Assembly: GCF_001485215.1 (NCBI RefSeq)
Contig: NZ_BBWW01000001.1
Location: 1 to 64,000, forward strand
From: Leptolyngbya sp. NIES-2104
GTDB taxonomy: Bacteria > Cyanobacteriota > Cyanobacteriia > Leptolyngbyales > Leptolyngbyaceae
Direction: 5' to 3'
DNA: 64,000 bases
Below are positions 1-64,000 of the stretch, one piece after another (within the stretch, counting starts at the first letter, position 1; every line of letters starts with the position of its first letter). Position numbers and translations under genes: made by a program. The notes under the pieces were generated by a model. The model had not been told where the DNA came from and ran no database searches. It was given only the letters and a program-made list of their open reading frames with translations.

Positions 1-26
1 CGCGGTGTCTAGCGCAACCATAGAGT

Positions 27-43
27 AATACTTTGCAAGTATT
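27..43 (+). promoter_or_regulatory. small hairpin in the leader of the SSB-like gene
   Basis: A perfect 7-bp inverted repeat (AATACTT, loop TGC, AAGTATT) lies about 20 bases before the start codon. A GGAG ribosome-binding site at 55-58 follows it. It may affect mRNA stability or simply be an AT-rich palindrome. No function can be assigned from sequence. Confidence 0.3.
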
Positions 44-64
44 TTCTAGAAAGCGGAGAATTTC

Positions 65-448
65 ATGTCGAGCGCCGGACTGAATCAGTGGGTTGTAAGT
101 GGCAACCTAGCGGCAGATGCAACTGTGAAAACAGTGACGCTTAAAGACGGTCGAGAAGCTAAGGTTGCAAGTGCAACGCTTTATGTGCAGAAGCCTCGCA
201 ATCGGGAAGAATCTTTTACAGTGTCTTTGAATATTTGGGAAAAGTCAGCAGCTTGGCGGGTGTTGCCATATCTGAGGAAAGGATCGTTAATTATCTGTAC
301 TGGAGATGTTGAACCAAATCCATTCATTTCGAGCAACGGTAATGTGCCAAGAGCAGGATTAAAGATGACTGTGCTAGATGTGCATCTCGATCGCGTCAAA
401 GACGACGAACTGGAAGGGTCAGAAGAAGCTGTTGCAGTTCCAGTTTGA
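65..448 (+). CDS. single-stranded DNA-binding protein (SSB-like, OB fold)
   Basis: A 127-residue protein with the layout of a bacterial SSB OB fold. It starts MSSAGLNQWVVSGNLAADA and continues with beta-strand segments such as ASATLYVQKP, SFTVSLNIWEKSA and KGSLIICTGDVEPNPF. The family coats single-stranded DNA during replication, recombination and repair. The start is supported by GGAG six bases upstream. The C-terminus is short and acidic (KDDELEGSEEAV) but ends AVPV rather than the DDIPF-type tip that recruits partner proteins, so it could be a secondary SSB paralogue. A strong terminator follows directly, so the gene appears monocistronic. Confidence 0.8.
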   Translation: MSSAGLNQWVVSGNLAADATVKTVTLKDGREAKVASATLYVQKPRNREESFTVSLNIWEKSAAWRVLPYLRKGSLIICTGDVEPNPFISSNGNVPRAGLKMTVLDVHLDRVKDDELEGSEEAVAVPV

Positions 449-487
449 TTAACAGTAAGCAATGCGATCGCTTTCCTAATATCAGCG

Positions 488-517
488 AAAAGCCTCTCCA
501 AATTTAGAGAGGCTTTT
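488..517 (+). terminator. rho-independent terminator after the SSB-like gene
   Basis: An 11-bp perfect stem, AAAAGCCTCTC (488-498) with GAGAGGCTTTT (507-517), loop of 8 bases, ending in a T-rich tail. Its symmetry also lets it work on the opposite strand, where the GH57 gene converges on it. Confidence 0.85.
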
Positions 518-694
518 GCTTTGAAGTAAATTATGACAAGGCTATGATCTAAAGAGTGTGTCTGTAAAAGAAGCAGAAGTGTGAATTGTTCCTAGATTGG
601 TAAACGCGACCCAGAAAACCAAGTTTCAGATGGACCATCACCTTGATCGTTGGCACATCTATAAAACGAATTCTCTAGGTTGCGCTTCCATAGA

Positions 695-2284
695 TTACAG
701 CGGACGGTAAACACGATAGTTGATGTCGGGGAAGATATTATCGATCGCTTCGACTTTCTCAATCCAGCCGGAATCAACTTTGCCGTGATTCAGGTCTTCG
801 TAGAGCTTGTTGAATCGCATCAGGTGCGATCGCGTTCTTCTCACCGCATAAGGAACCATTGTTCCCGTTCGCATGATAAATGCCCAGTCCGAAGATTGTG
901 CTAACAACAATTCTCGTGCAGCCTGATTCAAAGCTTTCCACTCTAATTCATCTGTGGGTTCCCGATTCGCAAGCTCAATCATTCGCTCTGCGGCTTTGTG
1001 CAAATGTGGGTAAATCCAAGCATTTGTCTCATTCAACCAGTATTCGTGGAAGCCTTTGTAGCCCCAGCTTGACTGAGACGGGCGGCAAACTTGCTGGGTC
1101 GGATGCTTTCTCAGATAGTCTGCTAAGTGCGTCATCTCGAAAGTCTCTTGATCAAACCAAGCTTTACGGAATAGATAGTCAATAAACCAAGGACCTTCAT
1201 ACCACCAGTGACCGAATAGTTCCGCATCATAGGGCGAAACAATGATCGGTGGGCGGTGCATGATGCCAAAGAGATGTTCAACTTGACGTTCTCGGTTATA
1301 GACAAAGTTAGCTGCATGTTCCGTCGTCTTTTGCCTTGCCCAGTACGGATCGTAAAGCTGCTTGTCGCCTAGACCTAACCCTTTTCCAGTAATCTTGTGG
1401 TACTTGATGCCGACATTTTTCCGCTGACCATTTGGCATGACGTACGGCTTGATATATTCATAGTCTGCATCCCAGCCTAAGTCGCGATAGAACTCCCGAT
1501 ATTCCACGGCTCCCGGATAGCCTACTTCCGAAGACCAAACCTGCTGAGACGATTCATGGTCGCGTCCGAATGCAGCGACACCCGGTTCTGTAAAAATCGG
1601 GGCATAGCTGCCATAGCGCGGACGCGGACGAGCGTAGAGAATTCCATGTCCATCAGTGAGGAAGTAGCGCAATCCTGCATCCGCTAACATGCGTTCTACA
1701 CCTTCATAGTAGGCGCATTCTGGAAGCCAAATTCCTTTTGCAGGACGACCAAATGTTTGTTCGTAATGTTCGCAAGCCACTTTGATTTGCGCCCAGACCG
1801 CTTGCGGGTACATTTTCATCAAAGGCAGATAGCCGTGAGTCGCGCCGCAGGTAATGATTTCAAGGTTGTTTGAGTCAAGAAATTGTTTGAATGCGGTGAT
1901 GAGATTACGATCGTACTTTTCCCAAGTGTTGCGAACTGCATTGAATTCTTTGGCATTGTGTTCTGCCAGATATTTCATGTGACCGGAATGGGCATGACGC
2001 TCGACTTCCAGTTCTGCCAGTTCTTCAAGTTTCGATAAATGCTCATCGTAGCGGTCTTGAAGTAACGGATCTGCCAACATTGAGCAGAGCGGTGGAGTCA
2101 TGCTCATGGTGATTTTGAAGTCTACGCCATCGCGGATCAAGCCTTCAAACACCTGAATTAATGGAATATAAGTCTCAGTAATCGCCTCGTAGAGCCATTC
2201 TTCTTCGAGTACAAAGTCGCTTTCGGGGTGACGCACAAATGGGAGGTGAGCGTGCAGCACTAAGGCAACATATCCAATGCTCAT
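695..2284 (-). CDS. GH57 1,4-alpha-glucan branching enzyme (DUF1957 family)
   Basis: A glycoside hydrolase family 57 protein of about 529 residues when started at the internal ATG (MSIGYVALVLHAHLPFVRHP), where homology begins; an upstream ATG at 2332 would add 16 unlikely residues. The HAHLPF motif opens the catalytic barrel. GIWLPEC holds the expected nucleophile Glu189, and PYDAELFGHWW holds the expected acid/base Asp353. Characterised family members form alpha-1,6 branches in glucans, so a role in glycogen metabolism is likely. It is transcribed alone toward the 488-517 terminator and divergently from the DUF3124 gene. Confidence 0.85.
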   Translation of the reverse strand: MSIGYVALVLHAHLPFVRHPESDFVLEEEWLYEAITETYIPLIQVFEGLIRDGVDFKITMSMTPPLCSMLADPLLQDRYDEHLSKLEELAELEVERHAHSGHMKYLAEHNAKEFNAVRNTWEKYDRNLITAFKQFLDSNNLEIITCGATHGYLPLMKMYPQAVWAQIKVACEHYEQTFGRPAKGIWLPECAYYEGVERMLADAGLRYFLTDGHGILYARPRPRYGSYAPIFTEPGVAAFGRDHESSQQVWSSEVGYPGAVEYREFYRDLGWDADYEYIKPYVMPNGQRKNVGIKYHKITGKGLGLGDKQLYDPYWARQKTTEHAANFVYNRERQVEHLFGIMHRPPIIVSPYDAELFGHWWYEGPWFIDYLFRKAWFDQETFEMTHLADYLRKHPTQQVCRPSQSSWGYKGFHEYWLNETNAWIYPHLHKAAERMIELANREPTDELEWKALNQAARELLLAQSSDWAFIMRTGTMVPYAVRRTRSHLMRFNKLYEDLNHGKVDSGWIEKVEAIDNIFPDINYRVYRPL

Positions 2285-2485
2285 AGGGACTCTGGGGTAA
2301 GTGGGCAGATCGTTGCCCAAATTGTACGGCAAAATTGTGACTAAGTTTTGTTAATTGGGGATCAGATTAGATTTTGGGGATCAAGCACTTGATTCAGTTC
2401 CATTTGAAGATGGAGAAGGGACAACACGAGCTAGACTGAATTTGCAGCAAGCAAATTGTTTGAATTTTGAGAAGGGCAAGCCTGA

Positions 2486-3022
2486 ATGAAGCGATCTGTG
2501 TGGCTCTGCTTATTTGCAATCGTCGGTCTGAGCGCTTGTGAAAAAGCACAAGCGCCAACTGCTCAATTGCCACCCTCTCCTCAACTGAAAACTGTTACTG
2601 TAGACAATGCCAAAATTGTCGAGGGTCAAACGGTTTATGTTCCGATCTATTCTCATATTTACATGGTCGAAGCAGGACGGAGAATGGATCTAACGGCAAC
2701 GTTGAGTGTGCGAAATACAGATTTGGCGCAATCAATTGCAATCACCGCTGTAAACTATCACGATACGAATGGTAAGCTGGTTCGCAAGTATTTAGACAAG
2801 CCGATCGAGCTTGGAGCCTTGGCTGCTACTGATTTTGTGATTGCGGAAGCCGATCGAAGTGGTGGAGCAGGTGCGTCTTTTATTGTCGAGTGGGTGGCTC
2901 AGAAGGATGTGTCAAATCCAGCGATCGAAGCCGTGATGATCAACACGGGCGGCAATCAAGGGATTTCTTTTATCAGCCCTGGGCGAGTGATCAAAAGTCG
3001 AGGCGCTCAAAAACCACGATAA
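2486..3022 (+). CDS. DUF3124 lipoprotein
   Basis: A 178-residue predicted lipoprotein: basic-hydrophobic signal (MKRSVWLCLFAIVGLSAC) with lipobox LSAC and lipidated Cys18, then a proline-rich linker and a beta-rich domain typical of DUF3124 (VYVPIYSHIY, VRNTDLAQSI). DUF3124 is common in cyanobacteria and some proteobacteria and has no established function. The protein should be anchored to a membrane face outside the cytoplasm. It is divergent from the GH57 gene across about 200 bp and appears monocistronic. Confidence 0.75.
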   Translation: MKRSVWLCLFAIVGLSACEKAQAPTAQLPPSPQLKTVTVDNAKIVEGQTVYVPIYSHIYMVEAGRRMDLTATLSVRNTDLAQSIAITAVNYHDTNGKLVRKYLDKPIELGALAATDFVIAEADRSGGAGASFIVEWVAQKDVSNPAIEAVMINTGGNQGISFISPGRVIKSRGAQKPR

Positions 3023-3055
3023 AAAAAGGTGGCGCAGATTTCAACTTACGCCACC
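3021..3055 (-). terminator. terminator serving the leftward gene at 3085-3426
   Basis: A 7-bp stem GGTGGCG (3028-3034) with CGCCACC (3049-3055). Read on the minus strand it is followed by a run of seven T (complement of 3021-3027), so it is best placed as the terminator of the minus-strand small gene. It may also stop the plus-strand lipoprotein transcript. Confidence 0.7.
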
Positions 3056-3084
3056 CGCTAACCTTCACCTACAAACTTTTGCGC

Positions 3085-3426
3085 TTATGCTGAGATGGTT
3101 TCTCGGAGTTCAGCTTCCAAAGCGCATAATAACTGTTCATCACCTCGTTCTTTTGCTGCCTGCATTCGACGAGCGACATTTCGATGAATCGTTAAGCGAT
3201 GAGCATCTGCGATCGAATGCACTCTCCGCACGATTTCGGGTTTACAAGATTTGACGGCGGCTTTAGTCTCAACCTTTTTCGATAAATCCGCGTGGGGAAT
3301 GTCCATCTGAGCGATCGTTTGACAAGTCCAGCCTTTTGAAGAGCGACGATCAAGGATCTCCGCTTCAGTCACTTCTAGGCTGGGGAAAGCAGCAGTATAG
3401 GATTGAGTAAAACGGGAGTGACGCAT
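3085..3426 (-). CDS. conserved-looking hypothetical protein
   Basis: A 113-residue soluble, basic, probably helical protein. I do not recognise a named family. Its C-terminal half (IVRRVHSIADAHRLTIHRNVARRMQ) is Arg/His-rich and ends in an acidic helix (LLCALEAELRETIS). Codon use matches the neighbours and a terminator lies just downstream, which supports a real gene. It could be a small nucleic-acid-associated protein, but there is no motif to confirm this. Confidence 0.5.
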   Translation of the reverse strand: MRHSRFTQSYTAAFPSLEVTEAEILDRRSSKGWTCQTIAQMDIPHADLSKKVETKAAVKSCKPEIVRRVHSIADAHRLTIHRNVARRMQAAKERGDEQLLCALEAELRETISA

Positions 3427-3517
3427 AAGAACCTGACTTCGATCCGAATAAGAATTTAATTTATATTCTGTATCTTACGCGACAGTTTGACAATCGAGAA
3501 TGCCCCTTAAGGAATAT

Positions 3518-4201
3518 TTAGAATTTCGATTCTTCGCTTTGAAACTGCTTCAAGTGAGCGCAGACATCACCGGAATCCCATTGCAGTTCTGCCATTAGTA
3601 GGGTACTAATTCCCGTGATTAAGCCAGTCGCTAGGAATTGCCATTCGGAAACATAAGGTAGAATTGCCAACCCAGCGAAATTCAGCAATCCGATAAAGGC
3701 GAAGGCACGCGATCGCATTCTCACGCCCGTATACAAATAGCCTACTCCATCGACGATCAGCCACAATTGACAAAGATTTACCAAGATCTGACCCCAACCG
3801 AGAAAGACCCCTAAATCCGTCAAGCCCACACCGAACAGCATGAGAAACACCCAAGCATTGATTACATCATTCAGTGGTTTAATCGAGCGCCAATGGTGCG
3901 AAAGATTGAGCATGACGACCGTGCCCAAAATCGTTAATCCCGTCCAGAGAATTGCTTGCAGTTGCCAATCGATCATGCAGAACTGCGCGACGGAAAAGAT
4001 GAGTGTGGAGATCAAGCCCCAAACGAGGCAAGCTTGATCAATGCGGGTATAAAAGGTGGATAAAAGTGTTTTGTCTCCTAATTGCCAGTGAACGCGCCAC
4101 AAGCCCGGTAAATCCTCGATTTCAAACGCCGATCGCTTTCTTCTCAACAGGGGAGACGTGAGACTGAACCACTCTGGTTCGATAAAAATCTTCCAAGTCA
4201 T
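3518..4201 (-). CDS. conserved cyanobacterial multi-pass membrane protein
   Basis: A 227-residue protein with a roughly 55-residue cytoplasmic N-terminus and then about five or six hydrophobic segments (for example ACLVWGLISTLIFSVAQFC, WVFLMLFGVGLTDLGVFLG, AFIGLLNFAGLAILPYV). The C-terminus is short and acidic (QWDSGDVCAHLKQFQSEESKF). I recognise no transporter or enzyme motif. It stands alone, with 91 bases to the next leftward gene and a 300-base gap on its other side. Confidence 0.6.
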   Translation of the reverse strand: MTWKIFIEPEWFSLTSPLLRRKRSAFEIEDLPGLWRVHWQLGDKTLLSTFYTRIDQACLVWGLISTLIFSVAQFCMIDWQLQAILWTGLTILGTVVMLNLSHHWRSIKPLNDVINAWVFLMLFGVGLTDLGVFLGWGQILVNLCQLWLIVDGVGYLYTGVRMRSRAFAFIGLLNFAGLAILPYVSEWQFLATGLITGISTLLMAELQWDSGDVCAHLKQFQSEESKF

Positions 4202-4508
4202 TTGTTAACAAAACTTATTATTGTTCTAAGAATACTCCCGATCGCACCATCGAAGCTACTCTTTGGATACGAAAGGGAGAAGTTGAAGTGGATTAATAAA
4301 AGGTTTGAACAAAAGAGTCAGATATCGATCAATTTATAAAATGATTTTGAGAAATACTGTAGCAGCAGTTTCAAATTGAAATGAACAATACCTAAGACCT
4401 ACTTCCTTTAGCACTAAGAACAACGCTAGATGTATAGATATGAAAAAAGTAATCAGCAATTATTGATTCACAACTCATCGCCGATTACTTTTTCCTCAAT
4501 CAAATCTT
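4202..4508. other. intergenic stretch of about 300 bp
   Basis: AT-rich region between two leftward genes. It contains the SDR terminator (4443-4493) and should hold the promoter of the membrane-protein gene near 4202-4260. I see no additional open reading frame with a ribosome-binding site and no RNA-gene signature. Confidence 0.5.
4443..4493 (-). terminator. terminator of the SDR gene
   Basis: An 11-bp inverted repeat AAAAAGTAATC (4444-4454) with GATTACTTTTT (4483-4493) and a 28-base loop, ending in T residues on the minus strand, 16 bases beyond the SDR stop codon. The long loop makes it a weaker example than others in the window. Confidence 0.55.
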
Positions 4509-5378
4509 CTAACCGTTGACTACATTACCGCCGTTCGGGTGTAGGATCTGTCCGGTCATGTAGCTCGAATCATCCGAAGCTAAGAAGACATAGCTCGGAG
4601 CTACTTCTTCCGGTTGTCCTGCCCGTTGCATCGGAACTTGTTGCCCAAAGCTCTCAACTTTTTCCGGTGGGAATGTAGACGGAATCAGCGGAGTCCAAAT
4701 CGGTCCCGGTGCTACACCGTTCACGCGAATTCCTTTTTCTACTAGCGATTGAGACAGCGATCGCGTAAATGCTACGATCGCGCCCTTAGTCGAAGAGTAA
4801 TCCAGCAACTGTGGACTACCTTGGTACGCCGTCACCGAAGTTGTATTGATAATCGTGCTGCCTTCTTTGAGGTGCGGCAATGCTGCCTTGGTCAAGAAGA
4901 ACATTCCAAAAATATTCGTGCGGAATGTGCGCTCTAATTGCTCTGCGGTGATGTTTTCAATGCTTTCTTGTGGGTGCTGTTCTGCCGCATTGTTCACCAG
5001 AATATCAAGCCGTCCGTATTCTCCGATCGCTTCTTGCACTGCTTCTTTACAGAATGCTTCATCGCCAATGTCACCCGCGATCGTAATACAGCGACGACCT
5101 TCCTTTTCGACTAAGCGCACCGTTTCTTCGGCGTCTTCGTGCTCGTTGAGATATGCGATCGCAATATCTGCACCTTCTTTAGCAAAGCAAATCGCCACAG
5201 CACGACCGATTCCACTATCGCCACCTGTAATCAAGGCGACTTTATCGAGCAATTTATCGCTGCCTTTGTACTTGTAATCTGAACTCCGAGGTAGCGGGTT
5301 CATCTGTGATTCTTGTCCGGGCTGCTGGTCTTGCTGCTGAGCGGGCTGGGATTTCTGCTGTTCTGAGGCTTGTACCAT
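4509..5378 (-). CDS. SDR-family oxidoreductase, general-stress-protein-39 type
   Basis: A classical/extended short-chain dehydrogenase with a Rossmann nucleotide motif TGGDSGIGRA, the NNAA motif (LVNNAAEQH), a catalytic Ser-Tyr-Lys set (NTTSVTAY then YSSTKGA) and the PGPIWTPL segment. The N-terminal 25 residues are Gln-rich (QQKSQPAQQQDQQPGQ), as in the Bacillus general stress proteins of this group. It probably reduces a carbonyl or oxidises an alcohol with NAD(P); the substrate is unknown. The start at 5378 has a strong AAGGAG ribosome-binding site; an ATG at 5426 does not. It opens a leftward stress-like cluster with 5465-7328. Confidence 0.85.
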   Translation of the reverse strand: MVQASEQQKSQPAQQQDQQPGQESQMNPLPRSSDYKYKGSDKLLDKVALITGGDSGIGRAVAICFAKEGADIAIAYLNEHEDAEETVRLVEKEGRRCITIAGDIGDEAFCKEAVQEAIGEYGRLDILVNNAAEQHPQESIENITAEQLERTFRTNIFGMFFLTKAALPHLKEGSTIINTTSVTAYQGSPQLLDYSSTKGAIVAFTRSLSQSLVEKGIRVNGVAPGPIWTPLIPSTFPPEKVESFGQQVPMQRAGQPEEVAPSYVFLASDDSSYMTGQILHPNGGNVVNG

Positions 5379-5464
5379 TGATTTGCTCCTTTGTCTTGGA
5401 CATTGGCGGCTTGCAGCGATGCTCAAAGTTCAATTGATTTAGCTTTGAGCATCGCTAGAGAGTT

Positions 5465-5821
5465 TTAGCGCCAAACTTGTTCGCCGTTCTCGTCTAATCG
5501 AGCCGCACGAATCATGTCGGAGATTTCTTCAGCGTCTTTGACATGGTGCAGTGCTTTCTTTTCGCCTTCGGGTGTGTCGAACACGAAATAGGTCGGAACG
5601 GTGATGTGATCGCCCGTGATGTCTGGGGCATCGACTGCAACTTGTTGTGCCTTTTCTTCTAAAGATTTCGATTCATCAATGCGATCGCCAGGGTTTGCGG
5701 TTAAACCACCCTTTTCAAGCTCTTTCATTTGCTCTAATTTTTGCTTGGGATCAACCTCTTGAGGGGTCATCGGTTGATTAATTCCAGTACTATTTTCAGC
5801 GGGTTTTGAATCGTTATTCAT
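5465..5821 (-). CDS. small acidic hypothetical protein of the stress-like cluster
   Basis: 118 residues, hydrophilic and acidic, with no membrane segment. The N-terminal half looks disordered (NNDSKPAENSTGINQPMTPQE). The C-terminal half looks like a compact domain (ITVPTYFVFDTPEGEKKALHHVKDA). I do not recognise a named family. It lies upstream of the stress-type SDR on the same strand, 86 bases from the SDR start, so co-regulation is plausible. Confidence 0.55.
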   Translation of the reverse strand: MNNDSKPAENSTGINQPMTPQEVDPKQKLEQMKELEKGGLTANPGDRIDESKSLEEKAQQVAVDAPDITGDHITVPTYFVFDTPEGEKKALHHVKDAEEISDMIRAARLDENGEQVWR

Positions 5822-5852
5822 AAAGTAAAAAATTGAACTCTAACTGATGTAA

Positions 5853-5884
5853 GCGTAAAAAAAAGAGGCGATTAATGCCTCTTT
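5853..5884 (-). terminator. terminator upstream of the small acidic gene
   Basis: An 8-bp stem AAAGAGGC (5862-5869) with GCCTCTTT (5877-5884) and a 7-base loop. On the minus strand it runs into eight or more T. It should end transcripts arriving from the DUF2231/DUF2993 genes, which makes the small acidic gene a separate transcription unit. Confidence 0.7.
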
Positions 5885-5976
5885 CAAATGTATGAGTTAG
5901 TGAGTCGTCCAAAAGCGTGAAGTCGCTCGTTTGTTACTCTTCCATTTAGCTAGGATCTGGTAGAATTTCCCGCTTC

Positions 5977-6018
5977 GTTCACTCTCGCCCCGAATTCTAT
6001 TCCGGGGCGAGAGTGAAC
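5977..6018. repeat. 16-bp perfect palindromic repeat element (copy 1)
   Basis: A perfect 16-bp inverted repeat (5977-5992 with 6003-6018) around a 10-base loop, in the 3' flank of the DUF2231 gene. The core at 5987-6008 is identical at 21 of 22 positions to a core at 37378-37399. Read on the minus strand, both copies continue into a shared AACGAAGCG tail. This points to a dispersed, REP-like repeat family rather than a single terminator. Confidence 0.75.
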
Positions 6019-6045
6019 AACGTAGCAAAAAGACTCTAAAACTCT

Positions 6046-6570
6046 CTACGGTCGCCCTTTAGGACCAATACCAATTACAGCAACTTTATGCCGATAAATT
6101 AGCTCGGCTCCATACCATCCCGTAATCCCTAAAATTGCAGCAACGAAGGTCGAAATTAAAATTCCAGTCGGAATAATTGCGCCCGTTTGATTGCCCCAGC
6201 GTAACCATAGATTGGCAGCGGAAAGTGATAGAGCAGCAATGTTTCCAACCATGTGTGCCCAACCTGCACTATGTTCACGCACTCGTCCAATTCGCAAGAA
6301 ATCACTCATGCCCGTCGCAGCGGCAACCAACCCAGAGATCAATCCGCCGATTAATAGCCAGAAAGAAGCCCGCGCCCAGAACGCGTCTTGGGTAAACCAG
6401 TAAGCAGCATCGGTTAAAAGAGCACTGGTTAACATTGCGATCGGGAATGTCACAATCAGCGGATGTAATGGATGCTTGGCAATATGAACGGTGCTGGGAA
6501 CACCACTATCGCGTAATTCTGCTTCATCCGATTCAATCAACAACGGAATATTTGGAGTAGATCTCGACAT
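6046..6570 (-). CDS. DUF2231 membrane protein
   Basis: A 174-residue protein with the DUF2231 hallmark HPLHPLIVTFPIA, followed by four hydrophobic segments: around ALLTDAAYWF, FWLLIGGLISGLVAAA, AHMVGNIAALSLSAANL and LISTFVAAILGITGWYG. DUF2231 proteins are predicted inner-membrane proteins; histidine-rich members have been suggested to bind metal or haem, but no function is settled. The gene is 26 bases downstream of the DUF2993 gene, so the two are probably one transcript. Confidence 0.8.
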   Translation of the reverse strand: MSRSTPNIPLLIESDEAELRDSGVPSTVHIAKHPLHPLIVTFPIAMLTSALLTDAAYWFTQDAFWARASFWLLIGGLISGLVAAATGMSDFLRIGRVREHSAGWAHMVGNIAALSLSAANLWLRWGNQTGAIIPTGILISTFVAAILGITGWYGAELIYRHKVAVIGIGPKGRP

Positions 6571-6596
6571 CGTGTTCTCCTGTTAGAGTAATTTAC

Positions 6597-7328
6597 CTAA
6601 GATGACGGAAACTGATTGACGATCGCTTCTGACTCAAGAATTAGTTTCCCTTTCAAAGCAGCCAATCGCTTGATCTGAAGCGTCATATCTCCGATCTCAA
6701 AATTTCGGAGATCAAGCAGTTGTTTTGCTTGATTTAACATTGCTTCAGTAAATTCTGGAGAGAGTTCTTGATCGTCTAAATATTCGACATCTTCAAGAAC
6801 GATTTGATGCTTGTCTGGACTAACTTTTGGCACCGCAGTAAACGCCACAGATTTTCTTTCTTGTGAGTTTTGTAAAACCACTTCGGTACTGAACAGAATC
6901 TTGCCTGCTCCGGGCAATCCAAAACTAACTTTTTGCATATCAACGGTTGCGGTTTCTCCGTTGACTTGAACTTCTAAAGCCTGCATTTTGCCTTTCACAA
7001 ACTCAGAACCGAAGGCACGATTAATATCAGATTCGGTTAGAGTGACGATCGCTTCTGCTTCAGTCGGATGCGTCAACTCGATCTTGCCAAACGCAAGACT
7101 CATTGGGTTGACTGCGACTGCTCCGGTGTTGAATTCCATCTGTTCGATGCGGAGGTCTTGCTTCATCACCATTCCCACACCCGCGATCGATACGGAGTTT
7201 AAGGCTCCGGTAATCAGTTTTAAGGGATCAATGTCGATCGCAACGTTTAGGTTTTCAACTTCGTCAAGCTGACTTTTGATTCCGAGTTCTGCGACCTTGC
7301 TAATCGCCTGGTCATCTAAATCCGGCAT
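6597..7328 (-). CDS. DUF2993 (LmeA-like) phospholipid-binding family protein
   Basis: About 243 residues from MPDLDDQAISKVAELGIKSQ. The start is set by AGGAGCGA just upstream of the ATG at 7328; the longer reading frame to 7409 begins with an implausible Cys/Arg-rich leader. The pattern of repeated amphipathic beta strands (VSIAGVGMVMKQDLRIEQME, GKIELTHPTEAEAIVTLTE) is that of DUF2993, which is widespread in cyanobacteria and actinobacteria. Its mycobacterial member LmeA binds phospholipid. Most members carry a signal peptide; none is obvious here, so it may be cytoplasmic. Confidence 0.7.
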   Translation of the reverse strand: MPDLDDQAISKVAELGIKSQLDEVENLNVAIDIDPLKLITGALNSVSIAGVGMVMKQDLRIEQMEFNTGAVAVNPMSLAFGKIELTHPTEAEAIVTLTESDINRAFGSEFVKGKMQALEVQVNGETATVDMQKVSFGLPGAGKILFSTEVVLQNSQERKSVAFTAVPKVSPDKHQIVLEDVEYLDDQELSPEFTEAMLNQAKQLLDLRNFEIGDMTLQIKRLAALKGKLILESEAIVNQFPSS

Positions 7329-7427
7329 GTTTCGCTCCTGTGCCAGTCTAATCAGCGCTACTTTAGAACATCTGCACAGTGCTCTAAATCTGCACACTGA
7401 TAGACGCAAGCCGCGATCGCACTCTGT

Positions 7428-8771
7428 CTAGAGAGAGGCAAGTCTCATTGGCAATTCCACAGTGAAGGTCGAACCCGATCCCAGTTTGCTTTGGACTGTA
7501 ATTTCTCCGCCCATCAACTGAGTGAGCGCTTTCGTGATCGCAAGTCCTAACCCTGTTCCGCCGTGTTGCCGCGTCGAAGTCTGATTCACTTGGCGGAATT
7601 CTTGGAAGATCGTGTCGAGATTATTATCGTCGATGCCGATTCCGGTGTCTTGAACGACGATCGCAATTCTGCCAAATTTCCCAGATTTTACCTGCACACA
7701 GACAGAACCCGAATCGGTAAATTTAATCGCGTTAGAAATGAGATTGACGAGAATCTGTTTGACTCGCGATCGATCATTCAAAATTAGAGGGTCTGTCGTG
7801 GAAAAATGGGTGTGGATACTAAGTTTCTTTTGTTCAGCCATCGATCGCATCTCTTCAACGGTGTGTCCAACTAATTCATTGAGGTCGAACATCTCTAACT
7901 GAAGCTCGATTCGTTTCGCTCTGAGGTTCGAGAAGTCTAAAATGTCTTCGATTAAGCTTAGTAAATGTCGCCCATTTTCAAAAATTCGTTCGATTAACTT
8001 GGTTTGATGCGGCGGAAATTGACGGTGAAATTGACGTAATAATAAATCTGAAAAGCCTAAAATCGCAGTTAAAGGTGTTCGCAACTCATGCGACATGGTT
8101 GCGATAAATTGCTCTTTTAATCGATCGGCTTCGATCAGTTGTAGATTCTGATGCTGAATTTTTCTAAGCTGCTCTTCAATTTGTTTTCGAGTGGTAATAT
8201 CGCGAATTAGCCACCGAAGCGCGATCGTATCCCCGCTTTCTGTCCTGACCGCAACGGTGGTTAACGCTGCCACAAATTGCGTTCCATCCTGCGCGACCAT
8301 CGGAATCTCCCATTCGCGCACTTGATTGATCGATTGCAGTTGCAGTAGAAGCAATCGAAAAACATGTCGATGTCCTTCACCGACAAAATTGATCAGAGTT
8401 TTACCAACAATATATTTTTTATCAATCTTTAATAAGTCAACTGCGACCCGATTTGCTTCTTGAATTGTGCCGTGATTATCGGTGATCAAATAACCATCTG
8501 GCGCAAACTCAAATAATTCTTGATATCGTTGTTGTTCAATCTCTAAAGCTTGTCTCGCTTCAGAAAGTTGTTGGTTTTGCTGACAGATTTGTTCTTCAGT
8601 GAGCTTTAATTCCTCTAACGCTTTTGATAGAGCAGACAAATATTCTGAGAAAGACGCATCTGGTGAAGAATAGTGATCGACAGATTCAAAAAGTTGATGC
8701 ACTTGCTGATCGACAGCTTCTAACTGCTGAATCAGTTTTTGCCGATCGCGGGTATTTTCGGATTCATTCAT
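7428..8771 (-). CDS. PAS-domain sensor histidine kinase (soluble)
   Basis: The N-terminus is a coiled coil (about residues 15-95). It is followed by a PAS domain (about 96-210; YLITDNHGTIQEANRVA) and then HisKA with the phospho-acceptor His in SHELRTPLTAILGFS. The HATPase domain carries the N box (NLISNAIKFT), G1 (DTGIGID) and G2 (GGTGLGLAI), all intact. No membrane segment is present, so it senses an intracellular signal through PAS. No response regulator is adjacent, so it is an orphan kinase. The ATG at 8771 is preferred over an upstream TTG at 8807. Confidence 0.85.
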   Translation of the reverse strand: MNESENTRDRQKLIQQLEAVDQQVHQLFESVDHYSSPDASFSEYLSALSKALEELKLTEEQICQQNQQLSEARQALEIEQQRYQELFEFAPDGYLITDNHGTIQEANRVAVDLLKIDKKYIVGKTLINFVGEGHRHVFRLLLLQLQSINQVREWEIPMVAQDGTQFVAALTTVAVRTESGDTIALRWLIRDITTRKQIEEQLRKIQHQNLQLIEADRLKEQFIATMSHELRTPLTAILGFSDLLLRQFHRQFPPHQTKLIERIFENGRHLLSLIEDILDFSNLRAKRIELQLEMFDLNELVGHTVEEMRSMAEQKKLSIHTHFSTTDPLILNDRSRVKQILVNLISNAIKFTDSGSVCVQVKSGKFGRIAIVVQDTGIGIDDNNLDTIFQEFRQVNQTSTRQHGGTGLGLAITKALTQLMGGEITVQSKLGSGSTFTVELPMRLASL

Positions 8772-8993
8772 AACGCTACGATCGAGATTTTCTAAAAGAG
8801 TTAACAAATCGAGAAATATTGGATATAAAAACCTTGCGCTATAACAGGAACGTAATCGTAACTCAGCTTGAATCCAGGTGAATCGAACTTAGATTCCATT
8901 AGTCGCATCATTACAAACTCTTTTGATTCTGAACTCTACCGTGAGGACAGACTTAGCGGGAATTTTGAGCAAAATGCGCTAGATTGACAAAAC

Positions 8994-9242
8994 ATGTTTG
9001 CGCTTGTTCTCATGCCGATTCAAAATCACCGCTGGTTTTTGCCCTCGATCCACGCTGAGCCAGAATTATTTGAAATCTACCGATCGACGCATCAGTTTTA
9101 TCAAGAAGTTCACTCTCGCGTAGAACACGATCGCTATTGTGAATGGTATGCCGAAGTTTCAGAACAAAATCGCCGCGAGCTTGAAAAAATGCGCGGCGAT
9201 GTCAATCTGTTTGGTTGGTTTCGACGTAGATCAGGAGACTAA
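8994..9242 (+). CDS. small hypothetical protein
   Basis: 82 residues, rich in aromatic and charged residues (NHRWFLPSIHAEPELFEIY, EHDRYCEWYAEVSEQNR), predicted helical and soluble. I do not recognise the family. No clear ribosome-binding site precedes the ATG at 8994 or the in-frame ATG at 9012; residues before MPIQNHRW look unlike the rest, so 9012 may be the true start. It faces ftrV tail-to-tail with a 16-base gap. Confidence 0.45.
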   Translation: MFALVLMPIQNHRWFLPSIHAEPELFEIYRSTHQFYQEVHSRVEHDRYCEWYAEVSEQNRRELEKMRGDVNLFGWFRRRSGD

Positions 9243-9258
9243 TCGTCAACTTCTACGC

Positions 9259-9480
9259 CTAAATGGTTTCAAGTTCAAACTCTTGAAGATGAGCGCGAAA
9301 CTTGCCTTCAAATTTAACCAAGAAGGGTAAATTTGCGCTGACAGGGCGACCTTGCCACTCTTTGACGACCGCGATTATTTCCCCTTCTTGTCCCTGAATA
9401 TCAAACGCTTCATTGCGGTGTTCTGGATGGTGATAGACCACCACTGATTCTTTCACTCGAACACGATCGCCAATTTTCAT
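9259..9480 (-). CDS. ftrV: ferredoxin:thioredoxin reductase, variable chain
   Basis: 73 residues from MKIGDRVRVKESVVVYHHPE, exactly the usual length of cyanobacterial FtrV, with the conserved VVVYHHPEHRNEAFD, EWQGRPVSANLPFLVKF and AHL blocks. FtrV is the heart-shaped beta-barrel subunit that supports the catalytic chain, which passes electrons from photosystem I-reduced ferredoxin to thioredoxin in the light. The reading frame extends upstream to 9546, but homology starts at 9480. Its partner ftrC lies at 59761-60123, so the two subunits are encoded at separate loci, as is usual in cyanobacteria. Confidence 0.92.
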   Translation of the reverse strand: MKIGDRVRVKESVVVYHHPEHRNEAFDIQGQEGEIIAVVKEWQGRPVSANLPFLVKFEGKFRAHLQEFELETI

Positions 9481-9580
9481 AACCTTGAGTGTTCCTCTCT
9501 CCGCAAGATTCACCACAATCACTTGCCCTGAATGAACGATAGACAACTTTTTAATCTTTGCATAACGTGTGTCGATCGCT

Positions 9581-11452
9581 CTATCGTTTAAGCAAATCGT
9601 TATTGATGCGCTGACGCAATGATTCGATCGTGGGCTGAACTCGTTCTACCTCTGTGCGAATCCGCTGCTGCATTCCCACCGGATCGCGATAGTACCAAGT
9701 TCCCAAAGCCGCCCCTCCACCTAAAAGCAGAACTAGCAGGGTTTTGAGAAAAATTCGATTCTTCCTGGGTTTCACTACCTCGGTCGGCGGAATTACGATC
9801 GGTTCTGGCAGTTCGGTATCGTCTGCACTTTCAATCGATTTCGACAAGGGCAATCGCAATTCGGGCAATGCGGCTGACACTTGAGCGTGAGTGAGCACGA
9901 TCGAGGCGTTGTCATGTCCGTTCCGCTGATTGGCAAATTCAAGCCAGGATTGGACAGCCGACTCGATCGAGAATTTCTCCTGCACGATTAGTTCTGCGTA
10001 GTCCGCCCAAGATTGCTCAACAAATCCGTTATCGCTCATGCCATCCGAACACAGGACAAGCATGCCATCTTCTTCGAGAATGAACCGCCGCACACTCGGA
10101 TGCAAATGATGTCCTTCACGGGTTCCCATCGCTTGGGTGAGCGCTCCTGAATCCGGGCGTTTTAGAGCTTCCCGATACAGCGATCGACCCATCCGAACTT
10201 CCCGCACTGCGACATCATCATCCACGCTCAACTGATGACAATATTCCGGTGTAATCCAATAAGCGCGGCTATCTCCAACATTGACGATATAAACTTCGTG
10301 AGCATTATTCGCGATCGAGCCTCCCGGTAACGTGACTCGCTGCGGAATCTGTAACGCCATGATCAAAGTCGTTCCCATCCGCCGCCGAGCGGTGCGATTT
10401 TGAGCATCATTTTGAGCGGCGATGAGATTATTTACAACTCTGATGATCGCGGCTAATTGATCACAAATTAAATCCGGCGGTAACGGTTCCGGTTGTCCTG
10501 AAATTTCCGATAACAGCGCTTTCACTTGCAATTGAATCGACTGCACCGCTAACTGACTCGCCACTTCGCCGCCATCATGCCCACCGATTCCATCACACAC
10601 GATCGTTAATCGTGCAGACAAATCATCAAAGGTTTGCGTTTTCGTCGTCAGTGGGTAACAAAAATCTTCGTTATGCGATCGACGTTTCCCAACTTCTGTC
10701 GCGCCATACACTTGAATTCTCAACGGCAACTGAGCCGACTGCTCTAATAACAGCAGATTCAACCGAGATGAAATATCACGGTAGCTCACATCCGAAGCTT
10801 GCATCAAAGCGCAGATTGCTTGTAACTGTTCTGCGATCGCAGGTTTCGCATCGGCTAACAACACGAGCCAACTCTGCGCCAAATTCGCCAAAGTCGGCTC
10901 TCTAAATGATTCCTGAGTCTGTCCTTCATCCAGAATCAATTCTTTCAACCGAATCCGCCAGCCTTCAATCCGCACAAATTCTGGCGATAACAAACTTGAT
11001 GCGACTCCCAACTCTTTGAGCGGTGTCCACAATTCGAGCATCTGCCACAACCAGTAAACCTGCCGAGTGGCACTGCCCTGATACCAAACTTGAGCGATCG
11101 ACGGCTGCAACTCCCCCGCTTCCGTAATCGGCACATTTTCCAGCAACAAAACCTCATCGCCGCCCTCCCGACACACGCCATACACCTCTGGAAGGTGCAA
11201 TCGATACGGATACAACAGCAAATACGTTTGAGCCAGTTCTGATGCCGCTAGAGGCACTTGTGGGTCATTTTCGGGTTCGGTATCGAGCCAAATTTGCGGA
11301 GCCTTGACCTGGTATCGAGATGCGATCGTCGTTCCTGATTTTTTCTGCTCGGCGGTTGTCCCGACTGCCCAAAGATAATGAAATCCTTGCGGTTGAAAAC
11401 GTCTGATCGTGGGGGTCGTCGTGCGCTCAAAGAGTTTACCAGAGGAATTCAT
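9581..11452 (-). CDS. PP2C-family Ser/Thr phosphatase with N-terminal kinase-like region and C-terminal anchor
   Basis: 623 residues from MNSSGKLFERT (ATG 11452). Residues about 1-235 resemble a degenerate protein-kinase fold (VLLLENVPITEAGEL, WLWQMLELWTPL, IRIEGWRIRLKEL-like segment) without HRD or DFG motifs. Residues about 250-510 are a PP2C metal-dependent phosphatase: HNEDF, CDGIGGHDGGEVAS, RRMGTTLIMA, VNVGDSRAYW, LVLCSDGMSDN and HDNASIVL. A proline-rich linker and one transmembrane segment (FLKTLLVLLLGGGAALGTWYY) follow, then a basic tail. It probably reverses Ser/Thr phosphorylation at the membrane. It is divergent from the nfeD/SPFH pair. Confidence 0.85.
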   Translation of the reverse strand: MNSSGKLFERTTTPTIRRFQPQGFHYLWAVGTTAEQKKSGTTIASRYQVKAPQIWLDTEPENDPQVPLAASELAQTYLLLYPYRLHLPEVYGVCREGGDEVLLLENVPITEAGELQPSIAQVWYQGSATRQVYWLWQMLELWTPLKELGVASSLLSPEFVRIEGWRIRLKELILDEGQTQESFREPTLANLAQSWLVLLADAKPAIAEQLQAICALMQASDVSYRDISSRLNLLLLEQSAQLPLRIQVYGATEVGKRRSHNEDFCYPLTTKTQTFDDLSARLTIVCDGIGGHDGGEVASQLAVQSIQLQVKALLSEISGQPEPLPPDLICDQLAAIIRVVNNLIAAQNDAQNRTARRRMGTTLIMALQIPQRVTLPGGSIANNAHEVYIVNVGDSRAYWITPEYCHQLSVDDDVAVREVRMGRSLYREALKRPDSGALTQAMGTREGHHLHPSVRRFILEEDGMLVLCSDGMSDNGFVEQSWADYAELIVQEKFSIESAVQSWLEFANQRNGHDNASIVLTHAQVSAALPELRLPLSKSIESADDTELPEPIVIPPTEVVKPRKNRIFLKTLLVLLLGGGAALGTWYYRDPVGMQQRIRTEVERVQPTIESLRQRINNDLLKR

Positions 11453-11648
11453 AGTTGGAGAAGCTAGGATGAAGAAGCGAATCGCAACGCATCTTACCGT
11501 CAACTGCGCCGAAAAGATCAACACATTGCCGGAATGTTGCATTCATGGTTTGAAGTCTGTATTAAAGCATGAGAATTTCTCCTGCGATCGCTGCACTCTA
11601 ATCTTTATTCGGTGTGAAATTTCGATCCTTTTCCAACTCGATTAGATT

Positions 11649-12059
11649 ATGACTCCCACAGCCATTTGGTTGATCGTCGGTGTAGGACTGTGTTTAGTTG
11701 AATTCGTCCTGCCCACGGCATTTATCGCCTTTGTTCTAGGAATAAGTGCATTATTCGTCGCGCTCGTGGCTCACCTGTTGCCGATCGGCTTCCAAGTCGG
11801 GCTATGGGTGATTTTGTCGATCGCGCTTGTTCTCGTTTCCCGCCGTTTTGTCAATCGTCGGGCTGCCTTCAAACTCGATGCTACCGAAGCGGAAACCCTA
11901 ACAGAAATTCGTCCCGGTGAAGTTGGACGAGTCCGCTACGAGGGCAACTCTTGGTCAGCTCGCTGTGAAAGCTCAAATCTTGACATTCCTGCAGGTCGCC
12001 GCGTGTATGTGGTCGGTCGCCGGGGAACTACTTTAATTGTGATGCCAGAAGAATTTTAA
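11649..12059 (+). CDS. NfeD-family membrane protein
   Basis: A 136-residue short NfeD: two or three transmembrane segments (AIWLIVGVGLCLVEFVLPTA, FIAFVLGISALFVALVAHLL, VGLWVILSIALVLVS) followed by the C-terminal OB-fold domain (PGEVGRVRYEGNSWSARCES, GRRVYVVGRRGTTLIV). NfeD proteins are the standard partners of SPFH/stomatin proteins in membrane microdomains. The next gene, 12 bases downstream, is exactly such a protein, so this is an operon and a likely complex. Confidence 0.88.
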   Translation: MTPTAIWLIVGVGLCLVEFVLPTAFIAFVLGISALFVALVAHLLPIGFQVGLWVILSIALVLVSRRFVNRRAAFKLDATEAETLTEIRPGEVGRVRYEGNSWSARCESSNLDIPAGRRVYVVGRRGTTLIVMPEEF

Positions 12060-12071
12060 GGAGAGGTTTTT

Positions 12072-13016
12072 ATGTGGGGTTGGGTTATTGCTTTAGTTGT
12101 CGGTGGTGGAGCCGTCTCCAGCGTTAAGATTATCCAGCAAGGAAACGAAGCCTTAGTCGAACGCTTAGGAAGCTACGATCGCAAATTGTCGCCGGGTCTA
12201 AACTTCGTCATTCCGGGACTCGATCGCGTCGCTTATCAAGAAACCATTCGAGAAAAAGTCCTCGACATTCCGCCACAAGGCTGTATCACTCGCGATAACG
12301 TTTCGATCACCGCCGATGCAGTCGTGTACTGGCGCATTGTAGACATGGAGAAAGCCTACTACAAAGTGCAAAATCTCCAATCAGCAATGGTGAATTTGGT
12401 TCTCACTCAGATCCGTGCAGAAATGGGACAGTTGGAACTCGATGAAACCTTTACGGCTCGATCGCACATCAACGAAATGCTGCTGCGTGAACTCGATACC
12501 GCCACCGATCCTTGGGGTGTGAAAGTCACTCGTGTGGAACTGCGCGACATTATTCCATCCAAAGCCGTTCAAGAATCGATGGAACTGCAAATGTCCGCAG
12601 AACGCCGCAAACGGGCTGCAATTCTCACCTCTGAAGGGGAACGCGAGTCAGCGGTGAATTCGGCTCGTGGTAAAGCAGAAGCGCAAGTCCTTGATGCAGA
12701 GGCACGTCAAAAGTCAGCCATTCTAGCCGCCGAAGGAGAACAAAAAGCGATCGTGCTCAAAGCCCAAGCCGAACGCCAACAATCCGTCCTCAGAGCACAG
12801 GCGACCGCAGAAGCAATTCAAATCGTGACACAAGCTCTGAACAATGATCCTCGTGCGGCGGAAGCTGGAAAAGTTCTCTTAGCTCTGAGCTATCTCGACA
12901 TGGGAACAACGGTCGGTAAGAGCGATAGCAGCAAAGTGATGTTTATGGACCCGCGTAGTATTCCGGCAACGCTGCAAGGAATGTTATCGATGGTCGATGA
13001 AAACGGTAAAGGCTAA
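12072..13016 (+). CDS. SPFH/band 7 (stomatin-like, paraslipin-type) protein
   Basis: 314 residues with an N-terminal hydrophobic anchor ([17 protein letters not shown]) and the SPFH domain ([53 protein letters not shown]). It continues with a long Ala/Glu/Gln coiled coil (about 170-260; [20 protein letters not shown]) and a C-terminal [15 protein letters not shown] segment. Stomatin-type proteins oligomerise at membranes and affect proteolysis and raft-like organisation. A ribosome-binding site (AAGGAG at 12058-12063) precedes it. A terminator follows at 13041. Confidence 0.9.
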
Positions 13017-13040
13017 ATAGTCTAAGTTCTAAACTGAAAG

Positions 13041-13074
13041 ATGCCTCAGCGAGTCGCACTTGTTGGGGCATTTT
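13041..13074 (+). terminator. terminator of the nfeD-SPFH operon
   Basis: An 11-bp RNA stem including G-U pairs (13041-13051 with 13061-13071), loop of 9 bases, followed by TTTTG. It begins 25 bases after the SPFH stop codon. Confidence 0.7.
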
Positions 13075-13278
13075 GTTGCCTTTTTGTGAGAAGCGATCGC
13101 GCTTTGTGAATTGTGCGATCGCAAATCTTCTAGACGCAATTGCTCAATCCTGCCTCCGCCAAACGTCAATGATTTGCCACGATCGCACTGATTGATTGTG
13201 CAACCTCCCTCACTTTGCCATAAGCTAGCGCTTCAGTCTAACAGCTAAGATTAGCGACAGCGGAAAAAATTAGCTCAC

Positions 13279-13848
13279 CTACAAGAGATTTCCGCACTCG
13301 GCTTGGGTTGAAGAATGTCCCCATTCAACAACCGCGAGGCTTAATCTATCACCAAACAAGTTTTGTGCAACTCTTGCAAAGTCATGTTGATTTTGCTGAA
13401 GTCGATCTTTTTTTGCAACATTCTTCGCTTCCCGCATCGCAATACGACCGTCAGGAAACACAGCAATGACATCAGGTAGTCCACTTAATCTATTACCAGT
13501 TTCCGCTCGGAGTGCATTAAGTAGTTCCTTAATCAATTTGTCCTCTTGAACGCAAACTAAATCAGAATTGACAAGAACAAGCCCTCCCCAGAGTTCTGTA
13601 AACACAGCTGATAAAGCTCCCTCAACAAGCAACTCACGGGCTATAACCACACCTACTGGAACCGCCTCTCCATCATCTAGAAGAACGTAATACTCCCATT
13701 GAGCGGATGTTACATCCGCTTCTTTCCAGTGTTGACCAGGTTTGAGCTTGTAAGTCTTACGATAGGGCTGACGCTCTGCAACCTTCCAAAAGCGCTTAAT
13801 GATAGGAACTTCTGCGTCTCCGTACTTTACAGTGCGTGTAGCATTCAT
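13279..13848 (-). CDS. hypothetical protein with a PD-(D/E)XK nuclease-like core
   Basis: 189 residues, soluble. The C-terminal third has the spacing of a PD-(D/E)XK/VRR-NUC-like active site: PD at 125-126 in GLPDVIAVFPDGRIAMREAK, then E140-A141-K142, followed by Gln residues (QQNQHDFARV) and a strand LSLAVVEWG. The N-terminal 100 residues (VLLDDGEAVPVGVVIARELLV) are unassigned. It stands alone beside the add-fragment/toxin-antitoxin islet, so a restriction, repair or defence role is possible. Only the motif supports nuclease activity. Confidence 0.5.
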   Translation of the reverse strand: MNATRTVKYGDAEVPIIKRFWKVAERQPYRKTYKLKPGQHWKEADVTSAQWEYYVLLDDGEAVPVGVVIARELLVEGALSAVFTELWGGLVLVNSDLVCVQEDKLIKELLNALRAETGNRLSGLPDVIAVFPDGRIAMREAKNVAKKDRLQQNQHDFARVAQNLFGDRLSLAVVEWGHSSTQAECGNLL

Positions 13849-13950
13849 GATGAATTGAGAGAACTAATAACCGCTACTCTCGCACAGTTTCAAGTCCCAC
13901 ACAAAAAATTGGGGAGATCGGGAAAGCTGCTTCCCCTCTCCCCCGTCTCT

Positions 13951-14043
13951 CTAACTCGCCTCAGACTTCAACAATCGATCGACCAATGAAGCCAGACGCT
14001 GTGCATTCTGCCACGCAAACGCATGACGAAATGCCACATCCTG
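13951..14043 (-). pseudogene. duplicated 3' end of the adenosine deaminase gene
   Basis: Read on the minus strand this encodes the last 30 or so residues of the deaminase at 15493-16512 (AFRHAFAWQ then LLKSEAS) and keeps the frame and a stop codon (TAG here, TAA in the full gene). The match to 15495-15585 is 84 of 91 bases, by eye. The C-rich sequence beyond the stop also resembles the region downstream of the full gene, with a short deletion. It has no start and is not expected to make protein. Its significance is as one of two direct repeats bounding the 14.0-15.5 kb islet. Confidence 0.9.
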
Positions 14044-14050
14044 TCAATCT

Positions 14051-14482
14051 CTACGAAGACACCCAATTCTCTAACGTTAGGTTTCTCACTAATGAAAAAT
14101 CACGTTGATTTCTAGTTGCAACAATCGCTCCTGTTACAAGCGCAATCGCGGCAATTCTCATATCTTTCACTAACCGCTTCTTGTTCAGTTCAGGTTGTTC
14201 TCGAAGAAGTTGCTGGTAGCGATCGTAAGCAGTCGCGTCAAAGTTGAGAATCGTTGCGAATTTGAAGAACTCAGTCGATGTCCAAAGCTTTGTGTAGAGC
14301 TTGACAGGATTTTGACTAAGGTTAGGGTCATTAATCTCCCCAATCCAGCCATTAAAAATCTCTTGCACCGTAATGACCGTGATCTCCCAATTCAATCCTG
14401 TCTCATTTAATTTTGCGATGACTTGTGGATGTCCACCCAAAAAGAGCGAAACATGGTCGGTATCTAGAATTCGTAACGTCAT
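14051..14482 (-). CDS. PIN-domain (VapC-like) toxin
   Basis: 143 residues with the four acidic positions of a PIN nuclease: D7 in ILDTDH, E41 in VQEIF, D107 in VKDMRIAAIAL and D128 in RNQRDF. VapC-type toxins cut tRNA or other RNA when their antitoxin is lost. The ATG overlaps the upstream gene's stop (ATGA), the standard translational coupling of toxin-antitoxin pairs. The gene is inside the islet bounded by add 3'-end repeats, and its stop is only 8 bases from the distal repeat. Confidence 0.85.
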   Translation of the reverse strand: MTLRILDTDHVSLFLGGHPQVIAKLNETGLNWEITVITVQEIFNGWIGEINDPNLSQNPVKLYTKLWTSTEFFKFATILNFDATAYDRYQQLLREQPELNKKRLVKDMRIAAIALVTGAIVATRNQRDFSLVRNLTLENWVSS

Positions 14483-14832
14483 TCGATGTCATCCAGCGAA
14501 TATGCAGGAGAATCATCGTCAATTTCTCGCTCTTCTCGAAGTGCTTTGACGATCGCCATGAAGTCAGGATCGTTCTTAAACACCCCTGCAAATTTCATCC
14601 AAGGTTTTTCGAGTTCTTGAGTCGGATTCAAGTCAACCGCAAGAACTTCGATCGTAGACAACCGCTCTGATAGAAGTTGCTGAATTGCCGCGATCGCGTC
14701 TTCACGAGTTGCACGACTCACTGAACAATCAAGCAAGGCTGGAACGGATGCCCGAATTTGCCCATCGGGTTGTGGCTCTAACAAAATATGGAGCGAAGCA
14801 CTTGATTGAATTGGGGAAGCGTGGAGATTCAT
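14479..14832 (-). CDS. antitoxin partner of the PIN toxin
   Basis: 117 residues ending four bases inside the toxin gene. The N-terminal part (HILLEPQPDGQIRASVPALL, then a regular helix DAIAAIQQLLSERL) resembles a HicB-type partial RNase H fold. The acidic C-terminus (KALREEREIDDDSPAYSLDD) looks like the disordered tail that blocks a PIN active site. Gene order (antitoxin first) and overlap support the antitoxin role; the family assignment is inference. Confidence 0.7.
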   Translation of the reverse strand: MNLHASPIQSSASLHILLEPQPDGQIRASVPALLDCSVSRATREDAIAAIQQLLSERLSTIEVLAVDLNPTQELEKPWMKFAGVFKNDPDFMAIVKALREEREIDDDSPAYSLDDIE

Positions 14833-14928
14833 TGCGATCGTGGCTCAAAGCGGTAGCTTGATTGTAGCGGATGCGATCGCTGAATTTATCTCAAGCGCAA
14901 CGCTGATTCAAAACCTGCTGCATGACAA

Positions 14929-15414
14929 TTATTGTGCAGTGCGATTGCCGTTCTCAACTGCTATGTCGAAATGCAGCACTTCTTCGCGAATACCGAGTTT
15001 CGTGTACAGTGCGATCGCAGGTTCATCGCCGAGATCTGCCTGCACAAAGATAACGTATGCTCCTCGGTCTTGGGCAATCTGCTTAAGCTTCTGAATTAAG
15101 GCTGTCGCAATACCCTTACGACGATGAGTTGCGGCAATAGCCAAATCATAGATGTAAATTTCGCTGCGCTCTTGCTCGAATTTCATCAGTTCATAGGCTG
15201 CAATACCGCTTACAACTTTGCTATCCTGCACAGCAGCAATCCCAATGAAGTAGCCGCTGTTGAGCAGACGCTTGAGATAAGCCACGCTCGGTCGATTCCC
15301 GTTGTAGGTTTCCACTTCATCGAAGGCTTCACCGAAGGTTGTCAACAGGGCTTCCAGCAGAGCTACGTCATCGGGCGCGATCTGGTGAATGCTGAAACAA
15401 GATGGTAGAGACAA
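14929..15414 (-). CDS. GNAT acetyltransferase, AAC(3)-I (aminoglycoside 3-N-acetyltransferase) like
   Basis: About 161 residues. It is close to the AAC(3)-I family along most of its length: FGEAFDEVETY, KFEQERSEIYIYDLA, the acetyl-CoA loop HRRKGIATALI, GAYVIFVQADLGDEPAIALY and TKLGIREEVLHFDI. Family members acetylate the 3-amino group of aminoglycosides such as gentamicin. A chromosomal cyanobacterial copy may act on another amine, so resistance is not proven. The start is taken at TTG 15414, five bases from a perfect AGGAGG; a GTG at 15420 is too close to it. It lies in the same islet as the PIN toxin-antitoxin pair. Confidence 0.8.
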   Translation of the reverse strand: MSLPSCFSIHQIAPDDVALLEALLTTFGEAFDEVETYNGNRPSVAYLKRLLNSGYFIGIAAVQDSKVVSGIAAYELMKFEQERSEIYIYDLAIAATHRRKGIATALIQKLKQIAQDRGAYVIFVQADLGDEPAIALYTKLGIREEVLHFDIAVENGNRTAQ

Positions 15415-15492
15415 GTACACCTCCTGAACTGCATAACAAAAGCATTAGAGAGACAGGGAGTAGTTCTCTTCATTTCCCCATCTCTCTAATTT

Positions 15493-16512
15493 TTAACTCG
15501 CCTCAGACTTCAACAATCGATCGATTAACGAAGCCGGACGCTGTGCATACTGCCACGCAAACGCATGACGAAACGCCGCATCCTGACATGCTTGCAATTC
15601 CTCAAACCCAATCACATCTTGAGTTAAGAGCGTTTCATATTCAAACGGCAACCGCACATCGTTCAATCCCGCGTTATCGGTACAGATCGCGATATCCACG
15701 CCTGCATCGAAACACTGATCGAAGACTTGTTTCAGTTGTCGAATTTCCTGAAGCGTTCCCGTTTTCAAATAAGTAGTCGGGCACACTTCCAAGCATTGAT
15801 TGCGCTGCGCTACTTCTTTGAGCAAATGTGGGTAGCGGAGCGGAATTTGAATTCCATGCCCGATTCGATTCAAGAAGGGAAGCAGTTCGGGGTAATTGCC
15901 TTCGGTTTCGTACAGATGGCAAGTTGTGTGCAGATTGAGCGATCGAGCATATTCAAACAGTTCGACAAACTCATCAATCCGCTCGGCATAATACGAATCG
16001 CCGCCCGCTAAATCGATCGCGCAAATATACTCCGGCATCTGAGCTGCCAAATCTACGATCGCTCGATTCACCTCGTACGGTAATTTCGAGTGCATACAGA
16101 GGATTTGACTGCTGACGATTGGATATTCCTTTAATCGACTGGAACGCCCGACAATCTGAGCAATTTCGGTCATTTGCTCGATTCGACGCGACTGATCCAA
16201 GGTTGGATTCGTTCGCAAATAAGGCGTGTAGCGAAGTTCTAGATACGCCAAATTCTCGAAAATGTAAGCTCCTCGCATTAAACGGTAAATAAAATACGGG
16301 AGCGCTTCAGCGGTTTGGACACCTTCCACGATCGTGTGAAGTTCCAAATACTCATCTAATGTATTGCGGGGTCGAGTATAGAAATCTTCAAACTCAGGAT
16401 AATTCGCAAAGCGATCAATGAGTTCCGATTCGCTGCGTTCTAAATAGCGCCACAAGATGCGAGGTACGACCGAACCGCCCAAGTGACGATGCAATTCTGC
16501 GTATAAAGCCAC
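15493..16512 (-). CDS. adenosine deaminase family protein
   Basis: About 339 residues from GTG 16512 (reads MALYAELHRHLGGS), where homology starts and a GAGGTG ribosome-binding site fits; an ATG at 16581 would add 23 unconserved residues. Metal ligands are seen in ELHRHLGG, CHLYETEG and ICTDNAGL, with the catalytic Glu of the HxxE motif in HLYE. These enzymes deaminate adenosine or related aminohydrolase substrates; this cyanobacterial branch is not experimentally assigned as far as I can tell. The last 91 bases have a second copy at 13953-14043. Confidence 0.8.
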   Translation of the reverse strand: MALYAELHRHLGGSVVPRILWRYLERSESELIDRFANYPEFEDFYTRPRNTLDEYLELHTIVEGVQTAEALPYFIYRLMRGAYIFENLAYLELRYTPYLRTNPTLDQSRRIEQMTEIAQIVGRSSRLKEYPIVSSQILCMHSKLPYEVNRAIVDLAAQMPEYICAIDLAGGDSYYAERIDEFVELFEYARSLNLHTTCHLYETEGNYPELLPFLNRIGHGIQIPLRYPHLLKEVAQRNQCLEVCPTTYLKTGTLQEIRQLKQVFDQCFDAGVDIAICTDNAGLNDVRLPFEYETLLTQDVIGFEELQACQDAAFRHAFAWQYAQRPASLIDRLLKSEAS

Positions 16513-16696
16513 GGACACCTCTGATATTGATTCTGATGATTGTTCTCTATTCTGACGTGTCTTTTTAAACTTGATTGGCACTTTGTAATACCAAAATCAA
16601 ACTTTCAAACTTAAGTACGACATCGAGTAAAACGGCGAGTGCCTCCACAGACTTATACAATGAGAAATAGACCGCCGTTTTAATAGGAAAACTGAG

Positions 16697-17656
16697 ATGG
16701 ACTTGGTTGCACTTCAAGGGATTTTAGATAATCTGTCTTTTGCCGTTTTATTCGCGACGATGCTGATTTATTGGCTCGGTGCAGCCTTTCCGCAGATTCC
16801 GTACGCCTCGACGCTGGGAACGGCAGGAATGGCGATCGCGAATCTCTCCACTGCGACGCTGCTTGCTGCTCGCTGGATTGAAGCTGGATATTTCCCGCTG
16901 AGTAATCTCTATGAGTCGCTCTTTTTCCTGGTTTGGGGGATCACGACGATGCACCTGATCGCCGAAAATATGAGCAAGAGCAAACTGGTGGGAGTGGTGA
17001 CGGCTCCGGTGGCAATGTCGATTACGGCGTTTGCGGCACTCACTTTGCCAGATACGATGCAGGCTTCCGCGCCTCTGGTTCCGGCGTTGAAATCAAACTG
17101 GCTGATGATGCACGTTAGCGTCATGATGTTGAGTTATGCGACATTGATGGTGGGATCGTTGTTGGCGATCGCGTTTCTCGTCGTGACTCGCGGACAAAAT
17201 ATCGAACTGAAAGGAAGCTCAGTCGGGACAGGTAGCTACCGCGAAAAATCTTACCAATTGCACCGTTCGGAAGAAGTCAGCGTGAATGCGGGTGGGACTG
17301 CCGTTTTGGAACAGACCACACTTTCCCCGCAGCGTTTGACCCTCGCGGATACGTTGGACAATATTAGCTATCGAGTAATTGGGCTGGGATTTCCGTTATT
17401 GACGATCGGGATTATTGCGGGCGGCGTTTGGGCAAACGAAGCTTGGGGATCGTACTGGAGTTGGGACCCGAAAGAAACTTGGGCGTTTATTACCTGGCTT
17501 GTGTTTGCGGCTTACCTGCATTCTCGAATTACAAAGGGTTGGCAGGGACGACGACCTGCACTTCTTGCTGCTGCTGGTTTTGTCGTCGTTTGGATTTGTT
17601 ATCTGGGAGTCAATCTTCTGGGTAAAGGACTCCACAGTTACGGATGGTTCTTATAA
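16697..17656 (+). CDS. ccsA: cytochrome c biogenesis protein CcsA (ResC/CcsB type)
   Basis: 319 residues, about eight transmembrane segments, with the haem-handling tryptophan-rich WWD motif [15 protein letters not shown] in the C-terminal half and conserved membrane histidines (MMHVSVMML and LHSYGW). With Ccs1/CcsB it forms the System II synthase that carries haem across the thylakoid membrane and ligates it to apocytochromes such as cytochrome f. An AGGA site precedes the ATG. A hydrophilic loop of about 50 residues (178-225) separates the helix bundles. It heads an operon with the KGK gene and tilS. Confidence 0.92.
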
Positions 17657-17689
17657 TGCACAGAGGAACGCGATCGACGAGGATGGAGC

Positions 17690-18082
17690 ATGGATAACGG
17701 ATTTAGCCCAATGAATGAAGATGAAGTCTTGTTCGTCGATCGAGGTCGCGTGTTGATGAACAATCCGACATTCAAAGTGAGCGAATTTTTAGATCAACTC
17801 GCACAGGTGATCAGTGAGCAATCTGATGAATGGTCAGAAGATAGCGAAGCCTGGTTTGATGAAGGCTTAGAATGTGAGGCGCTGCGATTTAATTCGGGCA
17901 CAGGATGGCAACGCGGCAGAGTGCGGATTCGATTAGAGTTTGCGCCCGCAAAACCGCAGGAACGATTACCCGAACGATCGTCAGCGAGACAACCGGAACC
18001 GCTGACTCGATTGGAGCCTTTGAACGATCGACCCCGACCCCGCAATATTGATGACATTTACGCGGACGAGGACGAATATTAA
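17690..18082 (+). CDS. KGK-domain protein
   Basis: 130 residues. Residues 10-95 match the cyanobacterial KGK family (EDEVLFVDRG, FKVSEFLDQLAQVI, GLECEALRFNSGTGWQRGRV, RIRLEF). The diagnostic Lys-Gly-Lys-type positions appear as QRGRVRIR. The tail is charged and proline-rich. No function is established. It lies 33 bases after ccsA and 29 bases before tilS, so it is probably co-transcribed with both. Confidence 0.7.
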   Translation: MDNGFSPMNEDEVLFVDRGRVLMNNPTFKVSEFLDQLAQVISEQSDEWSEDSEAWFDEGLECEALRFNSGTGWQRGRVRIRLEFAPAKPQERLPERSSARQPEPLTRLEPLNDRPRPRNIDDIYADEDEY

Positions 18083-18111
18083 TTTTCTCGGTACAGTCGC
18101 GTCTCTACGAT

Positions 18112-19071
18112 ATGTCCCATTCCTGGACACCGCTACACGCACGAATTCACCGAACCATTCGCCATCGACATCTGTTGCAGGAAAATCAATCGATTTTGAT
18201 CGCGGTTTCTGGGGGACAGGATTCTCTTTGTTTGGCGCAATTGATGATCGATTTACGATCGCGCTGGAATTGGCAGCTTGCGATCGCGCATTGTGATCAC
18301 CGCTGGCGATCGGACTCTGAGGAAAATGCTCAACACGTTGCCACGTTAGCCGAAAAATGGGACTTGCCCTTCTATCTGAAAATTGCGGATTCGATTCCTT
18401 CAAACGAAGCGGCAGCAAGAGAATGGCGATATGCTCAACTGCAATCGATTGAAGGATTTAGCGCGATCGTAACCGGGCATACTGCCAGCGATCGGGCTGA
18501 AACGCTTTTATTCAACTTAATTCGAGGCAGTGGAGCCGACGGATTACGATCGCTCAATTGGACACGATCGCTCAGTCCAACTCAGACGCTAATCCGTCCG
18601 TTATTAGAATTAATTCGATCGCAAACAGGTGAATTTTGTCGCGATCGCAATCTCGAAATCTGGGAAGACAGCACAAATTCAGAGTTGAAATATTCTAGAA
18701 ATCGCATTCGACAAGAACTAATTCCCGATTTGAGAACGTACAACCTTCAAGTTGAACACCATTTAGCGCAAACGATCGAGCTTCTTTCTGCTGATGTGGA
18801 CTATCTAGAAAGTGTCGCCTCCGAGTTGTACGAAAAAGCGAACTCTCCAGATGGGTTAGACCGGCGAACTTTACAACAAACAGCGATCGCGCTTCAACGT
18901 CGAGTAATTCGACAGTTTTTGGCACGATCGCTTAATTTCAGTCCAAATTTCGAGCAGGTTGAAAAATGTGTTGCGCTGATTACGGCTCCGAACCGATCGC
19001 GGACTGATCCCGTGAAAGGAACCACGATCGCAGAAGTCACTGGAGACTTTATTCAACTCAGAAGTCTCTGA
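18112..19071 (+). CDS. tilS: tRNA(Ile)-lysidine synthetase
   Basis: 319 residues, the short cyanobacterial form. The PP-loop SGGQDS is at 33-38 in LIAVSGGQDSLCLAQL, followed by AHCDHRWR, GHTASDRAETLLFNLIRGSG and the NRIRQELIP segment typical of TilS. The enzyme uses ATP and lysine to convert C34 of the CAU anticodon to lysidine, changing decoding from Met to Ile; it is normally essential. Its stop codon abuts the stop codon of the convergent aldo/keto reductase with no spacer. Confidence 0.93.
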   Translation: MSHSWTPLHARIHRTIRHRHLLQENQSILIAVSGGQDSLCLAQLMIDLRSRWNWQLAIAHCDHRWRSDSEENAQHVATLAEKWDLPFYLKIADSIPSNEAAAREWRYAQLQSIEGFSAIVTGHTASDRAETLLFNLIRGSGADGLRSLNWTRSLSPTQTLIRPLLELIRSQTGEFCRDRNLEIWEDSTNSELKYSRNRIRQELIPDLRTYNLQVEHHLAQTIELLSADVDYLESVASELYEKANSPDGLDRRTLQQTAIALQRRVIRQFLARSLNFSPNFEQVEKCVALITAPNRSRTDPVKGTTIAEVTGDFIQLRSL

Positions 19072-20025
19072 CTACTTGTACGATCGCGTTAACACATCAA
19101 GCTGGGTCACTTCATCGGGATTAAGCGACCAGCCCATCGCACCTGCATTTTGTTTTGCCTGACTTGCATTTTTCGCGCCCGGAATCGGAATTACATTTCC
19201 TTGAGCGATCAACCAATTTAAGGCAACCTGAGCCGGAGTTTTATCGTACTTCGCGCCGATTTGAGTTAGGCGATCGATCACAGGCATTAATTTCTCTAAT
19301 CCCTGCCGACTAAATTTTGGATCAAGCTTTCGCGCTCCAGTCACAGAATCCGCATTCTCAGGCTTATATTTGCCTGTGAGCAATCCTTGAGCGAGTGGAC
19401 TATAAGCCAGAATCGTTACGCCTAAATCTTTCGCTGTCTGTAAGATTCCATTTGCTTCAATCTCACGATTAATCAACGCATAACGCACCTGATTCACTGC
19501 CAGCGGAACGCCCTTCGCCGCTAGATAGCCTTGAGCTTCTCGCATTTGATCCGCAGAATAATTGCTCACACCGATCGCGCCGATTCGTCCTTGTTTGACT
19601 TCTTCGGCAAGCGCTTCCATCAGCGTTTTCTTGCCCATGAAAAAGTCAAACGGCATATGAACTTGATACAGCGCTACCGATTTGACCCCTAAGCGATCGA
19701 GGCTATGAGTCACCGCATCGTGAACCGACTGAGCACTAAATCGCCACGGTAACGGCATATATTTTGTCGCAATCTGAACGGGCTGATCGGTCTGCTTCAT
19801 GAACTGCCCTAAGAACTGCTCAGACTTACCCAAACCGTAAATTTCAGCCGTATCAAAGAAAGTCACACCCGACGCGATCGCATCTTCAAAGGCTTGTTTT
19901 AGATCCGCCTCGGTGTACTCTTTTCCGTAACTCCAGAAAAACGAGTCACCCCAAGCCCAAGTTCCAATACACAAAGGCGGCACCGTCAAATCGGTTCTAC
20001 CGAGCGTCATCAATTCAGTCACCAC
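19072..20025 (-). CDS. aldo/keto reductase
   Basis: 317 residues with the family tetrad: Asp and Tyr in FFDTAEIYGLG, Lys in QIATKYMPLPW and His in LYQVHMPF. It also has the GVSNYSADQM signature and a C-terminal NADPH-binding IPIPGAKNASQAKQN. It reduces aldehydes or ketones with NADPH; the substrate is unknown. It is convergent with tilS and divergent from glyS. Confidence 0.9.
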   Translation of the reverse strand: MVTELMTLGRTDLTVPPLCIGTWAWGDSFFWSYGKEYTEADLKQAFEDAIASGVTFFDTAEIYGLGKSEQFLGQFMKQTDQPVQIATKYMPLPWRFSAQSVHDAVTHSLDRLGVKSVALYQVHMPFDFFMGKKTLMEALAEEVKQGRIGAIGVSNYSADQMREAQGYLAAKGVPLAVNQVRYALINREIEANGILQTAKDLGVTILAYSPLAQGLLTGKYKPENADSVTGARKLDPKFSRQGLEKLMPVIDRLTQIGAKYDKTPAQVALNWLIAQGNVIPIPGAKNASQAKQNAGAMGWSLNPDEVTQLDVLTRSYK

Positions 20026-20132
20026 GAGAATTCACCTTGCAACATTTCTTTAAGTTTAGCGATCGCACCCCGCTCTGACATCCCTATCGCAAGGTAGACT
20101 AATGAAATTGACTATTTATACTCGCGCTCGTT

Positions 20133-22274
20133 ATGCCGTCTTTTCTACTCGAAGTTGGAACTGAAGAACTCCCTGCAAGCTTTGTCGATGAGGCATTGTC
20201 ACAATGGCGATCGCGCATTCCCAAGCAACTTGCAGAGCTAAATTTAGCCTCCGATGCGATCGAGTTTTACGGCACTCCGAGACGTTTAGCGATCGTCGTC
20301 AAAAATTTACCCGCACAACAACCCGACCAAGAAGAAGAAGTTAAAGGTCCTCCTGCTCAAGCTGCTTTTAAAGAGGGCAAACCGACCAAAGCAGCAGAGG
20401 GATTCGCTCAGAAACAAGGCGTATCGATCGACGATTTTGAGATTCGTCCCACTGAGAAAGGCGAATTCATTTTTGTCAAGAAAACGATCAAAGGTCGAGC
20501 CATTTCGGAAATTCTCACCGAATTGATTCCGCAATGGATCACACAATTGGAAGGGAAACGCTTTATGCGTTGGGGTGACGGCGATTTGAGGTTTTCTCGC
20601 CCGATTCGCTGGCTCGTTACGCTGCTCGATGAAACCGTTTTACCGATCGAGATTACGAGCAATTCGATTCACTACAAAAGCGATCGTATTTCCTGGGGTC
20701 ATCGCGTTTTACATCCCGATTCGATTTCGATTCCGAATCCAGAATCGTATGTTTCAGCGTTAAAGGCTGCATTTGTCGAACCGAACCCAGACGATCGACA
20801 AACCTTGATCAAACAGCAAGCAGAAGAAGCTGCAAAACGGATTAATGGTGTCGCAATCATTGATCCAGATCTACTGCGCGAAGTAACTAACTTAGTAGAG
20901 TATCCTTCGGCTGTCGTTGGTAAGTTCGATGCAGAATTTTTAGAGCTTCCGGCTGAAGTGATTACGACTGAGATGGAAAGTCATCAGCGGTATTTTCCAG
21001 TTCGGAAAACAGATAGTTCTGATCTGCTTCCCAATTTCATCACTGCATCGAACGGCGATCCGAAGAAAGCAGACATCATTGCAGCGGGAAATGAACGAGT
21101 GATCCGGGCGCGATTGTCCGATGGAAAATTTTTCTTTGATGCCGATCGCAAAATTCCCCTCGAAGCTTATCTTCCGAAATTAGAAACAGTGACTTTTCAA
21201 GCTGATCTTGGATCAGTGAGATCAAAGGTCGATCGAATTATTGCGATCGCGGCTCAACTTTGCACACAGTTAGATGTAAAAGATCGCGCTTCTGTTGAAC
21301 AAGTTGCATTGTTATGTAAAGCCGATCTTGTGACTCAAATGGTGGGCGAGTTTCCAGAGCTTCAAGGCGTGATGGGGCAGAAATACGCGATCGCTTGTGG
21401 TGAATCGGAAACGGTTGCAACTGCTATCTATGAACATTACTTGCCGCGTGGTGCAGGTGATGATTTACCGAAAACATTAGCAGGGCAAATTGTTGGAATT
21501 AGCGATCGCTTAGATACCTTAGTCTGCATTTTCGGTCTTGGATTGATTCCCTCTGGTTCCTCTGATCCTTTTGCATTAAGACGGGCAGCAACCGCGATCG
21601 TGAATATCACTTGGGCAGCAAACTTAAAACTAGACCTCAATCAACTTCTAGAGCAAACGGTTTCGAGTTTTAGTACGAACTATGCTCAAGTTCAAAAGCT
21701 GGCAGCACCGGAACTACTCCAACAGCTAAAAAGCTTTTTCTTACAGCGGATTGAAACCCTGCTAAAAGATGAGCGATCGACTGATTACGATTTAGTAAAT
21801 GCTGTCTTAGGTGAAAATGACCCGGACTATACAGCGCGGGCATTACAGAACTTGTTAGATGTGCGCGATCGAGCCGAATTTCTTCAATCCATTCGCAATG
21901 ATCAACGTCTTGCCGCTATCTATGAAACTGTGAATCGTGCCTCTCGTTTAGCCGTTCAAGGAACCTTAGATAAACAGCAGCTTGATCCAGTTCCAGTCAT
22001 TCGCCCCGAATTATTCGAGAAGAACTCAGAAAAAGCATTCTTCGCTGCACTTGGGCAGTTGAATCAAACGATGCAAGGTCAAGCAGACTATACCAAACTC
22101 GTCGAAGCTCTAAGCCAAATTGCACCAACCGTTAGCGCCTTTTTTGATGGTGAGGACAGTGTGTTGGTGATGGATTCTAACCCTGAGATCAAGCAAAACC
22201 GATTGAATCTCTTGGGCGTGTTGCGAAATCATGCCAGAGTACTAGCGGATTTCGGTGCGATCGTGAAAAGTTAA
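20133..22274 (+). CDS. glyS: glycine--tRNA ligase beta subunit
   Basis: 713 residues, full length for the bacterial beta subunit ([17 protein letters not shown] at the N-terminus; [25 protein letters not shown] and HQRYFPV blocks; anticodon-binding domain at the C-terminus around ALGQLNQTM). It works with a separate alpha subunit (glyQ), not in this window, to charge tRNA-Gly. No clear ribosome-binding site is seen before the ATG, but homology starts at residue 2. Confidence 0.95.
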
Positions 22275-22330
22275 TTTCATTGACGAGTTAGATCCTTTAA
22301 TTTAGAAGTAGAGTTTTGCGATACAGAATA

Positions 22331-22576
22331 ATGAGTGTTGTCATTCCCGATGATATTCTTCAAGCATCTAAGATGACTGAGGAAGAATTGAAGCTAGAGA
22401 TTGCTTTGATGTTGTACAAGCAAGGAAAAATTAGTAGCGGAAAAGTTCGGACTTGGACTGGCTTGACAGTTCTGGAATTCCAGCATGAACTGGCACAACG
22501 AGAACTTTGCATCAATTACGATGTAGAGGAGTTTCAATCAGATGTAAAAACTCTACGATCGCTGAATTTGCTGTGA
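22331..22576 (+). CDS. UPF0175 family protein (probable orphaned antitoxin)
   Basis: 81 residues from MSVVIPDDILQASKMTEEEL; a TTG five codons upstream is an alternative start. The EEELKLEIALMLYKQGKISSGK and GLTVLEFQHELAQREL segments are typical of UPF0175, a helix-turn-helix-like family usually paired with a DUF3368 PIN toxin. Its stop overlaps a GTG that opens the remnant of just such a toxin. The antitoxin is intact, so it is left without a full partner here. Confidence 0.75.
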   Translation: MSVVIPDDILQASKMTEEELKLEIALMLYKQGKISSGKVRTWTGLTVLEFQHELAQRELCINYDVEEFQSDVKTLRSLNLL

Positions 22577-22665
22577 TCGTTGTGAGTGATACTTCGCCAA
22601 TCACGAATCTTGCTGCAATTGATCAAAAGTTGTACGAAATTGTTCTACAAACTGCGAGCGAGTAA
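22573..22665 (+). pseudogene. internally deleted DUF3368 PIN toxin remnant
   Basis: A 30-codon frame starting with GTG (reads VIVVSDTSPITNLAAIDQ) that overlaps the UPF0175 stop as GTGA. The first 18 residues are the conserved start of DUF3368 proteins, including the first PIN aspartate. The rest (KLYEIVLQTASE) resembles the family's C-terminal end, so the middle of about 100 or more residues appears to have been removed in frame. Without the other acidic residues it cannot be an active nuclease. It sits six bases from the carbonic anhydrase stop. Confidence 0.7.
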
Positions 22666-22671
22666 TTGCTT

Positions 22672-23346
22672 CTAACTCACCATACTTGTAATCAATGGAT
22701 CGGGAACAGGAAACGATCGCTTTTCCATCAGCGTAAAGCAGTGTTTCTCAGCATTGAACGCAAACACCGTTCCTGTCTCGATTTCATACATCCAAGCATG
22801 AAGGCTCAGTTGTTTGCTATGAAGCTTCGATCGAATTGCAGGATATGTTTCTAAATTCTCGATTTGGGTGAGGACATTTTGTTCGATCGCAATCTTCAGC
22901 ATTCGCTCTGGATCAAGTCCTGCGTAGTTATCTTGCACGACGCGGCGAGTTGCTTCCCCGTGACGTTTCAGCCAGTCGTACACAGCAGGCATCTGGTCTG
23001 CCAATGTTCCAATTTGCAGCAATCCTCTCATGGCTCCACAGTGGGAATGTCCGCAAACAATGATGTCTTTGATGCCTAATGCCTGTACTGCATATTCAAT
23101 TCCGGCTGATTCTGCGCTGCTTGCGGCTCCGTAAGATGGAATGATGTTACCCACGTTCCGCATCACGAAGAGTTCACCGGGTTGGGCTTGGGTAATCAGA
23201 CAGGGATCGATGCGCGAATCAGAGCAGGTGATAAACAAAACGTCGGGAGATTGTCCACCAGAGAGCCGTTCAAATAACTCGCGATGATTGTTAAAATAAT
23301 TGCTGTGAAAAGAGTTTACGCCTTGAACGAGTCCGGTTAACGACAT
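22672..23346 (-). CDS. beta-class carbonic anhydrase
   Basis: 224 residues. Zinc ligands are C41, H100 and C103 (TCSDSRIDP and CGHSHCGAMRG), with the D43-R45 dyad of the active site. It interconverts CO2 and bicarbonate. The length fits a plain beta enzyme rather than the longer carboxysomal CcaA/IcfA with its C-terminal extension, so carboxysome targeting is uncertain. It is transcribed alone and converges on the glyS/UPF0175 side. Confidence 0.9.
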   Translation of the reverse strand: MSLTGLVQGVNSFHSNYFNNHRELFERLSGGQSPDVLFITCSDSRIDPCLITQAQPGELFVMRNVGNIIPSYGAASSAESAGIEYAVQALGIKDIIVCGHSHCGAMRGLLQIGTLADQMPAVYDWLKRHGEATRRVVQDNYAGLDPERMLKIAIEQNVLTQIENLETYPAIRSKLHSKQLSLHAWMYEIETGTVFAFNAEKHCFTLMEKRSFPVPDPLITSMVS

Positions 23347-23485
23347 GGTTCTGTTCCTGGATGGGGTGAACGATAGAGGCGAGTCAGGCTTGACAATCGA
23401 CTTTATTCTTCCGTTTCTACAAGGCTAATGTAACACTTTCCGAATTTTTGTAAAGAAAATCCTATCTGCCAAATCTCGGATCTTT

Positions 23486-24823
23486 TTAATTCAACGGCAG
23501 TAGAATCTCGAAGACTGTCGTTCGCGAACTGGGTTCAATGTTGGAATAGAAACGGAATTTGCCGCTGTGTCTTCCGGTCACGATTCGATAACTCATGGCA
23601 AGACTCGTTTCTCGTACGAGATCGGTAGAAAAGGCTTGCATTAATTGATTTTCCGCGTCGATCGACATTTCCGTATTATTGTCCGCAATCTGAATGGACA
23701 CCCAGCGCTTCCCGGTTCCATCGATCGAGCAAACTTCAGTTGCGATCGTAATTCGAGGCGGTTCAGCATCTTGCATTTCTCGTCGAGCCGCTTGATTGAG
23801 TAGAGAATCAATCGATCGATTCAAAATGTTCATAAAAACCTGGCTCAATTGGCTGATGAAACAAGGCACAGGCGGCAAATGACCGTAATTCTTCACCACT
23901 TGAATCTCGCTCGAAAGGCGGCTTTTTAATAGAAGTAAGACCGAATCCAAGCATTCATGGAGGTTTGCTGGACGCGCATACACTTCATCGATATGGCAAA
24001 AATTCTGTAGACTGTTCGCCAATTTGGAAAGGCGTTCTGCTCCGGTTCTAATACTGTCAAGGGTTTTAGGCAAATCTTCGCGGATGTAATCGAACTCGAT
24101 CGCGTCTTTCAAATCCGTAATTTTTTGCGGCTCTTGAACAATGCACTTTTCATACACGTTGATAATCTCAAGCAAACTCTTGCTGTATTCTGCAATGTGA
24201 CTCAAGTTGCCCCAGATAAAGCTAACTGGATCGAGAATTTCATGAGAAACCCCATCGACTAAACGCCCCAAGCTTGCCATCTTCTCGCTTTGAACCATTT
24301 GAAGCTGGAACCGTTCGACTCTCACTTGTGTCTCAATTCCGCGGAGCTGCCAGTAAGCAATGTTCAACTCGTGCGGGTCGAGAATTCGGTATTGATCGGA
24401 ATCGATTCGGACGACGATCGGATCACTCAATCGCTCGAATGGACGACGTAGCGCCTGTTGTGCGGCACTGAGGATCGGAGTATCACCGCCGAGAATCAAG
24501 GGAGAAGTACGATCGTAGCTGTACAAAATTCGCAGCGGCTTATCGAGAAATAGGTCAATTCCATACGGGCGCAGCAAATATTCCAGCAGACGATGACGCG
24601 GTAACATGCCTAAAAATCGCCCGTGTTCCTTCAAAATCACCCCCGGAAGTAGCGAATGCTGCTCAAAGATTTGGGCGACTTCCGTTCCCAAAACGTCCAA
24701 CTCTGCCGCAAAATCAAACAGGGGCAAATCTTTAAGCGTCGATTCAAGCTGAATCGATTGGGCGTTTCCGCTACTTAATACGGGAATGCTCAGTGGCGAT
24801 CGAGACTCAGATTTTGTAAACAC
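23486..24823 (-). CDS. histidine-kinase-like sensor with degenerate ATP-binding site
   Basis: 445 residues. The N-terminal part (about 30-155) looks like a CBS-type or related sensor region (LGTEVAQIFEQHSLLPGVIL, FLGMLPRHRLLEYLLRPYGI). A coiled coil leads into a HisKA-like helix with His in GVSHEILDPVSFIWGNL. The N box is partly kept (NILNRSIDSL). The G1 box is IADNNTEMS instead of DxGxG, and the G2 glycines are replaced (ETSLAMSYRIVTG). It may therefore be a pseudokinase or a scaffold partner of another kinase. No response regulator is adjacent. Confidence 0.7.
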   Translation of the reverse strand: MFTKSESRSPLSIPVLSSGNAQSIQLESTLKDLPLFDFAAELDVLGTEVAQIFEQHSLLPGVILKEHGRFLGMLPRHRLLEYLLRPYGIDLFLDKPLRILYSYDRTSPLILGGDTPILSAAQQALRRPFERLSDPIVVRIDSDQYRILDPHELNIAYWQLRGIETQVRVERFQLQMVQSEKMASLGRLVDGVSHEILDPVSFIWGNLSHIAEYSKSLLEIINVYEKCIVQEPQKITDLKDAIEFDYIREDLPKTLDSIRTGAERLSKLANSLQNFCHIDEVYARPANLHECLDSVLLLLKSRLSSEIQVVKNYGHLPPVPCFISQLSQVFMNILNRSIDSLLNQAARREMQDAEPPRITIATEVCSIDGTGKRWVSIQIADNNTEMSIDAENQLMQAFSTDLVRETSLAMSYRIVTGRHSGKFRFYSNIEPSSRTTVFEILLPLN

Positions 24824-24906
24824 AGGGGCAGTCGTCCAGGTTACTTGCTGAATCTACACTGCCCAAATTTGCGTCTACTTTACCAGAAACCCACCTGTAC
24901 CCTGAT

Positions 24907-26520
24907 ATGCAACTGATTTCCTTCCTGCTCCGCTCGTCTCGCAAAATGGTCGCGATCGCGATTTTTACCGGATTTTTAAGCGGGATTAGCAGCGCAGGAT
25001 TGATCGCCTTGATTAGTCGCGGATTGGGTAATCCAAATGCAGCGATCGGACAAATTGCGGGCGCATTTATCGGGCTTGCGGTGTTATCGCTGGTGACGAG
25101 TGTGATTTCTCAAGTGGTGCTGATTCGTCTAGCTCAGGATGCAGTGTTCAATTTGCGATTGCAGTTGAGCCGACAGATTCTATCATCTGAATTGCGGCAT
25201 CTAGAACAGCTTGGGAATGCCCGAATGATGGCAACCTTAACTGAGGATGTGCAAGCTGTAGCGACTGCTGTTTCTTCGTTTCCATTTCTTTGTATTGATT
25301 TGGCAACGGTTGTCGGTTGCTTTGTTTATATTGGTGCACTGTCCTGGATTGTGTTTGCGATGGTGATGGGTCTGTTTGTGTTTGCATTCTCGACTTGTCA
25401 ATGGATGCTGAATCAAGCTCGTCGCAGAATGGTTTATGCTCGTGAAGATCAAGATGTTTTGTTTCGGCATTTTCGATCGATTACCGATGGCATCAAAGAA
25501 ATAAAGCTCCACTATCCGCGTCGTCAGGTTTTTCTCACTCAGGAATTAGAAACAGCATCCGCATCATTTCGCCGGCATAACATTGATGCGCTGATTCTAT
25601 TTGCTGCGGCGGGAAGTTGGGGAAAGCTGATTTTCTTTTTTGCGATCGGCTTTGTGATGTTCGCGCTGCCTAATCTACTCTCTATCCCGCTCGAAACACT
25701 ATCAGGCTATGTTCTCACGTTCACTTATTTAATGTTACCGCTTGATAAATTAGTGCTAAAGCTCCCGGTTCTAAGTCAGGCGAGTGTTTCATTGCAAAAG
25801 ATCGAAACCTTGGGACTATCGCTGAAAAGTCGCGCAGAAGCTTCCAATGTTCCAAATACGATTGCTCAAAATTGGCAAACCATCAAGCTCAAACATATCA
25901 GTCATAGTTACCATCAATCTGAAGATACACAGTTCACACTCGGTGAAATCAATCTTACTTTGAATGCTGGTGAAATCGTCTTTATCGTGGGTGGAAATGG
26001 AAGTGGTAAGTCTACATTGGCAAAGATACTGACCGGACTGTATGCACCTGAATCAGGAACAATCACACTCGATGGAATCCCGATCACAGATGCAAATCGG
26101 GAATGGTATCGACAGCATTTCTCGACGGTGTTTGCAGACTTTTACTTATTCGATCGCTTGCTTGGATTAGATGCAACCGATCAACAAGCTCAGAACTATC
26201 TCCAACAATTACAGCTTGCTCACAAAGTTCAAATTACAAATGGACAATTTTCCACCACTGAACTATCTCAAGGACAAAGAAAGCGACTTGCATTGCTAAC
26301 CGCTTACCTTGAAGATCGTCCGATCTATCTATTTGATGAATGGGCTTCTGATCAAGATCCAACGTTCCGGGAACTGTTTTACACCGATTTCCTACCGAAG
26401 CTAAAACACCAAGGAAAAACGATTTGGGTGATTAGCCACGATGATCATTACTTTCAGTACAGCGATCGCGTGATTAAACTCGACTATGGTCGAATTGAAT
26501 TCGATCGCCCAACGCGCTAG
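24907..26520 (+). CDS. cyclic peptide export type ABC transporter (fused permease and ATPase)
   Basis: 537 residues in the SyrD/PvdE-like half-transporter layout. Residues 1-285 form about six transmembrane segments. Residues 320-537 form the nucleotide-binding domain with Walker A GGNGSGKSTLAK, signature ELSQGQRKRLALL (QGQ in place of GGQ), Walker B YLFDEWASDQDP and switch His in VISHDD. Members export peptides or peptide siderophores into the periplasm. No peptide synthase or precursor gene is nearby, so its cargo cannot be named. Confidence 0.82.
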   Translation: MQLISFLLRSSRKMVAIAIFTGFLSGISSAGLIALISRGLGNPNAAIGQIAGAFIGLAVLSLVTSVISQVVLIRLAQDAVFNLRLQLSRQILSSELRHLEQLGNARMMATLTEDVQAVATAVSSFPFLCIDLATVVGCFVYIGALSWIVFAMVMGLFVFAFSTCQWMLNQARRRMVYAREDQDVLFRHFRSITDGIKEIKLHYPRRQVFLTQELETASASFRRHNIDALILFAAAGSWGKLIFFFAIGFVMFALPNLLSIPLETLSGYVLTFTYLMLPLDKLVLKLPVLSQASVSLQKIETLGLSLKSRAEASNVPNTIAQNWQTIKLKHISHSYHQSEDTQFTLGEINLTLNAGEIVFIVGGNGSGKSTLAKILTGLYAPESGTITLDGIPITDANREWYRQHFSTVFADFYLFDRLLGLDATDQQAQNYLQQLQLAHKVQITNGQFSTTELSQGQRKRLALLTAYLEDRPIYLFDEWASDQDPTFRELFYTDFLPKLKHQGKTIWVISHDDHYFQYSDRVIKLDYGRIEFDRPTR

Positions 26521-26671
26521 ATCACACCCTTCAAGAAAACTTCATCACAACCGCATCAAATCTTCAGCTTTGGGGAAATCTGGAAGTACGTTGCTCACGC
26601 TCGCTTCTGTGTCGGTTCATTCCATTCGATGAGCCTGGTTATCCGTCCTCTTAGCTGAACTTGATGCCGAT

Positions 26672-29233
26672 ATGACTTCTCTCTCCTCGCATCTGCCCGA
26701 CCAGCCCCAAACCATCACCCTCAACGCCAAACCTTCAACTCTTGCGGTCGCAGCCAATCACGCACTCGCAACTAAGGGTAAATTCTCTTTATTTCTGGCA
26801 CCCCTTACTCAGGAGAAGTTTAAAGAAGTCGTTCACGAAGTCGAACACAAGCTTAAAATCGTGAATCAAACTCTGTCCATGCTTGATATGCAAGGATTTG
26901 ACACGATTCTAGAGGAAATGCTGAATTCGATCACAGCAAAAACCGGGGAATTGCTGAATGCCGATCGCACAACTATTTATCTACTAGACGAAGAGAAGAA
27001 CGAACTTTATACCACGGTAACTGAGGGATCAGGAGGAAGAACGATCGAGATTCGCTTTCCCGCGACTCAAGGAATCGCTGGCGAAGTCGCAACGTTCAAA
27101 CGTCCAATTAATATTCCCTACGATTTCTTTGATGATCCCCGATCGATACAAGCCAAAATTCAGTTCAACAAAACAGGCTATCGAACCTACACGATGCTAA
27201 CAATGCCTTTGTTGAACGATGAAGGCAACCTCGTTGCAGTGGTGCAATTGATTAATAAATTGAAGCCAAGATGCAATCGCGCTCTTCCCCTCGATGAACG
27301 CATTGCGCTAAATGGGTTCACACTGCAAGACGAAGAACTATTCCGAGAATTCGCACCCTCGATTCGATTGATTCTGGAATCGTCTCGATCGTTCTACATC
27401 GCAACTCAAAAACAACGAGCCGCAAACGCACTCATTAAAGCCACTCAATCACTCAGTCAAAGTAGCTTAGATCTCGATGACACGCTAAAGCGGGTGATGG
27501 ATGAAGCGAAAGCGTTGATGAATGCCGATCGCAGTACCCTTTGGTTGATCGATCACGATCGTAATGAAATCTGGACGCGAATTCCAACCGCAGAAGGCAC
27601 GATGAAAGAATTACGTTTACCGATCGGAGTCGGATTTGCGGGACAGGTGGCAGCTTCTGGAGAAGTGATCAACATTTCATTTGACTTGTACGAACAAGCA
27701 GGAGCCGAAACTGCGAAAAAGACCGATCAAGCAAACGGCTATCGAACTTGTAGCCTGCTCTGTATGCCGATTCACAATGCAGACGGAGAACTGATCGGTG
27801 TTACTCAACTGGTCAATAAAACTAAGCAAGGCGACTTTCCGCCGTACGATCCGAAGGATTTTCCTCAAGCTCCCGAACGTTGGAGAGCAAGTTTCAACCG
27901 CAGCGATCAAGAGTTCATGGAAACCTTCAACATTCAAGCTGGGGTAGCTCTTCAGAATGCGCGATTGTTTGAAACCGTGAAGCAACAAGAACAAATGCAG
28001 CGGGATATCTTACGATCGCTGACTAATGGCGTGATTTCAACCGACAAAGAAGGTAACATCATCGCGGCAAATGAAAGCGCTAAGAAATTACTGGGACTGA
28101 ATGAAGAAGATACGATCGAAGGCTATCCGATCACTCAATTAATTCGACTGGAAAAAGGCAGCTTCTACAATTGGTTCAATCAAGCGATTACCGCCCGCAA
28201 CCGTGAGCAGTACTACCCCGATCAAACGCTGCAACCCGTCAAAGGTGAAGAGCAACATAGTATCAATCTCTCAATTAATACGATCGCGGATGCGAATGAC
28301 AGCCAGCGAGTATCCGGGGCGCTAATCGTCATGGATGATATCAGCGATGAGAAGCGGCTCAAGAGTACAATGTATCGCTACATGACTCAGGAACTCGCAG
28401 AACAGCTACTTGAAAATCCTGATGCGGCAAAAATGGGCGGCGATCGCAAAGATGTTTCTGTGTTGTTCTCAGACATTCGGAGCTATACAACCTTAACGGA
28501 ATTGCTCAAAGCTGAAGAAGTTGTCGAAATGCTGAATCAGTATTTTGAATCCATGGTCGAAGCGGTCTTTATGCACAAAGGCATTCTTGATAAATATATC
28601 GGGGATGCAATCATGGCAGTCTTTGGATCGCCTTTACCTTTAGATGATCATGAATGGATGGCAGTGCAAACCGCGCTAGAAATGCGGCATCGATTAGCAG
28701 CATTTAACCAAGCTCGGAGATCACGCAACGAAAAAACGATCGAGATCGGCATCGGGATCAATTCCGATACGGTCATCAGCGGCAATATTGGCTGTAGTAA
28801 GCGAATGGAATTTACCGCGATCGGGGATGGAGTCAATCTCGGTTCTCGACTTGAAGGAGCCAGCAAGCTCTATGGAACCGATATTGTGATGAGCGAAAGC
28901 ACATATCGTCCTTGTGCCGATCGCATTTGGGCACGAGAACTCGATTTCATCAAAGTCAAAGGCAAAAACAAACCTGTTGCGGTTTACGAACTGATCGGAC
29001 TGCGATCAGATAAAGTTCCTGATGAAAAGCAGCGGATCATCGAGCACTATCACACCGCTCGTCGGCATTATCTCGATCGAAAATTTGCTTTCGCAGTCGC
29101 GGAATTCGCCACCGTTCTCGAAATCGATCACACCGACAAAGCCGCCTCCTTACATATGGAGCGCTGTCAGCACTGGTTAAGAACGCCGCCCCCGGAGAAC
29201 TGGGACGGATCATGGTCACTCACCGAAAAATAG
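26672..29233 (+). CDS. class III adenylate cyclase with two GAF domains and a PAS domain
   Basis: 853 residues: GAF-A (about 70-235), GAF-B (about 265-430), PAS (about 445-555) and a class III cyclase domain (about 595-770). Metal-binding aspartates are in LFSDIRSYTTL and GDAIMAVFG. The purine-specifying Lys and Thr in SKRMEFTAIGDGVN point to ATP rather than GTP. GAF-A carries the NKFDE signature (NK, then FTLQDE) of cyclic-nucleotide-binding GAF domains; GAF-B has FNRSDQ instead of Fx3DE. This is the CyaB1/CyaB2 architecture of Anabaena, where cAMP binding activates the enzyme. No membrane segment is present. Confidence 0.9.
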   Translation: MTSLSSHLPDQPQTITLNAKPSTLAVAANHALATKGKFSLFLAPLTQEKFKEVVHEVEHKLKIVNQTLSMLDMQGFDTILEEMLNSITAKTGELLNADRTTIYLLDEEKNELYTTVTEGSGGRTIEIRFPATQGIAGEVATFKRPINIPYDFFDDPRSIQAKIQFNKTGYRTYTMLTMPLLNDEGNLVAVVQLINKLKPRCNRALPLDERIALNGFTLQDEELFREFAPSIRLILESSRSFYIATQKQRAANALIKATQSLSQSSLDLDDTLKRVMDEAKALMNADRSTLWLIDHDRNEIWTRIPTAEGTMKELRLPIGVGFAGQVAASGEVINISFDLYEQAGAETAKKTDQANGYRTCSLLCMPIHNADGELIGVTQLVNKTKQGDFPPYDPKDFPQAPERWRASFNRSDQEFMETFNIQAGVALQNARLFETVKQQEQMQRDILRSLTNGVISTDKEGNIIAANESAKKLLGLNEEDTIEGYPITQLIRLEKGSFYNWFNQAITARNREQYYPDQTLQPVKGEEQHSINLSINTIADANDSQRVSGALIVMDDISDEKRLKSTMYRYMTQELAEQLLENPDAAKMGGDRKDVSVLFSDIRSYTTLTELLKAEEVVEMLNQYFESMVEAVFMHKGILDKYIGDAIMAVFGSPLPLDDHEWMAVQTALEMRHRLAAFNQARRSRNEKTIEIGIGINSDTVISGNIGCSKRMEFTAIGDGVNLGSRLEGASKLYGTDIVMSESTYRPCADRIWARELDFIKVKGKNKPVAVYELIGLRSDKVPDEKQRIIEHYHTARRHYLDRKFAFAVAEFATVLEIDHTDKAASLHMERCQHWLRTPPPENWDGSWSLTEK

Positions 29234-29377
29234 TTTCGCCACCGCTTAAGATTTTTGTCGTTTGTAATCTAGCCAACGCTTTTGTAAGGTCGCATTTGTC
29301 TACGATCGAAGAATCGATGCGCCATTTTTCGCTTCGCCTGACATAATACTTTGTGTGTTGAAGGATACCGAGTAGAC

Positions 29378-29680
29378 GTGCAACCCGTTTCGCGATCGGA
29401 TGTTTTGTATGTGATTGACCATTGCTGGATGGTCGAAGATCCGCGTGTCGATGAGTATGCCTATCAATTTTTGCAAATTCAGGAGCGGCACCGCATTCAG
29501 TTTGAGCAGGCATTTGAGTGTTTAGACGAATCACAGTACGAAGCGGTAAAAGGTCACTTGGATGCGATTCGAGAAGAACGCGATCGAGCGGAAGAGATTT
29601 TATACTGGTTGTTCTTAGACTCAGAACTGCGACGACAAGGAAAAACGGTTCCTGACTTGTGGGAAGAGAAAGTCGGTTAG
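29378..29680 (+). CDS. small conserved-looking hypothetical protein
   Basis: About 100 residues from GTG 29378 (or 109 from TTG 29351). Soluble, rich in aromatic and acidic residues (LYVIDHCWMVEDPRVDEYAY, YEAVKGHLDAIREERDRA, ILYWLFLDSELRRQ), predicted mostly helical. I do not recognise a family. Its last four bases overlap the stop of the convergent adhesin gene. Confidence 0.55.
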   Translation: MQPVSRSDVLYVIDHCWMVEDPRVDEYAYQFLQIQERHRIQFEQAFECLDESQYEAVKGHLDAIREERDRAEEILYWLFLDSELRRQGKTVPDLWEEKVG

Positions 29681-32600
29681 TTCGAGCAGTCTCGTACCAT
29701 CACTAACTTGCCGTTTGGTAATTGATAGATACCTTGAGGTTCTGCAATCGATCGCTCTTGTCCAGAAGCAACCGGACTTTGAATCGCGCCAGTGGGATAT
29801 TCAGAAACATCGGTCGGCTTTGCGGGCAATCCACCTGTGCCTGTGATGTAAAAGCTCCCACTTTGACGATCGCGGACAATACAGCTATTGGCTAACAGTT
29901 CGTTCGTGTTAATTTCAGTTTGCGAAAGTTGCGTCAAACTATTCTGCAAACTATTCGTGTCGGGAGTGTTGAGCGTTACGACTCCGGTTGGACCTTGGGC
30001 TGAAGTGGCAGTAATATCGCTTAGTAGTGAGGATTGCGATCGCGCTTCAATTCCTAACACGCCACCTGTCACATTCAGCGTCACTCGCCCTCCACTCCCT
30101 TGAGACGCATTTGCACTGATATCACTGTTCTCTTTCGGAACAGCAATGATAAAACGGGCATCAATATTAATGTTGCCTCCATTGCCAAATTCCGTTTCTG
30201 TGCCTGCGGTTGCTGTGATTTGACTATTATTTCGCAATAAGAGCCGATCCACTGCCCGAATCGAGATGTTACCTCCATCGACCGTACTTGATTGAGCATC
30301 AATGCGGGCGCGATCGTCGAGTTCAATTCGCGGAGCCGTCAGAAAGATACTGCCCGCACTTCCTGCATTTTCAGGAGCTGTAGAACGAGTATAGATGCCG
30401 CTCTCAGGACTAATCGGCGCAATTCGACCTGGATCGAAGCGAATTAAACGATCCTCATAGGTTGAATCAACACCAGACACAAATAAACGATCGGTCGCCG
30501 TGATCGTAATACTGTTCGCAGAACCGCTGCCTTGAGTCAGTGCAAGAATTTGGCTGCCGCGCAATAAATCAAGATTGCGAGTTTGAATGTCGATCGTGCC
30601 ACTGTTTCCTGTACGGAAGGTGCGAGCATCCACAACGGCTCCATCACTCAGGCGAATCTGATCAGCATAAATGCGAATGTTGCCCCCTGCTCCAAAATCG
30701 GTCGAAGCAAATAAACCACTTGAAAAGCCACCGTCACTGATTCCAGAAATCAACAGCGATCGGATCGGTTTGTCTACTGCTCCCAGCGCAATGTTTCCGG
30801 CATCGCCCTGTCCAAGTGTGTTGACTGCTAATTGTGCTCCATTGCTTAACTCCAACGAATTTGCAGAGATAAAGAGATTACCTCCTTTACCGACTCCTTG
30901 TTGCAGCACACTGCTAAAGATGGCACTGCTAAACTCTCCATCTGGAATTGAACCCGTCAGCACCATGCGATCGCTGACGTTGACAGTGACATTCCCGGCA
31001 TTCCCAGTGCCACGCGTACTAGTCACAAACTGCCCGCCATCTTCTAGCCTGAGCGAGTTGGCAGAAATCACGAGATTGCCCCCCTTACCAACACTGCCTT
31101 CGCCCACTCCGCTCAAGATTGCACTGGAAAATCCTCCAGTGGGACTAGAACCTGATAACAGCATGCGATCGCGCACCTCAACGGTCACATTGCCACCATC
31201 ACCGCGTCCGCCTGTGCTGGCAACCAATTGTCCGCCATTCGTCATCTCTAGTGTCCCGGCAGAGACAAATAAGTTGCCTCCCTGACCGATGCCGCTTCCT
31301 TCCACACTCGACAGAATAAATGCATTGTTCAACGACAAGCGATCGGCGACTTCAACCCTCACATTGCCTGCATCTCCTTGACCACTTGTACTCGCTGCAA
31401 ATCTGCCACCGTTCGACAGATCTAGCGTTCGAGCAGAGATAAACAAATCCCCGCCCTTTCCGACTGCATTCTGTTCAACGGTGGTGAAAATTGCGCTTGT
31501 AAAGCCTTCGGTTGGAGAAGCACCGCTGACCGACATGCGATCGCCTACCTGCACCCTCACATTGCCTGCATTTCCCGTTCCTAACGAACTCACACTAATC
31601 TGCCCCCCATTAAGCAAGTCCAGCGTATTCGCCCCGACAAAAACGCTGCCTCCTGTGCCTACCGCATTTTGACCGACCCGACTAAAAATCGTCGCGTTAT
31701 CCAAACGAACTTGCCCGTTCGCCTCGATTCGGACATTCCCAGCATTTCCCCGACCTGCCGTGGAAGCAGTCAGTTGAGAACGATCGGACATTTCCAGATC
31801 GGTTGTGAAAATAGAGAGATTGCCGCTGTTGCCTTCTCCTTGGTCTTCCACACTGCTAAAAATTGCCGTTCTTAAGCCTTCGTTGGGTGCTGTATCTCTT
31901 AGCAACACGCGATCGCGTCCTGTGACCGTGACATTGCCCGCATTTCCTTTACCATTGGTACTGGCAATCAGTTGTCCGCCGTTTCTCATGTCGATCACAT
32001 CTGCCGTGACAACGAGGTTTCCCCCTTTACCTTCTGCATTTTCGACAACGCTGCTAAACACAAACGAATTGTCGAGCAAAAGGCGATCGCCCACTTCGAT
32101 CGTCACATTGCCCGCATTTCCTTTGCCGCTTGTACTGGCATTGAGCCTAGCTTCGTTGATCAGCGATAGCGTGTTTGCGGAGATGAAGAGATTGCCGCTG
32201 TTACCGACTCCGGTATCATTCAAGCTACTGAAAATCGCACTCGTTGAGGAGCTAGTTGGAGAATTACCGTCGAGTGAAACTCGATCGCGCACCTGCACCG
32301 TGACGTTTCCAGCATTGCCACGACCGGATGAACTAGCGCTGAGCTGTGCGCCATTCAACAGTTCCAAAGTATTTGCAGACAGAAATAATTCACCCCCGTT
32401 GCCTTGCGCTTGCTGGGTGACGACGCTGAGAATAGCACTATCATTCAGCGTAACTTGATCCTGCACCTCGACCCGCACAATGCCAGCACTGCCCTGCCCT
32501 AATGTGCTGGCATTGATCACTGCGCCATTTGTCATATCGAGCGTGTTGGCAAAGATTCGGACATTGCCGCCGTCTCCGGTGGCATTCGCTCCGACTCGGC

Positions 32601-34005
32601 TAAAGATCGTACTGTTTAAGTCGCCTTCAAAGCCAGTTAGAAACACGCGATCGCGCACATCAACTGTGACATTCCCAGCGTTGCCCTTACCGTCGGTACT
32701 AGCAATCAGTTGTCCACCATTAATCAGTTCTAGCGCATTTGCTGTGACCAAGAGGTTGCCACCGTTCCCAGTCGCATTTCGTTCAACATTGGTGAAAATG
32801 GCGCTTTGTCCTCCGGTAAGGGAGACGCGATCGCGAATGAACAGGTTGACATTGCCCGCTTCCCCCACACCAAAAGTACTCGTGCTGATCTGTCCGCCTC
32901 CAGTAACAAACAAATCAGTCGCAGTAATGTTGATGTCACCGCTGTTGCCGAGGAAAGCCGAATTTACACTGTTCAGAATGCGGCTTTCCTCGGTCAGTTC
33001 GACGGTTCCTGTGGCATTTAGCGCGATATCGCCAGCTTGAGTGTCGGGTGAGCCGCCACGGGCATCAATTCCAGCGCTGATGCGGCTATTGCCCGTTAAT
33101 CGAATGTTGTTTGCAGTGATGCCAATGTTACCTTGATCGAGCAGCGAGACATCAATCTGGGTGGCATCGCTCAGTTGTACATCAGCGCGATCGACTCCTG
33201 CTGGAAGCCGCAGACTCCCATCGGCAGCGAGTTCGACAATCCCTGTACCCGCCACGGCTCCAAGCTCGACTCGCCCGCCTAGAGCCGTGAGCCGCGCCCC
33301 GTCTAGATTGATATTTCCGCCTAAGAGAATGAGATTCTGATTCTGTGGAACAGCGAGTCCTACAGCATTCTCAATGCCATTGGGTGAGTTTGCTCTGACG
33401 GTAATGTCCGCTGTCGGAATGCGGTTGAACAGAAAGGCGGAAGGATTGACTTGCAGGACATCAGAGACGGGTTCTGGATTCGTAGCGCTGAAGGTGTTGT
33501 CGCCGAACCGTACTGCATTTGCAGTGGTCGCCACAAACGCACCCCCAACATCTAAGGAGGCATTGTTTCCGAACAGAATGCCGTTCGGATTAATCAGAAA
33601 TAGATTGGCATTCGAGGAGAAGATTTGGTCGCCGACAATCTGAAATGTACCGAGACGACCGAGAATGTTTGAAGGAAGATTGCCTGTAACACGAGTAACA
33701 ATGTTCTGAGTCTGGGGACTGGGAGCGAAAAAGTAAGTGCCACGATTAAGAGCAGCGTTGAATTGCGAAAAACTGTGAAAGACATTGTTACCGCGTCGAG
33801 CACCCTCGATAATCACATCGACCGGGTTAACGACCCCGTTGATCGTGACGTTGAGCGGGACACCGTTAAAGGTGGCATCTTGCAGCACCGTCGATCGCTC
33901 ATTGCCCATCGTGTCATCGGGAATGATTTGCGCGATCACAGGTCTGACAAATCCTAAAGCCGCGATCAGCGTCGCAGTCGTCCAAAGGAATCGAGCTGGA
34001 TTCAT
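29677..34005 (-). CDS. large two-partner-secretion adhesin (filamentous haemagglutinin N-terminal domain)
   Basis: 1442 residues. A signal peptide (MNPARFLWTTATLIAALGF, likely cut after VIAQ or nearby) is followed by the TPS secretion domain (FHSFSQFN, VTGNLPSNILGRL, LFLINPNGILFG), which directs export through an outer-membrane TpsB pore. About 12 imperfect repeats of 60-75 residues follow, each with a GNAGNV turn and a GNGGNL turn, forming a long beta helix. The C-terminus has the pair NSCIVRD and VRDCSN, framing a GSFYITGTGGLP block common in cyanobacterial relatives. The ATG has a strong GGAGGG site. No TpsB is in the window. Confidence 0.9.
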   Translation of the reverse strand: MNPARFLWTTATLIAALGFVRPVIAQIIPDDTMGNERSTVLQDATFNGVPLNVTINGVVNPVDVIIEGARRGNNVFHSFSQFNAALNRGTYFFAPSPQTQNIVTRVTGNLPSNILGRLGTFQIVGDQIFSSNANLFLINPNGILFGNNASLDVGGAFVATTANAVRFGDNTFSATNPEPVSDVLQVNPSAFLFNRIPTADITVRANSPNGIENAVGLAVPQNQNLILLGGNINLDGARLTALGGRVELGAVAGTGIVELAADGSLRLPAGVDRADVQLSDATQIDVSLLDQGNIGITANNIRLTGNSRISAGIDARGGSPDTQAGDIALNATGTVELTEESRILNSVNSAFLGNSGDINITATDLFVTGGGQISTSTFGVGEAGNVNLFIRDRVSLTGGQSAIFTNVERNATGNGGNLLVTANALELINGGQLIASTDGKGNAGNVTVDVRDRVFLTGFEGDLNSTIFSRVGANATGDGGNVRIFANTLDMTNGAVINASTLGQGSAGIVRVEVQDQVTLNDSAILSVVTQQAQGNGGELFLSANTLELLNGAQLSASSSGRGNAGNVTVQVRDRVSLDGNSPTSSSTSAIFSSLNDTGVGNSGNLFISANTLSLINEARLNASTSGKGNAGNVTIEVGDRLLLDNSFVFSSVVENAEGKGGNLVVTADVIDMRNGGQLIASTNGKGNAGNVTVTGRDRVLLRDTAPNEGLRTAIFSSVEDQGEGNSGNLSIFTTDLEMSDRSQLTASTAGRGNAGNVRIEANGQVRLDNATIFSRVGQNAVGTGGSVFVGANTLDLLNGGQISVSSLGTGNAGNVRVQVGDRMSVSGASPTEGFTSAIFTTVEQNAVGKGGDLFISARTLDLSNGGRFAASTSGQGDAGNVRVEVADRLSLNNAFILSSVEGSGIGQGGNLFVSAGTLEMTNGGQLVASTGGRGDGGNVTVEVRDRMLLSGSSPTGGFSSAILSGVGEGSVGKGGNLVISANSLRLEDGGQFVTSTRGTGNAGNVTVNVSDRMVLTGSIPDGEFSSAIFSSVLQQGVGKGGNLFISANSLELSNGAQLAVNTLGQGDAGNIALGAVDKPIRSLLISGISDGGFSSGLFASTDFGAGGNIRIYADQIRLSDGAVVDARTFRTGNSGTIDIQTRNLDLLRGSQILALTQGSGSANSITITATDRLFVSGVDSTYEDRLIRFDPGRIAPISPESGIYTRSTAPENAGSAGSIFLTAPRIELDDRARIDAQSSTVDGGNISIRAVDRLLLRNNSQITATAGTETEFGNGGNINIDARFIIAVPKENSDISANASQGSGGRVTLNVTGGVLGIEARSQSSLLSDITATSAQGPTGVVTLNTPDTNSLQNSLTQLSQTEINTNELLANSCIVRDRQSGSFYITGTGGLPAKPTDVSEYPTGAIQSPVASGQERSIAEPQGIYQLPNGKLVMVRDCSN
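30770..32900 (-). repeat. tandem beta-helix coding repeats within the adhesin
   Basis: Around a dozen in-frame repeats of roughly 190-210 bases. Each encodes one GNAGNVxVxVxDR turn and one GNGGNLxxxANxLxLxNGGQ turn. Copies diverge in the AIFSSVxxNAxG and SPTxGFSSAI segments, which suggests expansion by recombination and drift. The regularity also produces long open frames on the opposite strand, which are not genes. Confidence 0.85.
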
Positions 34006-34010
34006 GGCAA

Positions 34011-34044
34011 CCCTCCGTAGATCTACGGTATTCTTACCATAGAT
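34011..34044 (-). promoter_or_regulatory. adhesin leader: ribosome-binding site beside overlapping hairpins
   Basis: On the minus strand the GGAGGG ribosome-binding site (complement of 34011-34016) partly overlaps a 14-bp palindrome (34015-34028, CCGTAGATCTACGG). The same bases can instead pair upstream: 34021-34030 with 34035-34044, one mismatch, loop TTCT. The two structures exclude each other. Confidence 0.45.
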
Positions 34045-34274
34045 TGATGAAGCTTTATAGAAACCTTACGGCTTTTTACATTTGAAATTGGTGGGAATTG
34101 AATAGGAAGATCGCGCTCTGCAATGAAATTGGATTGCTGCACCTCCCTAGAAGAATCCGGCAAAAAACCTCGATCGCAAGGTAAGCTGTCAGAGTGTGAA
34201 AACTTTACGATTCGATCCGAATCTTTAGCCACACGCAACACTAGAAAACTCTTGGGTGTTAGACACTGGAACCT

Positions 34275-35699
34275 ATGTCCGAAAATTCCTGGCAAGAAAC
34301 CGATTCCTTCCATGAGCTTGAAGCGTTGGCAGCACTGGTAACGGAATTCCCCGACCCAGAAGATCCAAAGATTTCTCGCGGGTTTGACGGACGTAGGAAA
34401 AAAGCAGCGATCGTATTCGCGATGATCTGGAGCAGTACGATCGTACTGCACTTATTAACTTGGGGCTATTGGTTGATTCTCGGTCTAACCACGCTGATGA
34501 GCATTCATGCAGCACGACTGATTCTGGCACGTCCCTGTCAGTTGCCAAAACCGATCGAGGACGATGATCTGTTTCCAACGGTGTCGCTGATGGTGGCAGC
34601 CAAGAACGAAGAAGCCGTGATTGGGCGATTGGTCGAAATGCTGTGCGGATTGGATTACCCTGGCGATCGCTACGAAGTTTGGGTGATTAATGACAATAGC
34701 AGCGATCGGACTGCCGAAATTTTAGATGAACTCGCGCACCACTATTCTCAACTCAATGTGTTTCACCGTCCCGCAAATGCAGGCGGCGGTAAATCTGGGG
34801 CACTAAATCAAGTTTTGCCGCTCACTCGTGGAGAATTTCTTGCGGTGTTCGATGCGGATGCTCAGGTCGATCGCGATTTTCTGCGGCGCGTGTTGCCCGT
34901 GTTCGATCGGGGTGATGTCGGTGCAATTCAAGTGAGAAAAGCGATCATTCAAGCTGAACCTGAATTCGACTCGAAAGAGTCCAAGAATTTTTGGATTCAA
35001 GGGCAAATGGCAGAAATGGCGCTCGATGCTTTTATTCAACAACAACGCGCCGCTGTCGGTGGCTTGGGTGAACTGCGCGGAAATGGTCAATTGGTGCGAC
35101 GAGAAGCGCTGCTCGATTGTGGTGGTTGGAACGAGGAAACCATTACCGATGATTTGGATTTAACCTTCCGCCTGCATTTAAATCAGTGGGATATCGAAGT
35201 GGTTACGGAGCCAGCAGTTTACGAAGAAGGAGTGACGAATGCGATCGCGCTTTGGCATCAACGAAATCGCTGGGCGGAAGGTGGCTATCAGCGCTATCTC
35301 GACTACTGGCGATTGATTCTACGAAATCGGATGGGAACTCGGAAAACCCTCGATTTAGCGATGTTCTGGATGCTTCAGTATGTGATGCCGACTGCCGCAA
35401 TTCCTGATTTTCTCATGGCAGCACTGCGACATCGGATGATGTTGACCAGTCCAATTTCAGCGATGACGCTCTTTCTGTTTTTGTTTAGCGCGATCGGGGG
35501 ATTGCGACGCGTTCGACGGCTTAAGAGTGCGGATGATCAAACGCTGCTCGAATGGGCAACTGTGATGGTTCAAGGCTTGCGTGGATCGATTTACATGATG
35601 CACTGGTTCGCGATCGTTTCGACTGCGACTTTAAGAATGTCGATTCGTCCGAAGCGATTAAAGTGGGTTAAAACGATTCACAGAGGCGCAGAAGATTAG
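34275..35699 (+). CDS. mgdA: family 2 glycosyltransferase, probable beta-monoglucosyldiacylglycerol synthase
   Basis: 474 residues with the processive GT2 motifs D,DxD,D,QxxRW: VINDNSSD, DADAQ (193-197), TDDLD (291-295) and QRNRW (329-333). Two N-terminal membrane segments start near residue 46 after a basic GRRKKA stretch, and further segments lie in the last 130 residues. Length, membrane layout and N-terminal GRRKKA/LLARP-type blocks resemble Synechocystis Sll1377, which transfers glucose to diacylglycerol as the first step of galactolipid synthesis. The assignment is from memory of that protein; a cellulose-synthase-like role is the main alternative. Confidence 0.72.
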   Translation: MSENSWQETDSFHELEALAALVTEFPDPEDPKISRGFDGRRKKAAIVFAMIWSSTIVLHLLTWGYWLILGLTTLMSIHAARLILARPCQLPKPIEDDDLFPTVSLMVAAKNEEAVIGRLVEMLCGLDYPGDRYEVWVINDNSSDRTAEILDELAHHYSQLNVFHRPANAGGGKSGALNQVLPLTRGEFLAVFDADAQVDRDFLRRVLPVFDRGDVGAIQVRKAIIQAEPEFDSKESKNFWIQGQMAEMALDAFIQQQRAAVGGLGELRGNGQLVRREALLDCGGWNEETITDDLDLTFRLHLNQWDIEVVTEPAVYEEGVTNAIALWHQRNRWAEGGYQRYLDYWRLILRNRMGTRKTLDLAMFWMLQYVMPTAAIPDFLMAALRHRMMLTSPISAMTLFLFLFSAIGGLRRVRRLKSADDQTLLEWATVMVQGLRGSIYMMHWFAIVSTATLRMSIRPKRLKWVKTIHRGAED

Positions 35700-35755
35700 C
35701 GGAACTTGTTTTGGGATTCTAGAGTCGAATTCGATTGCTCAGATTAAAACGAGTC

Positions 35756-36904
35756 ATGAAACGATCGCTCATTCTCAGTCTGCTGTTTCTCGGTGTGCCA
35801 ACGGTCTCGATCGCACAACCCAAACCCGTTACAGCTCCCGCACCATTACCGCTTAAATCGATCTCGAATGCTCCGATCGCGATCGATGATCAAATTTTGC
35901 GCGATCGCAAATCGATGATTAGCGCGATCGATCACAGCTTGAAGTATTTAGAAACCCCCAAAGCCATTCAAGCTTACGCAAAATATCCGGTTAAGACCAT
36001 TACCCGCGATCGAGTGGTTCGCAGTCTGAGACGATTTCGGCAGTTACTCTCTGCGGCTCGATCTGAGCAAGCCTTGTCGAGTGCGATCGCTCGTGAATTT
36101 GTGTTTTATCAATCGATCGGCAAGGACAATCAAGGCACCGTTGCTTTTACCGGATATTTCGAGCCAGTTCACACCGCCAGCCGTAAGCCAACCGCTGAGT
36201 ATCGCTATCCGCTGTATGTGCTTCCAACTGGATTTTCTCAATGGAAAAAGCCGCATCCAACTCGGTTAGAACTCGAAGGTGCGGACGGATTGCAAAGCAG
36301 CAAAGGGAAATTACGCGGTTCAGAATTGGTTTGGATGCGCGATCGCTTAGAAGCCTTTCTCATTCAGGTTCAAGGATCAGCCCGATTGAATTTAACTGAT
36401 GGCACCACAATGACGATCGGGGTAGCAGGATTAACCGATCAGCCATACACCGGAATTGGACGTGAGTTAGTCAAAGACGGCAAGCTGAAATTAGAAGATC
36501 TGAACTTGCCGAATGTGTTGAAGTATTTTGAGCAGAATCCGAAAGACTTAAATGTCTACTTGCCTCGGAATCGACGGTTTGTATTTTTCAGAAATACATT
36601 CGGTGCGCCTGCACTTGGAAGTTTAGGGGTTCCGGTAACTGCCGATCGCTCGATCGCGACTGATAAATCATTGATGCCACCCGGAGCATTAGCGTTAATT
36701 CAAACTCAGCTACCGATTTTGAATCGTCAGCGGCAATATGAACAGAAACCAATTAATCGCTTTATGTTGGATCAAGACACGGGCGGCGCAATCATCGGAG
36801 CAGGTCGCGTCGATATCTTTACCGGAACTGGAACGCAAGCAGGCAGCGAAGCCGGACTAATTAACGCTACCGGACAGTTGTATTATCCCTTGCTCAAGCG
36901 ATAA
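35756..36904 (+). CDS. murein transglycosylase A (MltA, 3D domain)
   Basis: About 382 residues from MKRSLILSLLFLGVPTVSIAQ, a Sec signal peptide; an upstream ATG at 35735 is less likely. The MltA barrel segment is seen in GYFEPVHTASRKPTAEYRYP and FLIQVQGSARLNL. The C-terminal 3D domain keeps its aspartates (LDQDTGGAIIGAGRVDIFTG). It cleaves peptidoglycan to 1,6-anhydro-muropeptides in the periplasm. It is 56 bases after the glycolipid glycosyltransferase, so they may share a transcript. Confidence 0.9.
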   Translation: MKRSLILSLLFLGVPTVSIAQPKPVTAPAPLPLKSISNAPIAIDDQILRDRKSMISAIDHSLKYLETPKAIQAYAKYPVKTITRDRVVRSLRRFRQLLSAARSEQALSSAIAREFVFYQSIGKDNQGTVAFTGYFEPVHTASRKPTAEYRYPLYVLPTGFSQWKKPHPTRLELEGADGLQSSKGKLRGSELVWMRDRLEAFLIQVQGSARLNLTDGTTMTIGVAGLTDQPYTGIGRELVKDGKLKLEDLNLPNVLKYFEQNPKDLNVYLPRNRRFVFFRNTFGAPALGSLGVPVTADRSIATDKSLMPPGALALIQTQLPILNRQRQYEQKPINRFMLDQDTGGAIIGAGRVDIFTGTGTQAGSEAGLINATGQLYYPLLKR

Positions 36905-36961
36905 ATCTTCTTTTCGTCTGTGCCAGAATTGCAAGAGCACCCTTAAACGCTCAGAGTCACT

Positions 36962-37342
36962 ATGCAGCCGAATTCAGAATTTCTCACTCCTGATGAATGT
37001 ATCGAAGTCGATAAAGCACTCCTGACTTCCAAAGACAAATTCTCAGCGCGGATTGCCATTTACGCTTTACGATCGCTCAAACAAATCGCTCAAAAATCCG
37101 GACAAGCGATCGCAGACTTGCACCCCACCCAAATCGAAGATTGGATCTACCAAGACAAAAGCTTACAAGGCGGCATCGACAACGAATTCAAAAAATTCTT
37201 CTCGCAGCTTGTGATTGCCTCAATCAATCCCCTCACCCAAATCGCCCAAGCCAACCAAACGAACATCGAATCTCTCACGATTTCCCAAGTCGTGTCATGG
37301 TTCGAGGTAAAAGCAAAAGAAGCCCTAAAATCCCAACGCTAA
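36962..37342 (+). CDS. hypothetical helical protein
   Basis: 126 residues, soluble, predicted all-helical (SARIAIYALRSLKQIAQKSG, FKKFFSQLVIASINPLTQIA). No recognised family. It follows mltA on the same strand after 57 bases and is followed by the repeat-rich intergenic region 37378-37507. The even codon use and clear helix pattern support it as a gene. Confidence 0.6.
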   Translation: MQPNSEFLTPDECIEVDKALLTSKDKFSARIAIYALRSLKQIAQKSGQAIADLHPTQIEDWIYQDKSLQGGIDNEFKKFFSQLVIASINPLTQIAQANQTNIESLTISQVVSWFEVKAKEALKSQR

Positions 37343-37377
37343 ATCTTCAGTCCCCTTCAGTGGACTTCGCACTGTCA

Positions 37378-37399
37378 GCCCCGAATTCCATTCCGGGGC
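37378..37399. repeat. palindromic repeat element (copy 2)
   Basis: A 22-base palindromic core (GCCCCG arms around ATTCCATT) differing from the core at 5987-6008 by one base. It is followed by GGGATCGCAACGAAGCG, a tail partly shared with copy 1 on its minus strand. Confidence 0.7.
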
Positions 37400-37400
37400 G

Positions 37401-37507
37401 GGATCGCAACGAAGCGAAAAACCTCGATCGCACTTGTTTCAACACTTCGGTTGCAACTTCCCTCACAATGCAGGATCGCAACGAAGCGAGAAACCTCGAT
37501 CGCACTT
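37401..37507. repeat. 35-bp direct repeat, two copies
   Basis: 37401-37435 and 37473-37507 are identical at 34 of 35 positions, starting GGATCGCAACGAAGCG and ending CTCGATCGCACTT. They are spaced 72 bases apart (start to start). The first follows the palindrome at 37378-37399 directly. They lie between a hypothetical gene and the cupin gene. Confidence 0.85.
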
Positions 37508-37510
37508 CGA

Positions 37511-37876
37511 TCACGACTCATAAACCGTTTCATCTTCCTGCCGCCAAGCCGGATCAACGATACAAATAAAGACGATCGCTTCCTCGCCCACATTCCGGAT
37601 AAACTGACGCGCATTTGGCGGAATATAAATCGCATCCCCAGCTTTCACCCTTTGCACTTCATCATCAATGTGCATCTCCCCAATTCCACTGAGAATGTAA
37701 TACACCTCAGAAGTCTTAAGCGAATGCGCGATCGACACCTGACCCACAGGCACGATCGCATGAGCTAAACTGTACCGCAATTCAACATCCTGCTTATCCG
37801 GGTGCAACAATTCCCGCAGCAGCGTTCCATCTCCCGCAACAAATTCCGGGCAGTCCGACAAATTTTTAACTAACAT
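37511..37876 (-). CDS. cupin-domain protein
   Basis: 121 residues with a single cupin barrel: the first motif is modified (HSLKTSEVYYILSGIGEMHI, with the metal-binding His and Glu) and the second is GDAIYIPPNARQFIRNVG, where the usual second-motif His is replaced. It may bind a metal or small molecule; mannose-6-phosphate isomerase-like or dioxygenase-like roles are possible but not shown. It follows the membrane Cys protein gene by three bases, so they are co-transcribed. Confidence 0.8.
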   Translation of the reverse strand: MLVKNLSDCPEFVAGDGTLLRELLHPDKQDVELRYSLAHAIVPVGQVSIAHSLKTSEVYYILSGIGEMHIDDEVQRVKAGDAIYIPPNARQFIRNVGEEAIVFICIVDPAWRQEDETVYES

Positions 37877-37879
37877 CGA

Positions 37880-38155
37880 CTATTGTTTAGAACGATAATC
37901 CGGACACTCGATCGCATCCTCAGACAGCGCCGTCATCGGATGCACCGGACATTTGAGATTATAGTCCCCCGTGAAAAATTGACAGTCCGGGCAAGGGACT
38001 TGGTGCATTTGTTTCGCCTGCTTCACCGTGTCGCGGGTCGTCTCATACACTCGCCAAACCGTCATCAAAACCAATCCCCAAGCCGCAACAAAACATATCG
38101 GAACCAAGAAAGGCTTAATCCAATGAATCAGATGCGCCAAAAAATTAAAAAACAT
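37880..38155 (-). CDS. small membrane protein with Cys clusters
   Basis: 91 residues: one N-terminal transmembrane helix (FLVPICFVAAWGLVLMTVW), then a soluble tail with CPDC, YNLKCPVHP and IECPDY, that is four Cys and a His in a metal-binding-like pattern. I do not recognise a named family. It is upstream of the cupin gene by three bases in a two-gene operon, divergent from the HlyD-type gene. Confidence 0.65.
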   Translation of the reverse strand: MFFNFLAHLIHWIKPFLVPICFVAAWGLVLMTVWRVYETTRDTVKQAKQMHQVPCPDCQFFTGDYNLKCPVHPMTALSEDAIECPDYRSKQ

Positions 38156-38277
38156 CTCGCGAAATCAACCAGATCGTTGTGGGCAATTTAAGTTAAATAT
38201 TATTAGACCCTTTCGCATCTAACGTCGGACTTAAGGGTTATTTACCGGTTTGCGATTGCCCACTTACCCAAACGATC

Positions 38278-39750
38278 ATGAGAGTTACCCTAGCTTCCAG
38301 TCCTGCTCAATCCCAGCAAACCCGTCACCAACTTGCCAATCCCGAAGACTCGCTTTCGTACGAATTGGGTAAAGCCGTCCAAGAATTACCGCCGTTGTAC
38401 ACCCGATTGCTGGCAGGCAGCATCAGTGTTCTTGTCCTCGGCACGATCGGGTGGGCGCATTTTAGCGAAGTGGAAGAAGTCGCCAACGCCAACGGAAAAA
38501 TCATTCCTTCAACCGAGGTTCGACCCTTCCGCGCTTCTAGTGTTGGCTCGATTACAAAAATCAACGTCAAACCTGGCATGACCGTTCAAAAAGGTCAAAC
38601 TTTGCTAGAGATCGACCCAGGAGCGACCGAAACGAACGTTGCGAGTCTGCAAAATGACGCGAAGAAGATTCAAGAAGACATTCGCCGTTTGGAAGCAGAA
38701 AGTCAGGGAGGCGGCGCGACCGGACAAGCACTTCAAGATCAATTGACCGCATCGCGTCAGAGAGAATTTAGCGAGAAACAGAATGCAGCAGTGGCGGAAG
38801 CGAATCGGCAGAGTGCCTCGATCGCGGAAGCCCAAGCCCGTTTAGAGCGCTTCCAAGATAACCTGGTGAACGCTCGTGTATCGTTGACGAATGCCACCAG
38901 CAGCAAAGAAGATGCCCGCAAGAATCTCGAAATTGCTCAAGAGCGGCAACGACGACTGAAAACTCTAGAGAACACGGGAGCCGTTCCGCATTTGGAACTA
39001 TTGAATGCTGAGGCTCAAGTGACCCAAGCCAGTCAGCAATTGACCAGCGCCATCAATCAGATCAATGATGCTGAAGGTCAGATCAGCACACTGACGAGAG
39101 AAATCGAGGCGCAACAAGAGCGAATTAATCAGGCTCAACAGGGTTTTGAATCGGCACGGAGTACGGCGCAAGGACTGGCTCCTCAGCGTCAATCAGAAGT
39201 CCTGACTCAGTTGAAGCAACGTCGAGAAGAATTGACCAAGAAACAGGGCGAAATTTCAGTTGCCACCCAACAACAGAAAGACCGCGAATCCTTGACGGCT
39301 CCATTTGATGGCGTGGTTTACAACTTGAAGGCGACACAAGGACCGATTCAGCAAGGTGAAGAACTACTTTCGTTATTGCCTGACGATCGCAATCTCGTTC
39401 TAGAGGTGAAAATCCTTAATCGCGATATTGGATTCGTGAAGCCCGGAATGAAGGCAAAAGTGAAATTGGCGACGTTCCCATATCAGGAATTTGGGGTGAT
39501 CGAGGGCGAATTGATTTCGATTAGCCCGGATGCCGTCACAGAACGAGATGAGAACGGGCGTGAATTGGGTCCTGTGTATCCGGCGAAGATTCGACTCGAT
39601 CGTAAAGCGATCGCGGTTCGAGGTCGCGAAGTCGAACTTTCTCCAGGGATGGCAGGAACGGCGGATATCGTGACGAGAGATCGATCAATCTTGTCGTTCT
39701 TGATCGAACCGATTACAAGACGATTCAGCGAAGCCTTCTCGGTGCGCTAA
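38278..39750 (+). CDS. HlyD-family membrane fusion (adaptor) protein
   Basis: 490 residues. One transmembrane helix (about 43-61; LLAGSISVLVLGTIGW), a split lipoyl/barrel-sandwich domain (VGSITKINVKPGMTVQKGQ and SLTAPFDGVVYNLKATQG), a coiled coil of about 200 residues (about 115-330), and the C-terminal HlyD signature (FVKPGMKAKVKLATFPYQEF). Such adaptors bridge an inner-membrane exporter and an outer-membrane TolC-type channel. No ABC exporter is adjacent, so its partner is elsewhere. Confidence 0.9.
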   Translation: MRVTLASSPAQSQQTRHQLANPEDSLSYELGKAVQELPPLYTRLLAGSISVLVLGTIGWAHFSEVEEVANANGKIIPSTEVRPFRASSVGSITKINVKPGMTVQKGQTLLEIDPGATETNVASLQNDAKKIQEDIRRLEAESQGGGATGQALQDQLTASRQREFSEKQNAAVAEANRQSASIAEAQARLERFQDNLVNARVSLTNATSSKEDARKNLEIAQERQRRLKTLENTGAVPHLELLNAEAQVTQASQQLTSAINQINDAEGQISTLTREIEAQQERINQAQQGFESARSTAQGLAPQRQSEVLTQLKQRREELTKKQGEISVATQQQKDRESLTAPFDGVVYNLKATQGPIQQGEELLSLLPDDRNLVLEVKILNRDIGFVKPGMKAKVKLATFPYQEFGVIEGELISISPDAVTERDENGRELGPVYPAKIRLDRKAIAVRGREVELSPGMAGTADIVTRDRSILSFLIEPITRRFSEAFSVR

Positions 39751-39758
39751 ATTTTCGG

Positions 39759-39792
39759 GGGGCGGTCATTCTGGCTGTCCCTTGTTTTTTTT
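39759..39792 (+). terminator. terminator after the HlyD-type gene
   Basis: A 9-bp RNA stem including G-U pairs (39759-39767 with 39773-39781), 5-base loop, followed by TTG and eight T. It starts eight bases after the stop codon. Confidence 0.75.
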
Positions 39793-40025
39793 CTCACTTT
39801 TGAAACGCATCCGAAAAAATTCTGATTTAACAGAACGTAATATTTCACATCTGCGCTATGATAGAGCGTAGTGTAGCGAAACGATTGCGTCTGACCACAC
39901 CGCATCTTCGAGTGGTGAGTAATAGTGAGGAAACTCCAATCGCGATCGAGCTAATTCATTCAGCTTTCGCTCTTGATCGAAGATTCTAGTTTGATTCTCT
40001 TTTACTTACATTTCTGAAGTTTTAC
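39793..40025. other. long leader region before rimO
   Basis: About 230 bases without a gene. A possible -10 box (TATGAT, 39857-39862) is present, but no matching -35 box at the usual distance. Short complementary segments occur (for example ACCAC near 39893 with GTGGT near 39912). I see no recognisable RNA family; a structured rimO leader is possible. Confidence 0.35.
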
Positions 40026-41378
40026 ATGGGCAACAAGCCAACGATCGCCTTTTCTCATTTGGGTTGCGAAAAAAATCGAATCGATACTGAGCATATGCTC
40101 GGTTTACTCGTTCAAGCAGGGTACTCCGTCGATGCTGACGAAGAACTCGCGGATTATGTCATTGTCAATACCTGTAGTTTTATCCAAGCCGCCCGCGAAG
40201 AATCGGTGCGAACCTTGGTCGAACTCGCAGAAGCTGATAAAAAAATTGTGATCACAGGCTGTATGGCGCAGCACTTCCAAGAGCAGCTTTTGGACGAACT
40301 TCCGGAAGCGGTAGCGCTTGTGGGCACAGGCGACTATAATAAGATTGTGAGCGTCATCGAACGCGCAGAAGCTGGAGAGCGCGTCAAAGAAGTTTCTCAA
40401 GAACCGACTTATATTGCCGACGAAACCACTCCTCGATATCGCACCACGACCGAAGGAGTTGCTTACCTGCGGATTTCTGAAGGGTGTGATTACCGTTGCG
40501 CCTTTTGTATTATCCCGCACTTGCGAGGAAACCAGCGATCGCGCACAATTGAATCGATCGTTCAAGAAGCGAAACATCTCGCTTCTGAAGGCGTAAAAGA
40601 GATTATCCTGATCTCACAGATCACGACCAACTACGGATTAGACTTGTACGGAGAACCCAAACTTGCGGAACTCCTCCGCGCTCTGGGTCAAGTTGATGTC
40701 CCTTGGATTCGGATGCACTACGCCTATCCAACTGGACTGACTCCGAAAGTGATCGAAGCGATTCGCGAAACGCCGAACGTTCTCCCTTACCTCGATTTAC
40801 CGCTTCAGCACTCCCACCCGGAAGTCCTGCGATCGATGAATCGCCCCTGGCAAGGTCGTGTAAACGACGGCATCATTGAACGGCTCAAAGCTGAGATTCC
40901 CAATGCCGTGTTGAGAACGACGCTGATTGTGGGTTTCCCTGGCGAAACCGATGAACACTTTGAGCATCTCAAGCAGTTCATTCAGCGTCACGAGTTTGAT
41001 CACGTTGGCGTGTTTACCTTCTCACCCGAAGAAGGCACCCCTGCTTACACGCTGTCGAATCAGTTGCCCCAATCGGTGATGGATGCGCGTCGAGATGCCT
41101 TGATGCAGCTTCAACAGCCGATTTCGCTCAAGAAGAATCGCGCTCAGATTGGCAAGGTCGTGGATGTGCTGATCGAGCAAGAGAATCCCCAAACCGGAGA
41201 ACGAATTGGTCGATCGAGCCGATTCTCTCCTGATGTGGATGGACTCGTATATGTCGAAGGCGATGCACCGTTAGGGTCGATTGTACCTGTGACGATCGTG
41301 GATGCTGATGTATACGATTTATACGGTCGAGTTGCCACTGCTGCGGATTTGATCCAAGTTCCGGCGCTGATCGTTTAG
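40026..41378 (+). CDS. rimO: ribosomal protein S12 methylthiotransferase RimO
   Basis: 450 residues. The N-terminal UPF0004 domain has Cys in [25 protein letters not shown] and ITGCMAQ. The radical-SAM domain has CDYRCAFC (CxxxCxxC). A C-terminal TRAM domain follows (about 380-445). It adds a methylthio group to an aspartate of ribosomal protein S12 using two 4Fe-4S clusters and [11 protein letters not shown] rather than TYGCQMN separates it from MiaB. Confidence 0.93.
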
Positions 41379-41498
41379 TACAAACTGCTGTGTTGAAATG
41401 ACGATGTACTCTGTTTGATTCCGAAATGTTAGACCCTTGTTAGACCTTCACCGCTTCTAAACTCTCTTACCCTTTTTCCGCGCCCTTTAGTTGGCACT

Positions 41499-41562
41499 GC
41501 GTAGCGTACTGCTCTACGCCCGATTCAGACGGTTTGGCTTGTTTGCGAAAGACCGTCCCTGA
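41499..41562 (+). promoter_or_regulatory. structured 5' leader of the DEAD-box helicase gene
   Basis: Two consecutive hairpins within 110 bases of the start codon: GCGTAG (41499-41504) with CTACGC (41514-41519), and TCAGACGGT (41525-41533) with ACCGT plus CTGA (41552-41562, two-base bulge). The ribosome-binding site AGGAGA lies further down. The arrangement suits cold- or redox-responsive control of mRNA stability or translation. Confidence 0.5.
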
Positions 41563-41609
41563 GTTTCGCCCACTTTGGCGCAAGACTATTACTTTTACTA
41601 GGAGACTCA

Positions 41610-43049
41610 ATGACCCTTTCTTTTCAAAGCCTCGGACTGTCTGAAGAACGAATTAGCCATCTGGAAGAACTCGGCTTTACTGCCCCGACTGCGATTCAAG
41701 CCCAAGCCATTCCTCATCTACTCGCTGGGCGCGATGTGGTCGGTCAAGCACAAACCGGAACCGGAAAAACTGCGGCGTTTGGTCTTCCGATTCTAGAGCG
41801 CATTGATCTAAAATCTCCGACCGTTCAAGCTCTGATTCTGACTCCGACTCGTGAGCTAGCAATGCAGGTCTGTCAAGCGATTCGATCGTTTACCAACGAT
41901 CGACGCGTCAAAGTCGTGACGATTTACGGCGGACAATCGATCGAGCTTCAAGTCGATCGGTTACGTCGCGGCGCTCAAATCGTGGTGGGAACTCCCGGAC
42001 GCGTGATCGATTTACTCGGTCGTGGCGATCTAAGACTCGACAATCTAGAGTGGCTCGTACTCGATGAAGCCGACGAAATGCTGAATATGGGCTTTATTCA
42101 AGATGTCGAGAAGATTCTGAGCCAAGCTCCCGCTGAACGTCAGACGACTTTCTTCTCTGCGACGATGGAACCCTCGATTCGCAAGTTGGTGAACAAGTTC
42201 TTGAATTCGCCTGTGACGGTAACGATCGAGCAACCGAAAGCTGCACCGTCTCGTATTAATCAAGTCGCTTATACGATTCCTCGCGGATGGAATAAAGCAA
42301 AAGCAATCTTGCCGATTCTTGAACTCGAAGATCCAGAAGCAGCGATCATCTTTGTTCGGACTCGTCGGGCTGCCGCAGAATTGACCAGCCAACTGCAAGC
42401 GGCTGGACACAGCGTGGATGAATACCACGGTGATTTGAGCCAGAGCCAGCGTGAGCGTTTATTGCTCCGGTTCCGTCAGCAGCAGATTAAATGGGTGGTT
42501 GCGACTGATATCGCGGCACGAGGCATTCACGTGGATGACCTGACTCATGTGATTAACTACGATCTGCCGGATAGTGTCGAAAGCTATGTTCACCGGATTG
42601 GTCGGACTGGACGTGCAGGTAAGGAAGGTACAGCGATTTCGCTCGTGCATCCGCTCGATCGACGTAAATTGCGTGACATCGAGAACCATGTGCGTCAGCG
42701 TTTAGAGATCAAAGCAATTCCGACTCGTGCAGAAATCGAAGCGCGTTACCTGGATAAATTGCAGTCTCAGGTGCGTGAAACTCTCGCAGGTGAGCGAGTT
42801 GCATCGTTCTTGCCGATCGTGTCTCAGTTAGCTGAAGATTACGAACCGCATACGATCGCAGCGGCGGCTCTTCAGATGATTTACGATCGCACTCGACCCG
42901 CTTGGTTGACGATCGGCACTGATCCGACTCCAGAAGAAAATGGCTCCGGCTCTGGACGCTCTTCGGGTGGACCTAAGCAGAAACCTGTGAAGCGTGCTAG
43001 ACCTTCGGGATCTTCGGGTCATCGTCGTCAGCCTGCACAATCGAAGTAA
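41610..43049 (+). CDS. crhR: DEAD-box RNA helicase, CrhR/CsdA type
   Basis: 479 residues with the complete motif set: Q motif and AQTGTGKTAAF, PTRELAMQV, TPGRVIDL, DEADEML, FSATM, and the C-terminal lobe IIFVRTRRAA, ATDIAARGIHVDDLTHV, HRIGRTGRAGKEG. The tail after about residue 370 carries an RNA-binding-like region and a Gly/Ser/Lys/Arg-rich end. It unwinds RNA duplexes; the cyanobacterial homologue CrhR is induced by cold and by a reduced electron-transport chain. AGGAGA lies six bases before the ATG. The gene is closed by its own terminator. Confidence 0.9.
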   Translation: MTLSFQSLGLSEERISHLEELGFTAPTAIQAQAIPHLLAGRDVVGQAQTGTGKTAAFGLPILERIDLKSPTVQALILTPTRELAMQVCQAIRSFTNDRRVKVVTIYGGQSIELQVDRLRRGAQIVVGTPGRVIDLLGRGDLRLDNLEWLVLDEADEMLNMGFIQDVEKILSQAPAERQTTFFSATMEPSIRKLVNKFLNSPVTVTIEQPKAAPSRINQVAYTIPRGWNKAKAILPILELEDPEAAIIFVRTRRAAAELTSQLQAAGHSVDEYHGDLSQSQRERLLLRFRQQQIKWVVATDIAARGIHVDDLTHVINYDLPDSVESYVHRIGRTGRAGKEGTAISLVHPLDRRKLRDIENHVRQRLEIKAIPTRAEIEARYLDKLQSQVRETLAGERVASFLPIVSQLAEDYEPHTIAAAALQMIYDRTRPAWLTIGTDPTPEENGSGSGRSSGGPKQKPVKRARPSGSSGHRRQPAQSK

Positions 43050-43071
43050 CGCTCAACTCTCTTGTATGATC

Positions 43072-43104
43072 AAAACTCCGGCTTCTTTTCGAGGTCGGAG
43101 TTTT
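43072..43104 (+). terminator. terminator of the helicase gene
   Basis: A 9-bp stem AAAACTCCG (43072-43080) with CGGAGTTTT (43096-43104), 15-base loop, ending in T residues, 22 bases past the stop codon. Confidence 0.8.
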
Positions 43105-43123
43105 TGAGATATTTAGACTCATA

Positions 43124-43906
43124 ATGCGAAGAATGCTATCCACTGATATCCTTGCGTTTTATCGAAATCTCTGTTCGCAGACCTTGACTGTCGTCGATCT
43201 CGAAACTTCTGGTCACAAGCCGCCTCGGAGTCGAGCGATCGAGGTTTCCGTTTTAAACGCTAGTTTGAAAGATGGCATTCTCAATCAAGAAACGTATTTA
43301 ATTAATCCGGGTGTGAACCTGCCGCCGATCATTACGAACATTACCGGCATCACTCAGGAAATGCTAGAAGATGCGCCGCCCCCGGAAGAAGTTTGGGCAA
43401 AGTGTTTGCCGTTATTAGAGCAGGGCGTTTTGACGGCGCACAATATTAGTTTTGACTATCCGTTTATTCGATCGGAATATGCGCGGTTGGGGATTCCGTT
43501 TTATCGATCGAAGTCTGAGCAGTTCTGCACCGTAAAATTCTCGCGCTTGATGTTGTCGGAGTTACCGTCACGCAGTTTACCGAACTTAGTCAAACATTTT
43601 CAGTTTCCAGTCGGAGAATCGCATCGTGCAGAAGCTGATACGATGGCGTGTTGGTTATTAGCGGAAATGCTATTGAAAGAAATTGCGAATGAAGATGATG
43701 AAGCGGTATTAGCAAGGATTGGACAGCAATTATTATCGATTAGTGATGCAGTTAAGATTATTGGCGGATCGCAAAAGACAGCACGTGCTCGATTAGATGC
43801 AGCAGGAGTTGAACCGTATGTTTCTCAGCGGACAGGAACGCACCTGTTCCGGCGGGCGGATGTTGAGCGAGTTTATTGGCAAAAACATCAACTCTCGTTA
43901 CCTTGA
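43124..43906 (+). CDS. DnaQ-like 3'-5' exonuclease (DEDDh)
   Basis: 260 residues. The exonuclease domain (about 20-190) has D25 and E27 in VVDLETSG, the Asp of NISFDYPFI, and His and Asp in HRAEADTMA: all catalytic positions of DEDDh enzymes such as DNA polymerase III epsilon and RNase T. A C-terminal helical segment with an HTH-like pattern (about 205-255; AVKIIGGSQKTARARLDAAG) is not part of the nuclease fold. It could be a repair or RNA-processing exonuclease. Its 3' end overlaps the convergent photolyase gene by 19 bases. Confidence 0.85.
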   Translation: MRRMLSTDILAFYRNLCSQTLTVVDLETSGHKPPRSRAIEVSVLNASLKDGILNQETYLINPGVNLPPIITNITGITQEMLEDAPPPEEVWAKCLPLLEQGVLTAHNISFDYPFIRSEYARLGIPFYRSKSEQFCTVKFSRLMLSELPSRSLPNLVKHFQFPVGESHRAEADTMACWLLAEMLLKEIANEDDEAVLARIGQQLLSISDAVKIIGGSQKTARARLDAAGVEPYVSQRTGTHLFRRADVERVYWQKHQLSLP

Positions 43907-45561
43907 AGTGAATCTAGCAAACTAAGCTGAATGATATTTGAATCAGTGTTGGGCTTTTTACGGCGAGATGTGGTTTTATGAGGTTTGATTTCGACATGAG
44001 CCACAAGCCACGATCGGAGCCACGTCGATCGCTCTAAATCTAGTTCGTCCAAATCCAATGCAGCAGGAAAGAGATCGGGTGAAGGTAACTGTGCCCATCG
44101 AATTTCGCTTTCAAACTGATCATGTCCAAATGGCAGCACTGATTCAGGCATTCGAGCTAGGTACGGCAAAACGTTGGAACTTTGGCGAAAGTTCGATCGC
44201 TGTTCTTCTAATCGCTGAACTCGGCTCGATCGTGCTTCTCGATAGTTCAAAATTGGTGCAGGGTAGCCCTTGACCCGTGGTGGTAGACCTAATTGAACAG
44301 CGGGAACATCGGCAAGCTCTGGAACCCATTTTTTGATAAATTCGCCATTGGGATCACAGCGATCGACAGCGGCTTGTTCTGGGTTGTAAATGCGCGTCCA
44401 GCTTTTATCTAAACAATGGGTGACTCCGGCTTGCATTGCCCATTGATAATGATCGATCGGACAGTCACCATCGATTAAATGCCGCATGAAATGAAGCGCA
44501 CCGTAACGCCAATCCATACCGAGTAGATTGCTCAAGAAGCTGGAATAGATCGCCCGCGATCGAAAGTTCATCGCCATCCATCCGCCTGTCGCTTCTAAAC
44601 ATCGAGCGGCGGCATCAATGATTGGAAATCCGGTTTGTCCCGTTTTCCAAGCTTCGTAAAGGGTTTCGTCGAAGTCCCAACCGTCTTGGTCGAATACCGA
44701 ATAAAGCGATCGTAGTTCTAACTGAGGCAGATAGCGGAATCTCTGAGCGAATCCGCTTCCCCAGCGCAAACGTGAGATAAATTGTTTTCGACTTCGTTGT
44801 ATTTTCTGATCGCTTTCGTATTTCAGCAATCGTTGTGTCATTTGATAACACTCACGAATTGAAATCGCTCCGAATTTGATATGTGGACTTAATCCTGATG
44901 TGATTTCTGCACCGGGATACGAAAGCTGCCAATAATATCGATCAACCTTTTCTTTTAGGAATGCTTGGAGCATTTCTCTTGCTGCATTCGTTCCAGCAGG
45001 CGGGATCGGTTTATTGTCAGGGAGTAATCCTAAATCGGTTAATGTCGGAATCGGTTCACTGAAGACATCCTCTGGAGTCGGGATATTGAGCGGAGTGGGC
45101 AACATTTCCGCACTCATTTCGCGATACCAAAACTTTCGGTAGTCGCTGTAGGGCATCAACTCCGAAGCGGCGGCAGTCGGTTCAAACCAGCGAATTCTGA
45201 GATTTTGCTCTTCTAGAGCGCGATTGAGTCGGGCATCTCTGACGCGCCCGTAGATGCGTTCATAGTCAACGTAAGCATAGATGCCATCTGATCCAGTTTC
45301 TCGAATGAGATTTGGTAAGATTTCGACCGGATCACCGAATCGGAGAATCAATCGCCCGCCTCGATCGCGCAAATTCTCATCGAGCGATCGCAAACAGTCC
45401 AACATAAACGCAACTCGCGCCGATCCAGTTTCGGGATGATGCAGCAAAGCACGATCGAAGATAAACACCGGAATCACAGCCCCACGCGAAACGGCTCTGT
45501 GCAAGGGAGCATGGTCACTAATGCGTAAATCTCGGCGAAACCAAACGATCGTGCGCTTCAT
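43888..45561 (-). CDS. photolyase/cryptochrome family flavoprotein
   Basis: 557 residues. The N-terminal antenna domain starts MKRTIVWFRRDLRISDHAPL. The C-terminal FAD domain is clear (FISRLRWGSGFAQRF, TGFPIIDAAARCLEATGGW, DWRYGALHFMRHLIDGDCP). The segment at the flavin reads PIDHYQWAMQAG instead of the NNGGWQW-type sequence of E. coli class I photolyase, so this belongs to another subgroup and may be a photoreceptor or an atypical photolyase. A roughly 80-residue basic tail follows. Its ATG overlaps the stop of the preceding small gene (ATGA). Confidence 0.85.
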   Translation of the reverse strand: MKRTIVWFRRDLRISDHAPLHRAVSRGAVIPVFIFDRALLHHPETGSARVAFMLDCLRSLDENLRDRGGRLILRFGDPVEILPNLIRETGSDGIYAYVDYERIYGRVRDARLNRALEEQNLRIRWFEPTAAASELMPYSDYRKFWYREMSAEMLPTPLNIPTPEDVFSEPIPTLTDLGLLPDNKPIPPAGTNAAREMLQAFLKEKVDRYYWQLSYPGAEITSGLSPHIKFGAISIRECYQMTQRLLKYESDQKIQRSRKQFISRLRWGSGFAQRFRYLPQLELRSLYSVFDQDGWDFDETLYEAWKTGQTGFPIIDAAARCLEATGGWMAMNFRSRAIYSSFLSNLLGMDWRYGALHFMRHLIDGDCPIDHYQWAMQAGVTHCLDKSWTRIYNPEQAAVDRCDPNGEFIKKWVPELADVPAVQLGLPPRVKGYPAPILNYREARSSRVQRLEEQRSNFRQSSNVLPYLARMPESVLPFGHDQFESEIRWAQLPSPDLFPAALDLDELDLERSTWLRSWLVAHVEIKPHKTTSRRKKPNTDSNIIQLSLLDSLQGNES

Positions 45562-45896
45562 GAATGTTGTTCAAGAAATTGATTCACATCTTCGATCAGG
45601 CGGCTCAATTCGGCTTCGGTGTTGAGTCGAATGCGATCGTCACGCAGAGTAACCAGCACTCTTGCCGCAAATGGAGAAGCCCAGATATTCGGATTACAAA
45701 ATAACTCTAGGAATACATCTCCAGTGTAGCGATATTCCATTGAGGGTTGCGGTGCGGGTCTCCCTCCCGTAGTGGTCGCTGTCGTTTTCAAGCGTCCCAT
45801 TAGTTCATTCAGGTGGGTCTTCAGATCTTGAGCGGCTTCGGGTGTGAAGCGGAACGCGACCGAGCCAGTGTCTAGATTTAAGGTGAATTGGGTCAT
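45558..45896 (-). CDS. conserved-looking hypothetical protein coupled to the photolyase gene
   Basis: 112 residues, beta-alpha pattern (FTLNLDTGSVAFRFTPEAAQ, YRYTGDVFLELFCNPNIWAS, FAARVLVTLRDDRIRL). I do not recognise a named family. It overlaps the photolyase start by four bases, so translation is coupled and a role linked to light sensing or repair is possible. No membrane segment or signal peptide is present. Confidence 0.6.
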   Translation of the reverse strand: MTQFTLNLDTGSVAFRFTPEAAQDLKTHLNELMGRLKTTATTTGGRPAPQPSMEYRYTGDVFLELFCNPNIWASPFAARVLVTLRDDRIRLNTEAELSRLIEDVNQFLEQHS

Positions 45897-46049
45897 GATT
45901 GATTTTTTATTGTCTTTGTCATTCTAATTTTTTAGCTGATAATCTTTCACAACAATTTCGAGAACACGATCGAAGACCAGCGGTGCAGAGAATGCGATCG
46001 CGATTCAATACTGAGAACTTTGTCAAAAAGATCCAACCGTTATGAAAAG

Positions 46050-46078
46050 CTAAAAGCTATTAGTGATGAAGCTTTTAG
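46050..46078. promoter_or_regulatory. 9-bp inverted repeat upstream of the CDF transporter gene
   Basis: CTAAAAGCT (46050-46058) with AGCTTTTAG (46070-46078), separated by 11 bases, centred about 67 bases before the start codon. The position suits an operator for a metal-responsive repressor or a leader hairpin. It matches no consensus I can name. Confidence 0.4.
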
Positions 46079-46130
46079 GCATTCTTTGAGCATGAGACCT
46101 ACACTGAAATCATCACGATTTTGAATAGAT

Positions 46131-47027
46131 ATGGTTGTAGATAATCGATCGACCGTTCGCAAAGTTCTACTCATTACTTTGTTCTTAAATGTTTTTGTTT
46201 TACTACTGAAAGCAGTCGTTGGATGGCTCACCGGATCATTGAGCCTGATTGCTGATGCGCTCCACAGTTTGACGGATAGCGCGAGTAACGTGTTGGGATT
46301 GGTTTCGAGCCGATTTTCGTCACCGATTCCCGATCGCGATCATCCCTATGGACATCAGAAATACGAAGCGATCGGAGCATTAGGAGTCGCGGCTTTTTTG
46401 GGGATTGCTTGCTTTGAAATTTTGCAAAGTGCGATCGAGCGATTGTTTTACGCAGGCGAACCGGTCAGAATTTCTGGGTTTGAACTTTGGATATTGTTGC
46501 TTGTCTTGGGCGTGAATTTGTTTGTTACCTTCTATGAGCGGCGGGAAGGACTGCGCGTGAATAGTCCGATTCTGATTGCGGATGCTCAACACACGATGAG
46601 TGATGTTTGGGTGACGATTAGCGTATTGGGAGGATTGATTGGAATTTGGGTGCTGAATTGGCAGTGGTTGGATATTGTGCTGGCGCTGCCTGTGGCGATT
46701 TTGGTGTTTCGGAGTGGGTGGCAAGTCTTGAAGCAGAATCTACCGTGGTTGGTCGATGAAATTGCGATCGCGCCTGAAGCGATTCATGCGATCGCGATGA
46801 CGGTTCCGGGTGTTCTGAACTGTCATGATATTGCCTCACGGGGGGTCGTTGGGCGACAGACTTTTATTGAAATGCACTTGATTGTGAGTGCGAAAGATGT
46901 TGAAACGGCACATCTAATCACCGAAGAAGTAGAGGCGCGATTAATTGAGCGATATAGTCCGGTGCGGGTGATGATTCACGTTGAGCCGCCCTCGTATCAG
47001 GAAGATCACATTAGCTTTGGAGTGTAG
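46131..47027 (+). CDS. cation diffusion facilitator (CDF) metal transporter
   Basis: 298 residues, six transmembrane segments. The first metal half-site is in ADALHSLTDSASN and the second in ADAQHTMSDVWVT, the classical HxxxD and DxxxD-like pattern of FieF/ZitB relatives. RDHPYGHQKYE lies in the first cytoplasmic loop. The C-terminal cytoplasmic dimerisation domain (about 215-295) is present. It exports Zn, Fe, Mn or Co in exchange for protons; specificity cannot be read reliably. Its end overlaps the convergent DUF29 gene by 17 bases. Confidence 0.9.
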   Translation: MVVDNRSTVRKVLLITLFLNVFVLLLKAVVGWLTGSLSLIADALHSLTDSASNVLGLVSSRFSSPIPDRDHPYGHQKYEAIGALGVAAFLGIACFEILQSAIERLFYAGEPVRISGFELWILLLVLGVNLFVTFYERREGLRVNSPILIADAQHTMSDVWVTISVLGGLIGIWVLNWQWLDIVLALPVAILVFRSGWQVLKQNLPWLVDEIAIAPEAIHAIAMTVPGVLNCHDIASRGVVGRQTFIEMHLIVSAKDVETAHLITEEVEARLIERYSPVRVMIHVEPPSYQEDHISFGV

Positions 47028-47469
47028 ACGGTTCACCGGGGAAAAAGCGATCGTCTAAAATCTCGCTCGAACTGTAAGGGCACTCGATTGGAAACGTTGC
47101 TTCTGGTAAGTCTGTTTCTCCCATTGCTAAATCTCGTCCGTTTTCAAAGGCTTCCTGTATTGCAGAATCAAGATAAGGCTGAAGACTGGGATTTTCTTTG
47201 AGTAACCGAGCGATATCGCGTCGCTGCACCCGAATGGTTGCCAGCCAGCTACGGTTTCGGGCTTCCGGTTGATAGTTCCATTTCAGCAAATGTCCAATTA
47301 GAACGCTCAGACGGTTACGAAGTTCTTGGCGTTGCTGTCTGCCCAATGATTCAATTTCCTCAATTAGATTCGGTAAGTCGATCTTGTTCCAGTGCTGCTC
47401 ACGGAGAAAGCTAGCTTGTTGCTGTGTCCAAGCATGAAAATCGACTTCGTAAAGATCAGGGACAGACAT
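47011..47469 (-). CDS. DUF29 family protein
   Basis: 152 residues from MSVPDLYEVDFHAWTQQQ, the usual DUF29 opening, then LPNLIEEIESLGRQQRQELR, LIGHLLKWNYQPEARNRSW and LQPYLDSAIQEAFENGRDLA. DUF29 is an all-helical family, very common and often multi-copy in cyanobacteria, with no established function. The start at 47469 agrees with homology; the frame extends to 47529. It is 17 bases downstream of the DUF3122 gene. Confidence 0.85.
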   Translation of the reverse strand: MSVPDLYEVDFHAWTQQQASFLREQHWNKIDLPNLIEEIESLGRQQRQELRNRLSVLIGHLLKWNYQPEARNRSWLATIRVQRRDIARLLKENPSLQPYLDSAIQEAFENGRDLAMGETDLPEATFPIECPYSSSEILDDRFFPGEPSTLQS

Positions 47470-47486
47470 CTTGTTAAACTCCAGAT

Positions 47487-47987
47487 TCAAGGAGCGCGAT
47501 CGGGTTGCCAACTTGCTACCCGCCACCATTCTAAAGCGGTTTCTTCTGGAATTTTTAATCGTGTATCACCCGTACTAAGGTGCAAAATCAGCGTCAGTTT
47601 TGTATCGGTATCTAATTGATTTAGCACAGGTTTGAAATCATATTCACCCACATGAGCGATCGGGAAATCTTGAGAAGTTACATCCTTAGCACTCAACAGC
47701 GATCGATTCGCTTCGACTTCTAACGTTTGGTCATGATTGAGGGTGACTAAACCGGGGAATCCAACCAGTCTGAGATGAATCGCGTCCGGTTGACCGATCG
47801 GAAACCGCTTATAAAAAACCACTTGCCAAGCTCGATCGCGCTCATCTTGAAGTTTAGAAAGCGATCGATACAAGATACTATTCGCATCGGAGTAAGTATG
47901 AACCGATGCCAGTACAGAATGTGTACTGATCACCCAAATTAACATCGCTAAAACGCAACTTTTCCACAATCGCGCTAAGTTTTCCAC
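47487..47987 (-). CDS. DUF3122 secreted protein
   Basis: 166 residues with an N-terminal signal (CVLAMLIWVISTHSVLASVH) and a beta-rich domain (YRSLSKLQDERDRAWQVVFY, IHLRLVGFPGLVTLNHDQTL) that matches DUF3122, a cyanobacterial family of unknown role, probably periplasmic. It ends with KIPEETALEWWRVASW, a conserved-looking Trp-rich end. It is upstream of DUF29 in the same direction. Confidence 0.75.
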   Translation of the reverse strand: MENLARLWKSCVLAMLIWVISTHSVLASVHTYSDANSILYRSLSKLQDERDRAWQVVFYKRFPIGQPDAIHLRLVGFPGLVTLNHDQTLEVEANRSLLSAKDVTSQDFPIAHVGEYDFKPVLNQLDTDTKLTLILHLSTGDTRLKIPEETALEWWRVASWQPDRAP

Positions 47988-48059
47988 AATCTACCCGCAG
48001 TTTTCCACAACACTACTAACAAAGCGGGACGACCCAACGGATCGCCCCGATGAGGAATG

Positions 48060-49685
48060 TTATTCCCACTCGATCGTTCCAGGCGGCTTCGAGGTGATGT
48101 CATACACCACCCGATTCACGCCCTTCACTTCATTCACAATTCGGTTAGAAATCGTTTCCATCAGATCGTAAGGAATTCTTGCCCAATCTGCGGTCATGCC
48201 GTCTTCACTCTTCACACAGCGAAGCACGATCGGATAAGCATACGTGCGCTGATCACCCATTACGCCAACACTGCGAACCGGTAACAAGACTGCGAAAGCT
48301 TGCCACACGTCGTGATAGATACCTGCTCGGTTGATTTCTTGACGCACGATCAGATCAGCATCACGAAGAATATCCAGCTTTTCGTCGTCTACTTCACCTA
48401 GAATCCGAATCGCTAGACCTGGACCAGGGAACGGTTGACGATTGACGATTTCTTCTGGAAGACCAATCGATCGACCCACTTTTCGCACTTCGTCTTTGAA
48501 CAGTTTCCGCAACGGTTCGATCAATTTGAACTGCAAATCTTTTGGCAATCCACCGACGTTGTGATGGCTTTTGATTTTGACCGCTACACGTTCGCCCGTT
48601 TGCGGATCGACGTTCGTATCTGCCGATTCGATCACGTCTGGGTATAACGTGCCTTGAGCAAGATAGTCGAAAGGTCCTAGCCGTTTCGATTCTTCCTCGA
48701 AGACGCGAATGAACTCATGCCCGATCCGCTTGCGTTTTTCTTCGGGATCAGTGATACCTGCGATCGCGCTAATGAATCGTTCCCGCGCATTCACATAAGC
48801 GACATCGATATGGAATTGCTCATGGAACAGCTTGACCAATCTTTCTGGCTCTAACTTCCGCATAAAGCCTTGATCGATGAACATACAAGTGAGCTGATCC
48901 CCGATCGCTCGATGCAGCAAAAACGCCAGAGTTGAAGAATCAACACCACCGGAAAGCGCTAACAGAACCCGCTTATCACCGACTTTGGCGCGGATTTCCC
49001 GAACCGATTCTTCAACAAACGCATCGGTTGTCCAAGTCGGCTCACATTCGCAGATGTGGTAAACGAAATTGCGAATCAACGCTTGTCCGTATTGGGAATG
49101 CACTACTTCCGGGTGAAACTGAACGCCGTAGAGTTTACGATCGTGTTCTGCGATCGCGGCACAAGGCGTGTTACTCGTATGCGCGAGCGTTTCAAATCCA
49201 GACGGCAGTTGTGCAACCGAATCACCATGACTCATCCACATGATCGAGCCATCTTCAACGTTGGTTAAGAGATCCGTCGGGTCATCGATCGATAAATTGG
49301 CTTTGCCATATTCACCTCGATCGCTGCGTTCAACCTTGCCGCCAAGCTGTTGAACCATCAACTGCATGCCGTAGCAAACTCCCAGAACCGGAACACCGAG
49401 TTTCCAAATTTCTGGGTCACAATGCGGAGCACCTTTGTCATAAACCGAACTCGGACCCCCAGAGAGAATAATCCCTTTGGGGTTGAGTTGGCGCAGTTGT
49501 TCAGCGCTCGTGCGATACGACAAAACTTCAGAGTAGACCTGAGTTTCGCGGATTCGACGGGCGATGAGTTCGGAGTACTGCGAACCAAAATCGAGAATCA
49601 CAATCATCTGGCGATCGAGCGCATCTAGAGTCGATGTAGACGCAAGCGGGGCATCCAAAACGGATGGTTCAGTGTGTGGAGTCAC
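48060..49685 (-). CDS. guaA: GMP synthase (glutamine-hydrolysing)
   Basis: 541 residues. The class I amidotransferase domain has nucleophile Cys104 in GVCYGMQ, and His/Glu in [10 protein letters not shown]. The ATP pyrophosphatase domain has the PP-loop [11 protein letters not shown]. The C-terminal dimerisation domain ends [13 protein letters not shown]. It converts XMP to GMP. The N-terminal 25 residues before [12 protein letters not shown] are variable. cbiD and rnhA are upstream on the same strand, 107 bases from the annotated cbiD end. Confidence 0.96.
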
Positions 49686-49792
49686 GGGAGTTTCCTGATG
49701 AAATGAACGGAGACAAACCGGGAATAAACGGACGTTTTGAAGTGCACGAGAGAATAAGGCAAGTTTTAGATATTCTGGCTATTCTAAACACA

Positions 49793-50869
49793 TTAGCAAA
49801 CCGACTCAAGCAGTTGAACGGCTTTTTTGGTTTTGACAAGTATCTGACGAGAGCGATCGAACAAAATTGTGCCAATTTCAACGGTCGTTTCGCTGTGAGT
49901 GTAGATGTAGTGCTGAGCGCGATCGTCGATCGTTTGAGCGATGGAGTCGTAGACGTCGATCGCTTTTCCCAAATTTCTTAAGTATTTCAATCCATCTTCA
50001 GCCGTTGGACTATTGAGAATGGCTTGTAAATCCGGTGTAGCAATTCCAACCTTTACTGCGTGAGCTGTGAGAATTTCTTGTCGAGCATCCGCGACATGGT
50101 GATGGGTGTGAAAGATTCCGCCTGCAAGTTTGATCAATTTACCGTGATAGCCAAATAAGAGAATCGATTTGACTTGCTGGATTCCGGCTTCGACGAGCAG
50201 AGAGCCGATCCAATTTGCGGTTTTGATGGTGCGATCGCGTTCGATTCCCAGTTTTGCCGCAAGGTCTAACCCATTTTCCCCGATACAAAAAACAAGGGTG
50301 TCAAAGTGTTCGGCTTTTTGTTGCAGTTCGGTTCTGAAAATTTCTAACTGATCGGGTGCGCTGAGCGGGTGCGCGATTCCAGAAGTTCCGAGCAGGGATA
50401 GACCTTCGACGACTCCGAAGGCTTCGTTTGAAGTGCGTTTTGCGAGTTGCCGACCTTCGGGAAGCACGATCGTCACGCGAAGAGATTCACTGGGATTGAG
50501 GAGTCGATCGAGGTTTGTTAGAAGTAATTCTTGGGCGTAGGAATAGATAGCGGATTGTTGATTCGATTGGATTCCGATGCCTTCACCACCGACGATCGTA
50601 ATTCCTTCACCTTGGCTTAATTCGACCATCGCCCAAACTGGCGTATTTCGAGTGAGATCGAGATTGTCACCTGGATCGCTGCGAGTAATTGCCAGAGCAG
50701 AACGATCGGAAAGTTTGGCGACTTGTTCGATCGCGATTTCGACCGTTTCGGCTGGATTAATGAGATCGAGTTGAACGCGATCGAGTTGGGTTCGCGATCG
50801 TAAATGTTGGAGAGCCGCGATCGCGGACGCGCAAGCGAATACAGGCAATGTATAACCAGATTTCACCAT
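49793..50869 (-). CDS. cbiD: cobalt-precorrin-5B (C1)-methyltransferase
   Basis: About 358 residues from MVKSGYTLPVFACASAIAAL, the cyanobacterial CbiD opening; the frame to 50896 adds nine residues inside rnhA. Further landmarks are PAETVEIAIEQVAKLSD, SDPGDNLDLTRNTP, GTSGIAHPLS and GYHGKLIKLAGGIFHTHHHVADARQE. It methylates C1 in anaerobic-type corrin ring synthesis, leading to pseudocobalamin in most cyanobacteria. The start lies two bases after the rnhA stop, so the two are translationally coupled. Confidence 0.93.
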   Translation of the reverse strand: MVKSGYTLPVFACASAIAALQHLRSRTQLDRVQLDLINPAETVEIAIEQVAKLSDRSALAITRSDPGDNLDLTRNTPVWAMVELSQGEGITIVGGEGIGIQSNQQSAIYSYAQELLLTNLDRLLNPSESLRVTIVLPEGRQLAKRTSNEAFGVVEGLSLLGTSGIAHPLSAPDQLEIFRTELQQKAEHFDTLVFCIGENGLDLAAKLGIERDRTIKTANWIGSLLVEAGIQQVKSILLFGYHGKLIKLAGGIFHTHHHVADARQEILTAHAVKVGIATPDLQAILNSPTAEDGLKYLRNLGKAIDVYDSIAQTIDDRAQHYIYTHSETTVEIGTILFDRSRQILVKTKKAVQLLESVC

Positions 50870-50871
50870 CG

Positions 50872-51663
50872 TTAATCGACTCGTTCCAACTGCCACAAAA
50901 TCTGATTTCCCTCACGTCGTACCCGCGAGACAACCCAGTTGCGCCACACCCAATGATCGCCGCGACTCGTCACCGCATTCGCATTAATATCCATCAAATC
51001 CGCAAGCTCAGAACTACTAATTAAATAGCCTTTACTCGCGATTTCATCTGCCATGTGCAACGTATCCACTAGATTCCGAAGCTGTTCGACTCGGACTTCA
51101 CGCGGTAGATTTTCTGAAAGGTCAGGAGGCTGAAGAGGTTCGGACATGGGGATTTCTGAAACAGGGGCAGGAGAGCGTTGCGGCAGGTCGGAATCGGGTG
51201 ATTTAAGGTTGGGCTGTTTTCCCAGAGAGAACGATCGAGCAATCACATCACAGCGTTCGTTTCCGGGATCGCCCGAATGTCCTCGCACATAGCGCCATTC
51301 AACTTTAGGCGAGTCGAGTTTATCCAACTGTTCCCAAAGATCCTGATTCAAAACGGGTTTTCCGGTCGAGGTTTTCCAGCCTTTTTTCTTCCATCCCGGC
51401 AACCATTTGGTGATCCCGTTCTTCACATATTCACTATCTGTGTAGAGGGCAACCACATGAGATTGACCCGAAGATCGATAGTAGTCGAGCGCTGCGATCG
51501 CGGCTTGCATTTCCATCCGATTATTTGTCGTATCGGGTGCGTAGCCGCCGAGTTCTTGAACGGTTCCATCGTTGAAATAGATGACCGTTCCCCAGCCACC
51601 CGCGCCAGGATTGCCGGAACAAGCGCCATCAGTGTAAATTTTTTGAATCGTGCGAGAAGTCAT
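50872..51663 (-). CDS. rnhA: ribonuclease HI with a C-terminal extension
   Basis: 263 residues. The catalytic domain (1-145) has D12 (YTDGACSGN), E51 (NRMEMQAA), D76 (YTDSEYV), H129 (RGHSGD) and D139 (NERCD). After a proline-rich linker a second domain of about 85 residues (REVRVEQLRNLVDTLHMADE then ISSSELADLMDINANAV and WRNWVVSRVRREGNQILW) looks like a winged helix. RNase HI removes RNA from RNA-DNA hybrids; the extension may add nucleic-acid binding. It heads the rnhA-cbiD operon. Confidence 0.93.
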   Translation of the reverse strand: MTSRTIQKIYTDGACSGNPGAGGWGTVIYFNDGTVQELGGYAPDTTNNRMEMQAAIAALDYYRSSGQSHVVALYTDSEYVKNGITKWLPGWKKKGWKTSTGKPVLNQDLWEQLDKLDSPKVEWRYVRGHSGDPGNERCDVIARSFSLGKQPNLKSPDSDLPQRSPAPVSEIPMSEPLQPPDLSENLPREVRVEQLRNLVDTLHMADEIASKGYLISSSELADLMDINANAVTSRGDHWVWRNWVVSRVRREGNQILWQLERVD

Positions 51664-51707
51664 AGTCTATTTGAAAGCTGATCTAGACTACCGTATTGGA
51701 GCGGAGT

Positions 51708-52661
51708 ATGTGCCCGGAATTTAGTTTTTCAATTGTGCTCGAAACTGAAAATTTAGCGAATGCAGATATAAATGGATTATTGCGATCGCTTTCGAGTTTG
51801 GCAAGTCAAGAACCGTCCCCAATTGAAGCACAAGAGGTTTTACTAATCGAAAGTGGTGATATTCCGCCAGATTTACTCGCACAATTAGCTGAGCAGTATC
51901 CCTGGATTAAAGTGTGTTCAGCCCCAACAGGAACAGAATATTATGAGTCGAAAATGTTGGGAGCAAAATTAGCAACCGGAGACATTCTTGTCTACTACGA
52001 TTCAGATTGTGTGTACGAATCGGGCTGGTTAAGAAAGATACTCACTCCATTTAAACAATCCGAAGAAATTCAAGTCGTAGCAGGTGAAACCACAACAAGC
52101 GGTGTTGGAATCTATGGGACTGCGATGGCGTTAGGCTATATTTTTCCACAGTATTCTGAACGGACAGAATTAACACCCGGAAAAAGCTATTTTCTCAACA
52201 ATGTCGCATTTCGTCGATCGTTCTTACTCAAGTATCCAATTCCTACTGATTTGCCCCTTTATCGGGGAAATTGCGCGATTCATGCTCACGAATTAGTTCA
52301 GTCTGGAACGATCATTTGGCAACAACCTCAAGCCCGTGTACTTCATGCGCCGCCAAATGGTTTATCGCATTTTTTCTGGCGATTTCTATTAATTGGACAT
52401 GATTACTATTGGCAGAAAAAGCTAATTCCAAATTCGACAAATGCAGAGCCTACAATGTCAGGCAAAAAAGGGAAATTTAGTATCTTTGTCGATCGTGTTG
52501 GGAAAATGATCGATCGAGACATTCGTCATGCCTATTTTCTAATATTTTCGCTTCCAGTTGTCATTGTTTCATCGCTGTTAATTTATGTGGGTTATCTGAT
52601 TACAAAACGCCAACCAAACTATCTATTGCAAACTTACAATCAGCGTTTGCACTCGAAATAA
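51708..52661 (+). CDS. family 2 glycosyltransferase
   Basis: 317 residues from ATG 51708 with GGAG just upstream; a TTG at 51696 is an alternative. A GT-A fold is indicated by FSIVLETENLANADI, the DxD-type metal site YYDSDCVYESGW and the acceptor region with FRRSFLLKYPIP. One C-terminal transmembrane segment (LPVVIVSSLLIYVGYLI) tethers it to a membrane. Donor and acceptor are unknown. It is divergent from rnhA. Confidence 0.8.
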   Translation: MCPEFSFSIVLETENLANADINGLLRSLSSLASQEPSPIEAQEVLLIESGDIPPDLLAQLAEQYPWIKVCSAPTGTEYYESKMLGAKLATGDILVYYDSDCVYESGWLRKILTPFKQSEEIQVVAGETTTSGVGIYGTAMALGYIFPQYSERTELTPGKSYFLNNVAFRRSFLLKYPIPTDLPLYRGNCAIHAHELVQSGTIIWQQPQARVLHAPPNGLSHFFWRFLLIGHDYYWQKKLIPNSTNAEPTMSGKKGKFSIFVDRVGKMIDRDIRHAYFLIFSLPVVIVSSLLIYVGYLITKRQPNYLLQTYNQRLHSK

Positions 52662-52795
52662 CTCCGTATTCTGTATACATGCAAACATAGAAAAAATAAG
52701 ATAGAAGAGTGCAAGAATCTGCAATAATTTACATCTGTTGAAAAAGGGCATGAAAGCCTCAGAAATTACAACAGAGCGGGCAGATTTGGAGTAGA

Positions 52796-53554
52796 GTGAT
52801 TCAGTCGAGTGAAGGGAAGGGCGGCTTGTTTTCAGGCAATGAACGATTAAATCGATCGTCGATGTCGGGTGAACCGGAGCGCATGGCTCCTCTCGCACGT
52901 CGGCAATCTTTGCAGGCGCAAGCTTATCAGGCTTTGCGATCGGCAATCCTGTCCGGAGAAATCACATCCGGCACCCGACTCGTGGAAACCCAGCTTGCGA
53001 AACAATTACAAGTGAGTCGAACGCCCATTCGAGAAGCGATCCGCCAACTTCAACAAGAGAATTTAATTACGATCGATACTGCTGGAACGCTCAGAGTTGC
53101 AACACTTTCGATGCAAGATGCTGTTCAGCTTTACACTTGTCGAATCGCGTTAGAGCAGCTATCAGTTGTGGGAGCCTGCGAGAATGCGACCGATAAAGAA
53201 ATCGCTGCCCTCCAAGATTTAGTTGTTGCTGCTGAACAAACGGATCGATCGCAATCCACGAATGCTCATTTGCTGAATTTGGACTATCAGTTTCATCGAT
53301 CGATTGCTCGTAGCTCTAAAAATCTCTGGCTGACTTCGTTGCTCGATCAAGTATTTGATCAAATGGCACTTTTACGGATTCAGACCTTGCAGCGCAATCC
53401 ACAAGTGCTGGAGATTCGGCAGGAACATCGAGAAATTTATAGCGCGATTGCGTCTCGTAATCGCGAAAAAGCGGTTGATACGATCGTGTCTCATCTATCT
53501 GCAAGTCGCGATCGTGTGATTCGTGAAATCGAACGATTGAGACAGGAAACTTAG
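52796..53554 (+). CDS. GntR/FadR-family transcriptional regulator
   Basis: 252 residues from GTG 52796 (GGAG four bases before it); ATG 52862 is an alternative start. The winged-helix domain (about 38-105) has YQALRSAILSGEITSGTRL and VSRTPIREAIRQLQQE. The FCD ligand domain has LDYQFHRSIARSSKN and HREIYSAI, with Asp/His residues suited to metal and carboxylate binding. It may control the downstream ABC permease genes, which begin 45 bases later on the same strand. Confidence 0.88.
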   Translation: MIQSSEGKGGLFSGNERLNRSSMSGEPERMAPLARRQSLQAQAYQALRSAILSGEITSGTRLVETQLAKQLQVSRTPIREAIRQLQQENLITIDTAGTLRVATLSMQDAVQLYTCRIALEQLSVVGACENATDKEIAALQDLVVAAEQTDRSQSTNAHLLNLDYQFHRSIARSSKNLWLTSLLDQVFDQMALLRIQTLQRNPQVLEIRQEHREIYSAIASRNREKAVDTIVSHLSASRDRVIREIERLRQET

Positions 53555-53599
53555 ATTATTTCCGTCTAGCATGAATATCAGTCGAGAAATGAAAACAGC

Positions 53600-54388
53600 A
53601 TGAAGCGATTTTTTCGGGTGTTTAAGACTCTGCTGCTCGTGTATTACGCCTATATGGTGGAATATCGAGCAGAGCTAATTCTCTGGGTACTTTCAGGGTC
53701 GCTGCCGATTATTCTGATGGGAGTCTGGACACAAGCCGCAAGACAAAGTAATTTTGGGCTAACTCCGACCGATTTCGCCCGGTATTTTTTATCAGTATTC
53801 CTAGTGCGGCAATTAACGGTTGTTTGGGTGATTTGGGAATTTGAACGTGAAGTCGTTGAAGGGAAGCTCTCTCTAAGATTGTTGCAGCCGCTCGATCCCG
53901 CTTGGCATCATGTTTTCTCTCATATTTCAGAGCGCTTTGCCCGAATTCCCTTTGCAATGTTGCTGATTATTTTATTCTTCTTTCTGTATCCGAGTGCGAT
54001 CTGGGTTCCGAGTTTTGCAACAGTGATTCTATTCGTGTTGTCGATCGCATTAGCCTTTACATTGAATTTCTTAATTCAGTACACATTAGCTCTATTAGCA
54101 TTCTGGACAGAAAGAGCAAGTTCGCTTCAAGAATTCTGGTTTCTGTTTTATCTATTTCTCTCTGGTGTGATTGCACCGTTAGAAGTTTTTCCACCTGTGG
54201 TGAGAATGATCGCATTATTTACTCCGTTTCCGTATCTCGTGAATTTTCCGGCAAACATTCTAGTGGGATTGCCCACGAATATCATTCAAGGCTTTCTCGT
54301 GATGATCGGCTGGAGTGCAGGATTTTTTGTTTTAAATCGCTGGTTATGGCGGCAAGGACTTAAACAGTATTCGGGAATGGGCGCATGA
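53600..54388 (+). CDS. ABC-2 family transporter permease (DUF990 type), subunit 1
   Basis: 262 residues, six predicted transmembrane segments (WVLSGSLPIILMGVWTQAAR, ILFFFLYPSAIW, TLNFLIQYTLALLAFWTE, LFYLFLSGVIAPLEVFPP). It belongs to the ABC2_membrane_6/DUF990 group, which works as paired permeases with a separate ATPase. It overlaps the next permease by four bases (ATGA). The substrate is unknown; no ATPase is adjacent. Confidence 0.82.
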   Translation: MKRFFRVFKTLLLVYYAYMVEYRAELILWVLSGSLPIILMGVWTQAARQSNFGLTPTDFARYFLSVFLVRQLTVVWVIWEFEREVVEGKLSLRLLQPLDPAWHHVFSHISERFARIPFAMLLIILFFFLYPSAIWVPSFATVILFVLSIALAFTLNFLIQYTLALLAFWTERASSLQEFWFLFYLFLSGVIAPLEVFPPVVRMIALFTPFPYLVNFPANILVGLPTNIIQGFLVMIGWSAGFFVLNRWLWRQGLKQYSGMGA

Positions 54389-55167
54389 AACGGTATTTTC
54401 AGGTTTTGCAATTATTTTGGAGAACTGCGATCGCGGCTGAACTCGAATACCGCATCAACTTCTTGATTGCAGCATTCACGAGTTTAGGTGGCTTGATTGG
54501 TAGCTTATTCAGCTTGTTTCTGTTCTACCAAACAGGTTATACGTTCGCAGGTTGGCGCTGGGAAGAAGCTCTAATTGTGGTGGGAATTTTCACGCTATTG
54601 GAAGGCTTTTCTGGTACTTTCCTTGCCCCGAATCTAAACCGCATTGTCCGCCACGTGCAAGAAGGAACGCTTGATTTCGTCTTGCTCAAACCGATTAGCT
54701 CTCAGTTTTGGCTATCCGGTCACACGATTTCACCTTGGGGACTGCCGGATATTATCTTTGGTGCGATCGTTATTTTCTACGCAGGCGGCAGACTTGGTAT
54801 CTCTCCAAATGCTTATCTAATCAGCCTTATTCCATTAGTCTTCGGATTGGCGATTCTATATAGTCTCTGGTTCATGTTAGGCGCAACTAGCATTTGGTTT
54901 GTCAAAATCTACAACGTCACGGAAGTATTACGAGGATTGATCGAGGCGGGACGCTATCCGATGGCAGCTTACCCGATCGCGTATCAATTCTTTTTCACGT
55001 TCATTGTTCCAGTTGCTTTTCTCACCACAATTCCAGCCGAAGCGATGTTAGGACGAACGGAATTTGGCTGGATCATCGGAGCGGGAATTATAGCGATCGT
55101 GCTTCTTTTCGTTTCTCGATTTTTCTGGCGATTTGCGTTGAGGTTCTACACGAGTGCTTCTTCATGA
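54385..55167 (+). CDS. ABC-2 family transporter permease, subunit 2
   Basis: 260 residues with a similar six-segment layout (FLIAAFTSLGGLIGSLFSLF, GWRWEEALIVVGIFTLLEGF, GTLDFVLLKPISSQFWLSG, FIVPVAFLTTIPAEAMLG). It is the second half of a DUF990-type permease pair. The C-terminus (RFALRFYTSASS) is the normal family end, so it is intact although a nuclease remnant begins in the same frame right after its TGA. Confidence 0.82.
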   Translation: MKRYFQVLQLFWRTAIAAELEYRINFLIAAFTSLGGLIGSLFSLFLFYQTGYTFAGWRWEEALIVVGIFTLLEGFSGTFLAPNLNRIVRHVQEGTLDFVLLKPISSQFWLSGHTISPWGLPDIIFGAIVIFYAGGRLGISPNAYLISLIPLVFGLAILYSLWFMLGATSIWFVKIYNVTEVLRGLIEAGRYPMAAYPIAYQFFFTFIVPVAFLTTIPAEAMLGRTEFGWIIGAGIIAIVLLFVSRFFWRFALRFYTSASS

Positions 55168-55512
55168 TTGATCACGATTTCAGGTTTTGTCGATACGTAC
55201 TTGCGCTTGAATGCTCAAGAGAATCAAGTGTTTCAAAATGAGCTTGGTAGACTAGAAACAAGAGAAAGGGAGGAAGTCATGGAAATCGTAACAAGCTGGA
55301 TGGAGCAAGGGATTGAGCGCGGTATTGAGCAAGGAGTTACTCAAGGGACACGATCGCTAGTTCTACAACAGTTAACCACTCTATTTGGCAAGTTGCCGGA
55401 TTCAGTGCGATCGCAAATTTCAGAGTTACCCAGCGATCGTATCCAGTCTCTCAGCATTGCTCTGCTGCGATTCCAAAGTGTCGAGGATTTAGAACAATGG
55501 CTTGAAAGGTAG
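55168..55512 (+). pseudogene. C-terminal remnant of an Rpn-family nuclease/putative transposase (DUF4351)
   Basis: 114 codons after an apparent TTG, with no ribosome-binding site. The content is the C-terminal part of cyanobacterial Rpn/PD-(D/E)XK proteins: FVDTYLRLNAQENQVFQNEL, the EIVTSWMEQGIERGIEQGVT coiled region and a DUF4351 end (LPDSVRSQISELPSDRIQ). The N-terminal nuclease domain is missing. It is in the same reading frame as the upstream permease, separated only by that gene's TGA, so it marks an old insertion or deletion scar. Confidence 0.7.
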
Positions 55513-55581
55513 CGAATGTACTCGATCGACTTTGCCAAATCTCGCTAAGCTAGTGCAATCAATTTTGTGCAATCCTAGCCC

Positions 55582-56283
55582 ATGATGCGCGTTCCCATTA
55601 TTGGAATCACCAGTCACAGCCGCAATCCACTCGGTGAAGTCGTTCTCCCCGGAACTTACATCGATGCAGTTCAATCAAGTGGCGGAAATCCAATCCTGCT
55701 TCCTCCGACACAAACTGATCCCGAAGCTCTGTTGTCTGTTCTCGATGGTTTAATTCTATCTGGCGGCGGTGATATTCATCCGATTCACTACAACGGCGAA
55801 GATCATCCGACGATCTACGGAGTTGATGACGATCGAGATACGTTCGAGATCACACTAGCAAAATTAGCCCTGTTAAAAGGTATTCCAGTTCTAGGAATCT
55901 GCCGAGGAATGCAAATTCTAACGGTTGCAACAGGTGGAAATTTGATTCAACACGTTCCCGAAGTGTACGGAGACGCGATCGATCATCGCTTAGATCATCC
56001 CCGTCGCCCGATTCCTCACGATGTCGAGATTTTGCCAGAAAGCCGATTGTTCGGACTGCTTAAAGAAACACAAATGAATATCGTCTCTTGGCATCATCAA
56101 GCGGTTGCAGAATTTAGTTCAGATTGGCAACTTGCAGCTCGATCGAGCGATGGCGTGATCGAAGGAATCGAGCATCGAAATCATCCTTGGGCGATCGCGC
56201 TTCAGTGGCATCCAGAACTGTCAATGCAAGATCTCGCCCATCAGCGATTTTTCAGAGCGTTCATTTCAGCCTGTCAAGCTTGA
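55582..56283 (+). CDS. gamma-glutamyl-gamma-aminobutyrate hydrolase-like (peptidase C26, class I GATase)
   Basis: 233 residues. The start MMRVPIIGITSHSRNPLGEV is followed by GLILSGGGDIHP, the nucleophile elbow GICRGMQILTVATGG with catalytic Cys, and His/Glu in LQWHPELS. Relatives (PuuD) split gamma-glutamyl bonds in polyamine or amino-acid breakdown. No polyamine genes are adjacent, so the substrate is uncertain. Confidence 0.88.
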   Translation: MMRVPIIGITSHSRNPLGEVVLPGTYIDAVQSSGGNPILLPPTQTDPEALLSVLDGLILSGGGDIHPIHYNGEDHPTIYGVDDDRDTFEITLAKLALLKGIPVLGICRGMQILTVATGGNLIQHVPEVYGDAIDHRLDHPRRPIPHDVEILPESRLFGLLKETQMNIVSWHHQAVAEFSSDWQLAARSSDGVIEGIEHRNHPWAIALQWHPELSMQDLAHQRFFRAFISACQA

Positions 56284-56313
56284 GTTCGAGTTTGCAATCG
56301 TGGTTGTGATCGT

Positions 56314-56736
56314 TTAAGAAGGGGCTTTCGGGCTAATCTCGAACTGTAATTGCGATCGATAAAAACAAACGTTGAACTCCATAAAAAAGTTCACTTGTCC
56401 CAAAATCATCGGTACAGTTGTGGCGCGAGTCCAAGCAAAGACAAGTGAAATCGGGTTAAGTTCTGCGATCGTGGCTTGAACAACTACCACTCGCGCCTCG
56501 TACTGAGCGAGATTACCCGTTAAGTTTAAAGCTTTAGTTTGTCTTTCCCACTCATAACCAAGCTCAACTCCAATCGAGTAGGGCAACACATTGACCGTAG
56601 CTCCTGTATCGAGCAAGCCAGACGAGGATACAGTATGCTGCTCAGTGGAAAGTACGATCGGTAAAAATGGACGAAATCCCAGTTCTTCCGGTGCTGAGTC
56701 GTTAGAGATAAAAGCATACCGTACAGGCTCAGGCAT
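56314..56736 (-). CDS. retropepsin-like aspartic protease
   Basis: 140 residues from MPEPVRYAFISNDSAPEEL. The DTGA active-site motif lies in SSGLLDTGATVNVLPYSIG, followed by strands and a C-terminal IPLMILGQ-type element (TVPMILGQVNFFMEFNVCFY) resembling the flap/second half of single-domain clan AA proteases, which act as homodimers. No membrane segment is present. The start overlaps the preceding small gene by eight bases. The substrate is unknown. Confidence 0.75.
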   Translation of the reverse strand: MPEPVRYAFISNDSAPEELGFRPFLPIVLSTEQHTVSSSGLLDTGATVNVLPYSIGVELGYEWERQTKALNLTGNLAQYEARVVVVQATIAELNPISLVFAWTRATTVPMILGQVNFFMEFNVCFYRSQLQFEISPKAPS

Positions 56737-56977
56737 GGTCTTGAGTCTTGGACTCCTGTAAAGCTTCCAACATGATTTCTGCGGCTTCAAACGCATCGTA
56801 AGGCGACCAGACTGGACAATCCTGCTCCGCTGGGATTAAGTCACCCACTTGCTGAATCGATTTTGCTTGTTTTTGATGAGACAAACGCTGACGAATTGCC
56901 TGAGTCAGTTGCTCTAATTCTTCTGGCTCAAGCGTGTCCAACTGATTCAAAATTTGGTTCAACGTTGCTTGTGCCAT
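56729..56977 (-). CDS. small helical partner protein of the aspartic protease
   Basis: 82 residues, acidic and Gln-rich (QATLNQILNQLDTLEPEELE, LTQAIRQRLSHQKQA), then IPAEQDCPVWSPYDAFEAAE. Predicted helical, like small antitoxin or adaptor proteins. No named family recognised. Its 3' end overlaps the retropepsin-like gene by eight bases, indicating coupled expression. Confidence 0.6.
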   Translation of the reverse strand: MAQATLNQILNQLDTLEPEELEQLTQAIRQRLSHQKQAKSIQQVGDLIPAEQDCPVWSPYDAFEAAEIMLEALQESKTQDHA

Positions 56978-57020
56978 TTACTTTTATCTCTGTGGATCTG
57001 GCTAAATTCTAGCGTGGTGT

Positions 57021-57094
57021 AGCGATCGAGAAGTGCGATCGCACTCGTTGTACGGGAGAGAGCGATCGCACTTCTCGATCGCTCTCTCCCGTAC
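57021..57094. repeat. two mutually exclusive long hairpins
   Basis: Perfect 22-bp complementarity between 57021-57042 and 57062-57083, and perfect 19-bp complementarity between 57050-57068 and 57076-57094 (7-base loop). The two share 57062-57068 and 57076-57083, so only one can form. It lies between the surface-protein stop and the small gene start, both on the minus strand. The arms are built partly from HIP1 GCGATCGC units. Confidence 0.85.
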
Positions 57095-57107
57095 ACAAAT
57101 TGCAGCC

Positions 57108-57871
57108 CTACTTGCTTTGAGTTGATCGCATCCGTTGCCGAGCCGCTCCTGTGACCCAAGCGAGGGCAAGACCTGGAAGCGGCGTAAACGCGAACGGGAC
57201 TGGAGTAATTGGGGTGGCATCAAGCGTCACATTGTCAAAACGGGCACCAGCACCGTCAGTAAAACGGGGAGGGGTGGGACGGCTATAACTCACACCAAAG
57301 ACATAAACACGAAACGTAATCGGTGCAGCAAGGTTCTGATAGGCAGGAGCAGTCAGGCTAAAGGTCATCGGCGAAAAGGTTGGCGATCGGGTGTTGGTCG
57401 TTAGAACCCCCCCAGTATCAGAACTGTAGTTATCTAGGCTAGAGCGCAAAGAGAATGAAGTGTAAGAGGAAGCCTGCCCGCCAATAGAAGGAAGCCCGGT
57501 AAAGGCAGCATCGAACCTCAAGAAGTTGAGATTTAACAGCGTTCCACCCGTCGGAGTGACCGTAAAGGAAAAGAACGAATTATTCGTGACTGCCGCAGCA
57601 GAAGTCGTAGCAACGTCGGCTGCAACATATATGCCGGAGTTATTAGCGCCATCCCCATTTGTCAGCAAAGCTCCCCCACTTCCTCCACTCAAACTGCTTG
57701 CATTAATATTTGCCGCTGTCGTTGTTGGTGCCAGCGTCGGAGCCGTCGGAGGAGTCCCAAAGTCATACTGTACAAGCGTTAGAGCCTGAGCAGCGCTACC
57801 CCCCCCCCATCACAGCACCCACCGTCAAAAGCCCGATCGTGCCTCTCAAAAATGTTTGTTGTTTGCTCATA
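57108..57871 (-). pseudogene. secreted surface protein with PEP-CTERM-like tail, frame broken in a poly-G tract
   Basis: The natural start is ATG 57871 (MSKQQTFLRGTIGLLTVGAV), a clear signal peptide. A run of ten G on the coding strand (57799-57808) puts the frame off, giving a stop a few codons later. With 8 or 11 G the frame would join the 194-codon frame at 57108-57692 and give about 254 residues: SAAQALTLVQYDFG, a beta-rich domain, then a sorting-like end (PVPFAFTPLPGLALAWV and a basic RQRMRSTQSK). This tail resembles the PEP-CTERM type in layout. The interruption may be phase variation, true decay or a homopolymer sequencing error. Confidence 0.75.
57799..57808. repeat. homopolymer tract of ten C (G on the coding strand)
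   Basis: Ten consecutive C on the plus strand inside the signal-peptide codons of the surface protein. The length is incompatible with the open frame; 8 or 11 would restore it. Such tracts are the classic substrate of slipped-strand mispairing. Confidence 0.9.
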
Positions 57872-58093
57872 GTCAACATTCCATCGCTACAGTTTGAATC
57901 GCTCATTGCCATTTAAGCGAGATGCTGACGCGCTTCCTCCGAGAGCCTGCGGAGATTATTGAATAAAAAATGATTGAGAGGAAAATAATACGGAGAGTCG
58001 AGGAAGATATCGCGATCGACTAGATGAACCAGTGCGATCGCGCCCATTGATGCGACTAGAATGCAAATATAAGATCGAAACAGATTCACAAGA
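57872..58093. other. intergenic region between the surface protein and the DUF433 gene
   Basis: Divergent spacer of about 220 bases that must hold both promoters. A small hairpin CTCCG/CGGAG (57938-57955) and two HIP1-like sites are visible. No other gene is seen. Confidence 0.5.
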
Positions 58094-58471
58094 ATGACTA
58101 AGACTGCAAATCAGCAAGCAGAGATTATCCGGACAGAGCGTGGGCTAACGATCGCAGGCACTCGCACAAGTCTTTATGACGTGATTGATTTGCTGAAATC
58201 CGATTATCCTCCCAAATTAATCCGGGACACGTTTAACCTCACGGATGCACAGATTGATGCAGCATTGTCTTACATTGAGGCAAACTCAGTAGTAGTTGAG
58301 GCAGAATACCAGGAAGTTTTGCAAACTAGAGAAGAGATTCGTCAGTACTGGGAAAAGCGAAACCGCGATCGCTTCGCTCAAATTGCAGCAACGCCTCACA
58401 AGCCCGGACAAGAGGAATTTTGGGCAAAACTTGAGGAAAAAAGAGCGAAACGCACCGCCCAACACCAATGA
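58094..58471 (+). CDS. DUF433 family protein (probable antitoxin)
   Basis: 125 residues. The DUF433 winged-helix-like domain is at about 10-70 (RTERGLTIAGTRTSLYDVID, then FNLTDAQIDAALSYIEAN), followed by a charged helical tail rich in Glu, Arg and Lys. DUF433 proteins are often antitoxins of PIN-like nucleases. The last four bases overlap the next gene (ATGA), which encodes such a nuclease-like protein. Confidence 0.8.
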   Translation: MTKTANQQAEIIRTERGLTIAGTRTSLYDVIDLLKSDYPPKLIRDTFNLTDAQIDAALSYIEANSVVVEAEYQEVLQTREEIRQYWEKRNRDRFAQIAATPHKPGQEEFWAKLEEKRAKRTAQHQ

Positions 58472-58860
58472 CCTTTCTAGTGGACTACAACCTGGATGGG
58501 TTCGCGCTCATTTTTCTCGGAATCCTAGCGAAAGGCGGTTGGCTTGAGTTTGCACCTGTTCAATTTGTGACATTTAGAGATGCGGGACTTGCGATGGACA
58601 GCAGCGATCGAACCGTCTGGCGTTATGCTCAAGAACATCAGATGCTGATTCTAACTGCAAACCGCAATATGAAGGGTGACGATTCACTAGAGCACGTGAT
58701 GCGCGAAGAAAATACCGAGAATTCGCTTCCAGTGTTAACAATTAGCACTCTCGATCGTCTAAGTGAAACAGAGTATCGAGAACGCTGTGCTGAACGCCTG
58801 ATTGAAATTGCTGTAGACCTTGACCAGTACAGAGGGGTTGGTCGGCTATTCATCCCATAA
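58468..58860 (+). CDS. PIN-like (DUF5615-related) toxin candidate
   Basis: 130 residues. It opens MTFLVDYNLDGFALIFLGIL, with an Asp at the start of the fold as in PIN-like nucleases, and has further acidic positions in FRDAGLAMDSSD and ILTANRNMKGDDSLEHVM, where the ILTANRNMKGDD segment recalls the ILTxDxDF strand of this group. Coupling to the DUF433 gene supports a toxin-antitoxin module. Activity is inferred only from fold-level likeness. Confidence 0.65.
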   Translation: MTFLVDYNLDGFALIFLGILAKGGWLEFAPVQFVTFRDAGLAMDSSDRTVWRYAQEHQMLILTANRNMKGDDSLEHVMREENTENSLPVLTISTLDRLSETEYRERCAERLIEIAVDLDQYRGVGRLFIP

Positions 58861-58869
58861 TTCCATCAG

Positions 58870-58895
58870 TTTGATTTCACTTTGTCTGAATCAAA
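58870..58895. terminator. weak hairpin between the convergent PIN-like and sufR genes
   Basis: TTTGATT (58870-58876) with AATCAAA (58889-58895), overlapping the last codons of sufR. Only 7 bp and AT-rich, so its role as a terminator is doubtful. Confidence 0.3.
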
Positions 58896-59509
58896 TATCC
58901 GCAGCGATGTTCGCCATTCACCTGCCAGTGAGTGCGTTCGACTTTGCAATCGGGAAGCGCGATCGCGAACATTTCTAACTCATGCCCGCACACGCTCGGA
59001 AACGATTCGGCAATTTGCGCGATCGCACAGTTGTACTCCGTCAAAACAAATTTGTCAGATTCGACCGGATGAGATTCCGCCATGTAGCCTTCTGAAATTC
59101 TCAGTTCAACCAGATTCGCGACTCGTTCTGCCACTGATCCTGTGCCGATGCGATCGCGATATTCGATCGCTTTTCGCTGCCATTGTTTTTGGAGAATCGA
59201 TTTCATCTGATCTTTGCTGACCGTTTCTGCCAGCGTTCCGAGCAGGGAAACGGCGAATTCATCATAGCGATCGGGAAACTGAGATCGACCTGCACGACTT
59301 AGTTCATAAACATAATTGGGGCGACCCATGCCTGCCTGAATTGCCTTGTGCAAAATCAAGCCCTCGGTTTCTAAATCCTTTAAATGTCGTCGAATCGCTT
59401 GGGGACTCACTTGCAACCGTTCCGCCAAATCTTGTGCGGTCGATTCACCTTGTTTTAGCAGGTGATGCAAAATATCTTGTTTCGTCGAGGGTTGCTGAGT
59501 CGTGGTCAT
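58877..59509 (-). CDS. sufR: SufR, Fe-S sensing repressor of the suf operon
   Basis: 210 residues. The N-terminal winged helix (about 8-75) has LLKQGESTAQDLAERLQVSP and QAIRRHLKDLETEG. The C-terminal domain has four Cys at 161, 174, 188 and 203, that is C-x12-C-x13-C-x14-C, the spacing known for SufR. The protein binds a 4Fe-4S cluster as a dimer and represses sufBCDS and its own gene when clusters are sufficient. It is divergent from ftrC-sufBCD, with two perfect operators in between. Confidence 0.95.
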   Translation of the reverse strand: MTTTQQPSTKQDILHHLLKQGESTAQDLAERLQVSPQAIRRHLKDLETEGLILHKAIQAGMGRPNYVYELSRAGRSQFPDRYDEFAVSLLGTLAETVSKDQMKSILQKQWQRKAIEYRDRIGTGSVAERVANLVELRISEGYMAESHPVESDKFVLTEYNCAIAQIAESFPSVCGHELEMFAIALPDCKVERTHWQVNGEHRCGYLIQTK

Positions 59510-59599
59510 GGTGGGATTTCACGTCAACGAATCGTAACGTTAGTTTACTCGAAATACTCGATCGTTCTCGCCTGGTCAAAAGACAGAATTTCACTTTGA

Positions 59600-59613
59600 C
59601 AACACTCAGGTTG
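59600..59613. promoter_or_regulatory. SufR operator site 1
   Basis: CAAC-ACTCAG-GTTG, a perfect match to the known SufR inverted repeat CAAC-N6-GTTG. It overlaps a TTGACA-like element at 59596-59601 and lies about 12 bases before a TACAAT -10-like box (59625-59630), so binding should block the suf promoter. Confidence 0.85.
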
Positions 59614-59639
59614 CTAAAGTACTCTACAATAGAGTTAAG

Positions 59640-59653
59640 CAACAAAGAAGTTG
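59640..59653. promoter_or_regulatory. SufR operator site 2
   Basis: CAAC-AAAGAA-GTTG, a second perfect CAAC-N6-GTTG repeat. Its centre is exactly 40 bp from the centre of site 1, about four helical turns, so two dimers could sit on the same DNA face. Confidence 0.85.
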
Positions 59654-59760
59654 TTTTAATTATAAACCGCTTCGGTCCATTTCGGCTTTTCTCGCTCAAT
59701 AGCGCAACATTCGTGTTGTTTTAGTAATAAGATCCATTAGATGTCCTGCTGATTTGGCTC

Positions 59761-60123
59761 ATGAATACTGAAACTCAGACTACACAAGCGACCGAAAAGC
59801 ATCTCGAAGCGATGCGCCACTTTTCCGAGCAGTACGCCAAGCGCACGGGAACTTATTTCTGTGTTGATCCGGGTGTGACCGCTGTGGTGATCGAAGGCTT
59901 AGCGAAGCACAAAGACGAATTAGGATCGCCGCTCTGTCCGTGTCGTCACTACGAAGATAAAGAAGCTGAAGTGGCTGCCGCTTATTGGAATTGTCCTTGT
60001 GTGCCGATGCGGGAGCGCAAAGAATGCCACTGTATGTTATTCCTCACGCCTGATAACGACTTTGCAGGCGAAAAACAAGACATTACGTTTGATGAGATTC
60101 GGCAGCATACCAATCTCGCTTAA
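59761..60123 (+). CDS. ftrC: ferredoxin:thioredoxin reductase, catalytic chain
   Basis: 120 residues with the diagnostic pattern CPC-x16-CPC-x8-CHC: C59/C61, C78/C80 and C89/C91. These supply the 4Fe-4S cluster and the redox disulphide that reduces thioredoxin in the light. It is the first gene on the sufB side, directly downstream of the SufR operators and 45 bases before sufB, so Fe-S status should control it. Its structural partner ftrV is at 9259-9480. Confidence 0.95.
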   Translation: MNTETQTTQATEKHLEAMRHFSEQYAKRTGTYFCVDPGVTAVVIEGLAKHKDELGSPLCPCRHYEDKEAEVAAAYWNCPCVPMRERKECHCMLFLTPDNDFAGEKQDITFDEIRQHTNLA

Positions 60124-60168
60124 GACCGCTCTTTTCCACCCTCTAGTTTCGAGAACACTGATTCAACC

Positions 60169-61605
60169 ATGACAACAACCTTTCAAACGCTCGTTAACCA
60201 ACCCTATAAGTATGGATTCGTCACCAATATCGAATCCGACACGATTCCTCGCGGACTGAGTGAGGATGTCATTCGTTTGATTTCTGCCAAGAAAGAAGAG
60301 CCGGAATGGTTGCTCGATTTCCGGTTGCGGGCTTATCGGCAGTGGTTGAAGATGACAGAACCGGACTGGGCAGCGGTAGGGTATCCCGCGATCGATTACC
60401 AAAACATCATTTACTATTCGGCTCCGAAAGTCAGTGAGAAGAAGAAAAGCCTCGAAGAAGTTGATCCCGAATTGCTAGAAACCTTCGAGAAGCTAGGGAT
60501 TCCGCTGTCTGAGCAGAAGCGTTTGAGCAACGTTGCCGTTGACGCGATTTTCGATAGCGTTTCAGTGGCGACCACGTTCAAGGAGAAGTTGGCGAAAGAT
60601 GGCGTGATTTTCTGCTCGATTTCGGAAGCGGTTCGCGAACATCCAGAGCTTGTCAAAAAGTATATGGGTAGCGTGGTTCCAGTTGGCGATAACTATTTCG
60701 CTGCTTTGAACTCTGCTGTGTTTAGTGATGGCTCGTTTGTGTTCATTCCCAAAGGCGTGAAGTGCCCGATGGAGCTTTCGACGTATTTCCGTATCAATAA
60801 CGGAGATTCGGGACAGTTCGAGCGGACATTGATCGTGGCGGAAGAAGGGGCACAAGTCAGCTATCTCGAAGGCTGTACTGCACCGATGTATGACTCGAAC
60901 CAGCTTCATGCTGCGGTGGTCGAATTGGTGGCACTTGATGATGCTGACATCAAGTATTCGACAGTTCAGAACTGGTACGCAGGGGATGCCAATGGTAAAG
61001 GTGGTATCTTTAATTTCGTCACCAAGCGCGGACTGTGCCAAGGGGTGAATTCTAAGATTTCTTGGACGCAGGTTGAAACCGGATCAGCGATTACTTGGAA
61101 GTATCCGAGTTGTGTCTTGGTCGGTGATAATTCTGTCGGTGAGTTCTACTCGGTTGCACTGACGAACAATCATCAGCAAGCCGATACCGGAACGAAGATG
61201 ATTCACATCGGCAAGAATACCCGCAGTACAATCATCTCGAAAGGAATTTCGGCTGGTCAGTCGAAGAATAGCTATCGCGGCTTAGTGAAGATGTCTCCGA
61301 AAGCGACCGGAGCGCGGAACTATTCGCAGTGTGATTCGATGTTGATTGGCGATCGTGCTCAAGCGAATACTTTCCCGTACATCCAAGTGCAGAACAATCA
61401 AAGCAAGGTTGAGCACGAAGCTTCGACCTCGAAGATCGGGGAAGACCAATTGTTCTATTTTGCTCAGCGGGGTATTTCTCCAGAAGACGCGATTTCGATG
61501 ATGATTAGCGGCTTCTGTCAGGATGTGTTTAACCAATTGCCGATGGAGTTTGCGGTCGAAGCGGATAAGCTGTTGAGCTTGAAGCTCGAGGGCAGTGTCG
61601 GTTAG
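60169..61605 (+). CDS. sufB: Fe-S cluster assembly scaffold SufB
   Basis: 478 residues, full length, with the SufB/SufD beta-helix core ([40 protein letters not shown]) and Cys in [11 protein letters not shown]-type and [15 protein letters not shown] segments. With SufC and SufD it forms the complex on which new clusters are assembled. The C-terminus runs up to 61605, 28 bases before the inserted aspartic-protease-like gene. Confidence 0.96.
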
Positions 61606-61633
61606 AGACTCAAGCACTTGCAGGAGTTCGAGT

Positions 61634-62080
61634 ATGAATACACAGATGGAATCGACAGAGATGGGACTGGTTTTCGCTGAGATTGAATTGATTCGTGGAG
61701 ATGATCTAGCGCTTGTTCGAGGCGGCTATCTTTCTGAAGATCAAATTCGTCGATGCACTGTTCGATCGATGGTTGATAGTGGCGCAACGATGCTGGCGAT
61801 TCCGGAGTTTGTGAGAAAGCATCTCGATCTCCCCAAAACTAGTGAGGTGGAAGCTGACCTAGCAGATGGTTCGAGTGTCAGTTTGGAAGTGGTAGGTCCG
61901 ATTGAGGTGCGATTTCAAAACCGTCGCACCCTTGTAGAAGCGATCGTGACTCCAAACTCGACGACGGTTCTGCTGGGAGCAATCCCGATGGAGGGCATGG
62001 ATGTATTGATTGATCCGAAGCGCCAGCGGTTGATTGTGAATCCTGAAAGTCCAGAGATTGCGAAAATGATGTTGATGTAA
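61634..62080 (+). CDS. clan AA aspartic-protease-like protein within the suf operon
   Basis: About 148 residues from ATG 61634, with AGGAG eight bases upstream; an alternative start at 61595 overlaps sufB. The active-site-like motif is DSGATMLAIP in VRSMVDSGATMLAIPEFVRK. It is followed by strands VEADLADGSSVSLEVVG and VEAIVTPNSTTVLLGAIPME, a single retropepsin-like domain that would act as a dimer. Asp-Ser-Gly replaces the more common Asp-Thr-Gly, which is allowed in the family. It stands between sufB and sufC on the same strand and so is likely co-expressed with them. Confidence 0.8.
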   Translation: MNTQMESTEMGLVFAEIELIRGDDLALVRGGYLSEDQIRRCTVRSMVDSGATMLAIPEFVRKHLDLPKTSEVEADLADGSSVSLEVVGPIEVRFQNRRTLVEAIVTPNSTTVLLGAIPMEGMDVLIDPKRQRLIVNPESPEIAKMMLM

Positions 62081-62107
62081 TGGGGCACAGCAGTTAGGAG
62101 GGAGCGC

Positions 62108-62890
62108 ATGATTGTTGAAAATGGTGAAGTAATTCTGTCAGTTAAAGATCTAACTGCTGAGATTGGTGGAACTCCGATTTTGAAGGGGATGAATCTCGAA
62201 ATTAAAGCAGGTGAGATTCACGCGATTATGGGTCCGAATGGATCGGGAAAAAGTACGTTTTCTAAGATTTTGGCAGGACATCCAGCTTACACCGTGACCG
62301 GTGGAGAAATCCTGTTTCGAGGTCAAGATTTGCTTGAATTGGAGCCGCATGAACGGGCGACTTCTGGCATCTTTCTAGCATTTCAATACCCGTTAGAAAT
62401 TCCGGGTGTAACCAATGTGGATTTCTTACGAGTTTCGTACAATGCGAAGCGCAAACAAGCAGGCTTAGAAGAGTTGGATGCCTTTGATTTTGATGATATT
62501 GTGCATTCAAAATTAGATCTGCTGAAGATGGATGCTGGATTTCTCAGCCGGAGCGTGAATGAAGGCTTTTCGGGAGGTGAGAAAAAGCGGAATGAAATCT
62601 TGCAAATGGCATTGTTAGAGCCAAGATTAGGCATCTTAGACGAGATTGATTCAGGGCTTGATATTGATGCTCTGAAAGTGGTTGCAAATGGTGTGAATGC
62701 GATTACGACAGCGGAAAATGCAACGCTCGTGATCACACACTATCAGCGGTTATTGAACTACATTACGCCGGACTTTGTTCACGTGATGGCGGATGGACGA
62801 ATTCTGCTCAGTGGCGGTAAGGAATTGGCACTAGAGCTTGAAGCGAAAGGATACGATTGGGTTGTTGAAGGTGAAACGGTAGGTGCATGA
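62108..62890 (+). CDS. sufC: Fe-S assembly ATPase SufC
   Basis: 260 residues, ABC-type ATPase: Walker [12 protein letters not shown]-loop, signature [11 protein letters not shown] (SufC-specific), Walker [13 protein letters not shown] and H-loop VITHYQR. It energises the SufBCD complex. GGAGGG-type ribosome-binding site (AGGAGGGAGC) lies seven bases before the ATG. Its stop overlaps the sufD start. Confidence 0.96.
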
Positions 62891-64000
62891 TGACTGACGT
62901 TTTATCTAACTCTGAGCTTGGGAACTTAACCACGATCGCGAATGTCGATCGCGCCGCTTATTACACAAATTTGCTCAATTTGCGATCGACAAACACCGCT
63001 TTCCAGGAGATTCGCGATCGCGCTTCGGCATCAGTTCACGATCGAGAAATTCCCTCGACTCGCAATGAGGAATGGCGCTTTATTGATCTCTCTGGATTGC
63101 TCACGCTCACCCTTAAAGCCGCTGAACCTGCGAACTTAAGCTTTCCGCAGATTGAATCTTTTCTACTACCAGAATCGGTAAATTCTCGCTTAGTGTTTGT
63201 GGATGGCGTTTTTGCTCCAGATCTATCTTCGGTTGATGACTTACCAGATGGCGTGATTGTAAGCAATCTCGAAACGGTTGCCCAATTGATGCCATCGCTC
63301 AAAGATACGATCGCAACTTTGCCCGGAGACGATGAAGTTTTCACAGCGTTAAACACCGCCAGCTTGAGTGATAGCGCGATCGTTTTCGTTCCTAGAAACC
63401 AAGATGTAGAAGTTCCAATTCAGCTTTTGTTTGTCGCGACCCAGGCAGAAAGTCTGATTCAGCCTCGTGTTTGTGTGATTGCGGAAACGGGAAGTCGCCT
63501 AACATTAATTGAAGACTTTGTGAGCTTGATGGATGGCGCTTATTGCACCAATGCAGTGACGGAAATCGCGATCGCAGAAAATGCAGAAGTTCGTCATACT
63601 AGAGTTCAGAGGGATAGTACCGAGTCCTTTCACATTGGTAAGACTGCTGTTTCGCAAGCGAGAGACTCTCGTTATTCGATCGCTACAATTCATCTCGGCG
63701 GCAAGGTGTCACGACACAATCTAGAGATTTATCAGACGGGTGAGCAGACTGAGACCACGATTAATAGTTTGACGGTGATTGATGAGAATCGTGTAAGTGA
63801 TACTCATAGTCTGCTATCGCTAACGAAGCCCTATGGTGTGGGTCATCAGGTGAATAAGACGATTATTAGCGATCGTGCTCATGCCATCTTTAACGGTAAG
63901 GTCTTTGTTCCCCAAGCTGCACAGCAAACCGATGCCCGTCAGCTTAGCCGCAATTTGTTGTTATCTCCGAAAGCTAGAATCGATACAAAGCCTCAGTTAG
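62887..64000 (+). CDS. sufD: Fe-S cluster assembly protein SufD (partial, runs off the window)
   Basis: 371 codons seen. It starts at ATG 62887 or ATG 62890 (the ATGATG overlaps the sufC TGA), opening [13 protein letters not shown]. Landmarks are [15 protein letters not shown] in the N-terminal domain and [19 protein letters not shown]-like and [20 protein letters not shown] segments of the beta helix shared with SufB. The reading frame is still open at the last base, so the C-terminus is missing from this window. Confidence 0.95.

Follow-up and report, generated by a model that had tools for sequence, protein, structure and literature searches.

A retropepsin-like aspartic protease gene recurs between sufB and sufC in the suf operon of filamentous cyanobacteria

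The suf operon of Leptolyngbya sp. NIES-2104 contains, between sufB and sufC, a gene for a small retropepsin-like (clan AA) aspartic protease, designated here asp (positions 61634..62080, forward strand, 148 aa; coordinates refer to the window, i.e., the whole analyzed stretch of 64,000 nucleotides). The gene occupies the same place in 27 cyanobacterial genomes of at least four families, is kept under selection, and has been lost repeatedly. We consider it fairly probable that asp is an optional but long-resident member of the suf operon, co-expressed with its neighbors and encoding a probably homodimeric protease.

The asp ORF begins with ATG, ends with TAA, and has the ribosome-binding sequence GGAG 7 bases upstream of the start codon. 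Translation could also start at the in-frame ATG of 61646 or of 61661, and conservation among the homologues begins at the third ATG (Met10-Gly11). The protein scored 29.3 bits against Pfam PF13650 (Asp_protease_2), above the gathering cut-off of 24.3, and thus belongs to this family, while its score against NCBIfam TIGR03698 (clan_AA_DTGF), 52.8 bits with an E value of 4e-14, is below the curated cut-off of 57.35; judged by these scores, it is a relative of the TIGR03698 subfamily and not a member. Like the TIGR03698/PF13650 proteins, Asp is a small single-domain clan AA protein, and the alignment spans positions 14–106 of the 107 in TIGR03698, but the suf-linked proteins differ from them in forming their own cluster with a fixed genomic place. 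The dN/dS values of asp in the usable pairs of homologues were 0.04–0.20, mostly above those of sufB and sufC; they indicate a real gene that appears to be under purifying selection where present and, together with conservation, rule out a spurious ORF. The G+C content (0.485) and GC3 (0.47) are both intermediate between the sufB and sufC values and do not support a recent foreign origin. The region 61560-62150 contains a single short inverted repeat and lacks direct repeats, so that a mobile element at the gene was rejected, as was a defense gene, since PADLOC gave no match to asp.

The AlphaFold2 model of the monomer, built from 50 aligned homologues (pLDDT 91.0, pTM 0.83), shows the retropepsin monomer fold typical of clan AA. 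Its best structural match was XMRV protease (Z 12.1 over residues 11–140, rmsd 2.5 over 106 residues), a Ddi1 domain gave Z 10.8, and Foldseek E values were 4e-5 against HIV-1 protease and 4.8e-5 against APRc of Rickettsia. Both Foldseek and VIA-align grouped the model with HIV-1, XMRV, and other retroviral proteases, Ddi1 domains, and Rickettsia APRc, while no solved structure close by sequence was found (best E 0.71). With the retropepsins (MEROPS A2) and the Ddi1 domain, the protein shares the predicted fold (Z 10–12), one DSG/DTG motif per chain, and an LLG motif, here LLGAIP at residues 113–118; it differs from them in being a free-standing bacterial protein, about 8%–19% identical in structural alignments, for which the dimer is only expected. 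This expectation of a homodimer with a shared active site comes from the single motif per chain, and the length of the protein also fits.

The catalytic motif VDSGAT (residues 47–52, with DSGAT at 48–52) is a single D-[ST]-G motif that follows a hydrophobic residue. All 50 aligned homologues retain Asp48, and Gly50 is kept in 25 of the 27 suf-linked copies. The remaining two copies have open frames and lack the DxG glycine, reading DRKST in L008 (G029) and DSSSS in L064 (G091), so that activity is not required everywhere; they represent natural active-site variants of the suf-linked protease. Loss of the active-site Asp in close homologues, named in the original prediction as evidence against it, was thus not seen among intact copies, the changes being confined to the glycine of these two. 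The altered loops would suit a protein that uses the retropepsin fold for binding or as an activator, catalysis being secondary, as would the long conserved segments GPxEVRFxNR and DVLIDPKxxxLIVNP located away from the active site, and RimB of Pseudomonas, a retropepsin-like protease, is known to stimulate its partner enzyme as well (PMC11957791). Such a non-proteolytic role is quite improbable in our view, because it does not account for the invariant Asp48 and the near-constant Gly50.

The neighboring genes were identified from profile matches, those of sufB and sufC being to NCBIfam equivalog models. The forward strand carries the ferredoxin-thioredoxin reductase catalytic chain gene (ftrB/ftrC, 59761..60123; PF02943, 1.6e-44), the first gene of the presumed operon, followed by sufB (60169..61605; NCBIfam TIGR01980, 674 bits, and NF008773, above cut-off), asp, sufC (62108..62890; NCBIfam TIGR01978, 358 bits, above cut-off), and sufD (62887..63999; TIGR01981, 193.8 bits on the truncated ORF, and PF01458), which overlaps the sufC stop and runs off the window. 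The divergent repressor gene sufR lies on the reverse strand (58877..59509; TIGR02702, 335.7 bits). The interval between sufR and ftrB contains three perfect CAAC-N6-GTTG sites (59600, 59640, and 59705, together 59600..59718), which match the SufR operator motif (PMC8593673); three such boxes upstream of ftrB-sufB have a probability of about 6e-7 under the window's background rate. The spacers are 28 bases between sufB and asp and 27 bases between asp and sufC; these lengths and the ribosome-binding site had been predicted correctly. Since the spacers are short, SufR sites are present, and a search of 59400-62400 gave no sigma-70-type promoter match, a single SufR-controlled transcript including asp is likely, and the predicted co-expression with Fe-S cluster assembly is plausible from the placement of the gene in the operon.

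Near the operon, adjacent genes for DUF433 and DUF5615 proteins with overlapping ends (58094-58860, forward strand) resemble a toxin-antitoxin pair. A second clan AA protease-like ORF with the motif DTGATVN (56314-56796, reverse strand) is preceded by an overlapping 82-aa ORF (56729-56977, reverse strand), also in a toxin-antitoxin-like layout.

Among 388 sampled cyanobacterial genomes, 51 encoded asp relatives at E<=1e-15. In 22 of these 51 genomes, assigned to 13 genera and the families f1, f13, f17, and f24, an intact or nearly intact gene followed sufB, and some of the others had broken copies. The arrangement sufB-asp-sufC was found in 27 genomes in total, all with co-directional placement, which rules out a strain-specific insertion and makes asp a recurrent suf operon gene; one of the 27 genomes scored as having it, G096 (L060), has one in-frame TGA. 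The named GTDB-genome records with asp include Myxacorys, Kamptonema, Microseira, Argonema, and Oscillatoriales USR001. In several lineages, the start of asp lies 0–7 bases from the sufB stop or overlaps it, as in TAATG and TAAATG (loci L006, L031, L038, L056-L060, L063, L064, L066, L068, and L069), suggesting that translation of the two genes may be coupled there. In a single genome, G236 (L100), a further gene separates asp from sufB. In Oscillatoriales USR001, the protease gene is duplicated in tandem within the sufB-sufC interval (L029:6001-6897).

The suf operon was the sole recurrent neighborhood of asp, and no shared neighbors were found for relatives outside suf. The loci L040, L041, and L043-L048 contain relatives (47%–59% identical) without adjoining sufB; their records are labeled Thiomargarita, Aminicenantes, Planctomycetota, Verrucomicrobia, and others, and may reflect either transfer or contaminated bins.

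Protein distances of Asp are correlated with the SufB (r=0.63) and SufC (r=0.73) distances, and none of 2000 permutations gave values as high. In a tree built from 48 Asp proteins, 3 changes sufficed to explain the suf-linked label, compared with 15.6 on average after shuffling. The suf-linked copies thus cluster together, and the gene probably entered the suf site on one or a few occasions; since many inner branches of the tree are weak, it does not prove a single entry. Two copies, from G084 (f24) and G050 (f17), fall with those of f1 in conflict with SufB, so transfer between species may also occur. In the pair G000 and G004, synonymous divergence (pS) is higher in asp (0.69) than in sufC (0.43), an excess that may reflect replacement.

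The presence of asp is patchy. On the SufB+SufC tree of 84 genomes, it required 22 changes, nearly the same as after shuffling, and 22 or 23 when remnants were scored as present or absent. This number, together with clear wreckage in at least four lineages, indicates repeated loss: disconnected frames remain in G005, whose SufB is 98% identical to that of the window; an internal deletion has shortened the copy in G009; that in G015 is interrupted by a stop and its motif is destroyed; and in G152, the middle third is gone, including the active site. Short tblastn pieces in G016, G022, and G155 (E 0.001–0.006) are suggestive only; G016 and G022 were labeled as remnants in the presence count. The short spacers of G001, G002, G003, G006, and G007, some with weak resemblance to the 3' end of asp, were not counted as remnants. 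Species of the same genus lacking asp have SufB proteins 93%–97% identical, and therefore no function of asp in the Suf system can be essential. Four of the asp-less spacers from this genus (L072, L074, L076, and L077) contain an inverted repeat recognized by eye (GGATTGGA ... TCCAATCC or close), which could form a hairpin.

The original prediction held that the order sufBCD is normally uninterrupted, and this is true of most cyanobacteria, whereas many filamentous lineages have additional genes between sufB and sufC. In 60 sufB-sufC spacers, 41 of the 42 ORFs of at least 120 aa were co-directional with suf. After the protease, the commonest cargo is an approximately 206-aa protein that carries a D-x13-ESK signature and has weak similarity to HSDR_N and PD-(D/E)XK models; nine relatives of this PD-(D/E)XK-like family occur outside suf in the genome of the window, one of them on a smaller contig. 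Other cargo includes GNAT-like, methyltransferase-like, and Uma2 proteins. The PD-(D/E)XK-like protein (e.g., L079:577-1197 and, oriented on sufB, L084:116-1404, L088, L095, L100, L101, L106-L109, L115, L119, and L127) is often encoded behind the protease in the same spacer, and shortened copies occur in other genomes. A conserved protein of about 345 aa is also encoded in the spacer (oriented on sufB, L088:567-1595, L089:779-1834, L095:592-1626, L100:1234-2292, and L101:593-1612) and gave no convincing Pfam or PADLOC match.

The junction thus tolerates accessory genes, presumably as long as they spare transcription of the essential genes downstream. The protease could then be a passenger, unrelated to Fe-S clusters, at an insertion-tolerant site that gathers short co-directional genes of families spreading among cyanobacterial genomes, as its patchy presence, the nearly uniform orientation of the varied cargo, and the dispersed PD-(D/E)XK-like family would suggest. 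However, random capture would predict neither one suf-linked cluster with few entries nor purifying selection and abutment on sufB in several lineages. The passenger role, also raised in the original prediction, thus agrees with the accessory genes in the same spacer, while selection and descent with the operon oppose a mere passenger; we regard it as a reasonable possibility that falls short of probable.

A protease dedicated to Suf, which upon failure of cluster assembly would trim or degrade SufB, a different Suf protein, or an apo Fe-S client, is favored by the suf operon being the only recurrent neighborhood, by translational abutment on sufB in several families, by co-divergence with SufB and SufC, and by the precedent of RimB, which serves the system of its own operon (PMC11957791). 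RimB is similar to Asp, by description, as an operon-encoded bacterial retropepsin-like protease with a cytosolic target, and differs in that it acts on the polyglutamate tails of RpsF (PMC11957791). Against dedication to Suf, asp is lost in close relatives with near-identical SufB and SufC, intact relatives exist outside suf, and asp is dispensable while sufBCDS knockouts are reported to be lethal in cyanobacteria (PMC7058544). The role in maturing or degrading Suf components proposed originally is weakened by this frequent loss, and we find a Suf-dedicated protease rather doubtful. Another bacterial protein with a retropepsin-like fold, APRc of Rickettsia conorii (PDB 5c9f), has been linked to rickettsial surface proteins (PMC8649778); unlike APRc, the 148-aa Asp sequence has no sign of export by eye.

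The favored reading is that of an old optional suf operon member in filamentous cyanobacteria. Asp would be a small cytosolic retropepsin-like protease, probably a homodimer with one Asp48 per subunit in the active site. Its gene would have entered suf in an early ancestor, on one or a few occasions, and then have been inherited with the operon, being kept by purifying selection where useful and lost many times. We infer that it would be co-transcribed with ftrB-sufB-sufC-sufD under SufR, so that the protein would be produced during iron shortage or a rise in oxidants; translation would follow straight after sufB in many lineages. Its inheritance with the operon, its position directly behind sufB, and the selection acting on it argue that its function gains from operon expression, and its repeated loss shows that this function is conditional. 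The likeliest action would be limited proteolysis of one or more cytosolic proteins made or damaged under suf-derepressing conditions, with a Suf protein or an Fe-S client as candidate substrate.

The clan AA protease and its fold are already known, and no description of the suf placement was found. In line with the original prediction, our partial coverage of the literature yielded no paper that describes a suf-linked aspartic protease. An uncharacterized suf neighbor, ENOG5032TZB, appears in a 2026 review (PMC13421787) and could be asp or another gene.

The suf genes are essential in cyanobacteria, and one would expect additional genes within their operon to carry a cost. Repeated loss argues against asp being necessary for Fe-S cluster assembly. 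The strongest form of a link to this process, a dedicated retropepsin that in some cyanobacteria is translated behind SufB, is induced through SufR, and cuts a Suf protein or an apo Fe-S client once the supply of clusters fails, seems unlikely to us; if true, it would add a previously undescribed proteolytic arm to Fe-S homeostasis. Species that are nearly identical but differ in the presence of asp, together with the natural active-site variants, offer a comparative test of a tie between proteolysis and Fe-S supply. Even if the Fe-S link is false, the case shows the sufB-sufC junction to be a recurrent holding site for accessory genes.
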